From assembly GCA_000320605.2 (NCBI GenBank), contig KB445791.1:959906-1023905 (forward strand): 64,000 nt of DNA. Direction: 5' to 3'. Position numbers and translations under genes: made by a program. Positions 1-64,000 of the stretch are shown here, in pieces (within the stretch, counting starts at the first letter, position 1; every line of letters starts with the position of its first letter). Below the pieces are notes generated by a model. That model did not search any database, was not told the DNA's origin, and worked only from the letters and a program-made list of their open reading frames with translations. The stretch is from Gelatoporia subvermispora B. Its lineage: Eukaryota; Basidiomycota; Agaricomycetes; Polyporales; Gelatoporiaceae.

Positions 1-3000
1 GATTGTGCCCTCGATGACAGCTGTGTGCTATGCTCGAAATGCTTCGAGGCAACAGACCACTCGGACCACAACGTCAGCTTCTTCATCGCCCAGCAATCCG
101 GAGGCTGTTGCGATTGCGGAGACATAGAGGCATGGCGTAAACCGATTAATTGTCCACATCACCCCCCATTGCCACAAGCCGTAGAATATCTCAGCAATTT
201 TGCGTTGAAGACATTACAGACCACTCCGAAGCCTACGCCAAAGGCCTTCTTTGGCCAGGATGTCCCTCCCGTCCGTGACTATCCATTTAGGACGTCTGTC
301 CCTCCGGAGCTTCGGGAAAGCATGGGCAAGACAGTGGGCTATGCGCTCGACTTTCTCTTAGACACTTTGGACTACTCCCCGGACGAAACGATCGTCCCTG
401 CAACTGAAGTGGACCTACGGGCGCAACCTACCGGAGACCCGATGATACGGGACCAGTTCTGTATTGTTCTCTGGAACGATGACAAGCACTCATTTGACGA
501 AGTCATCAACATCCTATGCGACCCACCTAATCGAGACTGGGAGGAAGCCTCAGCGTTGGCAGAGCGTATCGATGAGCAAGGTCGCGAGATTATTGACATG
601 CACACCAACATCCCGAAATTGCTAGAGGTGGCTCACGCGATTGCCCACATTGATCTTGGTGTCACGGTTCGGCGCGCATTTGATACGTTCAGAGAGCAGG
701 TTGCTGCCGTCATCATCGAGTGGCTACTCGATCTTACACGGAGTCGGCTCGGCTCAGATGCGTTGATTCTCCGGGAGATCATCGCTTCTGAACTACTCTC
801 TCCGAGGAAGGGCTATACCGTCTACACTCAGGGTAGCAACAATACCGTCCTCGACAATCCTGACCCAGCAAGAGTAGACTGGATGTTTGTCTATCATGCC
901 AGGCTGTGGAAACGGCCAAGACTGCATCTGAAGGAAGTCTACGCTTCACTCCTCATCCTCAGTCACGAACACAAGCTTGCGATAGGTAATGTACCTCGAA
1001 CCATGGACATGTGATGAAGCTCATTGTTGTCAGCATCTCACTTTGCCAGCGTGTATCCTCGCATTATTGACACTTATCTCCTCGTGGACCGTGAAGCCGA
1101 GACATCAATCAAATATTTTGCTTTGGAGCTCTTTACAACACCATCTGTCGCATTGTACACTGTCCGCCACCACAATCTTGTATCTCGACTGCTATCCATC
1201 ATTACTTCATTCTTCACAAATCAGATCCAGGAGAAGAGAATCGTCACACCTCCCAATCCTGACGCTACCATTGATGTAGACTCATTCCCGTTCAAGTCAA
1301 AACGCTTTATGCCGGTGTTCAGCGACCTCCGCTACCTCTGCCACAATGAACCAGTGCAGCAGCTCATCGCACACAATCGGGAATTCATCGTGCAGTTCTC
1401 AAAGACATGCCAGATCTTCATGTGTGTTAACCCAAACAAACGCGCTGCGTCGAGCCATGTCGAGTACGAGACGGACGCGTGGATTAGCGTCTTTAACGTA
1501 ACGCTCTCCCTATCGCGCGTCATCAAGGTCTACGGCGAGGCGTTCTCCCGGGCGACTGCCGCTGAACTCGTCAGCGCAATTACAACGGTTATGCACCACA
1601 TCCTGATGGTGACTGCCCATACGGACGACCAGAGGGACGTCACTCGGTTCCCGCCCGCTCGTTTTCACGACATCGAGTTTGGATCCCGCGGGTACCGCGT
1701 AGTCGAGTTTGATGTGCTGGAGGGCTGGGTTAGCTTCCACCATTCACTACAGTGGCTTCTCGCGGAGCTGATCAAGCATGTCGACATCCTGAGTGAGGAC
1801 TCTTTGCAGGAGGTTGGGCTAACGAGCCTGCGAGATGTATGTCTACGGAATGCGAGCGAGCAAGCCGTATTGACGATTATTGACTACCCTCTGCGAGGTG
1901 CGCCGAGTATTGCCCGGCTTGACGTGAGACTCATGCTACTTTTCTTGATCTAGTCCTTGCCATGATAGCACAGATTCGAACGGGCCTGTGGGTCCGCAAT
2001 GGGTTCGCCATCCGAGGACAACTTCTCCACTACCGCGACTTCATGCTCAGGGAACTGTGCTATGATCAAGACCTGTTCATTTTGCAGAGCTCGCTGGTCA
2101 TTCTCAGCCCCGATTATGTCTTCGTCAGCATGCTTGACCGATTCCAGCTCACTGGGTACTTCGCAGGGGCAACGCTCCACCCGTCATACGATGAGAACCA
2201 TCTTGCCAGCATGGTTGAAGAGTTCATGTATGTCCTCATCACGATCTTGACGGAGACGGCAAATGCGACGAAGATGTCCTTGCCAATCGCTGTCAGGAGG
2301 GAGATTATACATGCCCTCGCGGTCGGTCCCTGCACTTTCACCGACCTCACGAAGCGTGTGGCCGAGAGGATGGTAGATGATGTTTGCTTTGAACGCGTCC
2401 TAAAGGACGTCGCCAATTTCAAGCCGCCAGATTCAACTTCCGACTCTGGAATGTACGAGCTCAAGGACGAGTGCTTTGAGGACGTCAATCCGTTCTTCTA
2501 TCACTATACTCGCAACAAGCGAGAGGAAGTGGAGACCGTCTTGCGGAACCGCCTCAAGAAGCGAACCGGCGAAGAAGATCCTGTCCTCGTGCCGAAACCA
2601 TTGGACATTCCCACCGGGCCATTCTCTGCTCTACCTGCGGCTCTCGAATCCGAAGTCCTCCTGCAAATTATGTTCTATGGCCTTTACAACGTGCTAACAC
2701 TGACGGAAGCGATGGGTGCTACGCCGGCGTCGGCAGAGGCAATCCTTGATCAGATGCTGCACCTCGTAATGCTTGCTTGCGTGAACCGCCCTCGAAAGTT
2801 CAGTCAGGTTGCAGTGGAGAAGATCTTCGAGGAACACAAGAGCTTGTTGGACATGCTCTGTTCCCTCGAATATCACGACAAGTATAAATCGTACCACGCT
2901 CGGACAGCATGGATTCTGAGCCAGATTGCAAAGGAAAGGCCCACGGACGTGCAGCAGCGTCGCCAGGTCCCAGCTGACGCTGGCCAAGTCGATTCGGCCA

Positions 3001-5316
3001 ACACGAAGAAGCTTGCAGCACAGGCGAGAAAGGATGCTATCCTGGCTCAGATGAAGGCTCAACAAAATCGGTTCATCTTCAATTCCGAGGATATGGATGA
3101 TGAAGACGACGAGATCGGGTCAGAGACACCCGAAGAGCCAGTGTCATATGGTACCTGCATCGTCTGCCAGGAAGAACTCAATGCTTCCAAGTCGTTCGGT
3201 TCACTGGGGCTGATTCAACCCAGCCGCTTGCTACGACGATTCCCGGACAGCTACTACCAGTATCTCAACGAAGCTATCATGGCGCCGTCCTCCTTTGATC
3301 GGGCGACCGACAATCCCGTGGACACTAGTTTTCCTCCTGTCAATGCCGAGAACAAGGACGTGAAGGCACGTGCCTCGCATCACTTCGACGGGTTCTCTAG
3401 CCAGCACACGCGATTTGGCCTCCACGCATCAATATGCAGCCACAGGATGCATTTAGAATGCTTCCATGTCTACAACACTTCCATACGGCAGCGGCACAGA
3501 CAACAGGCAACGAGGAATCATCCCGAGAGCATTGCCCGCAAAGAGTTTATCTGCCCTCTATGCAAGAGTCTCGGGAATGTTATGATTCCCGTCTCAATGG
3601 ACTCTAAGCCCGTCGGGATGACCGATGTGATATTCCCCGACTGGATTCGTGCAGTCGGCATCCATATCCTGAAGTCGAAGCCTGACCCGTACTTGGAAGG
3701 ATTGCAGTTCCGCAATGGCACAGGCGAGTTCGTCTTTTGGAGTGCTCAAGATCCTGGCTATCAGAACATCACTCGAGTCGCTGACAAGCCCGACATCGAG
3801 ACCCATAAGATGGTAGACACCGTCATGTCTATCACAAGGACATTCTCATCGCAGACCAGACATCTCCGCGAGCGACCGGAGCCAGACCTGCCGGAACGTG
3901 GAGCGGGTATCTACTTACCTGATGAGCTTGTCGGCTATACTATAGCATCCCTCGAAGTGGCCCAACGAGGTGTCGGCAAACCCGGAACAATTGTCGCGGA
4001 CAACATCACGGAAGCGCAGAACCACCTAATTCGCGGGCTGCTATTGTGCTTGACTAGATTGGCCGCCATTCATTTCCACAATCGACCGGACGAAGGTCGC
4101 GACTCTGTCCGTCAAGCAATCATCAAGAGATTGCTACCAGAATGGAGCCGGGCTTCCCTAAGCACCTACGCTTACCCCCTACTCCTGCGGGATCCCTTCA
4201 CGATCCTTGTCGAGACTGCGGCGATCGCTCCCCAGTACCTGCCGCAGGTTCTGACTCTCACCTATTATGCTTGCCTCGCGCGCACAGCAATCGGACTTAT
4301 CTACGTGCTCAACAAGACACGCAGCCATCATGCGACAAACATTCTGCAACGAAGCCACGAGGACATCTTCGGTGATATACGCGTGTTCTTCATGTCCGTG
4401 GTTCGACATTCACCAGTCTTCGAGCAAGCAGCGGACGTGGTGTTCCTGTTGTTTGGCGATGCCCGTATCGAGAAGCTGTTGTATGCGTTCACCCTTCCTT
4501 TCCTCCGCCGCGCTGCAATTTTGTGTCGCGCGGTCTCACCAACAGAATTTCCCACGCCAACCTCGACCTCCGATGATGTTTGCGAGTACCGGAGGCTATT
4601 GACGATGCTCGACATACCCCCGCTAGCAGATCTGCCCAGGCACGACACATTGCAGAATGCACTCTCCGGCTGGTGCGCGCATTACGGCCACTCCCATGCC
4701 GCCTCGCAGCTCAACTGTGGAGTCGTGCTGGAATATCCTGTCATATACCGCATCGCCCGGCTGCCGCTAATTCTGGACAACTTATATTTGGAACAAGACA
4801 GATACATGACATGCGGACGCTGCAAGACGGTTCCCTTGGATGCGGCCATCTGTCTACTGTGCGGGACGACCGTGTGCTTGCAGAGCCATTGCTGCGTTGA
4901 CCAGGACAATCAACGGAGAGGTGAATGCAACATACACACAAGGGAGTAAGCGTGTGTTCGTGGCGATCGCAAGAAGCTGGCTAACTTCTCTGTGTCAGAT
5001 GTGGGGGCCCAATAGGGCTTTACTTCCTTGTCAAACGCTGCGCCCTTCTCTATCTGTATGCCAACAACGGAACGTTCGGTCAATCTCCATACCTGGATGT
5101 ACATGGCGAAGTGGATAACTCGATGAGGTGAGTTCCGTTCATGTCTTCACCTCATTGTTGGAGCTGAGTCCGCGATGTAGACGAGGGCGGAGGCAATACC
5201 TGCACCACGCTCGGTGGGAGGAAGTGCGCCGAATATGGCTAAATCATGGGATTCCAACCCTGATAGCACGGAAATTAGAGGGCACAGTCGATAATGGTGG
5301 ATGGGAGACACTGTGA
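1..5316 (+). CDS. UBR1: UBR1-type N-recognin E3 ubiquitin ligase, 5' end outside window
   Basis: The protein recognises destabilising N-terminal residues (N-degrons) and ubiquitinates the substrate with a Rad6-type E2. The frame is open from base 1 and enters inside the UBR box, with C/H ligands in CVLCSKCF, then GGCCDCGD and CPHH by about base 170. A ClpS-like segment (FCIVLWNDDKHSFDEV, about 460-640) follows; it is the type-2 N-degron pocket. The RING-H2 spans about 3160-3580, with CIVCQEE, CSHRMHLECF and CPLCKS. A C-terminal cysteine cluster (CGRCK, CLLCGTTVC, about 4810-4890) marks the UBR-family tail. Inferred exons are 1-985, 1034-1923, 1974-4945, 4999-5127 and 5181-5316. The 1974 acceptor is the only one that keeps the frame, but it costs a few residues that relatives may have. 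The UBR box start and everything before it lie outside the window. Its stop faces the GluRS stop 131 bp away. Confidence 0.93.
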
Positions 5317-5447
5317 GCTCTCCAACATGGCATCAAGTCTTTTCGCATTTGTAGTATCTTGTATCACGCACGTCGCATTCTTCAGGACTATAATGTACCC
5401 CCTACGCATAACAAAGAATTACGAGTAGAATGTTTCACCTGGATCTC

Positions 5448-8589
<3,142 letters not shown>

Positions 8590-9775
8590 TCAAGGAACAC
8601 AAGTTGCGATGACTGTTTGCAATCGGGTTACGCTTCCGCCGCTTATCTGGGTGCTCTTTCCTACGATTCGCTTTCGCTTTGCTTTCGGTGGCGCGTCCGT
8701 GAATACGTTTTCAGGTGCTAGTGACTGTGCACCGAGGCCTCTGGCAGACTCTGGCCACATTGTCATGTTCTTGACGTCCTCGGTTGACCGCTGGGCCGAA
8801 GGCGGTACCCTCTGTTCCAAGATTCCCGCCCGAAAGTTCACAGGTCGCTGCGTCGTTCTCGGAAGCACCAGCTTTCGTCCGTTCTTTTGCCGTGGCCGGT
8901 CTCTATATTGGTTCGATTGGTCCGCTGAACTTCCATTTTCGAATGAATAGCCTCATCTCACATATCCCTGATCAGGTGCGACGTTCCGTTGTTTCTTTGA
9001 TATGGAATACTGTCGCTCAACCTACAGTAGCTTTTGCAAACAGCTGTACATCAGGTTCCCAACAGCTGCCCAAGTTCGCATCCATTGAGTCGAGATTATC
9101 AACAAGCGAGCGTATTCCTAGTGTATTGATCAGCTGCAGGCGTGCGCCTTCCTGTACACTTCGGGTTCGATGCGTGATCTTTGACGTGCGTCGAAACAGT
9201 CTGACTAATTGCGCGAACTATGAACGCCAGCGGTGCTGTATTGTGGTATGACTTCGGTGCCACCTCGGCCGGCAGGGGTTAAGTTTTAACCCTGGGATCT
9301 AGGTGTCTGGACTGCGCGCTCGCATGTCACAGCTGCCCTTGACCAGCGTTTGAGACCATGAATAACCAGTCCTTCTATCTGGTTGTGAGAGCATCCTTCC
9401 ATCCATTGCTCTCGCGCCAATGGAGCTTCCGGCAGTCACTCCACGCAGGGAACACTACGAGACCTGTGCGTATGGACATATCGGAAGAACGGCGATGCAA
9501 TGTGGCGGCCGTCGGTAAACTTTTCTCACTGACCTGTTTCTGCGGAACATCCCTAAGTTGTGTGGTATGGCCTTGGGATCCTGTTTAAAGACGCATGCGG
9601 ACTGAAAGAGGCGTCTCCGATGAGGCGGTCGGGATCATCCGCGGCTGGTGTAGGCGAGTGTAGCGTTCATCTCACAAAGGGGCCGCGTTTACTCGTGTTA
9701 GGGTACACTCCCCCAGCACGTTCCACAGACGCCGGTGGTTGGATTTGGGGTAAGTCCAAGTTGTGATATATAATT
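8590..9775 (-). CDS. Unknown multi-exon protein
   Basis: I do not recognise the family. Linked minus-strand exons read, in order: QPPASVERAGGVYPNTSKRG (about 9740-9680), then ACVFKQDPKAIPHNLGMFRR (about 9595-9545), then TGLVVFPAWSDCRKLHW (about 9460-9410). Next comes VQEGARLQLINTLGIRSLVD with SCWEPDVQLFAKAT (about 9165-9015). The last exon (8951-8590) is Arg/Lys-rich, with RDRPRQKNGRK, PPKAKRKRIVGKS and a stop after TCVP. The acceptor at 8952 and the donor at about 9013 are in register. The basic clusters suggest a nuclear or nucleic-acid-associated protein, but that is only inference. The start codon and 5' exons are not resolved; the true 5' end could lie nearer the SPO22 stop at 9984. The gene is in tandem with SPO22. 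Confidence 0.5.
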
Positions 9776-9983
9776 TTACAAAGGAATCGAAAACAGACTG
9801 GTTACGACATGCATATTACGTTCAAGCAGAACAAGAGGAAAATGATTAACTGTCAACGCAGTCAGCCGAGCAGATGGGCTTCAAGTCAGTAGTTCCAGTC
9901 CTGGTTTGAGGAAGCATGTGACAGCACTAGCGAGCAGACAGATGCGCCCCAAGGAAGTCAAGACAGTGATATAGCCAGAGCGG

Positions 9984-12900
9984 TCAAGATCGCAGGGTCC
10001 CTTCGCCATGGGACGTAGTGTAACGAGCCAGCAGATGTGTATACGTGTCGGAGATCTGAGAGAAGTTCACAGTGTCATCATGGCGGTGCGATAACGGGAA
10101 AGAACGGACCTTGGCGGCACGCGTCCCACCATCAGGTACGAACCGGCATACAGTCGTCGCAGCTTCGAACCAGCGCTTGGCCTCATCCAGTAATGACGCA
10201 CTGTGAGCACTTTTAGCAGTCGCTCCATGTCACATGTGAACAAGTCGTCACGGACTGGAGGCACTCAATACCGGTATTATATGAGGTTCCCAGAAGCCAT
10301 ACGCGCTCGTCAACCGGGTACGTCTCCTGCATGAAGCCGGTTAGTTGCTTGCCACTTTCCCGAAGAGCCAAACTCACTTCAGGACCGGCTTCGGCCGTAT
10401 GCTCTTCCAGCACGGTGACAGCTTGTTCGGCGTACCCTATTGCTTTGGCTCGATCCGCTGCAGTATTACGGGACAAGAGAATGGTGCAGATCGCACGGAG
10501 CCATCTTGAGAATTTTCCAATTGACAGGCACGTGCGGTCCAGACTTGCATGTAGAATGGCCTATCTCAACTCAGAAATCAGGTCCGGCTACATGGAAGCC
10601 TAAGCAAGGAACGTGCCTCCAATGCTGTGAATAGGACTACAAAGGGAAGGAGATAGCGTGCCGCGCGGAACGTCATATTAGTGATGCATACAATACCTTC
10701 AACCGGGCAATCTTTCTCGACCCACTGTGAAGGAACACATTGAGTGAATTTCCAAACATTTCACACACAGGATGCAGACCAAGATGTCCGCAATAGCTTC
10801 AAAAGTGTTCACGGCAAGTGCGTCTGATCGAACGAGCTCCTGCAAAACGGGGCGGTGAGTCATCCTCCGACAAGTTAGACTGTACCCACCTCGATAACAC
10901 TGAGTAATCGGTTCCAATCCTTGAGGTGGCATAACATCTCCGCTTCGAATACCCTCAGGACGTGGAGAAGCGATTGGGTACGCAGTACGTCGTCATCGCT
11001 AAGTGAGGTAGTGGAATCCCCCACCTTTCGTATGCGCTTCTTGCATACAGAAATCTCTTCTAGCAGCTCTCGGAGCGCCTGGGGCTGACATACGATGTGA
11101 GAGCGGCTCATTTCGCCTAGTCCATCCCGCTCACATGATCTGCTGATTCCGCAGCAAACTTACGGCGGATCGCGAAGACTGCGCTGGAATCAGTGAGAAT
11201 ACCTCGATCGGAGCGCAAGCGTGACCACCTCTGCCAGCTACAGCTGCGAATGACGCATTGATAATCTGGTTATGAACCTCCGCATCATCTACATCGGTCA
11301 AACTGGATTCGCGATGATACTCGAGGAGCTATACGGCAATTGTCAGTCCGATATGCGGCTCAACGAATTCGGAGACATCCGGCCACTATACCTGTCGCGC
11401 GGTATCGAACAAAGTTGACACGCTCTCTTCCGAGTCTTCCCACTCGGAGCATCCTTGCACGGCAGTATTGTATGCGGTGCGCCATAACCACGAGATATCT
11501 TTGGTAACCATCGCAGCGCTTTGTTGTGCGATCAAGTTCGCGACCAGGTCGATGGCTAGAAGCAGTGAGTCCCTCAATTCCGCTGTAGAACAAACAAGTA
11601 TCACCGGTCTGGTAGTGCCTAATAAGCGTTGCAATCAAACCAGTGCTATAGAGAACATTCCATGAGACGAACATGCGTCGCTGTGTGAAGAGTAGCTCAG
11701 TTCAGTACTGACCGGCTTGCTGCAGGCTCTGCCATGAGTTTGAGGACAAGTCTGATGATGCAGCGGACGAGGGTGACAGCTTCCACGTTTGTTTGTGGGG
11801 TTTCATTACTCCTCAAAGTCCTCAATAACGCCTCCAGTACCGAAAGTAGCAATGGCTTCATCTCATATTCATTAGCGAGCTGCGTCGCCAATAACAGCAT
11901 CTTCGGATTGAAATCGGCGGCGTTCACCATGTCTTGCACGGCGCTGATAGCTAGACCCAGGACAGAGACCTATTAATGGGAATGTGACAGCTTCGGAAAG
12001 ACTAACCTTCATCTTCCAGACCTGGCGAATATCAGTTGAAACAGGATCTCGAAGTATCTCATGCGTACCTTGATGAACTGCGATCAATAACAGGATGTAA
12101 TGTGTGGCAGCCTCTTTTCCAGAACAGCGACGGGCGGTGGCCGATGCCCTGGCGTAGTCTCTCAGCTGGATATAGCAGAGAGCACCTTTCCGGAAGCATT
12201 TCGGGTTTGCCGTGGATGACAGCACGTTGAAAACACTATGTGTTCCGACTAGGAACCAATCGGCTGCTTCTGACCATCGTTTAGCGTTATACTGACGATC
12301 ACCAAATTGCCAGATAAGCTGTGGGCAAGGATTCGATGCGCTGACAAGTATCATAATTGGAATAGCGCTCACCGTTAAGCACGCAGTAACAGCGACTTTA
12401 GAAAGGTCAAATTCGGCCTTGTCAACAACTACCTGATTGAGTTCGAATGTGTCGCGAGGTGATCGAGAAAAGAGACGCACGTTCAAACCCCATTTGAATG
12501 TCATGCATAGCCCTTGTATGGGTCTCATCCTTCGAACAATGAAATATCAGGGACAGCAACAACCGCTCCACGGAAGACACGCTCGATTCATCTTTCGTGC
12601 TCAATACCCGTTGCAGACAATGTTGATGAACGGTAGTAACAAGAACTCTGCAGTCATCAGTCGATGCGAACGAGGCGCATATATCGACTCACTGATCTTG
12701 CCCGAGCGTTCTCAGTTCCTGCAAAATGCTAGGTGATGCGTCATGTCACACCGCCGACCTTCACCCGAGAGAGAAATAAGATAAATAAGACGAACTCGGT
12801 AATATTGCCTTCCGTCACGGGCATGTGATCCACGATGGAACGGAAGGCTATGTCATACGGGTGGCTATTCTCAGGTCATGTCCGGACTACAAAAGCCGGC

Positions 12901-14677
12901 AGACGCACCATCAAGAAGCGCGGACGAAGTTGCCTTGCGTCTTTTCAGGACCGCCACCCTCATCCATCGGAGCTGTTGAAATTCTGCCGTCGTCTAGAAG
13001 TGTGATCAATACTTGTACTAGTGCAGCAATTGACCCTGATTGACGGTGCTCACCTGGTCTGCCGCGTCAACGGATGCGAGCAACTCTTGTAGAGTGGCTT
13101 CTGCGCGGGCCAAATTTTCTGGTACTTCGGAAGAAGACAGATAATATGCGCGAGCTGCAGGGTTCTCTTCAATTCAATGCCCGCGCGATGGCACACTGCA
13201 GGCTGCGCACCTAAGCTGCGCAAGATCGAGCGCTGATACGTAGGCCGTGAATGCCAATTTTGCCAGATAACTCACACGCACACGGCTTCCCACGTGTACG
13301 CACCTTCAATTCCCCTTCCGTAGTATTGGCCACATTCTCAAGTGGCTCAATTATCGAGAACGCGCGTTGCAACCACTTCACGGAGTCTCGGATCTTTTGA
13401 GGAGAGCGTTCAGCTTCGCGTGAGCCAGCCTTCAATAAGGATTTTCCTATTTGGAGCAGCTTAGCCGCGAGTGATTCACGCTAGAATGCAGCATTGTGTT
13501 AGCCCGGATCGGAGAGAACAAGGTGGCATCCCCACATCGCGCGGCTGTAGAAGTGTAAGACATTGATCGTTGTCTGGTGGCCGGCATGTGAGTGACAGGA
13601 ACACGGAGGGCGCACTGCTCCGATGTGACGACTCTCACCCATAATCTTCTGCAGCATGAACTCAGCGACGGCATCATTTTCTTCTCTCCAGGCCTGATTG
13701 ATGCGGATAAGTGCATGTGGAAGGTTCTCAGCCGCAGTACTTACTGCCTCCATCCTGCTGGAAAAGTAGTGCATGATCGCACGTGCCTTAGCCTGGGAAT
13801 GCAACCCTTGTGGATCCTCTGCGCCTCTCAGGCTTTCCTCATACTGATGCGCACGTCAGTTCTCCACGAGAACATCGGGGACGTTGTTAGAACAACCTTG
13901 GCGGCGCAGGCTAGCACGCTAGCAGCAAGAGTTCCGTTTCCCGTTTCTGTTGATCCGGGAAAGGATAGGTGTCAGGCTCACGTAGTTATCCTGCGGTAAT
14001 CACCTCGGAATAACCATACACACCTGAGAGGCTGGCGCCAGCCTTGCTCGCGAGCTGGAGCACGTGAATTAAAGCTTGAAAGCGGCACGATAAGGTTTGT
14101 GGTCTGCCACGTTCTAATGCCGAAGACTTAGACGTACTCTGTACATTTGGTTTTTGTTCGAGCCCAGCCTCAATGAGGCGGAAGCCTGCCAACCTTACTA
14201 CACATATCGGACGTCAAGGTTCCCTGCCGGGTTGGGAACAGACGTAGGTGGCTCACATGCAGCGAAGACGGCGCGACATTCGTCATCAGGGCCTTCTCGT
14301 ATCAGGGCTGATGCATTCCAGAGCCACACTCCTACAAAGCTGGGGAACAAGCGGTGTCAGATGGTTGGTTCTGCGCACCTTCGCGATCCAGCGCGTCAGC
14401 AAGGGAAAGCCACTTCTTGTTGGACTTCGGGCGGTGGGCCGTGAAGGACTCTGCGAGGACGGCTATCTGGTGCAGATCAGACCGGATGGAGGCCGAGGCG
14501 CCCCGCCTGGAATCATTGAGTTTGGGTTTGATAACAATCAGGATATCTGAAAGCAGGAGCGGATGCGGGCATGCTTAGCAGGCACGGGCACGCTATTTTG
14601 GATAATTACAACTGACCCTGGATGGACTGATAAATGTCGTCCAGATCCGAAGGGAGCTTTCTTTTGTTCGCTGACAT
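9984..14677 (-). CDS. SPO22: SPO22/ZIP4-like meiosis protein
   Basis: SPO22/ZIP4 (TEX11 in animals) is a TPR-like scaffold that supports crossover formation and synaptonemal complex assembly in meiotic prophase. The ATG at 14677 begins MSANKRKLPSDLDDIYQSIQ. It splices to DILIVIKPKLND and, across a 48-nt intron (GTGCGC...TTGTAG), to GVWLWNASALIRE. Mid-protein helices include AKRWSEAADWFLVGTH and CFRKGALCYIQLRDYARAS (about 12330-12130), and MLLLATQLANEYEMKPL (about 11900). The C-terminal exons are firm. They read KFSRWLRAICTILLSRNTAA (to about 10256), then LLDEAKRWFEAATTVCRFVP (10110-10200), then ISDTYTHLLARYTT (9984-10055), with introns at 10201-10255 and 10056-10109. There are well over a dozen small exons, and several internal borders near 12700-14100 were not fixed. 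The gene is divergent from the 15014 gene across a promoter with phased GTGAC repeats. Confidence 0.82.
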
Positions 14678-14825
14678 GATAATCTGGCGCTAGAGGTGAG
14701 AAATAGAGATGCGTTGATGCGGAAGACAAGACCCAGGCGAGGTCGCGACGGATCCGACGCGACGCCCAACGCGCGGTCCAGCGCGGCCAAAGGCGACGCC
14801 TCCCTTCGCGTCTGTCACTGCTCCC

Positions 14826-14948
14826 GTGATCCCGTGACGGGGGCGTGACGGCCGCTGGTGGCGATCTGACAGGCGGCGAACTGCGGTGGAGGCGAGACGA
14901 GCCCGTGACAGCGTGTGACGATGGGTGACCGTACGTGACTAGACGCGT
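14826..14948. promoter_or_regulatory. Divergent promoter with GTGAC repeats and an ACGCGT box
   Basis: The 336-bp space between SPO22 and the small membrane protein gene has GTGAC at 14834, 14845, 14905, 14915, 14925 and 14935, and GTGAT at 14826. The last four lie exactly 10 bp apart. An ACGCGT, which matches the MluI cell-cycle box bound by MBF in yeasts, lies at 14943-14948. The motifs are seen directly. Use by a transcription factor, and which gene it serves, are inferred. Confidence 0.5.
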
Positions 14949-15013
14949 CTGGTGTGGGCATTGCCAGTGCACCGGTCACAATCGGCAGCGGCTCTCAGCG
15001 GCTCACGGCCACC

Positions 15014-15589
15014 ATGGCGGAAGCAGAAACACCGCAATCAACACCCCAAGCAGGTCGCAAGAAGCTGTCCGAGGAGGAGGCCCTCGAATGGTGTAGACAG
15101 GTACAGTGGTCTCCAATTCCGCTTCGCGATGATAGTGTGATGGACTCACGCGTCCGATTCGCGACATTCGCAGGATGCCCTGAAGGAGGGCATCTATGCT
15201 GGCCTCTCCGCAGGCTTGGTTTCGGGTGCGTGAATTTGCATGCGGGCGCATTAACAGCGGCGCTGAAGCCCTGGCACGTCCGCTTGCCCGGCCAGCCATC
15301 TTGGGATCGAAGCTCTTCCGTTTCAACAGGAATACCACGATCCTATGCGGCGTAGGTGAGCCACCATTACACGCCATGCCACCACGATCCTGTGAAGGGT
15401 CTGGCGAAGCGGCCCCGGTGCATGTACCCCCGCTGACGCATCCCGTCTCCAGTGACAGGGGTGCTGTCTGGCTATCAGTTCACCCAAGGTTTCTACGCCT
15501 CGAACGTTGCTAGACTGCGCGCGGAGCAGCGCCAGCTCGAAATGCAAGAGCAGTCACAGGAGCAGTCTGCGCCTTCGGAACAGAAGTGA
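15014..15589 (+). CDS. Small membrane protein with glycine/alanine-rich core
   Basis: Four exons (15014-15100, 15174-15229, 15258-15355, 15453-15589) join to 125 codons. The ATG sits in a strong CCACCATGG context. The protein starts hydrophilic (KKLSEEEALEWCRQ), continues ALKEGIYAGLSAGLVSGAGA, then has a basic stretch with GSKLFRFNRNTT and a second hydrophobic stretch, ILCGVVTGVLSGYQF. It ends in a Gln/Glu-rich charged tail. Two glycine-zipper-like segments separated by a basic loop fit a small organelle membrane protein, possibly mitochondrial; this is inference. The donor GTGAAT at 15230 is needed to hold the frame; an upstream GT would break it. I recall similar uncharacterised basidiomycete proteins but no function. 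Confidence 0.8.
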
Positions 15590-16823
15590 CCCATTGTCGA
15601 CAGGGCATCCCAGCAACCCTAGGACAGGGCGCATCTCGCGACGAGCAGCCGGTGGCTGGCACATTCGTGCCCTCGGTGATGGCAGCCACATACACTTACC
15701 GTACAAGTTAAACTCTTTGCGCTACTCACCACCCCGCAGGTGACGCGCGTCCACGTTCATATCCGCACGATGTGCAGAGCCTCGCGCTGTCGAAGAGGGG
15801 CAATGCATTGCGGGGGCCGTCAAACCACGCTGCAGCGTCCATTCCCAGATCGCTCAATCCGGACAGAGCCGCCCGCTCCTGTCTGAAGGATCCCCAAAGG
15901 TACACCCAAAGGAGGCACACAGATCTCTGAGCATGAATACGCGGGAAGGCTTCCCGGAATCGATTTGACGAGCGATGCATCCGCAGAGGTTCCGCACCAT
16001 CTCAGATGCAGCGGTATCGTGCATGCGCCAAGCGGAGTTGAGCCTGCATCAGTCTAGGCCCGGCCGACTGCAACACGATCGTGCTACCGCCTGTATCACG
16101 GCGTGCAATATAATAAGTACCTAGCGTCGCCGGCGAAAATTAGGGACCACAGGGTAATTCCTAGACATTCTAGCGGGCCTAGGATATCGATGGGGCCAGT
16201 CACCAGCCACATGCATCCCACCGCCGGCTTGGCTCAAGTCTGCTCCGATGTGCGCATCGTTTCACTTCGCGAGCTTTGAGACAGAGCATCTGCATCAGGG
16301 GCCGTCCCTTTCCTGGCTAAAGTAAGCGCATGTTTGGCAGGATGGAGATGCACGAGATAACTGCGATGGTGTTGCAACTTGCATGAGATATCTGCGATAA
16401 CTATGCCAATTCGTGGCGGTGATTACGCGCCGCACGTTCCACTTACAATCCTATCTCCATTGTAAATTACATCGGTACTGCGCTGCGGCTTGCCGGACCT
16501 CACACACATTAGCTCAATCACTTGGTCGTCGGTTAGAGGACATATTACGACTGATGCATTTGTACTGCCTACAAATATCAATAACAAAAGTTGGTCAAAT
16601 TTTTATGCTACCATGTGATGGATGAATCGACTGCGGGTGCGGTGTGAGTGACAGAACAATGCGATGTGCGAACGTGCGGAAATGCGGGTGACGATGCAAT
16701 TGTGACAAGTGTGAATGCAAACATATGGGCCATGGTGCATGTAGCAATAGCGGAGAAAAAAAATACAGTGCGGCGCGGATGAACGAATAATATTACGATG
16801 TGCGTGTCAAGTCCGTGAGTGCA
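15590..16823. other. Intergenic, about 1.2 kb
   Basis: There are only short open frames without recognisable sequence. The right side is AT-richer (16380-16820) and probably includes the 3' UTR and terminator of the cyclin gene, which ends at 16824. No RNA gene was recognised. Confidence 0.5.
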
Positions 16824-18952
16824 TTAACAGCCCCGGCCCCTAGTCCTGTAGAGGGCCGGAGATGCGTGTCGGACGGCTATAGAGTAGTATTGCACGCCGG
16901 GCGGGCCCGCATTGGCGAACGGCGCCGACTGAATGGTTCCGTCGTGCATTAGCTGCTGCTGTGATTGCGGCGCGACGGCGCGATCGCTGACGTTGAGCCT
17001 GTGCGAGTAGGGCGAACACTCCCGGGACATCTCCGCAAATGAGGGCAGTGCGGTCGGAGGCGGCAGATGCACAGGAGAGTCATAGGGACTTGTACACGCC
17101 GACTGCACGACGGCTGGCATCGAGGGCGGCAACTGGTACTGGTATGTGGGCGCGGGCTGTGGTGGTGGTGGCTGGTGGTAGCGCAGGCGGCCTTTACGTG
17201 AACGGTTCTCCTCTTCCGTCGGAGAGCACGCAAGTGAGTAGAAGTAGAGATTCTGAATTAATAATGGTCAGAATTGCAATTGCAGCTGACTATATGCGTA
17301 ACATACCTGAGGAGCATGGGCCCGCTGGTCGTCTGCGCGGTACGCCGAAACCAAAGTTTGAGGCGCTACATCTTGCCGGACCTCCGACGCCCACGAAGGA
17401 GCAGTGCCATCGTCTATTGGCGACGAAGCCAAAGACATCTTCGCAAAGGACTGCAGTGGCTCCATCGGCGAGGCAGACTTCTCCGTCGCATGCGGGTACT
17501 GGGGGATCTGCAGCGTCAAGCCCGTGCTCGGTCTCCGCTGTTCCGTCGGGTAAGACATAACCGCCGGAGAGAATGCCGTAGTTGCCGTGCGTTTCGAGCC
17601 GGGGTAGCATACAGCCTGCGTATCAGCGACTTGCGGCACGGGGATGGTGTAGTCCGCAGGTGCAGAGCGCAGAGCGGAGTAGTCCACGGAAGAGCGGCGA
17701 GGCGAAGATGAGCGCGCGCGGTGAGACGTCGAGTGCATCCTCGAAGTGTGGGCGGCGCTATGTCTTGACTGGTGCGCACGGGAGCAGTGCAGCAATCGTG
17801 ACGAAGAACGCGAACGGCGATAGTGTTGCGACTCCCGCTCCTTCGCCATGATGAGGCCCTTCAGCAAATTCAACCATGAGTCGTACGTCGACTTGTCGAC
17901 ATACAACCCGAACTCAATCCCCAACAGAAACTCCCGCTCCATCTTGTTGATCTCTGCCAGATCGATACCCGACACCTCAGACCACGTCTTGTTGGTGTAT
18001 GTGTTACTAGACAAATCGATGTTAGTAGATGCAGGTGGAGCCACTATATGCGCACTCACTCGTCGACAAATTTGTTTGCCATCATTAGAGCAGCCACCGC
18101 CACCCGATACTCACTCCCGGGTTGCCCAGAAGTGTATGGATTACGCGCCTTCATGCGATATACGTAGTGTAGTGACAGAACTATTACTGACTGGCTAACT
18201 TGGGTGGTTTCGAGAACCTTTTGCATGAACCGTATGAACTGTTGCGACACATTGAACTGGAGCCGAGCGGTCGCGGAATTACTATGAGGAAAGTACGTCG
18301 ATTGTTCGTGGGCTGCCGTGCATGTACGTTTCGATTGCGATTCTGAAGACGAGGACGAAGACGGCGAGAGGACCGAGAACCAGAGGTAGCAGATCATCTC
18401 GCAAGTCTTTTCTGCGATGTACTCCGCGGACCGTTCGGAGGAGCCACCGAACCAGTCGAAGGAGGGAGTCTTCAGCGGCGCTGGTGACGGAAGCGACTGC
18501 TCCGCGACCGCGTCAAGCTGAGAATGCGAGGGGAGGTGGGGTGGCTGCGCCTGTGGCACCAAGACAGGCGGCAGCTTCAGCGACACTGGACTTCGGTCTT
18601 GCCAGTACTGCGCGTCGTCCGTCCGTGGCGGGATGACTTTGCGAAGCGAATGAGACACACCAAACGACCCGCCAGCTCCTGTGCGCGACTTACCAGGCGA
18701 CGGACGCGAGATTTCGCGCTCAAGGTACGCGATGGATGGTAGGCGTGTGCTGGACTGTGGGTGCGGGTGCGCGACACGTCTCTGCAGGTTCGGGAGTGTC
18801 GTGGAGCATGGCGGAGTGATAGGGAGGTCTGGCTTTGCTGTTCGCCACCTTTGCCATGCCGAGAGGAGGTCTGTTGATAGCGGTGGTAGTGTTGCGTTCA
18901 TTGTGTAGAAGGAGGGAGTATGAGGAAGGGATGGAGGAGTATATAGGGCCAT
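16824..18952 (-). CDS. PCL/Pas1-type cyclin (Pho85-family cyclin)
   Basis: Three exons (18060-18952, 17307-18006, 16824-17252) give 673 residues. The cyclin box lies in the middle. It runs from FNVSQQFIRFMQKVLETTQ through VSQSVIVLSLHYVYRMKA, EYRVAVAALMMANKFVDD and NTYTNKTWSEVSGIDLAEIN to MEREFLLGIEFGLYVD. This order fits Pcl1/Pcl2/Pas1 cyclins that activate Pho85/Cdk5-type kinases in G1 and polarity control. The N-terminal 200 residues and the long C-terminal tail are rich in Ser, Pro and Gln and probably disordered. One stretch that looks like an intron (VSQSVIV) is coding, since it matches the box. The start is the first ATG, and a CT-rich strand lies just upstream. Which PCL subfamily it belongs to is uncertain. 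Confidence 0.88.
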
Positions 18953-18959
18953 GTTAAGA

Positions 18960-19115
18960 TATGTCGTAATGTTTTAGGAAGGGAAAAGAAGGAAGGGGGC
19001 GGGAGGCGGAAGAGGATACATATTTAAAAAACGACGGACGGATGGAGGATCGGGGTCGGTAGGCGGAAAAAAGAGGAAATGGATGAAAATGACCGGAAAG
19101 AGATAAACAGGGGAG
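18960..19115 (-). promoter_or_regulatory. Pyrimidine-rich promoter tract of the cyclin gene
   Basis: The plus strand here is runs of GAAGG, GGAGG and GGAAAG, so the coding strand of the cyclin gene is CT-rich directly before its ATG at 18952. CT boxes of this kind mark core promoters of many filamentous fungal genes. The transcription start was not identified. Confidence 0.4.
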
Positions 19116-22100
19116 TGTGAAGGCTGCGAGAAGGACGCTTTGAAAATCTCAACCGTAAGCAGCCGTAAGCGCCGTAAGCGCATCTCGTGCGCATCTCTCT
19201 TGCCATCCACCCACTGCCCAATCACAGCCGCCCCCGTTTCCAGACCGCCCCCAACGACTGGGTCAGCCGTCACGCCGGCCATTCCCGGTCTCTCCCGTGG
19301 GACTCTGTCCGTTCGCCCCGTCCGGCCGAACTACCCTCCGTGTCCCGTCCCGGCATCGCGGCACAGGGGAATCCCCAGGGATTCCCCATAGCCTTTCCCC
19401 TGATGCTGTTCCATAAATGGCAATCCCAGGTCATGTGCACCCTCTCACGCACCCGATATAGCTACTCAGGCTGCCATCCCAGCCCCGTCTGGCCGAAACA
19501 TATAACCTTGTTCGCCGCCAGCGAGCCGGAAAATGTCCACCGCGTAATATTATACAATTTTTGCTTCCGACGGCTTCGCGAGTGATGGTCACGCCCAACC
19601 TTAGATCTCGGTGGGCTTTGGAGAGGCCCCGCTTGGGCTGCGCACCGCGCAAGCTTGTCCGCTGTCGTAAGCTCGTCCGGGTTCGCACAGAGTTTTTCGC
19701 TACGTTTCGTTCGCTTACTCTTCTGCGGTTCTTCTCATCAATTACTACCGTGTATGCGCGCGCGCTGCCACCCCTTGGCGGACAAAATATGTCCTGAAGC
19801 TCCTGTGGCGCCCCTCGCCTTCGGCCCACCCTGCTCCTGTTTTGGCCCGTGCATGTGGTCCCCGTCTTGTTCGATTCTGCAGCCAGCGTTAGCCGTATCC
19901 AAGCACAAAAAATCGGGCGCGGCCCCTGTGGTTCCTCGGGCTAACGTCCTGTAGTTACCTTTTTGCCTTCCCCTTCCGGACATGATATTGCCGGCTAAAA
20001 GTGAGCTGGTTTCGCTGCTTCGGCCGTTGCCATATATGGCCAAGGACTTGCCAAATATCAACCATCGGCTGGGCCCGGTGGAGGAGCGGAGCTTGTAAGG
20101 GGTCGCGTTATTGATATTGTCACGTCTGAGTTCGGACGTTCTCGACCGCTGGCCACGCCGCGAACGCCCACAGCATGCCACAACTTGGTCGGTCGCATCG
20201 TCATCGGCTCGTTGTCTTTGTCATCTGTGGTGCAACACCCACGCAAATTTGGCGTCAACAACTAACAGGAGCTGACTATCTGTATTTGATCAGATGGCCA
20301 ATATCGCGAGATGGCGATTCAGATATTCTCAGAATTGGGGCACAGCGACTGCCAGCAATTGCACAGCGCCGCTCTGTAGTCGACTTCGGAACTGCTAGCC
20401 CTCTCGCTCAATCGCCTCCTGCGAGACGTCCGAAACCATCCATCATCCCTGCTAAGATCCTGCCCTCAGCTCTCTCCGAACAATCCTGCGAACGCCAGAC
20501 CCCGCGGTGATGCAACCTCATCAATCTCTGCATATCATGTCATCTACCGGCCTTTTGCAAACTCGCCTGCGCGACCGAGATGCTCCATACCGCTCCTGAC
20601 GCGGCTGCCGCAGGATGCCCAGAACACGAACCGTTTCGTACAGTTCGCTACTGACCCCGGCAGCCACCATGCCCACCATTGACAGCGTCTGCATCGCACC
20701 TCTCTAGCGCCCTCCGCGCTGGCACCGTGCCTTGCGAGACAAACTCATCACTTCGTCGGTTCGCGCAAGGGTCGCCAGCTCCCGACGGCACCTACCTCGC
20801 TACCTCCCATCAGCACGCAAAAGTATGACCGCTTTCCCACCCTACATTGCGCGCCTGGCCGCCCAGCCGCTTCGCAGCAGTCGCCAGCACCACCTTCGCT
20901 TGCACGCAGCGCGCCTCTGCCCGGAAGGCAAGCCGCACAGTTACCGCCGCTCGGGCACATCCGAGTCTCGTTCCTCTCCGCGCTCTGATGGCATGCCTAT
21001 TGTACCCGCGCGCCCATGGCAAGTACAGCAACGACCGCCACCACCACTCGAACAGAGCACATGATTGCAGATGCGGCCACATCCAGGGTGGCGGCGTGTG
21101 GCTATGGCTGCCAACTTGTCCAAACGTTAGATCCGTACAATCGTCTGTTAGCCCCAATGCAACATTATGCCTTGTTCTGATGTGGACGGGGAACTTAATC
21201 CCATTCCTTAACAATACCCAAGCATCAGCGTCCTAGGATCTGACAGAGAAGCGGAGCATATGAGACTACTTTTGTCAGCGGGCGCGGAGAAGCGAGGTCT
21301 TCACGCATTATGCTAACTGTTGAACTCAAATGGACTGGTTTGCAAAGACAGTGACATTACTTAGCGTTGCGAGCTGTGCGAGGAGTTTAGTAAGTAGTGA
21401 CGAAACCCATGTCCGCCGGCCGTGTCCAACGTGTCGACGTCAACCGTGGAACAACATCAACCTGAGTGAGGAACTTGTGGATCACGGACGGGGCAATGCG
21501 CGTTCGAGACTATATCCGCTCCTTCCGACGGTCCGTCTGTGATATATTCTGCTGTCTTTTTCTGTAATGATTTCCAGAATAGATGCTACAAAGCGCACTG
21601 TAGAGCATCGTTCTCGCCGCGAAGCGGAGCCACGCACGCTCTAATTGGGACGATCTGGTAAATGACAGTTATATAAGCGGAGTTTGAGAAGCCTCTCTCC
21701 TTTGGCAGGCATTGAACCAACCACTGACGCCCAACCCGATACGGGTCGGTCTGCAGTTCAGTTCTGATTCGGATCGCGCACGCCGGCCGGACGCTCACCG
21801 TCTGCATGGTCGTAACTGCATATAGACCAACAGCTCGCGCAGGCAGCAAGCGCGCAGCCATCTCGCGTGGCTGGAGCACTTGCGCAGCACATTCACAGGC
21901 AGGCCCGAACATATCGCCAATTAATGTTACAGCGTCAAGGACATGCCGGGTGCAGTGACATACCGGTGTTCCGCAGACGCGGTTCCAAAACCGAGTAACG
22001 GAAGAGTCGCGACGGCATCGAGGTCGGTGAATGGCGGTCAATAGATAGAGCCATCTGCCACGGAACGTCGCATCGCGTCAGTCGCCACACCCAGATGGAG

Positions 22101-24134
22101 GCTCGCATTGCACCAACGGGATCTTGGCTATGTGCGTCCGAGCGCCGGGGTGCATCGATCTTCGTCTCGGGCAGAAGAGCAAGTGACGAGATGCGCGCGA
22201 GCTAGCTAGCGCAAATAGCCAGATCTGAGGCGGAGTCGATGCATCCCCACGTCATACAAGACTGATATCAACCTGGGCCCGAAACAATCAAGCGCAGGAA
22301 CGCCCCCCGGCCTCCCAGGCACGCGCCAATCGCAACGTGCTCTATGCGGAACACTGCTAAATGGTCCGAACTGCCCTTTCCGGGTTCGCCGGAATGGGAG
22401 CTCCATGGCTATGGCGCACACCAACGGGTAAGCCGATAGAATAGCGGATTTGCAACGCGAGGCACCGGCACGGACCGTTAGAGTTGCGAACTATGCAGGC
22501 CCTGTCCGGCGCGTGCCCTGCCCGGCTCACGGTCTGCTGCTGCTGCTGCATGCACCTGTCGAACAGACACTCCAAGCCGAATTTGCCAGCTATCCCGGCG
22601 TCCCCGCCGTGGGTAGCAGCTGACACGCAACAAGGTTCATCGACACGTGCATATATAGGTCCACATTATGCCGAGCCATGGCAACGTCTCTCTGAGGGAA
22701 GCCGAAGGGTAGCGTGAAAGGGCCGCCGCAAAAGGAAGGCTCTTCTTGCTGCTCGTTGTGCCTCCCGAAATTGGTAGATCTATAGTCGCCGGTCACCTTG
22801 CACGCGTGGCGGAGGGAATCCGGCTACACGTTGCATGGTGGCCCGAAGAAGACGGTTAGTCAATCAAGAAAGTGCGAGCCCGCAGCGAACCTGATACAGT
22901 CAGCCGGCGCCAACGTTAGTATGGAAGGCTGAGCGGCATATGTGAGACCTCGGGGGTTGTTGGCGCAGCGCGAACGCGTAGGACCTGTCAAGCGTAGGCA
23001 GGTTAGATGGACGACAATACCGGTATGTGGACGGATCGAGCAACAATGCAACCACGAGGCGTGCGACCGTGTCCAGGAAGGAGTTGCATATTCGGGTTCT
23101 CAAAGAAAGTTCGCGAGGCCTGCAAGGTTATGAACGCTTGTCAGTGAGGCCGTGCCACCGCCGTCGTATCCTTTCGTGTTCAGATAACAAGACCTATAGT
23201 ATCCCGGGGAAGGCGTGTATAGCTACTATCGGATCCACCGATCAGCATCGCCATACATGTAGAGGAAGAAGCTGACATCCGATCCCGTATATGGGGTGCC
23301 TTCCGCAGACACCTGAGCGAGCGAGAATAGGCACCAGAACGTGTATTTGAAAGACATAAAGGCACAGCGGCACAGAAGGCGCAAGAGTCGATAACAGAGA
23401 GGGTAATGAGCGTAGCAGGAGCCGCATTGCCTCCGTTGAGCCCGTGCGGCGTAGCGCCGTGCTGCCCGTGTTCCGTCGACGGCAAGATGAAAGCCTGAGC
23501 ACAGAGTGACAGAACATACGATGCATTGGCATTGATGACCAGGGAGCTAGTGCGTCCAACAGTGTTTCAAGAATGCTAGACAATTTCCGGCGTGTCAGAA
23601 GCCCTCGCCGTATCCTGAAGAGTGATTCTCGTGTACCCGTGCCCGCGCCCGCGCCCGACGGTGTCCGTGGCCTGCTGACGCTCTCATCGAATCGCGCGCT
23701 GCCAGCGGAGTCGACATGCGACGCTAGGACCGTGCCAGGGACGTGAGCCGCAATAGAAAGCACAAACTCCGAAGCGAACAGAGTAGGGTAGGGACGCCTC
23801 CCGTGAAGCAAGAGCGCGACACCAGATGCAAGCCATCCAGAAACTGCAAAGTCGTGGCGTCGGACAACCTCCGAGGCCACTCTCGCCCGCCTCGTGTCGC
23901 GGCCACACTAGGTCACGCCGTGATGTCACTGACTGCTCGTGACGGTCACGCCTCCCCGCCTGCGTCGCCACCGTCGACGGGGTCTGCGAACACGCTCCTC
24001 CTGTATCACCACTCCCGCCGCTGCGCTCGCCGGCACCCTCGACGCTCGACCTACTGCTTGTTCGCTCTTTACTGTTTCATTGACGCACTCACGGACCAAG
24101 CAGTTGCGCTCGCCACGCCTCTCGTTTCTTGGAC
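19116..24134. other. Gene-poor region, about 5 kb
   Basis: No open frame here carries a recognisable domain, and the longest (about 210 codons, minus strand, 23242-23880) has the composition of chance GC-rich sequence. A minus-strand frame at 23226-23357 starts with a signal-peptide-like stretch (see findings). The last few hundred bases must contain the CHS7 promoter and 5' UTR. Composition is similar to the flanks, so this is not an obvious AT-rich transposon graveyard. Confidence 0.45.
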
Positions 24135-25479
24135 ATGGGTGTCCAGTTCGGCTCCTTCGATAGCATTTGCCAGACCGCTGCACTGGTCATATGTCCGCTT
24201 TTAGGGTCACAGGGGATAGAGCCGTCGTGCTATAGCAGAAATGTGGAGATTGCTGGCACCCTGATTTTCCAGCCAGGTGAGCATCTGTAACTATATGCAC
24301 ACTTGGAGCAGGAGTGCTGCCTACGAGCTCTGCACTGTTCGCGCTGGCTGATCGCTGCAACTACCTTCAGCGACATGTTTCGTCCACATCGTCGCCATTA
24401 TAATGACCGCAATCATGATTTTCCACATCCGAAGTAAATATACGGCAGTTGGTACGTAGCACAGTTCATGCACGACAGGAAAAAGTTGTTTGAGCACGAA
24501 ATTACAGGCCGGAAGGAAATTCTCATGTTCTTCTATCTATATGCAATCATTGAGCTGCTTGCAATCTTCCTCGACTCCGGGATTATACCAACAGCAAACG
24601 TCAGCTATCCAGTACGTTCCGCCGTTGCAACTAGCTGCGCAAGATGACGCTAACGACCATGCAGTGGTTCGCGGCAGCGTACACAGGTTTCCTAGCAGCG
24701 GCGTACTGCTGCCTGCTCATCAATGGCTTTGTTGGATTTCAATTCGCTGAGGACGGCACACCGCTATCACTCTGGGTACGTCCGCTAGAAGGTCCCCGCA
24801 ACGCCACCCATGCCTGACCATCCCGCAGCTCCTTCGTTTATCGACGCTCGTCGTGTTCGGCGTGTCGTTCTTCCTTGCCATCGCGACATTCAAGGAGTTC
24901 GCCGGCTTCAGCTTCAGCAAGCCGATCGCGCTCTGGATCGTGTACATCCTGTGGCCGCTCGTGTGCGCGATCATCTACGTCGTCTCGCAGCTCGTGCTCG
25001 TCTTCCGCACGCTCGAGGACCGCTGGCCGATCGGCGACATCCTCTTCGGCGCCGCGTTCTTCACGATCGCGCAGGTCATCCTCTTCGCGTTCAGCGTGAC
25101 CATCTGCGACGCCATCAAGCACTACATCGACGGCCTCTTCTTCTTCACGTTCTGCATGCTGCTTAGCGTCATGATGGTGTACAAGTACTGGGACAGTATC
25201 ACGGTGCGTGGATGTGCTCTCCTCCAGGCGACCCGCGGGTTCTGACATACCGCTGTTTAGCGCGAGGACCTCGAATTCTCTGTCGGCTCGAAGGCGACCG
25301 TCTGGGAGGTCAAGGACCCGCTCCTCGCAGGCGGGCCAGATGCAGACTACATCGAGGACACTTCAAGCAACTACCACGGCGCCACCGCCGCGAGCCTGGT
25401 GGGCGGTGTCTCTGGCAAGCAGCTCTACGGTAACTCCGGACCTGGACGGGGCTACCCGCCGCCCATGGAGCGATACTGA
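24135..25479 (+). CDS. CHS7: Chitin synthase export chaperone CHS7
   Basis: Chs7 is a multi-pass ER membrane chaperone that lets chitin synthase III (Chs3) fold and leave the ER. Six exons (24135-24276, 24371-24451, 24508-24611, 24665-24775, 24829-25203, 25261-25479) give 343 residues. The start reads [20 protein letters not shown], and ARNIE-like [15 protein letters not shown] follows. Then come [59 protein letters not shown] and a run of long hydrophobic segments in exon 5. These motifs and seven or so membrane spans match the family. The cytosolic tail is Gly/Ser-rich and ends PPPMERY. All phases agree. Confidence 0.95.
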
Positions 25480-26469
25480 GCGACGGAGCACGCGTTGGGA
25501 TAGCTTCCACGGATCTGGCGCATGGACACTTTACCTAGTACATTGCTACGGACTTCTCAGAGTGAGCCGCCTAATATACATTAGCATGTAGCGAAGCTGT
25601 GTGGTTTGGATTTTGCTGTATGAGGCTGGCCTCGTCAGGTTGTTGAGGATCTTGGCTTGCACAGTGACCTTTCTGTTGTACACCAGACAGGGACAGAGAG
25701 AGCCTCAACAATGTCCTCAATGTACAGTCTTAAGGATACTACATGCCTAAATATTCTGCACTTGACAATCTCAGTCGGAAGTTCAACCATTTAGATGCTC
25801 TTGAGTACGAACACTTGAGTTCCAAGCACACAAGCAAATGATGCAGCAACAATCCTTTATTGAAGCAAAACACACCCTAAGTACACTACACGCCATCCCA
25901 TCCACACCATCTCCACCCATCGATTCTCCAACCCCAGAGCAAGAAAATTCTCCGGTAAAAGGAGGTTCCAAAAATTGCCAAAAGCCGAAGCTTGAGGACG
26001 TGTTCGGATGTGTAATTTGCAATCAGCAAAAGACTGTGCCTCGGTATAGACCTCACTGGCGACAGTACGTGCCCGAGCACAAGAATGGGGAATTCGGACG
26101 CGCGAGGTCCGCCTTATATACTGTGGGTTTAGGGCAGGTTTGTGCGCGCGCGCAGAGATGGCGTGCGGGCGCCGGACCGGCCTCCGAGCTATCTTGGCGC
26201 TGGCGCTGGCGGGCGGTTCGTTGTTCATTTGTTCGGTGCAAGAAGGGGCCTTGCTGGCTCTGCGATGGCTGTACATCAGAGACAGTCCTGGCACTCGACG
26301 CATACAACAAGCGATTAGAAAGAATAGTGATTTTTATTCCGAGTGGTGATATTGTCGAGTCACGTCTACCGGCCCCGACACCGGGGGCGTATCTATGCAC
26401 CGGCGGGTCAAGCTTGAAGCTTGAAGCCTGAGGTGTAATTTGCGAGCAGACTACGCAAATGCTCTCTGT
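25480..26469. other. Intergenic between CHS7 and ADAL gene
   Basis: These convergent 3' ends share about 1 kb. A plus-strand frame at 25838-26431 is open for 197 codons, but it has no family resemblance and runs into low-complexity Arg/Ala sequence, so it is not called. Confidence 0.45.
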
Positions 26470-27790
26470 TTATGCGGCTGCGCGGAAACGGCACTCCATA
26501 CCCATCTTTGCGACTGCCTCCACTTCCGGCTCGGTGAGACCCAACCCGAGCGGCGGCGGCGCCATCAGGATCGCGTACTCGGCCAGGAGCGAGTTGCGGA
26601 ACGGCAAAATATCATCGGTCTAGAGTTTCCGCGGAAATGCTCAGCATCAGCGGGAGGACCGTGGGTGTGCGGGTGTGCGGGTGTGCGACTCACGCAGATG
26701 TTGATGGGGTGCCCGTGCTGGAGGTAGTACCGGATGTGGTGCGCGTCGAGGTGCGGGACGGTCTTGCAGATGAGGTTCGATGAGAGGCAGATCTCGATGC
26801 ACGTCCGCCGTGCGTGCACGAGGGCTTTCGCTGCGTCGTCGAGGAACGTCGCGTGCCCGAGCCGGTCGGGCTCGAACGAGAGCAGTCGCTGCGTCTCTTC
26901 CGGCGGGAAGTCCTCGATCTGCCCGTGCGTCAACAAAAGTGAGCTCGAGCACGTATGGTGGGAGAGAGGGCAGGAAGGGGATGAAGAGACGGGGGAAGGG
27001 AGGGCGCACCTCTGCGATGTGGAGCGTCAGCCCGAGCCCGGCGGCCTTGGCCTTTTTGAAGTACGGCGCGAACAGCGCCATGTCGCCCGCCTGTCGCATC
27101 CCAGGACGTCAGGTAGAAATACGCTCCGGACGATCACAGCGGGGGACATACACGTGGGTCGCCGCACAGGTCCACGCCGACGACGCGCCGCCCCGCGCGG
27201 CGCAGGCGGATCGCCGCGTCGACGCACTCCTCCGCGACTGCAGGGCTCATGCGCCGGTCGAGGCTCACGATGAGCGCCGCGCGCTCGGGCGGGTACCGCT
27301 CGACCTCCGCGAGGACCGCCTCGATGTACGCCGCGCGGGACATCGCGGGCGTCTCGCGCGGGGTCGAGCGCAGCTCCAGGTACGCCGCCTCGCTGGCGTC
27401 GGAGTCGGGCGAGGCGGGCTCGAGGAAGTGCGCGAGGACGGCGCGGGCGGCGGTCGCGAGCGCAGCGGGTGTCGCGGTGAGCGCGTAGATCGCGGGGAAG
27501 AGCGCGAAGAACTCGTCGATCTCGTTCAGAACGACGCCCTGCTGGAGCCGCGCGACGCCCGCGCGGACTGCCTCCGAATCTGAGGACGGGGTGGCGGCGG
27601 CGGAGGAGAGAAAGTCGCGCGCGAGCTGCTGCAGGACGGGGAGCGGGATCGAGCCGTTGAGATGCGCATGGAGCTCGGCCTTTGGGAGCTGCTTGAGAAA
27701 GGCGAGCTGCGCGGGGGCGAGGCTCGCGAGGGCTTCGGCGGCGTGGCCTGCGATGATATGGCCATGAGCGGATGCGCAGGGGACGTCCAT
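26470..27790 (-). CDS. Adenosine deaminase-like protein (ADAL, N6-methyl-AMP deaminase type)
   Basis: ADAL-type enzymes hydrolyse N6-methyl-AMP (and related N6-alkyl AMP) to IMP in the cytosol, clearing modified nucleotides. Four exons (27152-27790, 27010-27090, 26694-26918, 26470-26619) give 364 residues. Zinc and catalytic motifs are in place: LPKAELHAHLNGSIP (HxH), SLDRRMSP, VVGVDLCGDP, LGLTLHIAE (H..E), CLSSNLICKTV, HGHPINIC and TDD across the last intron. The donor GTATGT at 27151 is the one that restores the frame. The ATG at 27790 is the first in frame; upstream sequence is open but has no ATG. A classical adenosine deaminase is a less likely reading, because SLDRR and the short length fit ADAL. 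The gene is divergent from the GPALPP gene. Confidence 0.9.
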
Positions 27791-28058
27791 GTCGTTCTTA
27801 TGCTTGTGCAGAGCTTGTATTAGAACAGAGTGACCGAATCCGAGGCCCAGGCAAAGAGCTCTGGGGGTCAGTAAAGCAGGTCGAGAGAATCTACAAGCCG
27901 TTTTGTTACGCGGAGAGCGGAAAGCACGCGGAGGACGACAAGGCCTGACTCGCTCCCCGATCCGATCTTGCTCAGATCTCAATCTCGCCCTCGTCCCTCG
28001 ACGCAGCCGTCTCTTACCCTCTTATACAACCTGCACACCCGCTGTGTTAGATCGCAGT

Positions 28059-29424
28059 ATGATAGGCCCAGACCTCCCCGCGCACCTCCTCCAAACATCG
28101 CGCACCCCAGAATCAGACGACGAGGGTCCCTCCCCCGCCCCCGCCCTCGACGCACAAGTCGGGCCCCAGATCCCATCCCAGCTCCTCGCACGCTCGACAA
28201 CCCCGCCCTCACCCTCCGACGCACAGATTGGACCCCAGATTCCTGTGCCGGCCACGCGTTCAACGACCCCTCTAGCCCCGCACGTCGCAGCACGGGAGGA
28301 GGAGGAGGAAGAGGAGGAGGACGACTACGTCCCCGCGCTCCCGCCGGACTTGCTCGCTGCGCGACAAGGCGGAGCAGCGCCTGCGCCTGGGGGCGCACAG
28401 CCCAAGAAGATCCTTGGTCCGGCGTTGCCTCCACATTTGGCGCACTGGCAGCGGCAGGAGGAAGAGGAGGATGGCGAGGACGAGGACGATGTCGGGCCAC
28501 GCCCTCTGCCCGCAGGCTATGCGATGCAGGAGAAGGACGGGGTGCAAGAGTTCTTGGAGAAGGAGGAGAAGCGGAGGAAGCAGATTGAGGTGCGTTAGAC
28601 CTGTCCGAATGCGATGCGTCTGCACGGCGGAGGTGCGCAATGGTGCGGTTTCTACGTCCTGCTTTCAGGTATACTGCAGCACCGCGCGGTCCTCTCATAT
28701 TTTGTGCCACCTTGATGATGCTTGAATCATGTGTACTGACTCCCCTAACTCTTCTAGGAAGCCGCTAAGCCTAAGGCACTGCAGCGAGAAGAGTGGATGC
28801 TGAAGCCGCCATCCTCGCACGACTTGCTGAGCTGTGAGTAGACTCATTCTCATCGTCAATTGGCGTACATATCTCACGTGTTATTACAGCAATTGATCCT
28901 ACAAAGCTCAATCGACCACGGCAATTCGCTCGGACGGCCCAGCCCACGCGCGACACAGACAACTCTCTGTGGACAGAAACACCTGCAGAGCGCCAACAAC
29001 GCATCGCAGACGAGGTTGCCGGCAAGCGGCGGCGCGCCACCGACACCAATGCCGTCGAGGAAGACGCGGATACGCGCAAGCGACGGCGGCACGAAGAGGA
29101 GATCCGGCGCGGGGTGGAGGAGCACACGGTCAGTCCCTTTCGTATCCCTCCTACCCCTGAACTGCCAGCCTGACATATGTATTCGTTCAGCGGAAACAAC
29201 GGGGCGAGAGCTTGATCAACCAGCATTCAAGTTTGTCTGCCTCGAAAGAGGAAGAAAAGAAACGGAAAGGAGACAAGAACGAGCCGCCTGCGATATGGGA
29301 CCACAGCCGGGACATGGCGCTCGGCGGGAGGCTCATGGACGACAGGTCGCGCGAGAAGTTCATCAAGGACGCGCGGGGCCTCAGTGATAGGTTTGGCTCG
29401 GGCAGGAGTGGAGGCTTCTTGTGA
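28059..29424 (+). CDS. GPALPP / DUF3752 nuclear protein
   Basis: Four exons (28059-28589, 28758-28833, 28890-29128, 29191-29424) give 359 residues. The protein starts MIGPDLPAHLL and repeats the short motif that names the family: VGPQIPSQLL, IGPQIPVPA and ILGPALPPHL. Acidic runs and a helical EFLEKEEKRRKQIE stretch follow. The DUF3752 part includes LQREEWMLKPPSSHDLLS, SLWTETPAERQQRIAD, IWDHSRDMALGGRLMD and REKFIKDARGLSDRFGSG. The family is nuclear and poorly understood in fungi; a link to splicing or chromatin is only suggested by relatives. The 268 bp to the ADAL ATG must serve as a two-way promoter. Confidence 0.9.
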
Positions 29425-29946
29425 GGGTCAGTCTGGAATATTCGTGCAATTCATGGAATGCTCGCCGCAGGCGGGTGCAAACTTCAGCTGGCTTGGGGTG
29501 CAGTCGTGCCGCGTGCTTGCGTGCGCGGATTGTACGCCCGCACCTCAACTGACGTCGGGGTGGGCGGGAGGCCATCATGATGCAGGCAAGAGTCGGTGAT
29601 GTCTTGCGCGAAGGCCGGGCGGAGCACGCGTTCTGCATTGCATGGCGCACTGGCCTGTGATTTCCCCCGCCCGAGGCAGCGCGTTCGTATTGTACCTTTC
29701 AGCAAGACTATCTTGTCAGCAGATGCAAGTCATTGGACATCCCAGGCGTAATACAACGTGTTTGCAGTAAGACATGAGCCATCGCCCGAGCAGGAGAGGT
29801 GGGGGAGTGGGGAAGGCGCATGAACACATCGCAGCGCTACGCAGGGTCGGCCCGGCGATCGAACTAACCGGGGTGCTCTCGTTCGCGGCCGCGCTCCTCA
29901 GCTGCCCGTCTTTGCTCTCAACCACCACCCCCACCTCTCATACACA
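29425..29946. other. Intergenic, about 0.5 kb
   Basis: This holds the 3' end of the GPALPP gene and the promoter of the downstream SDR gene. No other gene is supported. Confidence 0.5.
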
Positions 29947-31539
29947 ATGGCCTCTGAACGTCTTTCCCAGGTCTCTGGACATCTCACCAACTCGTACGGC
30001 CGCGGCCTGCTCGCCGGCGAGGTCGCCATCATCACAGGTGCGTCTTGTGCCATTTCCGTACAATGCAGCCACTCTGTCTCGGTCTTGGCTGCCGTTCCCA
30101 GCTATTCATACTCGTCGCATGCAACGAAACTAATCTAGCCTTATTGCTGCACAGGTGCTGCGCAGGTATGGGAGCGCGCCGCTCTGCAAGGTTGCGTGAG
30201 AGCTCAGAACTTTCGTGCGTTCTACAGGGCATCGGGCGCAGCGCCGCGCTGCTCTTCGCCAAGGAGGGCGCGAAAGTCGTCGTCTCCGAGTAAGCCGAGT
30301 GCACTTGGCCGCCCCGCCCGGCAGATCGTCGCTGGTGCCGAGCGAGCAGTGCTCGCAGGCTCCTAGGACGACCGCCGGGCGAGCGTGATTCTACCCCGCA
30401 TCACGTGACTGACGGGGACTTGTAGCTTGGACGAGAAGAAGGCACAGATTGTCGTCGACGAGATCAAGGCTGCGGGTGGCGACGCGCTCGCGGTCGGCGG
30501 CGACGTGGGCGCGGATGACTTCCCCGAGAAGGTCATCGGCGCGACGATCAAGTGCGTCTGCTGCTGATGTCCCATGTCGTCGTCGCTAACCGCGGCGGTG
30601 TCGCAGGAAGTACGGCAAGATCAACCACATCGTGAACAACGCGGGCTTTACGTACGACCGCATGCTGCACACGACGCCCGACGACGCGTTCGACGTCATC
30701 CTCAAGATCCACGTCCGCGCGCCCTTCCGCCTCATCCGCGCTGCCGCGCCCTACTTCCGCATCAAGGTGCGTCCCGCGTGCTTTGCTGCGATCTGCTCCG
30801 TCCCCTGCGCGTGCCTGCGCCCTCCTCTGCAATTTTCACCCGTGTGATAGCGGCGGTGATGGTGGACCGTGGCTGACGTGACCGCGCGCAGGGCAACACC
30901 GAGAACCGCTCGATCATCAACGTCTCCTCGACGAGCGGCCTGCACGGGAACGTCGGCCAGGCGAACTACGCCGCGGCCAAGTCCGCCGTCATCGGCCTCA
31001 CGAAGACGGTCTGCAAGGAGTGGGGCCCGTTCGGCGTCCGCGCCAACACCGTCGCGTTCGGCTTCGTCCAGACTCGGTGCGTCGCCCCGCATCTATGTCT
31101 CGCATCCGCCACGTTTGAGACTGACGTGCTGCAATTTCATCAATCGTCGTCGCCCCGGTTGCGTTGAATTTACCTGTGGACTGTCCCGACTTGACCGCTG
31201 GCATCCACTTGAATGCCATGCTGGGCGCTATGATCATACAGCCTGACGGCCGCGAAGGAGGCAGGCGCGTCAATTGAGATTGACGGCAAGAAGGTCGCGC
31301 TGGGCATCCCCGGGGGCGGCAAGTCGGGCCCCGCGGCGGCGGCAACAATCCCACTGCAGCGCGGTGCGACGCCAGACGAGGCGGCCGCCAGCGTGCTCTT
31401 GTGCGTCCCCTCCCCGTTCCTGCTCTGTGCGCCGGAAAGCTGACGGGTGTGATCGACATTGATGTGCAGCCTCGCGTCCCCTCTTGCTGCATACGTCTCG
31501 GGGCACACGCTCGAGGTGACGGGCGGTGCGGGCATCTAA
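29947..31539 (+). CDS. Short-chain dehydrogenase/reductase (FabG-like)
   Basis: Eight exons (29947-30037, 30155-30165, 30228-30289, 30426-30551, 30607-30766, 30892-31076, 31242-31400, 31470-31539) give 287 residues. The Rossmann motif TGAAQGIGR is assembled from three exons, one of them only 11 nt. [27 protein letters not shown] and NYAAAKSAV follow, so the catalytic Asn-Ser-Tyr-Lys set is present. The end reads [17 protein letters not shown] and [15 protein letters not shown], like 3-oxoacyl-ACP reductases. An insert near residue 220 ([20 protein letters not shown]) separates it from short FabG enzymes. It is likely an NAD(P)H-dependent reductase of fatty-acyl or quinone substrates. No clear targeting signal was seen, so location and true substrate are open. 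Confidence 0.93.
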
Positions 31540-33802
31540 GCTTGTGTATGGCCTGCTATACTTCTGGGGGGATCGCTCGATCGCGTAGATCATGGCTATG
31601 ACTATGACGCATGATCCTTGTGCAGAACCATCACTATCAACTGAGGCCAAACTACTCGCCCTTTGTAAACTATACATACACACACCGTGTCTCGCGCAAT
31701 CCATTCTCGCTCGGACGGTCGGATCTTGTCGTGTGTTCCGGGTGCATATCATCGTCTCGTGTCGTATCACGAATCAGGTATCACTGTTACAGAGTGACTG
31801 GCTGCAGAAGGCGAAGCCTGCCTTCTTATTTCACCGCTGGACCCAGTGCGCCCGTCCAGGCCGGCGTGGCCGCTGGCAGGCCTGCATGGCGCGGACGTCT
31901 GGTGGCACATGCGTGCATGATGGACGGGCCTCGGGGCATCTGCATCGCCAGTCACCCAGCGGGACAGCTCACTCACAATAGGCACCAGGCATGGACGCTA
32001 TCAACCCACTCGATGCGCAATATCCAATCGACGTGGACCGCGCGGCCGGCGCCCACCTGCGTCCACACTCCGGACGCTCCGTCACGGCGGAGCGCCGTGG
32101 TGCTCGTGCTACATCCAATCTTGCACAAACGCTATGGGACTGGCCTGATGGGCAGCCGGCGCGGGCACGCCGGGCTCTGCGCCAAGCTCGCTGTGGCATT
32201 GTCAGAGCGCCAGGACGGCGCGTCGGCGACACCGGGGGCAGTGGGCAGTGGCAGGATCAGAAGAGAAGGATCAGTGCATCACCGCGCTGCGGGCTATTTT
32301 CTGCTGGGCTGGGTCGTTGTGCTGGGGCCGAACGCATCGGGTGCGCAGGTCGCGCCGGGGTTCCCCCGTGCGCACAGCGCACTGCGCCCCACGCGGCGAC
32401 AGCCTGGGTACGCCCCGGGCGAGCTAACAACCGCCGAGCGCGACGGCGGAGGACGGCGGATTCAGTATTTGTATGTGGCGACGCGCGAAGCCGGCGTGCG
32501 AGCACGCTGCGCTGCGTTACGCTGCGCAACGTCGAACCAGCAGCTTACAGCGCTCGCCTTACGGCTTGTGCTGTGGCGCACGAACTGCACAGGGCGAGCA
32601 CTACCGGGTGCGCACGGCAGCGGGCACGGCAGGACGTCCGGGGCTGTCAAGACTAAATAGATAACTGGGCTGATCAGGGCGGGTGTGTATGCGGTCAGAA
32701 TACAGGGCATTAGGATTGTCTACGCGTAGTGCACTCGGGAGTCCTCCATGGCAGACGTGGAAACCATACGGCATAGGGGGATCAGATGCAGGCCCGGTGG
32801 CGCACCGGCACCGGGGACGAAGAGTAACTATTGGACAGGACGCGCCGCGGGCCGGCAGACGAGGACTGAGAGCAGCAGGATGAATTGGCGCGTGCGCGGG
32901 CCTAGCAATGTCGTGCGTGCGAGTCGGGAGCCGTGCGGGAGCGTGTGGGGCGAGACGGGACGGAGAGGGACGAGCCAGAAGGTACGGAGGATGGGGTGGG
33001 GTGGAATGTTGGTATATGCCATAACAAAGTAGAAAGCGATGCGAGTTCCAGATGGGGTGGGTGCGGGTGCGTGGGCTGTATACTTTACGGTAGCGATACG
33101 GTACGGTACGATATAAAGGAGCGTGTGTATGCGCGAGCAGCGGCGCGCAGGGGGCCCCGCCGCGGTGGCCGACGTCGTCGAATGCGCGCGGACGCGAGCC
33201 TGAGGGCCCTGCCAGAAGCCGGCGGCAACCTGGATGGAAGAAGGAAGCAAGGCGGTCGAGCGCGCGGGCACGCGTTCCCAGCCGCCCTGATCCGGCGCCG
33301 TGCATAAAGGGCTTCTGATGGGCACATGGCTGCGCGGGCTGATCCTCAGAGCATGATTTCGCGAATCTAGTGCAAGGGTCAGCCTTCCGCACGGAGAGAC
33401 TTCGCGCGCGGCAATACCCACGTTTTTGCTAATGATCGTGCTGCGAGTTCCACGCGCGACGTGCAGGGCGAGCGGGCCAGAGAAGGTAGTTTCGGGTTTG
33501 AATTTCGGTGTGGGGGAGCCATGCGAGTAGGGGAGCGAACGAAGAACACAGTGAGTCAGAGAGCAGAAGCATAGGCGGTAGACGAGACGAGTTGCGAAGG
33601 ACACGATAGGAGAGAATTAGTCAGAATCAGTACGGTCAAAGCAGGGAAGCATAGCCAAGAAAGGGAAGTTAAAGTGCGAAAGTGAGGGTGGGGGCACGGA
33701 CGTGCAATACAGTTTTAGATAGTAATGATAAATCAGGAACGAAAGGGTTACAGGGGGATTACATGCATGACGCGGGGATACAACATGGGGAGGGTATGAG
33801 AT
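31540..33802. other. Gene-free 2.3 kb downstream of the G-alpha gene
   Basis: Open frames of up to 349 codons (plus, 31611-32660) and 263 codons (minus, 32601-33392) overlap each other on opposite strands. They show no domain, and their Arg/Ala/Pro composition reflects high GC. I treat them as chance. The right end should hold the 3' UTR of the G-alpha gene. Confidence 0.5.
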
Positions 33803-35477
33803 CTAGATGAGCGCCGCCGTGGCAAGGCTTTCTCGAAGAATAATGCTGAAGGTCGGTGGGGGGGAAGTTGAGGCAAGTTGAGCAACGTGATCGCCACAGC
33901 GGGAACGATTCAAAAGGGCAAAGGTGATGTGGGGAAGGGGGGATACAACGAAAATAGCACTCACTCTGTAAAAAGGCATGATCAGTTTCAGGCGCGCAAT
34001 TCCGATCGACCGGAGGTGCTCACCTTCAACAGCGGCCATAACTACTCTGAGGTTGTTCGTGTCCGTCGCAGTCGTTGTGCTAGGCGCAGTGATGGATCAA
34101 TATCCGCAAGATCGGAGCACCGCAAACCTGTGGGGAGGTGACACGCACTGAATGTAGATCTCCCGCTCCTTGGCGTTCGCCTTCTGTGCTAATCTTGCGA
34201 AGCGCTTCTTGAAGTATTCACGGCCAGCACGAGCATCACCCGGTTCGCCATCGTAATCCTGGCAAACTCAAGTCAATCATTGGGGCGATCGCAGTGATGA
34301 TGTAGCATACCGGGAAGAAGTTCTTGATATCCGAGTGCGCTACCTTGCGTTCGTACAGGTCATTTTTGTTCAAGAACAGAATCTGCAGCGAGTGTGAAGA
34401 GCGTCATGAATATTTGGGGAGAAAGAAGCCTACAATTGACGTTTGCTTGAACCATTGCGAATGACATATTGAATCCCAGATGGTCATCGCATCTTGCATT
34501 TGATTCTAGCGCATATAGTCAGTTTTCCAGCCGAAGTAGTGAAGGAGGAGGCTACGCACAGCGTCCCGGTCTTCTACAAGGCATTGATCGAAGCCGCTGA
34601 GACTGACGAGGAACAGAATACTCGTGACATCCTGGAAACAGTGGATCCACTTTCGTCGCTCGCTCTTCTGGCCACCGACATCGACCATAAGCATCTCGTG
34701 GTCGCGCAGATGGAAGATGGTCTCCGTGATTCCGATGGTTCGTGCGCGCGCATGCACAATGTCCTGCTCGCTGGGAACGTACGCAGGGTCGAACAGCCGG
34801 TCAAGGTCCGCGAAGTAGTAACTCAAGCTGCGCGGGCGAAGTCAGCATGTGCTCATGTCAGAGAATACGAACTGCTTACTTTTCAGGGAGCGCGGCTTCA
34901 TTGCCCCTCTCCCACGCGCTCTGGATACCAGTATCCTCCCAGAGCTTGCGGAGGATTTCGAGGTAGTCGGCCGGATAAGGCTCGCCGTCTTTGATATCGA
35001 CGGCGTCTTCGATGAAGGGCACATACTGCTTGTTATCCTCGGTGACTTCGAGGCCCATCTCCTCCATGGCCTCGAGGACGTATCTGAGGCCATGGGTGAG
35101 GTTATTGAAGACAAGCTGGCGGTAGGACTCGACCTCTTGCACGGAGAAGGGCACGTGGTGGATAAGGCGCATCTGCTTGAGGATAGTCGACTTGCCAGAG
35201 TCACCGGAACCGAGGAGCAGGACCTGCCGGCGGGAGTGTGAGCGGGATATTGAGGGGGAGGCGGAGATTAAAGAGAGAGTAACGACGGACCTTGACTTCC
35301 TTGGACATCTTGGCCTTCGCCTGCGGGAAAGAGATATCAGCGTATCGTTCGGCGATGAAGCATATAATGGGCTAGCTGGCGACGCACCTCCTTGAGGGAC
35401 TTTTCAGCTTCTCTGTGAAGCCGCTTGTCCTCCTCGCTGATCTCCACGACGGAGGAGGATGATAGGCACGCGCCCAT
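33803..35477 (-). CDS. Heterotrimeric G-protein alpha subunit
   Basis: The GTP-binding alpha subunit couples a membrane receptor to effectors such as adenylate cyclase in mating or nutrient sensing. Exons are 35388-35477, 35291-35320, 34880-35223, 34560-34827, 34434-34505, 34311-34382, 34149-34258, 34024-34079, a single base at 33965, and 33803-33845. They sum to 1086 nt (361 residues). MGAC at the start gives Gly2 myristoylation and Cys palmitoylation sites. Motifs are GSGDSGKST (P-loop, usually GAGESGKST), [11 protein letters not shown] (switch I Arg and Thr), [19 protein letters not shown] (switch II Gln), [13 protein letters not shown] (NKxD) and [13 protein letters not shown]. The tail [15 protein letters not shown] depends on the 1-nt exon. 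Divergence in the P-loop and switch II fits a basidiomycete-specific alpha class rather than a close Gi homologue. The coupling partner is unknown. Confidence 0.93.
33965..33965 (-). other. Predicted single-nucleotide exon in the G-alpha gene
   Basis: On the coding strand an acceptor (TTTTTACAG, ending at 33966) is followed by one A (33965) and at once by a donor (GTGAGT, starting at 33964). Splicing GAAG (ending 34024) to A to CATTATT (from 33845) gives codons GAA GAC ATT ATT, which restore the family's acidic residue and the reading frame of the C-terminal helix. The flanking introns are 58 and 119 nt. Confidence 0.7.
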
Positions 35478-35800
35478 GATGGCGGGTTAGCTGAAGAGGG
35501 GGCGAGGAGAGAGTGAGACCAAGGTCAGAAAGAGGGGGGACAGTGGGGTCGGTGACCGGAGTGGTCGGGATGATGACGGGGACTGGGAAGAGGGCGAGGG
35601 AAAGTAAGGGCGAACAATATGATGGAGAAGCCGGATAATCAGCGTGTGGGTAACAGGTGATGCGGTGGGGACTCACCAGACGGGCAGCCAGCTACGGGTC
35701 GGGGGGAACGGCGGGGACGGGGGGAAAGAAAGCCGGAAGAGGGAGAAGGCGAAGAGGAGTAGAAAGTGGGAAGAGAGAGAGGAGAGCTAGCTGGGGGATG
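35478..35800 (-). promoter_or_regulatory. Pyrimidine-rich upstream region of the G-alpha gene
   Basis: The plus strand is dominated by GA, GGA and AGAG runs, so the coding strand upstream of the ATG at 35477 is CT-rich for about 300 bp. This resembles fungal core promoter and 5' UTR sequence. No single start site or TATA box was assigned. Confidence 0.4.
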
Positions 35801-37947
35801 GTGGCGGATGGTGGCGGAGGGATCGGGCGACGCGCCTGCCACTATCCTGACTGACGTCCCATAGCATTAGCCTAGATCCACGCGGATCTCGCGGCGCGCT
35901 CCCACGCCTTTCGGGCTTTCAATCCTTACTTACTACATTAACAAGACTTGCAGGCGGATGCTAACGGAAGTAAGACGGAGATACAATGGGCCGCAGGGCT
36001 GGCGGGATTAAGGGAGATGCGCGGCGGATGCAATCTGGGCAGCCGCACCAGCCGTCGGCTGCAACCCCCGCCCCGCCGCGCCCCGCCAGTGCCTGCCCGC
36101 CCCCTCGTCGCCCGCACAAAGTATTAGCCCCGCCCCCGCCGCACCCAGCGAGCACAAGACCCCGCCATGGTCGGACGTCGTCCAGCGTGTCGCCCGAGCA
36201 TCAGCGAGCATCACCACCCGCGGTCGTGGGCGCGCTCCCACCGCGCCCACGCACATATAATTATGTACATGGCACCGGACGCCGCGGCCGCGCACATTGA
36301 CTCGCCAGCCCATGCTCGCACGCATGCACAGAGCCCGTCCGCGCGCGACGCAGGGTTACCATCGCGCGGTACGTGACACGCCCCCTGTTCTGATGCGCGA
36401 CACCACTTACGATTACCCTCCCCCGCGCCATGTGCTGCGCCCGCTACCGCGCCACCACGTCCGTATGCACGTACGCACGTCCTTGCGCATGCCCAGCCAG
36501 CCCTCTTTGTTGTCCCCCGTCTTGCCCCGCCAACACAGCTCGTCCCCCGCCGCATGCGCCCCAGTTGCGACACCCTCGACTCGCCGCTGACACCACAATG
36601 GCGCAACGGGGCCGTCCCCAACTGGATCTGGCCTGTGGATCCCCCGCTCGCCTTTGCGTGCCGCGCCCCGAAACCCTCCCATTGGCCGCCGCCCCCACTT
36701 TCCATACCGCGCAAACCGCGCCTCGGCCCCGCGCCTGCGCCTTGGCCCGAGGAGCCGCACTCCCCCAGGCTGAGACAAGCAAGTACGCAATCCCGTAATT
36801 CCCCTGCTGATCCCCGCCTGCGCGGCCCCCGCACCCGCTCTAACGGCGGCGCATCCTGCGGATTGGGCAGACCAGGACACGACGGGATAGGACAGGACCT
36901 GGGATCGTCCTGCGAGACCATTCGCCCGCCCGCGATGTGCCTCCCGTTCGCGCTCTCCCGCATGTAGGCTCGCTTCTGCGCCTGCACGGGCCCACCAGCC
37001 CCAATTGGACTCGCCCCGCGGTGCACCCGGGGGGACGTCGCGCTGGCAACGTCCCGCCGCTAGCGGCGCAGCTTCCACGCAGAACGTCCAGCTAGGCACG
37101 GCTCGCTTCTCCCTGCATCGAAACAGCAGCTGCGCTCGCCCGTCCAACGCGCCCGTGGGCCGCGATCGTGTCCACATACACTTACAGCACCCGCCCCCTC
37201 TCGTCCGTCACCCATCATTTGTAGAGCCCGGAGCCTCGACGTCGACTGCGAGTTGACGTAGTTGGCATATCTGATCTCTGACGCGTTTGCTACTCTGATC
37301 GCAATTACTCGTCGCATTTGTCGCCGCGCCCTGCGTATGACATATGTATGCCGTACACGCGCACGTCTGATCGTCGCTGGGGAATCGCCCGGGGCGTGCT
37401 ATGTTGCCGTTCCGGACGCGGGTGTGAACCGACACTCGACACACGCGGCGGCGATAGGATTACAGATGTCGCTGCGTCGATTTTGCTGGCATGCGCGCTC
37501 CGGCCGAGTGGATGGCCGCAATTTCACGTCGGTGCCGTCGAACCTTCGACCTGGCCAGGCGTGCGGATGGTGCGATGCGAACATGAGGCGTTGCTGAGAT
37601 GCGAGCTTGTGCGGCTGGAGCGCTCCTGGTTCCTAGTAGACAATTACACAATCTAATATACACATGATATATGCACATGCACATGCACGAGAGCAGAAGG
37701 AAACACGGTTCGAAAAGGAGATATTACAGACAACAAGACAAGAACGGAGCAAGACAGATATAACCTGACGGGGGCCGGAACCAACAATGCGTGTATACGA
37801 TACAGTGTGCTTGGAGACCAATTCGAACGGATCTTGCGAGCGGATGGGCGCAGCAGGCAGATACTTGGCGCCGAGTACTGGGTGTCTCGAGTGCCAGTCA
37901 CCAGTTGCGCAGGGATCTTGGTATTGCACCTGGTATAGTGCGCATGG
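35801..37947. other. Gene-free GC-rich region upstream of the G-alpha gene
   Basis: Long frames overlap on both strands (for example minus 36211-37026 and 36413-37177, plus 36430-36798). They have no domain and biased Arg/Pro/Ala content, so I regard them as GC artefacts. The region may be an extended regulatory region. The right end holds the 3' UTR of the next minus-strand gene. Confidence 0.45.
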
Positions 37948-39383
37948 TCACACCGACAGCGGCATGCCCGAGCTCGAGCCCATGAAGTTCACGCCCCTGA
38001 GCATCTCGGTCGACGCGCGCAGGAACGATGCGGGCCCGAGCAGGTTCAGCGGGCGCCGGCGGCGCTGCTGGTCTCGCCCCGCGCGGCCGTCCTCGGGCGA
38101 AGTCGTGGGCGTGAGCGGCGGGAGCTCGGGCGATGTGCATTCGTCTTGGCCTAGCAGGGGCTCGATGGGGGCACGGGCCATCGGGATCGGGATCGGTGCG
38201 GCGCTTGAGGACGAGCAGGATACGGAAGTATGCGAGAGTGTAGAGAGGCAGAGCCCGGGTGCGAAACGAGAAGAGTCCGGGGCGGGGGACTCGTCGATGG
38301 ACAGGGCGCGCTCGAGCTCGGCCGTGAGCGAGGCGCAGAAGGGCGGAGAGCCGGGCGCGAGCGACGGCACGCTCGATAGAGAGGCTGAGAGCCCGGGGAG
38401 GTGCAGGTCCTCGTCCGGCTCCGTGACGGGGAACTCGAGCGCGTCGTATCTCGCACGGCGAGATATTGACGGTAGGAGGGCGGGCGCGGACTGTTTTGTC
38501 TCTGTCTCTGTCTCTGTCTCTGCCTCTACCTCTACCTCCACCTCCACTTCCGTTCCCGCCTCCATCGCGCCATCCTCCTCCCCGTCGACGTCCGCCCCGC
38601 GCGCCCTGCGCACCCGCTCGACCTCGTCCACGGCGACGATCTTATCGAACCCGGGCATCGCGTCGCGCACGGGCCTGTGCCGCGCGGCATGCGCCGCGTG
38701 CTGCGCGCCCGCGTCGACGCTCGCGCTGCGCCGCCGGCGCGCGCCGCGCGAGAAGCGCTCCTCCCAGCGCTCGCCCGCCTGCGCGCACCGCTCGAGCGCG
38801 CGGAAGCAGTCCGGGCAGCACGCGCGCAGGGGCACGGTCGTGCGCAGCGCGCGCGGGGACGCCGCGCTCAGCGTCGGCGAGGGCGAGGTGGGCGGCGAGC
38901 TCTGCGAGGGGCGCCGTGCGCGCGGGGTGCGCGGGCCCGGCAGGGAGGGCGAGGCGCAGGAGTCTGGCGAGGGCGCGTGGGGGTGCGGGTGCGGGTGCGG
39001 GTGGGGGGAGTGGATGAGGCATGGCGTGAGCGGCTGGTGCAGCGAGAGGGTGCGAGTCGGGGACTGGGCCTTCCGCGTGATGCTGTGCGGGGCAGGCGCC
39101 AGAGAGAAATGGCGACAGGATCAGCTCGGCGGCTCGCGCGCGACGGGGTGGGGGCGCACCTGGGTACGGAGACACGGAGGACGACGTGCTCGTCCTCCCT
39201 AGACTCGGGCTTTGCGTCCGTGTCGGGATCTGTGGGGGACAAGGCCTCCTGGCCCTTCCTGCGCCAGAGGGGGAGCGAGTAGGACTTTGTGACGAGGCGG
39301 GGCATGCGCGAGGAGGGCGCGGGGTCGGGGATGAGGACGCACTGCTCCTCGAAGCGGACGCGCTGCTCGGCGACGAAGTCCAT
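37948..39383 (-). CDS. Unknown low-complexity protein
   Basis: Two exons (39160-39383, 37948-39082) join in frame to 452 residues. The start MDFVAEQRVRFEEQCVLIP is the first ATG of the frame. A conserved-looking block (SYSLPLWRRKGQEALSP, then VVLRVSVPS/ITRKAQSPTR) leads into PHPHPHPHPH, many SP/TP pairs and an Arg-rich patch (RGARRRRSAS). A short cysteine pair, RACCPDCFRALERC, comes next. Then there is an acidic run encoded by CT-rich hexamers, and a Ser/Pro-rich tail with ELPPLTPTTSPEDG. This looks like a disordered, kinase-regulated protein. I do not recognise the family. The 77-nt intron is supported by the phase of both sides. Confidence 0.68.
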
Positions 39384-39823
39384 GGGCGTGCGCGGAGACG
39401 TGTGGATTGTCGAGGGCGGGATGCTGGAGATGGAGAAGAGCGCGACGAGGAAGGATGGGCATCCCAAGACGGCCCCTGGGCGGGAGCTTTAGAGCAAGTG
39501 CCCTCGTGCGGCTAGTGCAGTCTATTTCGGCGCATGTTTGGTGGAGGCGCCGATCAGCTGGCCTCCCGCTCGCTCGTCCGCGTGACCAACCGCCGGCTCC
39601 CCCAAACACTAAATTCATCCGGTACCGACACAACATACCCGAACAACACCTCTCACCCGAATAACACATACAACGCGCATGTTCCGTACAAGACGCACCC
39701 TCAACATGGCGCATACCAACGACCACAACGGAGCGAACACCGCGCGAGGCACGCGGAGCGCGCTCTCGACGCGCCCACCATAACCGTCGCGCCCCGTCTC
39801 GCCCATCTCGCCACCGGGCGCCC

Positions 39824-42800
39824 TCACGCGACGTAAATGTACTTGTTCATGTCCTCTTCGTCTCGCCTGAGGTACTCCTGTTCCACCAGGCTCTGGATCC
39901 GCTGCTTGATGCTGCCCACATCCGGCTTGAAGTGGTTCTTGACCGCCTCCACCGTCGCCGACGTCAGCTGCTGGTACGACAGCTCCTTCCGCGCCTTCAT
40001 GATCCGCACGATTGCCGCGTCCAGCGCGTGCTTGCGGTCCCCCTCGATCAGCGTCTGCGTCCGCCGCGACTCCTCGGGCTGCATCGTGCAAAATGCTCAG
40101 TCTCGGCCCACATTCGCGGACGAATAGAGTGCAAGGGGCGTACCGTCTCTTTCACCTGGATCGAGTTGATGTGCACCTGGAACCGGGAATCTGTAAAGTC
40201 GGCGTTGAACTGGAACGTGTCCGTGTCATTGACGTCCTTCCCCGCCGGTTGCTTCTTCAGTACCCGCTTCTTGCCACACGCCAGGCTCTGCAGCGTCCGC
40301 CGCAGCTCCGCGTCCTCTGCGCCCTAATTAGCACATCGCGTGTGCAGCGGCCGAATGAAACGCACCCATCCGCGTCTGCGCCTTGATGTCAGGGAATGAA
40401 ATCTCCTCTCCGTCGTTGAAGAGCAGGAGCACCACAGCCTGGTACAAGCTCACGGACAGCTCCTTCTCGCCCGGCTTGAACTGTGCCTTGAGTGTCGCAA
40501 TTCCGAGTGAATGGTCCCAGTCGAGTTTTCGGCCCTGATGCTTGCTCTTGTAGAACGCAGAGTACTTTATCAGCTCTTCTTGCATCTGCAATCCAGCACA
40601 TGAATGAATCGATCGCGAGCAGTATGGCACCCAGGGTACTTACAGCAACAGGCAAATCGACATCATGTTTCCGTGCGGCGAATGGCCAGAAGCTCCGCTG
40701 CAGGACCATGACAGAGAGCCTCTGCGCCGAGCTCGGGTCTCCCACGCGCGTGCGGTGGTCGATGTATTCGCGCATGAGGTCGCGCGAGAGGGCGAGGTCC
40801 GTGAACATATGGTCGCCCATCCCGAACTCGGGGTCATACTCTGCTCAACCCATCAGCTCTCCCGCACCCAAATTCCACAGCACATTAAGGATCACTCACG
40901 CTCTTTGAGCTTCTTGAGCATCGCCTTCTCAAAGTCGTCGGACGCGGACCGCTGGAGGAGGAGCCGCTTCGCGAGCGCGCGGTGGTAGAACGCGCGGAAG
41001 ACGTCCTTGTCGTCCGTGAAGCGGTACAGCGCGAGCGCCGCGTCGAGCTCGCGCGCAAACTCCTCGTCCTTCTTCCCGCGCTGCCCCTTGCGCATCGCGC
41101 GGTCCAGGTGCTTCGCGACCATCTCCGCGGGCCTGTTCCGCCGCGCCTTGAACCCCATCGCGAACGCGTCCACCAACGCGTACGCAAAGTCCTGGTTCGG
41201 CACCTTCGCGGGAGTGGGGGGAGCGGGCTGCACCCTGGATGAGGACGCCTGCGGGGGCTCGGTGGTGGGGATGATTTCGTCGACGAACGCCTCTGCGACG
41301 AGGCGATCTGCGAATGCTTTGAAGTCGAGCAGCCGCGGGACCATCTCCTCGTCGTGCTCGGCGTCCGTCACGATCGCTTTAACAGCAGCCTAGATATGCG
41401 AAAAACCCGCATCAGTACATGTTGAGTAGTGTCAACTGGCTCGGACTGACCTGAACGTAGGCCTTCCAAGCGGCGCAGAGGAGCTTGAGGCCGTCAACCC
41501 TCGCGAAGAGCTTGTACATCACCTTCAGCTGGCTTTCGCTCTTGTTCTCAATGAGCGGTTTCAAGGCTGCAATCTCGTCAGTGGCAGTGGCAGCATCGTA
41601 GAGCGGCCTCGCTTACCGTCCGCCGCAAGCCAATCAAGCCGGCCGGTCAGTAGCGACTTGTCCGTGATGGCGACCACGTCTTCTGTATTCGACTCTGGCA
41701 AGAGCTCGTTTGCCCGCTCCTGTTCCTGGATCCTCCGCTTTGCACAGTGCTTGAGAAATGCTCTCGCGTCCATCTTGGTCTGCTCGACCACGCTCTTGGA
41801 CTCGTCCAGGTAGAATGATTGCGTGAGATCATAATAGAATAGTTTGAAGATGTTATGATACTGGCCGTGCCGTTGGAGGTGTTTGATGAGGACCGGGATG
41901 CGGTCCCGATGCGGGTGGTTTGCCCTGGTATGGCTTCAGAACACGGGACACGTAGATTAAGTAGGATCTAACACACTCGTTCTTGCGCTCCCATGTCACC
42001 CACTGCTCGATGCTGGCTTGAAGTTGTTTGGCGATATCGACGCTCTGGAAGATGCGTTGTTCAAATAGTGAGTATGCCAGAGAACTATTGAGACCAGGGC
42101 TCAGGTTCCATACGACGTAATTACTTGAGCGCCGCTCACCGGATGTCCAGCGTGTCTTTCTTGTTCAGAAGATACAACCGATCCAGATATGCAAGCATCG
42201 ACTGGAGTAACCCCTGCGTCACAATGCTCATCAGCACCCCGTGCACATCGCTACGCACCGGACCAGTGGATAACTTACCACTTGCTTCTCGAACCACGCA
42301 CACACCTCAATGAACGGCTCGAGCCACTCCACTTCTTCACGCTTCTCCTCATCCTTAGTCTTAGCCTTAACCTGACTCAGTGCCATCGCAAGCCCTCCGA
42401 CGCACTTCTCCAGCTCCATCTTCACGCCCTCAAATAGCTGCTCCCCCGCGCGCGTGGTACACACCGTCGCGCGACACGCACGGTACACCTCCTCGTACGT
42501 CGCGGGCAGCGGCCCATCATGCGACCTATCTAGCAGCACGCGCACGCAGCGTCGTATGAGCGCGATGTCCGCTTGCGAATCGGCTGGCTTAGCTTGTTCT
42601 GCCCGTTCTGGCGAGCATCGCTGGTCAGCGCAGGCTCCTCCTGAAAGCGCCAGCCACACGGAAGGGACGTACTGGTGCTAGCAGATGAACGCACGACAGT
42701 GATCTGAATGGGCGTACCATCGGCGGCGCCCCTGCGCGACCTGGATGCAGAGGCAGAGTCAGAGTCGACCGCTAGACGGGCAATCTTGCGCGGAGGGGAG

Positions 42801-42916
42801 GCCGACCCAGACACAGACACAGGCGCGGCGTGGGCATGACTGCCTGCTGGCGCGCGGTACGCGCTGAACGCGTTGGTACGCTGGGGGAAGGTAAGGAGGG
42901 AGTAGAGGTCTGTCAT
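39824..42916 (-). CDS. Cullin, CUL4 type
   Basis: Cullins scaffold RING E3 ligases. The C-terminal winged helix carries the neddylation site in AIVRIMKARKELSYQQL and ends NKYIYVA, which fits CUL4. Resolved exons from the middle on are 42140-42213, 41977-42084, 41617-41924, 41451-41566, 40900-41389, 40644-40840, 40366-40585, 40144-40316 and 39824-40078, all in phase. Repeat-domain blocks include MLAYLDRLYLLNKKDTLDI and HGQYHNIFKLFYYDLTQSFY. The cullin homology region has DDKDVFRAFYHRALAKRLLL, EQYDPEFGMGDHMFTDLALS and LRRTLQSLACGKKRVLKK. The N-terminus (MTDLYSLLTFPQRTNAFSAY) is low-complexity and joins the first repeat (from about 42640 down to 42279) across a border near 42640-42712 that I could not settle. 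Its gene neighbours are not CRL4 partners. Confidence 0.88.
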
Positions 42917-43417
42917 CGTGGGCACCGGCGAAGAGATGAGAGGTGCAAGGGACGATGGGAGGACGGACGCGGAGTGGGAGGGTGAGCTCGCGCGCGCGCG
43001 CCGACGTGCCGTCGATCTTCCCCGCACTTCCGCGTCCCAGATAAGATAACGCGTCTCGTGTGGCTACGAAATTGTAATTGTTTCACGAGAACATGGAAAT
43101 GGAAATGTTGAATGTGGAACAGCGACGAATATTGCGCCTCAGTATAGTACACGCATGCATGTAGTCTAATGTAAATTACCCCACGAAGGTCCGCGCCATT
43201 TACTTGCAGCATCCCAGCTGGTACTCGACCTACTATTGGATGTGTGCTTGTGAGCCACACTGCATGCAGCCGCCCTCGGCACAGACTGCAGCTCTGGGGG
43301 CTCAAGTCAATCAACTGACGCGTACACGCTGGTTCTGGGGAGCCAAATTGCTAGTAGTGGGCGTGCGTTCGCAAACGGCGAGGTGGGAAACGGCCACAGT
43401 GACATCAAGGGTACATG
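42917..43417. other. Cullin promoter region
   Basis: The 500 bp between the cullin ATG and the MED21 stop holds no gene that I can support. It includes the cullin promoter, with a run of alternating CG at about 42990-43000. Confidence 0.5.
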
Positions 43418-44073
43418 TCATCCTGGGGAATCGTCGGCCAAGTCTGGCTCATCGAGCATCGTCCGCAGGATATCAGATACCTCTTGGTACAAATTCTCTG
43501 ATAGAGGGTTAATGTGGCAGCGGCATTGAGGTGCGAGGCGACGTACTCGCACGGTCCACAGCGCGGATGTATTCTTCATTGGCCTGGGATATCTCCTGCT
43601 CGAGGGCTTGCAGACGCTGAGCCTGGCACGGTGGACGGGAAGTGAGAGGACGCGCCCAGGAACGCGCCGGAGGGCTCACCTGCTCCTCCTCAGGCTCCGG
43701 CTCCGGCAGGGATTGTATGAGGTATTCGACCTGTTTCGCCTTCACAATCAGGTCGGTGACAAGTTCCTTCTTGTTTGCTGCGGGAGACATATGTCCAGAA
43801 TCACAAGTTCATAGCACGGAGGGCGGACCTTCGAAGACGTCTGGCGGGTCGTACTTGTCCGGGTTGCGCTGCTTCGTGACGGGTATATCTGGGCTGACTT
43901 GCTTGAAGTTCGCACGGGATGTGAGGTACGCGATACTGCTGGACATTATCGTGAGGAGCTGTGCGGGCGGGCTGAGACGCGTCGTGGGCGGGTAACGGAC
44001 ACGGGCTACGCACCTGCTGGATCTCATCTTGTAACTGGGTGATGCGGTCCATATGAGACAGTTCCTGCAGCAT
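43418..44073 (-). CDS. MED21: Mediator complex subunit MED21 (Srb7)
   Basis: MED21 pairs with MED7 in the middle module of Mediator and is needed for RNA polymerase II activation. Five exons (44014-44073, 43829-43958, 43680-43777, 43547-43622, 43418-43497) give 147 residues. The protein reads MLQELSHMDRITQLQDEIQQ, then LLTIMSSSIAYLTSRANF and PDIPVTKQRNPDKYDPPDVF. A long coiled coil follows (KKELVTDLIVKAKQVEYLI, LQALEQEISQANEEYIRAV), then NLYQEVSDILRTMLDE. An internal ATG at 44052 (MDRITQ) is the position where many orthologues begin, so either start is possible. Length and coiled-coil layout fit the family. Confidence 0.92.
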
Positions 44074-44340
44074 GACGCTGCTTTTGGCGGACGAGGGGGA
44101 GAGGCAGAGCGGGCCACGAGAGGGCCGAGAGTAACAAGAGCAGCTACATAGAGCAACACTCTCTAACCACGAACAAAACCACCGCGAGTCTCCTCCGCCA
44201 CCGCCGTCTCGGCATCCCCCAGCGGACTTTCAATCGCAATCTCGCGCCACATGCTCAGTCAGTTCGTTGCATCCATAGCCCTCTCCGCCGACATATAACT
44301 CCCTCTTCCCTACGCCCTCCTCATCCTCGCACACAACACC

Positions 44341-45382
44341 ATGGGTAATGATGGAGGAAGCATTCCCGACCGCAGAGATCTCGTCCGCACAAAGGCCAAG
44401 GCCGAGCAAGCCGACAAGGCGAACCAGACTCGCGCTCGCTGGTTCTTCTGTGCACTCTCGAAGCGGCCGCTGCAAGAGCCCATCGTCTCGTGTGCGTTAG
44501 GCAAGCTATACAACAAGGACGCCTTGCTGGAGTATCTTCTGGACCGGTCAGCATATGGCGACGGAGAGGAGATTTGCGGGCACATTCGATCACTCAAGGT
44601 GCGTCTCATCCGTTACTCCACTGATCCGTCAGGTTATTGACGTCGGCACCAGGATGTAAAGACATTGAAGCTAACACACAACACTGTCAAGTCCTCGCCA
44701 TCAGACTCTCCGACGGACAGGGCGCGCTTTGTCTGCCCGCTCAACATCAAGGAGATGAACGGCTCGCAGCCATTTGTCTACCTCGCACCCTGCGGCTGCG
44801 TCTTCTCTCACGCTGGGCTCAAAGCCGTCGCAGGCTCCTCCACCACCCCTCCACGAGAGGCCGACGGCAAGCTGGAGCCCGAAGTGAGCAGGGAGCAAAA
44901 GGAGAACAGCGACGAGGCTGGGAAACAACTGGACATGTGCCCCCAGTGCGGCACCAAGTACGACAAGGCGGAGGATATTGTCCCGCTCAACCCATCGGAG
45001 GACGAGGAGGAGAAGCTGCGGATAGCGATGGAGCGGCGGCGCGCTGCAGAGCCCGTGAAGATGAAGGGCAAGAAGCGCAAAGCGGCCGCGGCTGATGCTG
45101 CGGACGTGGAGAAGCCCCCAGCAAAGAAGAAGAATGTCTCTCCGGGTCCGATGACAAACCCCTCTCTCGCGGCGACGAGCCGAGCGGTGACACAGAGTCT
45201 TGCGCAGGAGGAAGCGAAGCGCAAAGCGCAGATGAGCGACGCTGTTAAGTCGTTATATGGGCCAAAGGATGGCACGAAGAGGAAGGAGACGTTCATGACC
45301 ATGGGTACATTCACAAGAGTATGTCCTTCACCTTCCTGTGTTATAAATCTGTTGCTGACGAGTCGCTTCACAGTATGCTTGA
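44341..45382 (+). CDS. RTF2: RTF2-like replication termination factor
   Basis: Rtf2 proteins have a C2HC2/RING-like fold and act at stalled replication forks; in fission yeast Rtf2 stabilises forks at the RTS1 barrier, and it also affects splicing. Exons are 44341-44598, 44653-45318 and a last one whose coding part is only 9 nt (45374-45382), giving 310 residues. The start is MGNDGGSIPDRRDLV. Then come RWFFCALSKRPLQEPIVSC (first ring half), GKLYNKDALLEYLLDR, ARFVCPLNIKEMNGSQPFVY, LAPCGCVFSHAGLK and MCPQCGTKYDKAEDIVPLNP. A basic region (KMKGKKRKAAA) and the end MGTFTR/YA follow, as in relatives. The divergent MED21 start lies 267 bp away. Confidence 0.92.
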
Positions 45383-45658
45383 TGAGACTTTCTGGGACTT
45401 TGCAGAGATTATTACTGTATGCTGTAAATTATTGCTGTGTATTTGTACTCCCGCTGTTACAACTTTTCCTATGAATAACCACATTGCACAAATCTCACGT
45501 TGATAGAGCTGGGTGATTAGCGTGAGTTCCGCAGAAGAAACCTTATAATCAGGCGAAAGACGACGGGCGCTTACAAAGACAGAATGTCTACTGCGCGCTC
45601 GTGTGCGATCCACTTTTTACTTTCTCCTGCGAGCACCTGCAGTGCATGCATCTTCTAG

Positions 45659-47544
45659 ATGTTACCCCGGACTAGCGCACTCACAAGGACAGAGCAACAA
45701 GTTGTTCGCCGCTGTCTGCTCCGAAAATGCGGCATCGGGCGCATCCCGCTCCTGCCTAGTGTCCGCACGTTCGCCTCGGCTGGCCCAAATTCACAGGGTG
45801 ATGGTCCGCGCGGCGGGCACAGCGCCCCTTTGCATCGTATGTGCACCGTATGATCGTGTGCGCCCTCCTAACACATGTTCCAGAAAGGCTCGTGCAGGCC
45901 TGGAGGGAGACTCCCACAAAGTGGTATCCTCTGCCCGTCGCTGTCGGTGCACTCCTCCTTATCGTGTTGCAATACCGCAGAAAGGCGACGGAGAAGGAGG
46001 TACATGTGGACGAGGATGGACACGTCATCGCGAAGCTGAAGGGGCCCTGGACGGTATGTAGCGTGCTTTGCTTTGACTGCCTTCGGCCTCTGTATTTCAG
46101 GAGATGCGGGGGCTGTTGTAGTAGGGCTGAACTGATGTGTTATGCTAGGTACATGTGATGGGCGCGCTTCCTCTTCGAAATTTGTCCCGTCTGTGGGGAT
46201 ATTTCAATTCTCTCGAACTCCCCGTATGGTTCCGACCAGTCGGGTTCAGGCTCTACGCATGGATCTTTGGCTGCAACCTCAGCGAGATGGACCCAGAAGA
46301 TCTCACACAATACAAGAGTCTAGGAGACTTCTTCTACCGAAAGCTGAAGCCTGGCGCACGACCCGTCGCCGATGCCATCCTGGTGCGTACCGGCCCTCGT
46401 GAACCCGCGATCACCCATGCTCACCCCTCTTCCTCGTGCGTCTAGGTTAGCCCTGCAGACGGCAAGGTGCTGCATTTCGGCACGATCCAGAACGGGCGCG
46501 TCGAGCAGGTCAAAGGGAGTACCTACTCGCTCGACGCCTTCCTCGGCGTGCAGAAGCCCGGGTTACCCGACCCTGAGTCCGTGCACTTCACCGCGCGCGA
46601 GATGGCGGAGGTGCAGGACAAGAGCTTCGCAGACATCAACGGCATCGAGTACAGCTTGCACGAGTTCCTCGGCACATCCGCCCCGCCATCACCCGCGACC
46701 TCCGGCGCGTCGACCCCCACGAGCGAGGTTCCCCCACCAATCGAGCAGGCGAGGAATACGCAAGCGAAGCCGCATGGCGAGCGCATCGACGCGTCCGTTC
46801 CGCAGGACGGGTCCCTCGCGGAGGTCGTTGCGCACGATGCGAGCGTCGCGAACGAGATGGGCATTGACTCGACGCTGGACCGCACGCGCAGCAGCGTGAG
46901 CAGGGTCAAGCCCGGCAATGCGCTTTTCTTTGTTGTCATTTACCTCGCGCCGGGGGACTACCACCGCTTCCACAGCCCGACTGCGTGGGTTGTTGAGCGG
47001 AGGCGCCACTTTGTCGGTAGGTGGACCAATTTCGGTGAGATGTAAGACTTGGGCTGATCCGGTGCACAAGGCGATCTGTTCTCCGTCTCGCCTTACGTGG
47101 TGAAACGCTTAGAGAATCTGTTCGTGCTGAATGAGCGGGTCGCGCTGTTGGGACGCTGGAGATACGGCTTCTTCAGTATGGTGCCCGTTGGCGCGACAAA
47201 CGTTGGGAGCATCAAGATCGACTTCGACCAGGTGCGCAGTACAGGCAGCTGGTGCTGCCACATACAGTATGGAATAACGCGATTTTTCGTAGGCTTTGCG
47301 CACAAATGTTGGCCAACGGCGTCCGCCACCCCTCGGGACATACACTGAAGCAGTGTACTCAGCTGCATCCCCAGTTCTCAATGGCCAGCCCTTGACAAAG
47401 GCGCAGGAGATGGGTGGCTTCTGTCTGGGCAGCACGGTTGTCTTGGTTTTCGAAGCCCCAAAGAACTTCCAGTTCGACATCACTGCCGGACAAAAGGTGA
47501 AGGTCGGTGAGAAGCTGGGGGATATTGCCCCAGATTCACAATAA
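45659..47544 (+). CDS. PSD1: Phosphatidylserine decarboxylase, mitochondrial PSD1 type
   Basis: The enzyme makes phosphatidylethanolamine from phosphatidylserine in the inner mitochondrial membrane. Six exons (45659-45797, 45884-46053, 46149-46382, 46446-47016, 47071-47231, 47293-47544) give 508 residues. The N-terminus is Arg-rich without acids (MLPRTSALTRTEQQVVRRC), a likely matrix signal. A membrane span follows (YPLPVAVGALLLIVLQY). Family motifs are YKSLGDFFYRKLKPGARPV, VSPADGKVLHFG, APGDYHRFHSPTAW, VNVGSI-like ATNVGSIKIDFD and the self-cleavage site GFCLGSTVVLVFEAP. At LGST the proenzyme splits to form the pyruvoyl group. A Ser/Thr/Pro-rich insert (about 46680-46910) lies within the catalytic domain, as in other fungal Psd1 proteins. 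Confidence 0.95.
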
Positions 47545-47651
47545 ATACTGCCGCCTCTAGTCTTGTATACTTCGCTAATGCACAATGCACTGCTGCACGA
47601 TTCGGCTCTCGGAAATATCATCAGGAGTGTAGAACGGATGATACAGCGCTG

Positions 47652-49951
47652 TTATACCAGTCGTAGTACTGCTACAGACTCTACATGCGCTGTCTGGGGG
47701 AAGAGGTCAAAGCCCCGCAGGGACTCCAGCACATATTTACGTCCTCCCCCCTCCTCCGACTTGCGTAGGATCTGCCCCACGTCCCGCGCCTGTGTATGCA
47801 CATTGCAGCTGACATATACGACTGTCTCGCATGCGAACTCGAGCAGCTGCTCGATGAACCGCTCGTCCGTGCCCTTGCGCGGCGGGTCGATGATCAGCAC
47901 TGTCTGCTCGCGCGGGAAGTCTTGCACGGTCGCGAAGATGTTCGCGGCGTCGCCCGCGAGGAAGGTGCATTTAGAGGAAAGGCCGTTGAGCTCAGCGTTC
48001 CGTGTGGCGCAGCGGATCGACTCATTCGAGAGCTCGATCCCCGCGACGCGCTCGAAGGCGGGTGCGAGCGAGAGCGCGAAGAGGCCGCTCCCACAGTACG
48101 CATCGACGAGGTGCGTTGGTGCGCTCAGGCTGGAGCTGGAGGGACGCGAGGAGATGGCGTCGCGCACGTAGGAGGTGAGCGGTACGAGCACAGAGTTGTT
48201 GTTCTGGAAGAAGGAGCCCGCGGTGTACTCGAAGAGCTTGTCGCCCACGAGCTCGCGGACGGTGCCCTTGTGGTCCGTCACGCAGATGTGCTTTTCGCTG
48301 TCAGAGGAGGGAGAAGAGGATTCGGCTGCGCCGCCGTTGATAGCAACTTCGGGTGACGCCTGCGTGGATGTTAAGTCGGATTCTGAGGGCGGGACGACCA
48401 GGGAGTCTCGGAGGAGCAGCGAGACGCCCTTTTTGTACGTTGCGATGTTTCTGTCATCCAGTTAGTATGGGGGAATGACCAAAGGACGAGGGGTACGGAC
48501 TTGATGATGTTCTCGCGCAGAGGCCCCAGGGCCTCATTGAGCACAGGAGTGGCGATGGGACATTCCTACACGATGATGGTTAATCGCATTGATAATCCTA
48601 AACGTGGTGAACATACCTCGATATCCATGACGTTACGCGTGCCAATCTGGTTGAACCCAATGTTCAGCCAGTCCGGTCGGGTTGTTGGGATCTCTGCAGA
48701 TTCTGCCTGGACCACTTTTTGGAACTTCTTGGGTGGCGCCTCAAAGTGCGGGGTAATTTTTGTGCGGTAGCCGTACTGCAGCGGTGACGGGATGGTAGAG
48801 AGAATAGGAGGGACCGATGTCTCTGGTAGTTCTGGCCGAATGTGTGAAGTTATATGGAGTGAACGAGATATATGGGACATACCGGAGAAATATTGGTAGG
48901 CCTGGACTACAACGTTGCGCTTCAGCTCAAGCTGCTTCTCGTACGTGAGCATCTAAAGAGAGTCAGCGGTTCAACTCAACTAGACATAACATAGCAATTC
49001 GACGCACCTGGTATTGGCACCCGGCACATTTACCAAAATACTTGCACTTCACTATTGACATATCCCGCCAGTCTGGATTTGGCTGCACGACTTCAAGCAA
49101 ATCGGCGTACGAGTATAGACGGGCATTCCGGTACACGCGAGCACGTATCGTTTCTCCAGGCAAAGCCAGCGGAGCAATCACTACCCATGGCTTCGGGGAT
49201 TCGACAACTGCCAGAGCATCGCCTGTAGACTTAATTGTCAGTGTCAGGTAAAAGTGAATCATGTGGTGTGAAGAAGATGAGTGAGCGAATGAGCGATTGG
49301 AGGCCTCTCAGTGTCACAGAGCTTGTGTCGCGCAGCTCAAAGGACATACACGGATCAGACGGAAGCTCCGCGATATGCGGTTCGGTCTGCTGCGGCATGT
49401 ATGCCCCATGTAATATGCTCCTAATTGTCATTATGGGACATACCAGTAGACGATATCCGTGACACAGTCAGGGTGACCTCCTCCTTGAACTGGAATGGTG
49501 AATCCCATTCCGTACCGTCGGCCACAGCTTTGTCCACAGCCTCTTGTCCGAGGAGTTCAGATACCTCTCGTGCAACGACATATTCCGCGGTGTAGGGCTC
49601 CGGGAGCTTGCGCTTCTCCTTTTTCTTCTTGTTCTTCTTCGTACCATTTGCTTGCTTTTGTTTTTGTTGCGCGGCAGCTTTGGTCGCGGGTTGCGATTCT
49701 GTCTGGTCCTGTAGTTCGACCTCGAGAGACTCAGGAATGGCGGCAGTGTCCGCTAATTCACGGGGCGATGCATTTGGAGTTGCCAAGCGAGGTCGCTTTT
49801 CCGATCGTGATGCCTCTTCCAGCTGTGCGTTTTCCGAGGGCGACAGCGGTCGCTGAGGTTGAGACATATTACGGCGGTAGTAGTTATAGGCGAATGCGAG
49901 TGGTTTGCGAGAGAGAAATCGAGAAAGGGAAGGAGTTGTAGCGCGAAACAT
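47652..49951 (-). CDS. TRM2: tRNA (uracil-5-)-methyltransferase TRM2
   Basis: Trm2 uses S-adenosylmethionine to make ribothymidine at U54 of tRNA. Six exons (49444-49951, 49008-49222, 48883-48952, 48617-48831, 48501-48565, 47652-48450) give 623 residues. An N-terminal Lys/Gln-rich region is followed by a TRAM-like domain (GDALAVVESPKPWVVIAPL) and cysteines in CKYFGKCAGCQYQ (iron-sulphur ligands in RumA relatives). The catalytic part has SFFQNNNSVL, LVDAYCGSGLFALSLA, AGIELSNESIRCATRNA, LIIDPPRKGTDERF, and VVYVSCN with the nucleophile Cys. The first ATG gives a basic presequence (MFRATTPSLSRFLSRKPLAF); a second ATG at 49867 (MSQPQRP) would omit it. The first intron is 221 nt, far longer than the others. 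Confidence 0.94.
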
Positions 49952-50198
49952 GCACTCGCCAATGGAGGTCGGAGGATTATTTGCGGGGATAACGGCGCGG
50001 AGAAGCGAGGGATGGTGCACGTGACGGACGCGTCGGATGACATCGATTGAGCGCGGAGGAGTGGCGGAGGAATTTCACTTGCAGGTTCACACTTCCTTCA
50101 GGCCTTTCTCGGCCCTACCCCAAGCGTCTTCACTTTTATATTCTCCTTCATTTGCCCACCTTTTCCCCCGTCCTCGCACCTGCGAGAAATCTCTCAGT

Positions 50199-52751
50199 AT
50201 GCTGCTCGTCACTGTACTCTCCGTCCTCCGCGCCGTCGTGGCGCACCCACTGTTCTCTGCCGCCGAAACTCCTGCCTTCAACGGCGATGACGAGCCTATG
50301 GACGCTGAGACGTTCTCGTACAAGCTCATCATCAGCATTGGTCTCGTTCTCGCAGGAGGCGTTTTTGCTGGGTAGCGTATTGCTCGCCGTACTGTTGCGA
50401 CTCCGTCTGACGCCACTGTGCCACCCCAGACTGACGCTCGGCTTGATGGGACTGGATGCGCTGCACCTCCGCGTCTTGGCTGCGTCCTCGGACGAACCGA
50501 AGGAGCGCAAGGACGCACAGAAGGGTGTGTGTCTCCGCGACGATGTCTGGTTACATGGGCTTACGTTGTGCAGTCCTACATCTACTGTCGTATGGAAGGC
50601 ACTGGGTCCTTGTGGTATGTCCATTCTCTAGTGCTGCGGGAGCGGTTCTGACCGTTAACACCACAGGTCTTGCTGTTAGGCAATGTTGTACGTCTCTCCT
50701 TCACTATTGCGATGTCTATAATCGCATAACCTCCCGCACCAGATCGTGAACGAGAGTTTACCCATCTTCCTGGATAGTGCGGTAGGCTATCCCATCCTGT
50801 GCACGCGAGCATGCAATTGACATTGAATATCAAGCTCGGAGGGGGTCTCGCTGCGATTGCTATCTCTACCACAATGATTGGTGAGTGTGCGGTTCTTTCC
50901 GATTCTATTGCCTCTGCTTCCTCGGTTCGCGGAACGACCCTGCACGTAAACACGGCGAGATTCGATTGGACTGTAGGCTTGGCCTTTCTCACTGTTCTCA
51001 CTGCCTGCCTCGACAATGGATTGCTTCAGCTCACAAGGACGTCGCCATTCTGACTCTTGTCATTGACAGTCATCTTCGGGTATGTCGGGTGCCGAAATTT
51101 GAATGGTGATTCTCGAAGCTCAATCCGCGGCAATTGTTCTTCAGCGAGTAAGTGCCAGCCCTTCCCTCAATGAGAGACATTGGACAGATGCGTTTACCTC
51201 ACTGATGTTCGCAGAATCATCCCACAGGCCGTAAGTGTGCGATATGGCCTATCGATTGGCGCGTCGTGCGCGCCGATTGTCTTGGCAATGATGTTCATCT
51301 TCGGTGCGCGTTAGACGAAACCTTGGGTTGCGGCGGCGATCATGAATCCATTTCGTCTTGTTTTACAGCGCCGATCGCCTGGCCAATCGCGAAGCTACTC
51401 GACTATGTCCTTGGAAGGGATGAAGCGCATACCTACAAGAAAGCCGAGCTCAAGTGCGCATTTTGGGCTGGACGGGGCTGCGTTTTGATTCGCAGATGCT
51501 GATATGTCGTATAGGTCGTTCCTCGCATTCCACAGGCAGGGCGAGGAGCCCCTGCGCGACGAAGAGATCAGAATTCTGAGCGGTGTTCTTGATCTTGTGA
51601 ACAAGAGCGTCGAAGCTATCATGACACCTATGCAGGTGCGCCAGGGTCCACAAACTCCGAATTCCGATATACGACTGACCCCCTGCACGCTCATCCCACG
51701 CACGTCGATAGGATGTCGTAACGATTAGTGCAGACACTGTTCTTGACCATGATGCCGTGGACTTCATGTGGGTCGCCTGCTTCAGTGCAGACAGACGAAA
51801 TACTGATGGTCATGCGTACGTGCGTAGCCTGCGGAGCGGCTATTCGCGAATTCCTGTTCACCAGCCCGGACGGCCGCTTGCATTTATTGGCCTCTTACTG
51901 ATCAAAAAGGTAGTGCGGTACGATATTGTTCAAGTGCATGTTTGACCATCCGACAAATAGCTGTCGGTGTACGACCCTTCGCAATGCCTCCCGGTGTCGA
52001 AATTTCCTCTTTCAATCCTGCCGGAAGCCTCGCCAAGTATCAACTGCTTCCAGGCGCTCGACTACTTGTAGGTTTTAAGTTAGTGTTTTTAGGTCAGGGC
52101 AAAGACTCACGCCATTGAAGCCAAACTGGGCGTGCACATTTACTGCTCCTCAGTGGGACACCAGGTGAGGAAGGTGGTGCGATCGGCGTCGTCACTCTTG
52201 AAGGTCAGTCATAGAGGTATTCCATGCATTGTAGCTCATGTGGCTCACATAACCTTGCAATGCTAGACATCATCGAGGTATATCTACGCTCCAGCCTATG
52301 TAACGAGTCATGATTGAATTTGTTCCAGGAAATGATCTCAGAGGAGATCGTCGACGAGACCGACCGTTACGAGGACAACCAGAGCAAGCGTGCCGCACGC
52401 CGCCTTAAGGACGCCAAAATTATGCGCGGGTGCGTCCCACTTCACTCCCGTCCCTCCCAGCTCTTTACTGATTCGTTTGTTCGTTCACTTCTCTACAGCA
52501 TCGTGGAATACCGCGTAAGCCGTGCCAATTCGCGCGCCACCATCGACCGCTCGCCCCTGCTCGAATCGTACGATGTATCGCCGATCATCGACGGCGAGGA
52601 GGGTGCGCCGGCCACGCCGCGGGAGGTGCCGGGAAAACCTGAGGTTCCGTCCAAGCTGAGGGACGATGGCCTCCTCAATGGCACGACGCACCCGCAATAC
52701 GGCTCGCTCGTTGTCGGGTCGCCGATCTCTGGGACAGAGACACACTTATGA
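50199..52751 (+). CDS. MAM3: MAM3/CNNM-type DUF21-CBS membrane protein
   Basis: Members sit in the vacuolar or plasma membrane and affect Mg, Mn, Co and Zn balance. Eighteen exons (50199-50371, 50430-50524, 50574-50614, 50667-50687, 50743-50781, 50835-50880, 51070-51079, 51145-51147, 51215-51303, 51369-51453, 51515-51635, 51712-51767, 51828-51909, 51961-52067, 52121-52203, 52267-52277, 52329-52429, 52499-52751) sum to 1416 nt, 471 residues. After a hydrophobic start come the DUF21 blocks: GLTLGLMGLDALHLRVLAAS, GRHWVLVVLLLGNVIVNESL, VIFGEIIPQAVSVRYGL and FAPIAWPIAKLLDYVLG. The CBS pair includes GVLDLVNKSVEAIMTPMQDV, LRSGYSRIPVHQPGRPLAF and GVVTLEDIIEEMISEEIVDE. The E of FGEIIPQA depends on a 3-nt exon. 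The tail is Ser/Pro-rich and probably cytosolic. Confidence 0.93.
51145..51147 (+). other. Predicted 3-nt exon in the MAM3 gene
   Basis: CGA lies between an acceptor (TTCTTCAG, ending 51144) and a donor (GTAAGT, from 51148). Joined to GG at 51078-51079 and A at 51215 it makes GGC GAA, giving FGEIIPQA. Skipping it keeps the frame but loses the conserved Glu. The neighbouring introns are 65 and 67 nt, normal for this gene. Confidence 0.75.
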
Positions 52752-53145
52752 GCTGATGCTTGGTTGACCGCTGGAAAACTGGAAAACCGGAAACCGGAGA
52801 CAGGGAGATCACGGAGGATTGACATGAAGGAAAACATCGGACAGGAATAGTAGAAATGACCGCCATGATTTATGTCAAGCCTGCTGGGGCAGCCGTCGAG
52901 TCCGCGGCTGCACACAGGCATGAAGGATGTTCGGGGATCATTGCATTGCGCCCGGAAATCCACAATACATGTATATATGCTACCAAATAGTGATATCGAA
53001 GAAAAGGTATCCGAGAAAAGATGCATGCACGTGTCGTGGGTATCGTAATAATGCAAAAGTGGGTGGACCTATTGTCGTGAAGCAGAGAGCGTGGAGGCAA
53101 GCACGACGGGGACGTCGCTGCCCGAGAAAACGAAGAAGAAAACGT
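52752..53145. other. Shared 3' region of MAM3 and dynein genes
   Basis: These convergent 3' ends share 394 bp. After the dynein stop the frame shows no continuation into linker or motor sequence. No other gene was seen. Confidence 0.55.
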
Positions 53146-56100
53146 CTAGAATCTACGTGGAGCACCGACCAAGCCCTCGATAGACTGATGCTCGAGGTCA
53201 TTCCTGGCCTTCAAGATGGCAGCATGCATATCCTTCATTGCATTGCCCAGCTTCACACCGAATCGGCTGAGGATGTCCCTCTGCCAGGCATCGTACTTGG
53301 CGTTGACACGGGACTGCACCTGTTCGTAGTCGATGACGCATACTCCGAACGACTTCTGCGTCTCGGAAGTATCGAAAGTCGATCTTGCCTTCTTGATTTC
53401 CGTCAGCAGCTGTTGCCAGTTGGCAAGCGAGTCGCCAAGGCGGTTGAAGACATATTCCGCTTCAAGGTCCCACAAAGACTGGAACTGTAGCCATTTGGCG
53501 ACGTATTCTTTAAGCTGCTGAACCTTGTTCTCGATGAGAGCAAACGGTCGTTCGAGCATGTCATCGGTGAAATGCGTCAACTATTGAGAGGGTGAGTAAC
53601 GACAGCCGTAGCGATCACCGACTTAGACCAACATACCAGAGACGTGTAAGTTGTTTCCGAGACAGGAGCACCTTGCATCTGAAGGCCAATCTCATACCGA
53701 GAGCTCTGGATTCGCCTCAACCGGCATACAACACCTTAGCAAACAAATTAGTTGACTTATTTGCATCTAGATTTGAGATTATACGAACCTAACCAACTGT
53801 GTAGCTGCTGGATCCACGTTTGACGTGCGTATTCAATTGGAGGATCCAAGAAGATAACCTGGTTCTGAATCCTGATTTCATGGACGATGGGTTTAAGAGT
53901 CAAGTCGCCCTCGACATGCTTGAGAACAGTCAGTATCCATCCCATGAAGAAGGACAAAAAACACACTTTTTCATCTTTGTAACGCTTGTCTCCTCTCCGC
54001 TTATTGAGGAGAGGCTCCCGTCTTCCATCCATGTCTTCCGTACGATCAAACTCCGAGCACCAGATGTGAATAACCTGGATCAGACGTTGCAGCAAAATAG
54101 CCTCAATGCGCTTGTCGAGATCAGTGACCCAGTGTTCCAGGTTCGCATATCCCTCGAGATTCAGCCGATCAATCTGGTGAGACATGTAAGCGACAGTACG
54201 GGGTTCTATCGAAACGTACGGACCGCGGCCTGAACCCTGGTTAGTAGCTCTGTGAATGTTTCGGCGGAGTAAGAGCATGTTGACAGCTCCTCGACAGCAC
54301 GACTAATGTCCTTGTTCAGCTCGATGACGTTGTTGGTCTTGTCCTAAGAGAACACGAGTAAGAATTATATCTAAACCGGGTAGCAAGGCGACAAACCTGC
54401 AACATCGAAACTATACTCGCAAATTCCCGGACAAACTGGATATGGCGAGTATCGCGAGCATCTCCGCCAGCGATGTATCGAGTATCGTATTGGCTGACGA
54501 AATAGTCCCAACGAATGTTCATGCCTGAGAAATAGTCAGTCTCTTCATACGAGTACAGGAGGATCATAACGACTGTTTACCTCGGGCGACCATCCTCTGC
54601 GCCTCATTGCGATACTCTGCCACCAGCCACTCGATAGTCTTGTTGTTCTCGATCAGATCTAGGGTCTGCCCGTATGTCCTGACTGTCTCCATGAGACTGA
54701 CGGCATGAGGGTAGACACGCTTCGCATCCTTCGCCATGTTCGTGATCGCGTGTGGAACTTGGAAATTCTGCCAGAGCAGATTGCGAACCTCCTTGAACAG
54801 CGTGATAATTTGCGGGTCAAAGTTCACGGCCAATTGGAAACCGCCTCCTCGCAGGCGCACAATCTCGAGAAGTCGGCCGCTAACACCCATGTCGCGTCTA
54901 TTGATATCATGAAGCCAGGCCTCGTAGACGGGCCGTGTGTCCAATTTCTTGCGGAAGGCTGCGCTTTCAGACTTCAATTTCTGTCCTTCAGCGTAGTGTT
55001 CCCAGCCACTTCCGAGCACATCTTCGACACGCTTCATGTACGTCTGCAATTGCCGGTCGATCTGCCGAGCCCAGATAATCGCTCCTGAGATAGGTGGCAA
55101 GTCGCGCATCTGAGACATGTGGTACGCTTCCGAAAATCGATACTGCGTTTTGAACTGATCGGGTGCGATAAGTCCCTCAAACTCAGTTGCCGTTTATCAG
55201 CAGCGTTGCACGTACCTTGTCGTGTAGTCGCTTGATATCCTCCTTGACGGAGTCGATGAGCTGGGTTTGATACTCTGAGATGGCACCACGGATCTATTGC
55301 GAGCCCTACTTCAGCTATTACTCAGTGATCGATGAAGTTACGCTCACCTTGGGGCGAACGAAGAGAGCATTGAATTTAGAGAAAACACGGAACATCTCGT
55401 TGGCATTACGCGCCGTTCCCAACCTGTCTCGCAGACGGGCGATGATCTGGTTCTCGACACGAGCTACGCGCTCATTGTACGCGTTCTCGGCGGTAACCCA
55501 GATTTCGTTTCCATCTGCAGAATATCATCGGTATAATGTACAATTCTGGCGATTTGAAAAGAGTTACCTGTAGAGATATCGAGCACATCTATCCGCTTCA
55601 TGAACTCATAGGCCTCCTTGACTTCTGCTTCCATGTCCATGCCACCCATATTGACGCCAGCTCCAAGACCCTTTGTCGGTCCCGTCATCACGGCAAGCTG
55701 TTCGTGTTGTTTGCGCCAGTCCCGCAGGTACCGGATGCGGTCTTGGAGCTTGGCGTGCGCGGGCACGACCTTGATCGGGATGAACCTCTCGCCTCTCTTT
55801 CTCATGAGCTCACGGGCGACGTTCGTGAACTCCTTGATATGGTCGTCCCATGTGCGGAACGTTGCCATCGCTTGGGACATCAGCCGCTCGAAGGTCTCGT
55901 ATGGAGTATACAGAAGGCGGTATGAGGTGAGTACGCGGAGCAGCTGGTCATTGAAATCGCGCGAGATCGCCTCGACGAGAGGAAGAGCACGGCGTGTGGG
56001 ATACGGGGAAAGCTTGAGCTTGCGGTTCATGTGTCCGAAGATCAATACGATCGCCTCCTGAATTTTATCGAGATCCGTTGCAGAAAGTAGCTCGTTGAGC

Positions 56101-57275
56101 GGGAAGTCACGCATCAACTGGTTGTACTTGTGCACTATAGCTCGCATTAGATACCAATTCAAGGAAAATAGCTGGTCTGCTCACCAGTGTCCATCGCATC
56201 CTTCAGACCTGTGTCTGCGATAAAACTGACAGTAGCATGGAATCGCTTCGCATTGCGGAGGCAGCCCATGACCATGTCGACTTCCTCGCTCCGGAGTTGT
56301 GTCTCAATTCCTTCCAATGCTCTCTCCAAGCTGAGCCAGAAGTTGATTTCTTGTGACGCAGTACCTGACGAAACATCTCGTGATAGCTTGGTGACGGTCT
56401 GAATAGACTTGATCCACTGATTGACATGGTTGTGCAGTGTGTTCAAGAATGAACTGTCGTTGAGCAGTTTTGGCGGGATGTCCGTAATGCTGGGTCGGGT
56501 ACCGGCTGCATGAGCTTGCTCGACAGCTCTCTGGATGGCTGGGTGGATGACTAAGTGTGTCTCTGGAATCTCAACGTTCTGTTGTAGATGAAGCAGCGAG
56601 AGTTCCAGTTCAGCGAATTTCTTTTTTGCCACAGGAATCCCTATCGTAATTGTTAGCAGGATAGGAGCGATACGCACTGTAGCTGAGCCTCACCCATCTT
56701 GCTGTCACCATCCTTTCCTCCACCGCGCGCCCCAACAAATGCCTCAAACCAAGGCTTGACCGCAGAGCTAACAAGCGCGTGTAAGCTCTCGTATGGAGTC
56801 TCATCGCCACCGAACAGGTTCAGCACATGTAATTGGGTTGCTAATGGTGAAGTCGCATCCAGAGTCGGGCTTCGCTTAATGATTGCAAGTGTCATGGCAT
56901 GAGACGAGTCGTAGGTTAGATGGGGTGTCAACGTATACGTGTATGATGGCGGAGCATCGTCTGCGGCAGCTTAACGCGCGATTGACCAGCTGAGGATGCT
57001 TGGGACATACCTTCAACGTCTTCTCGTTTCTTGACAACGTAAACGGCGCCCCCTCCTTCGGTCGCGAACCGTATCACACGTCCATCGAACTCCTCGTCGA
57101 ACAGTGGCTGGAGTTCTTCCGTTGTGGCACCAAGCAAAGGAGGAAGCAGTGCCAGAAAGAAGGAGCGGAAGACGTTCGCGTCGAATGTTATTGCCGGTTC
57201 TACTACTGGTGCATCATGCGATGCACCATTAGTGAGGACACCGTTAGTTGGAGCTGAGAGGTCCGGAGACGCCAT
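53146..57275 (-). CDS. Cytoplasmic dynein heavy chain, N-terminal tail half
   Basis: This gene encodes only the tail (DHC_N1) of the minus-end microtubule motor. The tail dimerises and binds intermediate and light intermediate chains. The start is [12 protein letters not shown] (57275). The first exons are 57011-57275 and 56694-56960, joined in phase. Tail blocks include [113 protein letters not shown] and [19 protein letters not shown]. The last exon ends [10 protein letters not shown] then a short tail (LVGAPRRF) and TAG at 53146-53148, just before where the linker would begin. That gives roughly 1,200 residues instead of over 4,000. In Agaricomycetes the heavy chain is known to be split over two genes, so this is probably the intact first half. 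The motor half is not in this window. Confidence 0.9.
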
Positions 57276-57857
57276 GGCGATGTCACAAATGCCGGGAGAC
57301 AATCCGCGGTCGATGTTCTACCACTGTGAAGTACAGAGGCTATCCGGGTGGCTCTATCAACGACTGTTGCTCCGCAGTCGATACCCGATCGAGGACGGGT
57401 CGGGCTGTGATCCTAAGTTTGCAGAGTGACGGGAGTTGTTGCAGCGTCTGGTCCGAGCTGGCAACACGGTGTCAGCGCGGCTCAAAGAAAGCCTCAGTAT
57501 TCTGCCACAGAGAGAATTGTGCAGTGAGGGTACGGAAGCCAGAAATAAGGAGGGGGAAGGCAAGGCGGGGGAGAGGAGGTGCTCAGTCGAGCAAGGGAGA
57601 CGGAGCAAGACGCGTTGCGCGTTCGCGTGGACTCAAGAAGCTGCGCCTCCTCGTGACCTCTCTCTCCCTCTGACGGCGCTCACTCTGGCTTCGGACCATG
57701 GATCCTCAACTCGACTCGCCCGGCGCATTCTGCCTTTACCTTTCACCGCCACGTAGTCCGTCCTAGTAGCTAGTGGCTGGCTGTACGCCTTTGTGCCAGC
57801 CATTCTGACGCGTTCACAGTCGTACTCTCGTTGATCCAATTGTCCTGATTCCTCAAC
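57276..57857. promoter_or_regulatory. Divergent promoter of dynein tail and E2 genes
   Basis: The 582 bp between the two ATGs must hold both promoters. Apart from a purine-rich plus strand at about 57530-57610, which is CT-rich on the dynein coding strand, I see no clear motif. Confidence 0.4.
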
Positions 57858-59576
57858 ATGCAGTCTTGCCGATTACGCTCTCTGCGGACCTTGCGGTACA
57901 TCCGGAGTCTTCAGCATGCCGCTGCCTTCCATACCTCACCCCTCTGGTACGCCGGAAAGTCTGTTAGGCCATTCAAGCTGGCAGATATTGGTGAGGGCAT
58001 CACAGAATGCGAAGTAATCAAGTGGTTCGTATGTCCACTCAGTATCTATGATGTTAACTACGAGGTCTTCAACGCTTTTCGCCAGGAACGTCAAACCTGC
58101 CAGTACAGTACAGGCCTTTGATCCTCTGTGCGAGGTTCAAAGTGATAAAGCGAGTGTGGAGATCACGAGCCCGTTCGATGGAACTGTCAAGGAACTCCTC
58201 GTGAAGGAGGGCGATGTCGCCAAAGTCGGGGCGACACTCTGCACAATTGAAGTAGAGGGGGAGGCGACCGATGATATCCAATCCCCCAATAACAACTCTG
58301 ATCTTCCTTCCGACAAAGAGGCATCGTCTCCCGACCCTGCGCAGCAGCAAGTACCTCCGCCGTCCGCCCCTCCTGCTCAACGTGTACCACCGCATCCACT
58401 GGATCCGAATGTACCTGCAGAGGCTCGCGCCGCTGCATCTTACGGCTCAAATGATGTGCTTGCTACCCCATCTATTCGTCACTACGCCCGCCAGAAAGGT
58501 GTGGATTTGGAATCCATTGCGCCAGGTAGCGGCAAGTCCGGCAGGATTGAGAAGCGCGACGTGGACAATTTTTTGAGTAGTCTGACGCCCTCCAAAGCTC
58601 CCTCGTCTCGAGCAGAGAGACCACAAGATGACATTGTCGTGGCGCTGGGCCGTACTAGACACAATATGTGGAAGGCCATGGTCAAGGTACGTCCTTTGAG
58701 GACGCATTTATGCTATCTCTCGCTTACAAGTTCGCCCATAGAGTCTAGAGATTCCGCAATTCGGGTATGTTGATAATACGCTATTCTGTGCGAAATGGGG
58801 TGTTGAGCTCAAGTAGGTGCTCGACTGAATTTGACCTGACCGCGTTGCACGAGATGCTCCCTGTGCTGAATGCTCACATCCCCGTTCGCTTCTTGCCATC
58901 TGAGAAACATGCATCCCAGCCTGGTGTGTCGCCATCCACATTTTACCAGTCACCAGGTGTTGCAGCTGTTGCAGATTCGGGACGGTACACCCGCCTGACG
59001 TACTTGCCAATCCTACTCAAGATGCTCTCCAGGGCCATGATGGAGTGGCCGCTCTTCCGCTCTTCTATCACCCCTGGTTCGGACCAACCCTCAGAATCAA
59101 GCAAGCCAACCATGACGCTTCGTCCCCATGCTGATATCAACATTGCCATGTCCACCCCGACCGGCCTCTATACCCCCACGATTCAGGCGGCAGACACAGC
59201 CTCCGTCTATACCCTCGCGTCACAACTGAAGCACCTCTCACATCTAGGCCGCCAAACACCCTGCGGTCTCACTCCCGCCGAAATGCCGAAGCGCGGAGGC
59301 ACTGTGTCTGTCTCCAATGTCGGCGGCATCGGTGATGTCAAGTACGCGTCTCCTGTACTCGTCCCGGGCGGGGGAGTGGCCATTGTTGCGATAGGCCGTG
59401 CACATTGGGTATGGGATGTCGAGCACGGTGACGGCAGTGGCCAGAGAAGGCTGAAGGTCGGGATAAGCTGGAGTGCGGATCACCGAATTGTGGAGGGAGC
59501 AGAATTGATAGCGTTCTCCGAGTCATGGAAGGGCTGGGTACAATCACCCCAGAGGCTACTTGCGGACAGTGTCTAG
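57858..59576 (+). CDS. Branched-chain 2-oxoacid dehydrogenase E2 (lipoamide acyltransferase)
   Basis: The E2 core of the mitochondrial branched-chain ketoacid dehydrogenase moves acyl groups from lipoyl-lysine to CoA. Four exons (57858-58024, 58086-58686, 58742-58764, 58817-59576) give 516 residues. A basic presequence (MQSCRLRSLRTLRYIRSL) precedes the lipoyl domain: FKLADIGEGITECEVIKWNV, then LCEVQSDKASVEITSPFDG with the lipoylated Lys. The subunit-binding domain reads VLATPSIRHYARQKGVDLES and GSGKSGRIEKRDVDNFL. The catalytic domain has HADINIAMSTPTGLYTPTI, GGTVSVSNVGGIGDVKYASP and SADHRIVEGAE. The usual DHRxxDG has Glu in place of Asp here. DIGEGITECEV and QSDKAS favour DBT over pyruvate E2. 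The donor GTTCGT at 58025 is needed to form the Trp codon at the border. Confidence 0.92.
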
Positions 59577-60041
59577 GTCCTAGGATGTCACTATACTGTA
59601 CTTGGCACTTGTACCTTATGTTATCTCATCTACCTCGTATAGCGGTTCTTGTCTGTGATCAGCTGGAGCAGCTTTTACAGTGCTTTGCAACACCTTCCCC
59701 TGGGAATGAACATATTGGGTCTTGTGTTGTGAATCCCATTTGGTATGTCTCTGCATCACACAAATGTCCTTTCACTGTGAGCATCGACATGAGAATGGAT
59801 GCACTGGGAATGAAATGCCCGTGTGGATGTTGAAACAACCAGAACAGAATAGGATCCGACATTAGGGATGTTTCGAAACGACTTTGGGCTTGGGCAGCGC
59901 GCCCAAAGTGAGGCTAACGCTCGCCCAAAGTTACCCGATAAGGAATTGTAGCGCTGGGCAATGCTCAGATTACCGTAGACTCGCTAGCCAGTCGGACGGC
60001 AGGCTCTTTCCCATCCGTCGCTGTAGAGTTGCCTTCCATAA
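59577..60041. other. 3' flank of the E2 gene
   Basis: No gene seen. Composition shifts toward AT and the region leads into repeats. A short GCCCAAAG motif recurs near 59900. Confidence 0.45.
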
Positions 60042-60139
60042 CAGTGCTTTGCATATGAGATTACACTCGCGTCTCGCGCGCGCGTGTTTGGTCCGGCCAA
60101 GCAGATACCATATTTGGAAGCTATGGCTGAGGGCGCTTC
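60042..60139 (+). repeat. Left terminal inverted repeat
   Basis: This arm pairs with the complement of 60927-61024. The differences cluster in the CG-rich part, reading GCGTCTCGCGCGCG here against ACGTCCCACGTGCG in the other arm, as expected from CpG decay. Confidence 0.65.
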
Positions 60140-60926
60140 CACACTATATCAGTGCTTGAATATCTACTCGCCGATAAAGCTGCTCATGAGCTGTCTTGTA
60201 GCTCGTTGGAATATAACTGAACGCCCGATGCCTCGGGCAGCTCTCGCTGCATCACCAACAGCTGTCACATCTGTCACACCACACCTGTGCGGCGCAAACC
60301 CCAAGCATGATCTGTGCACGCCATCAGCACACACGTGATGAGCAGTCACAGAAATCAACAGGTTGAGTCTCAGCACAGCAACTTTACGGATGGCGTACCC
60401 ACAGCAGTGGGATGCGATCGTTCTTGAAAGGGGGTGCGAGCAGGGGAAAAGCCAAAGAGAGCAAAGTACAGCGACCAATGGGGATCCACGTGGCAGGGTT
60501 CAGTGGGCCAATGGGGACGGGGGCGGACACGTGAAAGCGGAAGCGCCGTGATCTCATTGGACATGCCAAGTGCAAATAGAGACAAATAGCAATTGTGCAG
60601 ATCTACCGCAAAAAGTGAGTGAGACCGATCACTGCAAAGACCCACTGCAGATGCAGCGGGAACAACTTCGAGTAACAAATAGATGTAGTCAAAATATTCC
60701 GTACTAAAGTTTTGAAGGTGGCCGCGAGGGGACGCCCTGGGGCCTGATCACGATAGCACTTTGAAACATTGACTCACATCTTCCTTTTAGCAGCTCACTG
60801 GTTCTGTGATTTCTTCTACTGGTATGTAGTGGTTGCCGTGCCAACGAACAACAGACCTACGTATCTCAGCGGAGAGGCAGGGGCCTGACATAGCAGCGAG
60901 TCGATGACTGTACGCCAGAAGGTAAT

Positions 60927-61024
60927 GAAGCGCCTTCAGCCACAGCTTCCTAGTATGGTATCTGTTTGGCCAGACCAAACACACGCACGTGGGACGTGAG
61001 TGTAATCTCATATGCAAAGCACTG
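60927..61024 (-). repeat. Right terminal inverted repeat
   Basis: Read on the minus strand this arm starts CAGTGCTTTGCATATGAG and runs to GGCGCTTC, matching the left arm. It is the other end of the 983-bp element. Confidence 0.65.
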
Positions 61025-61595
61025 AATTACTAGAGTGGAGTGCGAATGAGATTATGTGAGTGGTATCACATGTTAATTACTACATTTAGACAGGCTTCTT
61101 GGTTTGGGGGGGTGGATGGCAGAAGACAACTCTACAGGATGGCTGGCTTATAATCTCTTCCGATTGTCTCTGAGCGGAGGTAAAATGAAACGGCAGTAAG
61201 GTAGGACAAATCGGCAGCGACTGGAAACACAAGAAAAAATGAAAATAAATCTCTGGAACCCCAGTATAGGTTTCAGGTCTTTACCTTGCCGAACATATAT
61301 GTTACGGCGCCAATAGCACGCAAAGTCACGGTTTCTAGAACGTGTGACTGTGTGCATTTGAATCCCCTTGAGCCAAAAGAAGTCAGTCAGAGAAAGAATG
61401 TGCCAGAAGGGCTGCTTTGGGCACAATGTAGCGATATTGATTCTCATGCATCCGACATGAGGTCAAGACGTAGCCTACGTCTCACCTTGATGCTCCCAAG
61501 CCGCAGAACTATTAGCCATGCCCTCGATAAACTCCCTGCTGCCCATTCTCGGAGTGATCAATGATGAAGGCCTCACAGCTTGATTCTTCTTTCTT
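61025..61595. other. Spacer between the inverted-repeat element and the DUF6589 relic
   Basis: It is AT-rich and I see no gene. Short frames on both strands lack similarity. The right end may include decayed upstream sequence of the DUF6589 gene. Confidence 0.4.
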
Positions 61596-63480
61596 ATGCT
61601 CTCTCAGACGCAGACTTTGATCCATAATGCAACCAAAGGAGACCTGCAAAACAGCGCAACATTAGCAACATGGCTCGTAGATGGGATAGCAAATGACAAA
61701 TTTACAAAGCTATGTACTATCAAACTTGTGAAGGAAGTCTGTAGAGGGGAAATACAATTGCTTTCCAAGAAGGACATGGGCCTACTCAAAGAATTTGAAC
61801 TAGACGTTCTCACAGACAAGATGCACACATGCACACCTGTTACATGGGAGCTACTCCAAACTCTTCTCGCAGCAAATACATCACTCGTAACATGACACTG
61901 GGCTTGTAAATGCCGGGCCCGTAATTGTCTAATACGCCAGGCAAATGCAGATGTTCCTTGGGCTACAAATACTCTTGAACTTCCAATACCAGAAGTTGCA
62001 GAGAGCGAGCATAGCAATGTGAACAGAAATTCTGGCCCATCAATGTCAGATACTGAGAACACCATATACTGGGAAGAGACTGGAGACCTGCCAGATGGTA
62101 ATGACAAGGGTGATGTTGAGGACAAGAGTGATGTTGAGAATAAGAATGATCAGGGTGAAGGGGCTGATGAAGGTGATGTTGAAGACATAGCTGAGATAGA
62201 GAGATAGCGGCAAGCTATACAGACAATAATATGTATCTACCAACGAGCTTTGAGCAACAACTAATGGGACATCACAAAAGAAAAGTCCTTTGTTTGAGCA
62301 GTGTAGCAAAGTACTAACCAGAAATGTAATGCACTGCAGGCAATGGTCAGGATCTTTCTACATGCATGCTCAGCACCCAAAAGTGTCGTCAATCTGTTGT
62401 CACGCTTTGGGCTGTCAGTCTCCCGCTCCACGATATACAATGCTGTGAAGAGTCTGTCAGTCGATGCTGCAAGATAGGTCAAACAGTATGGGAGCACCCT
62501 GCTTACCAGACCAGTGTACGACAATTTCGAGTACGAGGAAAGACACCTCATACTCACAATTGACAAGCTGCATAACACTTTTGTTCATATGACATTGGGT
62601 ATGCTTCTTTGGTGAATCATGGCGTGAAGCTTGAACACTTGCACTGTTGCGAGCAGCTATGGTCAAAGTCACCTCAAAACCCTGACAACTACCGAGGTGT
62701 TGAGACTTCAAGCTGGCAGAAGTTCGTGCAGGTCATTGTGACCCACGATGTGGACTCGTTAGATATGAACTGTTGTCAGTGGTTTCAGACATGGAAATTC
62801 CTTGTGGACCTGGTCACCTATGGTCTGGAATACTTCCAGCAGTTCAAAGACGACCTGGGTAAGCCTGAGGCCGCTGAAAAAATTCCTGTGGTACAATCAA
62901 AACACATTTCTCTGCGGGCAATGGATATCAATGAGGCCATGACCGTGGGAAATGGAGAAGCACTCACGGATATTTTCAAGCAAGCGAATATTGATAGCCT
63001 TGGTGAGGATAGGATAGAGAGACGTCGAGATATTGGGGACTATGTTCTTCTGGTCCATGGCGACTTGGCTACAGGTGAACAAATCGAGGGTCTGCAGCGG
63101 TCTTGTTCCAAAGAGACAACGGCCTGGTGAAGATATTAGCACGTGATCTTTGTAATGGGCCTTTTTTACCTAAAGATGGCCTGCGCCGAGGCCGTATGGA
63201 AACTGTGCATTCATCTTAAGGGTGCCCGGATAGACAAGATGTGTCTCATGGTAGAGGTAGCAGCAATTTGTCCTAAAGAAACGAGGAAGATTATTAGTAA
63301 ACCCAGGTTCTGTAGGATGCATGAAATCATTCAGCATATTGGAATTGTCTCACGGCTGGACTGCTAGAGAGTGAAAGTGAAGCAAAGATATAAGATCGAA
63401 AGCCTCAAGGATTGGGCAAAGACCAAACTGACCTGGGATGTTCTGAAGGACATTGCAAACGCACTCGTGAAGAACTACAC
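61596..63480 (+). pseudogene. DUF6589-family gene, decayed
   Basis: DUF6589 proteins are an abundant, unexplained, repeat-like family of mushroom genomes. Fragments appear in family order. They are a helical N-part (61596-61895), an acidic repeat stretch (DKGDVEDKSDVENKND, about 62100-62200), then KCNALQAMVRIFLHACSAPK (about 62320) and NAVKSLSVDAAR. TAG follows, then VYDNFEYEERHLILTIDKLH to 62613. In a second frame come NHGVKLEHLHCCEQLWSKSP, KHISLRAMDINEAMTVGN and GDYVLLVHGDLATGEQIEGL. A third frame holds HVIFVMGLFYLKMACAEAVW and MHEIIQHIGIVSRLDC. In-frame stops (about 62475) and frame shifts (about 62610, 63130) cannot all be introns. The gene is therefore broken, although a few gaps could be spliced. 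Confidence 0.7.
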
Positions 63481-63565
63481 TAGTATCTTCTATCATTGTA
63501 CTACAATTGGCCCACACTTGTGCAGAATGTGTTGTGCTTATCGTGGTGCATGTGGTAACAATGGT

Positions 63566-64000
63566 ACAATGTGGCGCCAAATTGTTATATCTTTGCAATA
63601 CAAAATGGGGCACATTGTCAATATGCTAACTAGACAATGTGAGCCACATTGTGACCTGTAAGTTTAACATTTGTGGTGCATATTGTGCACATTTCTAAGT
63701 ACAATATGGGCCATATTGTTATGCACAAATCTTACAAGGCTGGAGCACATTGTAGGTAGTTCCAAGTACAATGTGTGCCATATTGTGATGTATAGATATC
63801 ACAATGTGAGCCATATTGTGAGATACAAATATAACAATGTGGGCCCTATTGTGCGCATTTTCTGTAACAATGCGGGTCCTATTGTGCACCTCCTGTAACA
63901 ATGTGAGCCATATTGTGGGATACAAATATAACAATATGGGCCCTATTGTGCGCATTTTTGTAACAATGTGGGTCCTATTGTGCACATTTCTGTAACAATG
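63566..64000. repeat. Palindromic satellite, unit about 31-33 bp, running off the window
   Basis: The core ACAATRTGGGCCATATTGT is close to its own reverse complement and recurs with 10-15 bp spacers. Late cores start at 63768, 63801, 63834, 63867, 63898, 63931, 63963 and 63995, so the period is 31-33 bp. Earlier copies (63566, about 63600, 63634, 63701, 63734) are more diverged and less regular. The spacers alternate between two types, one with GATACAAATATA and one with GCGCATTTTTGTA. The array starts just after the DUF6589 relic and is cut by the end of the window. Confidence 0.85.

Follow-up and report, generated by a model that had tools for sequence, protein, structure and literature searches.

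A probable one-nucleotide exon leading to two alternative C-termini in a G-alpha gene of Gelatoporia subvermispora

Background and Summary

A G-alpha gene of Gelatoporia subvermispora B very probably contains an exon that is one nucleotide long. One nucleotide is the smallest possible exon. The base, an A at position 33965, is flanked by canonical splice sites (TTTTTACAG-A-GTGAGT). By moving the phase from 1 to 2, it completes an Asp codon (D) at the start of the C-terminal tail. As far as sequence can tell, this would be a real and conserved exon, and it would also be the common donor for two alternative C-termini, here called tail A and tail B. All positions are those of the window, which is the whole stretch of 64,000 nucleotides from contig KB445791.1 that was analysed.

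An earlier note on this DNA had proposed the one-nucleotide exon. The sequence, the exon and intron coordinates, the acceptor, the lone A and the donor GTGAGT are all as it gave them. It had also said that the lone base completes the G-alpha C-terminus. The base does complete the Asp codon, but two alternative tails would use it, not one. The second 3’ end, which lies downstream at 33440-33346, was absent from that note.

Gene Structure

In the GT-AG splice model that ends in tail A, the gene has ten exons on the minus strand, running from 35477 to 33803 (Table 1). The spliced coding sequence is 1086 nt long including the stop, which is divisible by three, and it encodes 361 aa. This length had been claimed before for the case where both introns around the lone A are spliced, and the splice model reproduces it.

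The Pfam family PF00503 matches both isoforms over residues 20-350, with 390.5 bits against a cut-off of 48.8. The G-alpha nucleotide-binding motifs and an MGxC N-terminus can be read in the spliced translation, and these are common to the consensus of the relatives. In database matches, relatives of the gene are called ‘alpha subunit 4’ or GPA2-like. Among the matches listed, the nearest named relative is from Obba rivulosa (94% identity, 96% query cover), which a taxonomy look-up places as a polypore in the Gelatoporiaceae.

Table 1 Features of the G-alpha gene, in window coordinates.
Feature	Position	Strand	Basis
Coding exon 1 (MGACLSSSS...)	35388..35477	-	Splice model; N-terminus fits relatives’ consensus MGxCxS
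Coding exon 2, 30 nt	35291..35320	-	Splice model
Coding exon 3, P-loop GSGDSGKS	34880..35223	-	Motif and splice model
Coding exon 4, DVGGQ, switch region	34560..34827	-	Motif and splice model
Coding exon 5	34434..34505	-	Motif and splice model
Coding exon 6, NKND	34311..34382	-	Motif and splice model
Coding exon 7	34149..34258	-	Splice model
Coding exon 8, end ...GTTGAAG, phase 1	34024..34079	-	Splice model
Intron 8, 58 nt, GTGAGC...TTTTTACAG, branch-like CTGAT at -20	33966..34023	-	Splice model, motif scan
Putative one-nucleotide exon A, middle base of Asp codon GA-C, common to both tails	33965	-	Splice models and parse enumeration; D in relatives
Intron 9, proximal choice, 119 nt, GTGAGT...CCTTCAG	33846..33964	-	Splice model
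Alternative last exon A (tail A after D)	33803..33845	-	Splice model; tail A in relatives
Intron 9, distal choice, 524 nt, GTGAGT...CTCGCAG	33441..33964	-	Splice model
Alternative exon B1, 19 nt, (D)TIISKN	33422..33440	-	Splice model; tail B in relatives
Tail-B intron, 55 nt, GTGGGT...CACTAG, branch-like CTGAC at -16	33367..33421	-	Splice model
Alternative last exon B2, IREIML-stop	33346..33366	-	Splice model

The second 3’ end is found downstream of the stop at 33803, and consists of an acceptor, exon B1, a short intron and exon B2. When this end is spliced onto the lone A, the translation runs D-TIISKN-IREIML-stop, for a coding sequence of 1083 nt. Tail A and tail B are both entered in phase 2. 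This means that they are compatible as exclusive 3’ ends of one gene, and also that both need the same one-base exon.

The coding part of tail B is itself split into 19 nt and 21 nt. An annotated Lactarius protein (P0157) retains the second tail-B piece alone, as GTIRDIML, and the split may be common to relatives such as Lactarius.

The Probable One-Nucleotide Exon

In splice models that leave out the lone A, both tails are frame-shifted. Every GT-AG splicing route that leads from exon 8 to the stop of tail A was enumerated, with a lower limit of 35 nt for introns and an upper limit of 60 nt for a middle exon. This yields 18 in-frame parses with the tail-A end, 4 with a single intron and 14 with two. 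The single-intron parses give proteins of 365, 400, 403 or 405 residues. The parse with the one-nucleotide exon is the sole one among the 18 that has both the VED context and 361 aa. The earlier claim that such an exon is needed to obtain VED plus a family-like tail stands up here, and the contig proteins of relatives, described below, agree with it.

The 178-nt gap between exon 8 and the tail-A exon was also shuffled 20,000 times with its dinucleotides preserved, requiring both introns to be at least 40 nt. The pattern YAG-N-GTRAGT turned up with a frequency of 0.0001 (about 1 in 10,000). For the looser YAG-N-GTRNGY this is 0.0016, and for a bare AG-N-GT it is 0.12.

These frequencies bear on another explanation, in which a base close to the edge of an exon was lost through an assembly or sequencing error and the lone A is a coincidence. 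A single missing base would indeed suffice. However, a site made up of acceptor, A and donor is improbable by chance, and the same one-base problem is repeated in several genera. An error of this kind is extremely unlikely.

The introns themselves also carry signals. The branch-like motif YTNAY is present at -15 to -22 in all nine coding-region introns outside intron 9, including intron 8 and the tail-B intron, where shuffles of each intron lead one to expect 5-15% per intron; the -15 to -22 window was picked post hoc, once the first motif results were known. Because it has the motif, intron 8 looks like a normal intron even with the frame argument set aside. The same scan found no YTNAY at either of the intron-9 acceptors, proximal (33964-33846) or distal (33964-33441). 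This is a point against the two-tail model, and also a hint that there may be room for regulation at these sites.

C-Terminal Ends in Relatives

The ends of related proteins were read from annotated proteins and from proteins on short contigs (1.1-3.2 kb). The latter were treated as cDNA: the proteins are unbroken, at 219-404 residues with most near 360, and the contigs carry no RNA label.

A whole-protein search gave 969 matches, and the best 120 of these comprise 70 annotated and 50 contig proteins. Among these matches, all 50 contig proteins have the D followed by a tail, which is tail A in 31 and tail B in 19. The D with either tail occurs in 0 of the 70 annotated proteins. Their ends are VEE-stop (25), tail A without the D in place (13), tail B likewise (6), and other (26).

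A pooled set adds two tail searches, and holds 69 contig and 91 annotated proteins among the matches listed. The tail searches are biased toward tail-bearing sequences, and therefore the count from the whole-protein search is the fairer one. In the pooled set, D at the Asp codon plus a tail is found in 69 of 69 contig proteins, 43 with tail A and 26 with tail B; two of the 43 (P0148 and P0151) fall outside the pattern and were assigned by eye. The annotated proteins contain no case of D with tail A, one of D with tail B, and 28 of VEE-stop. A recognisable tail without a proper D is present in 25 (17 A, 8 B), and 37 have other ends. The sole annotated D with a known tail is P0128 from Mycena indigotica, which is B-like (TIVANSIRAFLL). 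One of the 37 others, P0060 (Serpula), has VED and then a foreign tail.

Some of these ends can be retraced to the lone base. A gene predictor that uses the acceptor before the A reads the A and the following GTRA as GAG TGA or GAG TAA, which is E and then a stop. This accounts for the VEE-stop class. A model that joins exon 8 directly to the tail-A exon ends up one base off, which accounts for a class of -1 tails. Twelve annotated tails that start with A or V were tested for such a -1 reading of the tail-A exon. It fits 6 of the 12 over the whole tested length, and does not fit the other 6. The fits are P0030, P0056, P0134, P0143, P0155 and P0158, from Daedalea, Heterobasidion, two Mycena, Athelia and Psilocybe cubensis; three of them (P0134, P0143, P0158) are also compatible with a looser tail-B profile. 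As a control, 16 of 20,000 shuffles reached seven positions. With the six -1 fits set apart, 31 of the 91 annotated ends are in none of the named classes. Models that end in VEG plus a tail may come from transcripts whose additional base had to be placed on the G next to it.

VEE-stop or -1 ends are found in Corticiales (Punctularia), Russulales (Heterobasidion), Agaricales (Psilocybe) and Atheliales (Athelia). They also occur in Grifola and Daedalea, of the Polyporales. Tail-bearing models without the D are further present in Gloeophyllales, Boletales and Jaapiales. The way in which these models fail suggests that the exon would have length 1 in other species as well. A one-nucleotide exon would also explain why public models, where examined, are cut short or garbled at the receptor-reading end.

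The same proteins allow two simpler splicing schemes to be weighed. In the first, only one intron is removed. Exon 8 is then either joined directly to the tail (34024 to 33845), with the tail in another frame, or the frame is restored by a donor at 34010, giving 365 aa. Canonical GT-AG sites are present for both, and six annotated relatives are compatible with the direct join. The direct join, however, gives a frame-shifted tail here, and the donor at 34010 is GTCGAT, which is unlike GTRNGY and adds four residues to the last helix. Neither kind of end is seen in any of the 69 contig proteins. Removal of a single intron is very unlikely to be what happens.

In the second scheme introns are retained, and the real product is VEE-stop (intron 9 kept) or a protein with 59 additional in-frame residues (both kept). 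The 28 VEE-stop ends among the 91 annotated proteins fit this, and so does the fact that the frame with both introns retained (34023-33846) has no stop here and preserves the tail-A end. The earlier note had held that the alternatives to a one-base exon destroy the C-terminus. That is not right for double retention, which stays in frame and reaches the same end. Against retention, it would lose or interrupt the C-terminal helix, and its ends occur in 0 of 69 contig proteins. As the main product it is highly improbable; an intron-retained form may be made in small amounts and have a regulatory role.

One Gene or Paralogues

It could also be that one gene does not use both tails. They would then belong to paralogues, or each species would use one of the two, and the B exons seen here would be a relic. 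The database rows are single proteins, and a pair of A and B transcripts from one named species is absent among them, as this explanation would have it. In the present gene, however, both tails are found at a distance of 362 nt from each other. They share one phase, and both have an open frame and splice sites of their own.

A tree was made of the protein bodies after removal of the tails and of short sequences. It has 91 rows, of which 56 carry tail A and 35 tail B. The tail label changes 25 times on this tree, versus a mean of 28.2 for shuffled labels, and 57 of 500 shuffles were as low. It was built by a quick method, support is poor for 35 of its 88 inner branches, and P0136 is a long row; its well-supported branches alone force 12 tail changes. 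The tails appear intermixed nearly at random, as alternative ends of a single gene would be and unlike what old paralogues would show. Loss of one tail in each species would produce the same pattern. Since the two tails form no separate clades on this tree, paralogues were rejected as their origin.

Very similar bodies can carry different tails. The body of P0119, a contig protein with tail B, is 99.1% identical to that of P0098, an annotated Suillus protein with tail A. Near Mycena on the tree, P0122 (B) and P0130 (A) have bodies that are 96.4% identical. Clustering at 90% identity hides closer body pairs. With all of this weighed, separate genes or species for the two tails is an improbable explanation, and use of both tails by one gene is the preferred one.

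Elsewhere in the genome there are some twelve more G-alpha-like loci, many of them divergent (36 motif matches; L009-L020). Among these 12 regions, L009 alone has a clear match to the C-terminal motif. L009 and L011 were read by eye, without formal splicing; there are ordinary introns near the end, and the lone base was not seen in these two.

Structure of the Tails

With the Asp that the lone A supplies, tail A can be aligned gap-free with the C-termini of solved G-alpha proteins up to residue 359. Predicted folds of relatives with tail A have a helix at 336-361, where pLDDT is below 50 at 356-362. For relatives with tail B, pLDDT is below 50 at 348-360. The models are too weak to judge either tail.

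Proposed Mechanism

The sites, the phases and both tails are read directly from this DNA, and the D with both tails is read from the intronless sequences of relatives. A two-step, recursive-like splicing process would tie these together. Intron 8, which at 58 nt is normal, would be removed first by ordinary intron definition. The resulting junction, GAAG-A/GTGAGT, would then be a fresh donor. This new donor would be joined to the proximal acceptor, leading to tail A, or to the distal one, leading to tail B. The product would be two G-alpha proteins with a common GTPase body and different receptor-facing C-termini. If intron 9 were retained, the protein would end in VEE-stop, a G-alpha without its receptor-facing end. 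We infer that these junctions are used in G. subvermispora, that the steps take place in this order, that the choice is regulated, and that the two tails couple to different receptors.

A more ambitious reading can be entertained tentatively, at somewhat less than even weight. The one-nucleotide exon would be ancient and kept across the Agaricomycetes as a recursive splicing hub. One donor would face two weak, competing acceptors, which would make the receptor-reading end swappable, with VEE-stop as an uncoupling outcome. If this were true, a single base would switch signalling specificity, and annotated genomes would mostly have concealed it.

Even on the plainer reading, a conserved one-nucleotide exon with two C-termini suggests that one fungal G-alpha gene could address two sets of receptors. 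It would also be a good system in which to study the recognition of an exon of this size.

Relation to Known Systems

Single-nucleotide exons are not new. In Arabidopsis, one in APC11 was shown using cDNA and reporter constructs (Guo and Liu 2015, PMC4674806). As here, two introns enclose a lone A that the frame requires and that annotation overlooked. It differs in being from a plant and described as constitutive, and the accessible part of that paper mentions no alternative downstream exons (PMC4674806).

For the one-nucleotide exon of Fusarium CYP621A, the authors state that it is the first from a fungus and the second overall (Nelson and Syed 2026, PMC12940212). They describe a compound intron of 139 nt. 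Like the present case, this is a fungal nuclear gene in which one base completes a conserved codon, and where orthologues share the exon and have gene models that are wrong there. CYP621A, however, is an ascomycete P450 in which the base is G and one product is described, while here it is a basidiomycete G-alpha in which the base is A and there are two ends (PMC12940212).

Vertebrate GNAO is also one G-alpha gene with two C-termini that differ in the receptor-coupling region, through the mutually exclusive terminal exon pairs 7/8 (PMC5896119). These are ordinary exon pairs, and the available text of that source mentions no micro-exon. They were gained in vertebrates according to the same text, and are therefore independent of the fungal case (PMC5896119).

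Fungal [D] stwintrons, going by the accessible portions of two papers, likewise involve two nested or consecutive introns that are removed stepwise, where the first junction makes the second donor (PMC5639578, PMC12403724). In a stwintron the inner intron splits the outer donor, whereas here one base stays in the mRNA between the introns. A [D] stwintron, so described, was rejected as a reading of this gene, given that the A must remain in the mRNA for the frame.

Among the matches listed from open-licence literature, neither a fungal G-alpha with alternative C-terminal exons nor a basidiomycete one-nucleotide exon was found; for both, this is weak evidence of absence. What appears to be new is the combination of a one-nucleotide exon with two G-alpha C-termini that it serves; the very rare kind of exon is already known from APC11 and CYP621A.

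Other Observations

A search of viral contigs for relatives of the gene gave 24 pattern matches, of which 0 were confirmed. An Rfam scan of 33000-36000 gave no match at the gathering score. Just upstream of the start codon there is a possible 5’ UTR intron of 186 nt (GTGAGTCC...CTCTTCAG), at 35676-35491.
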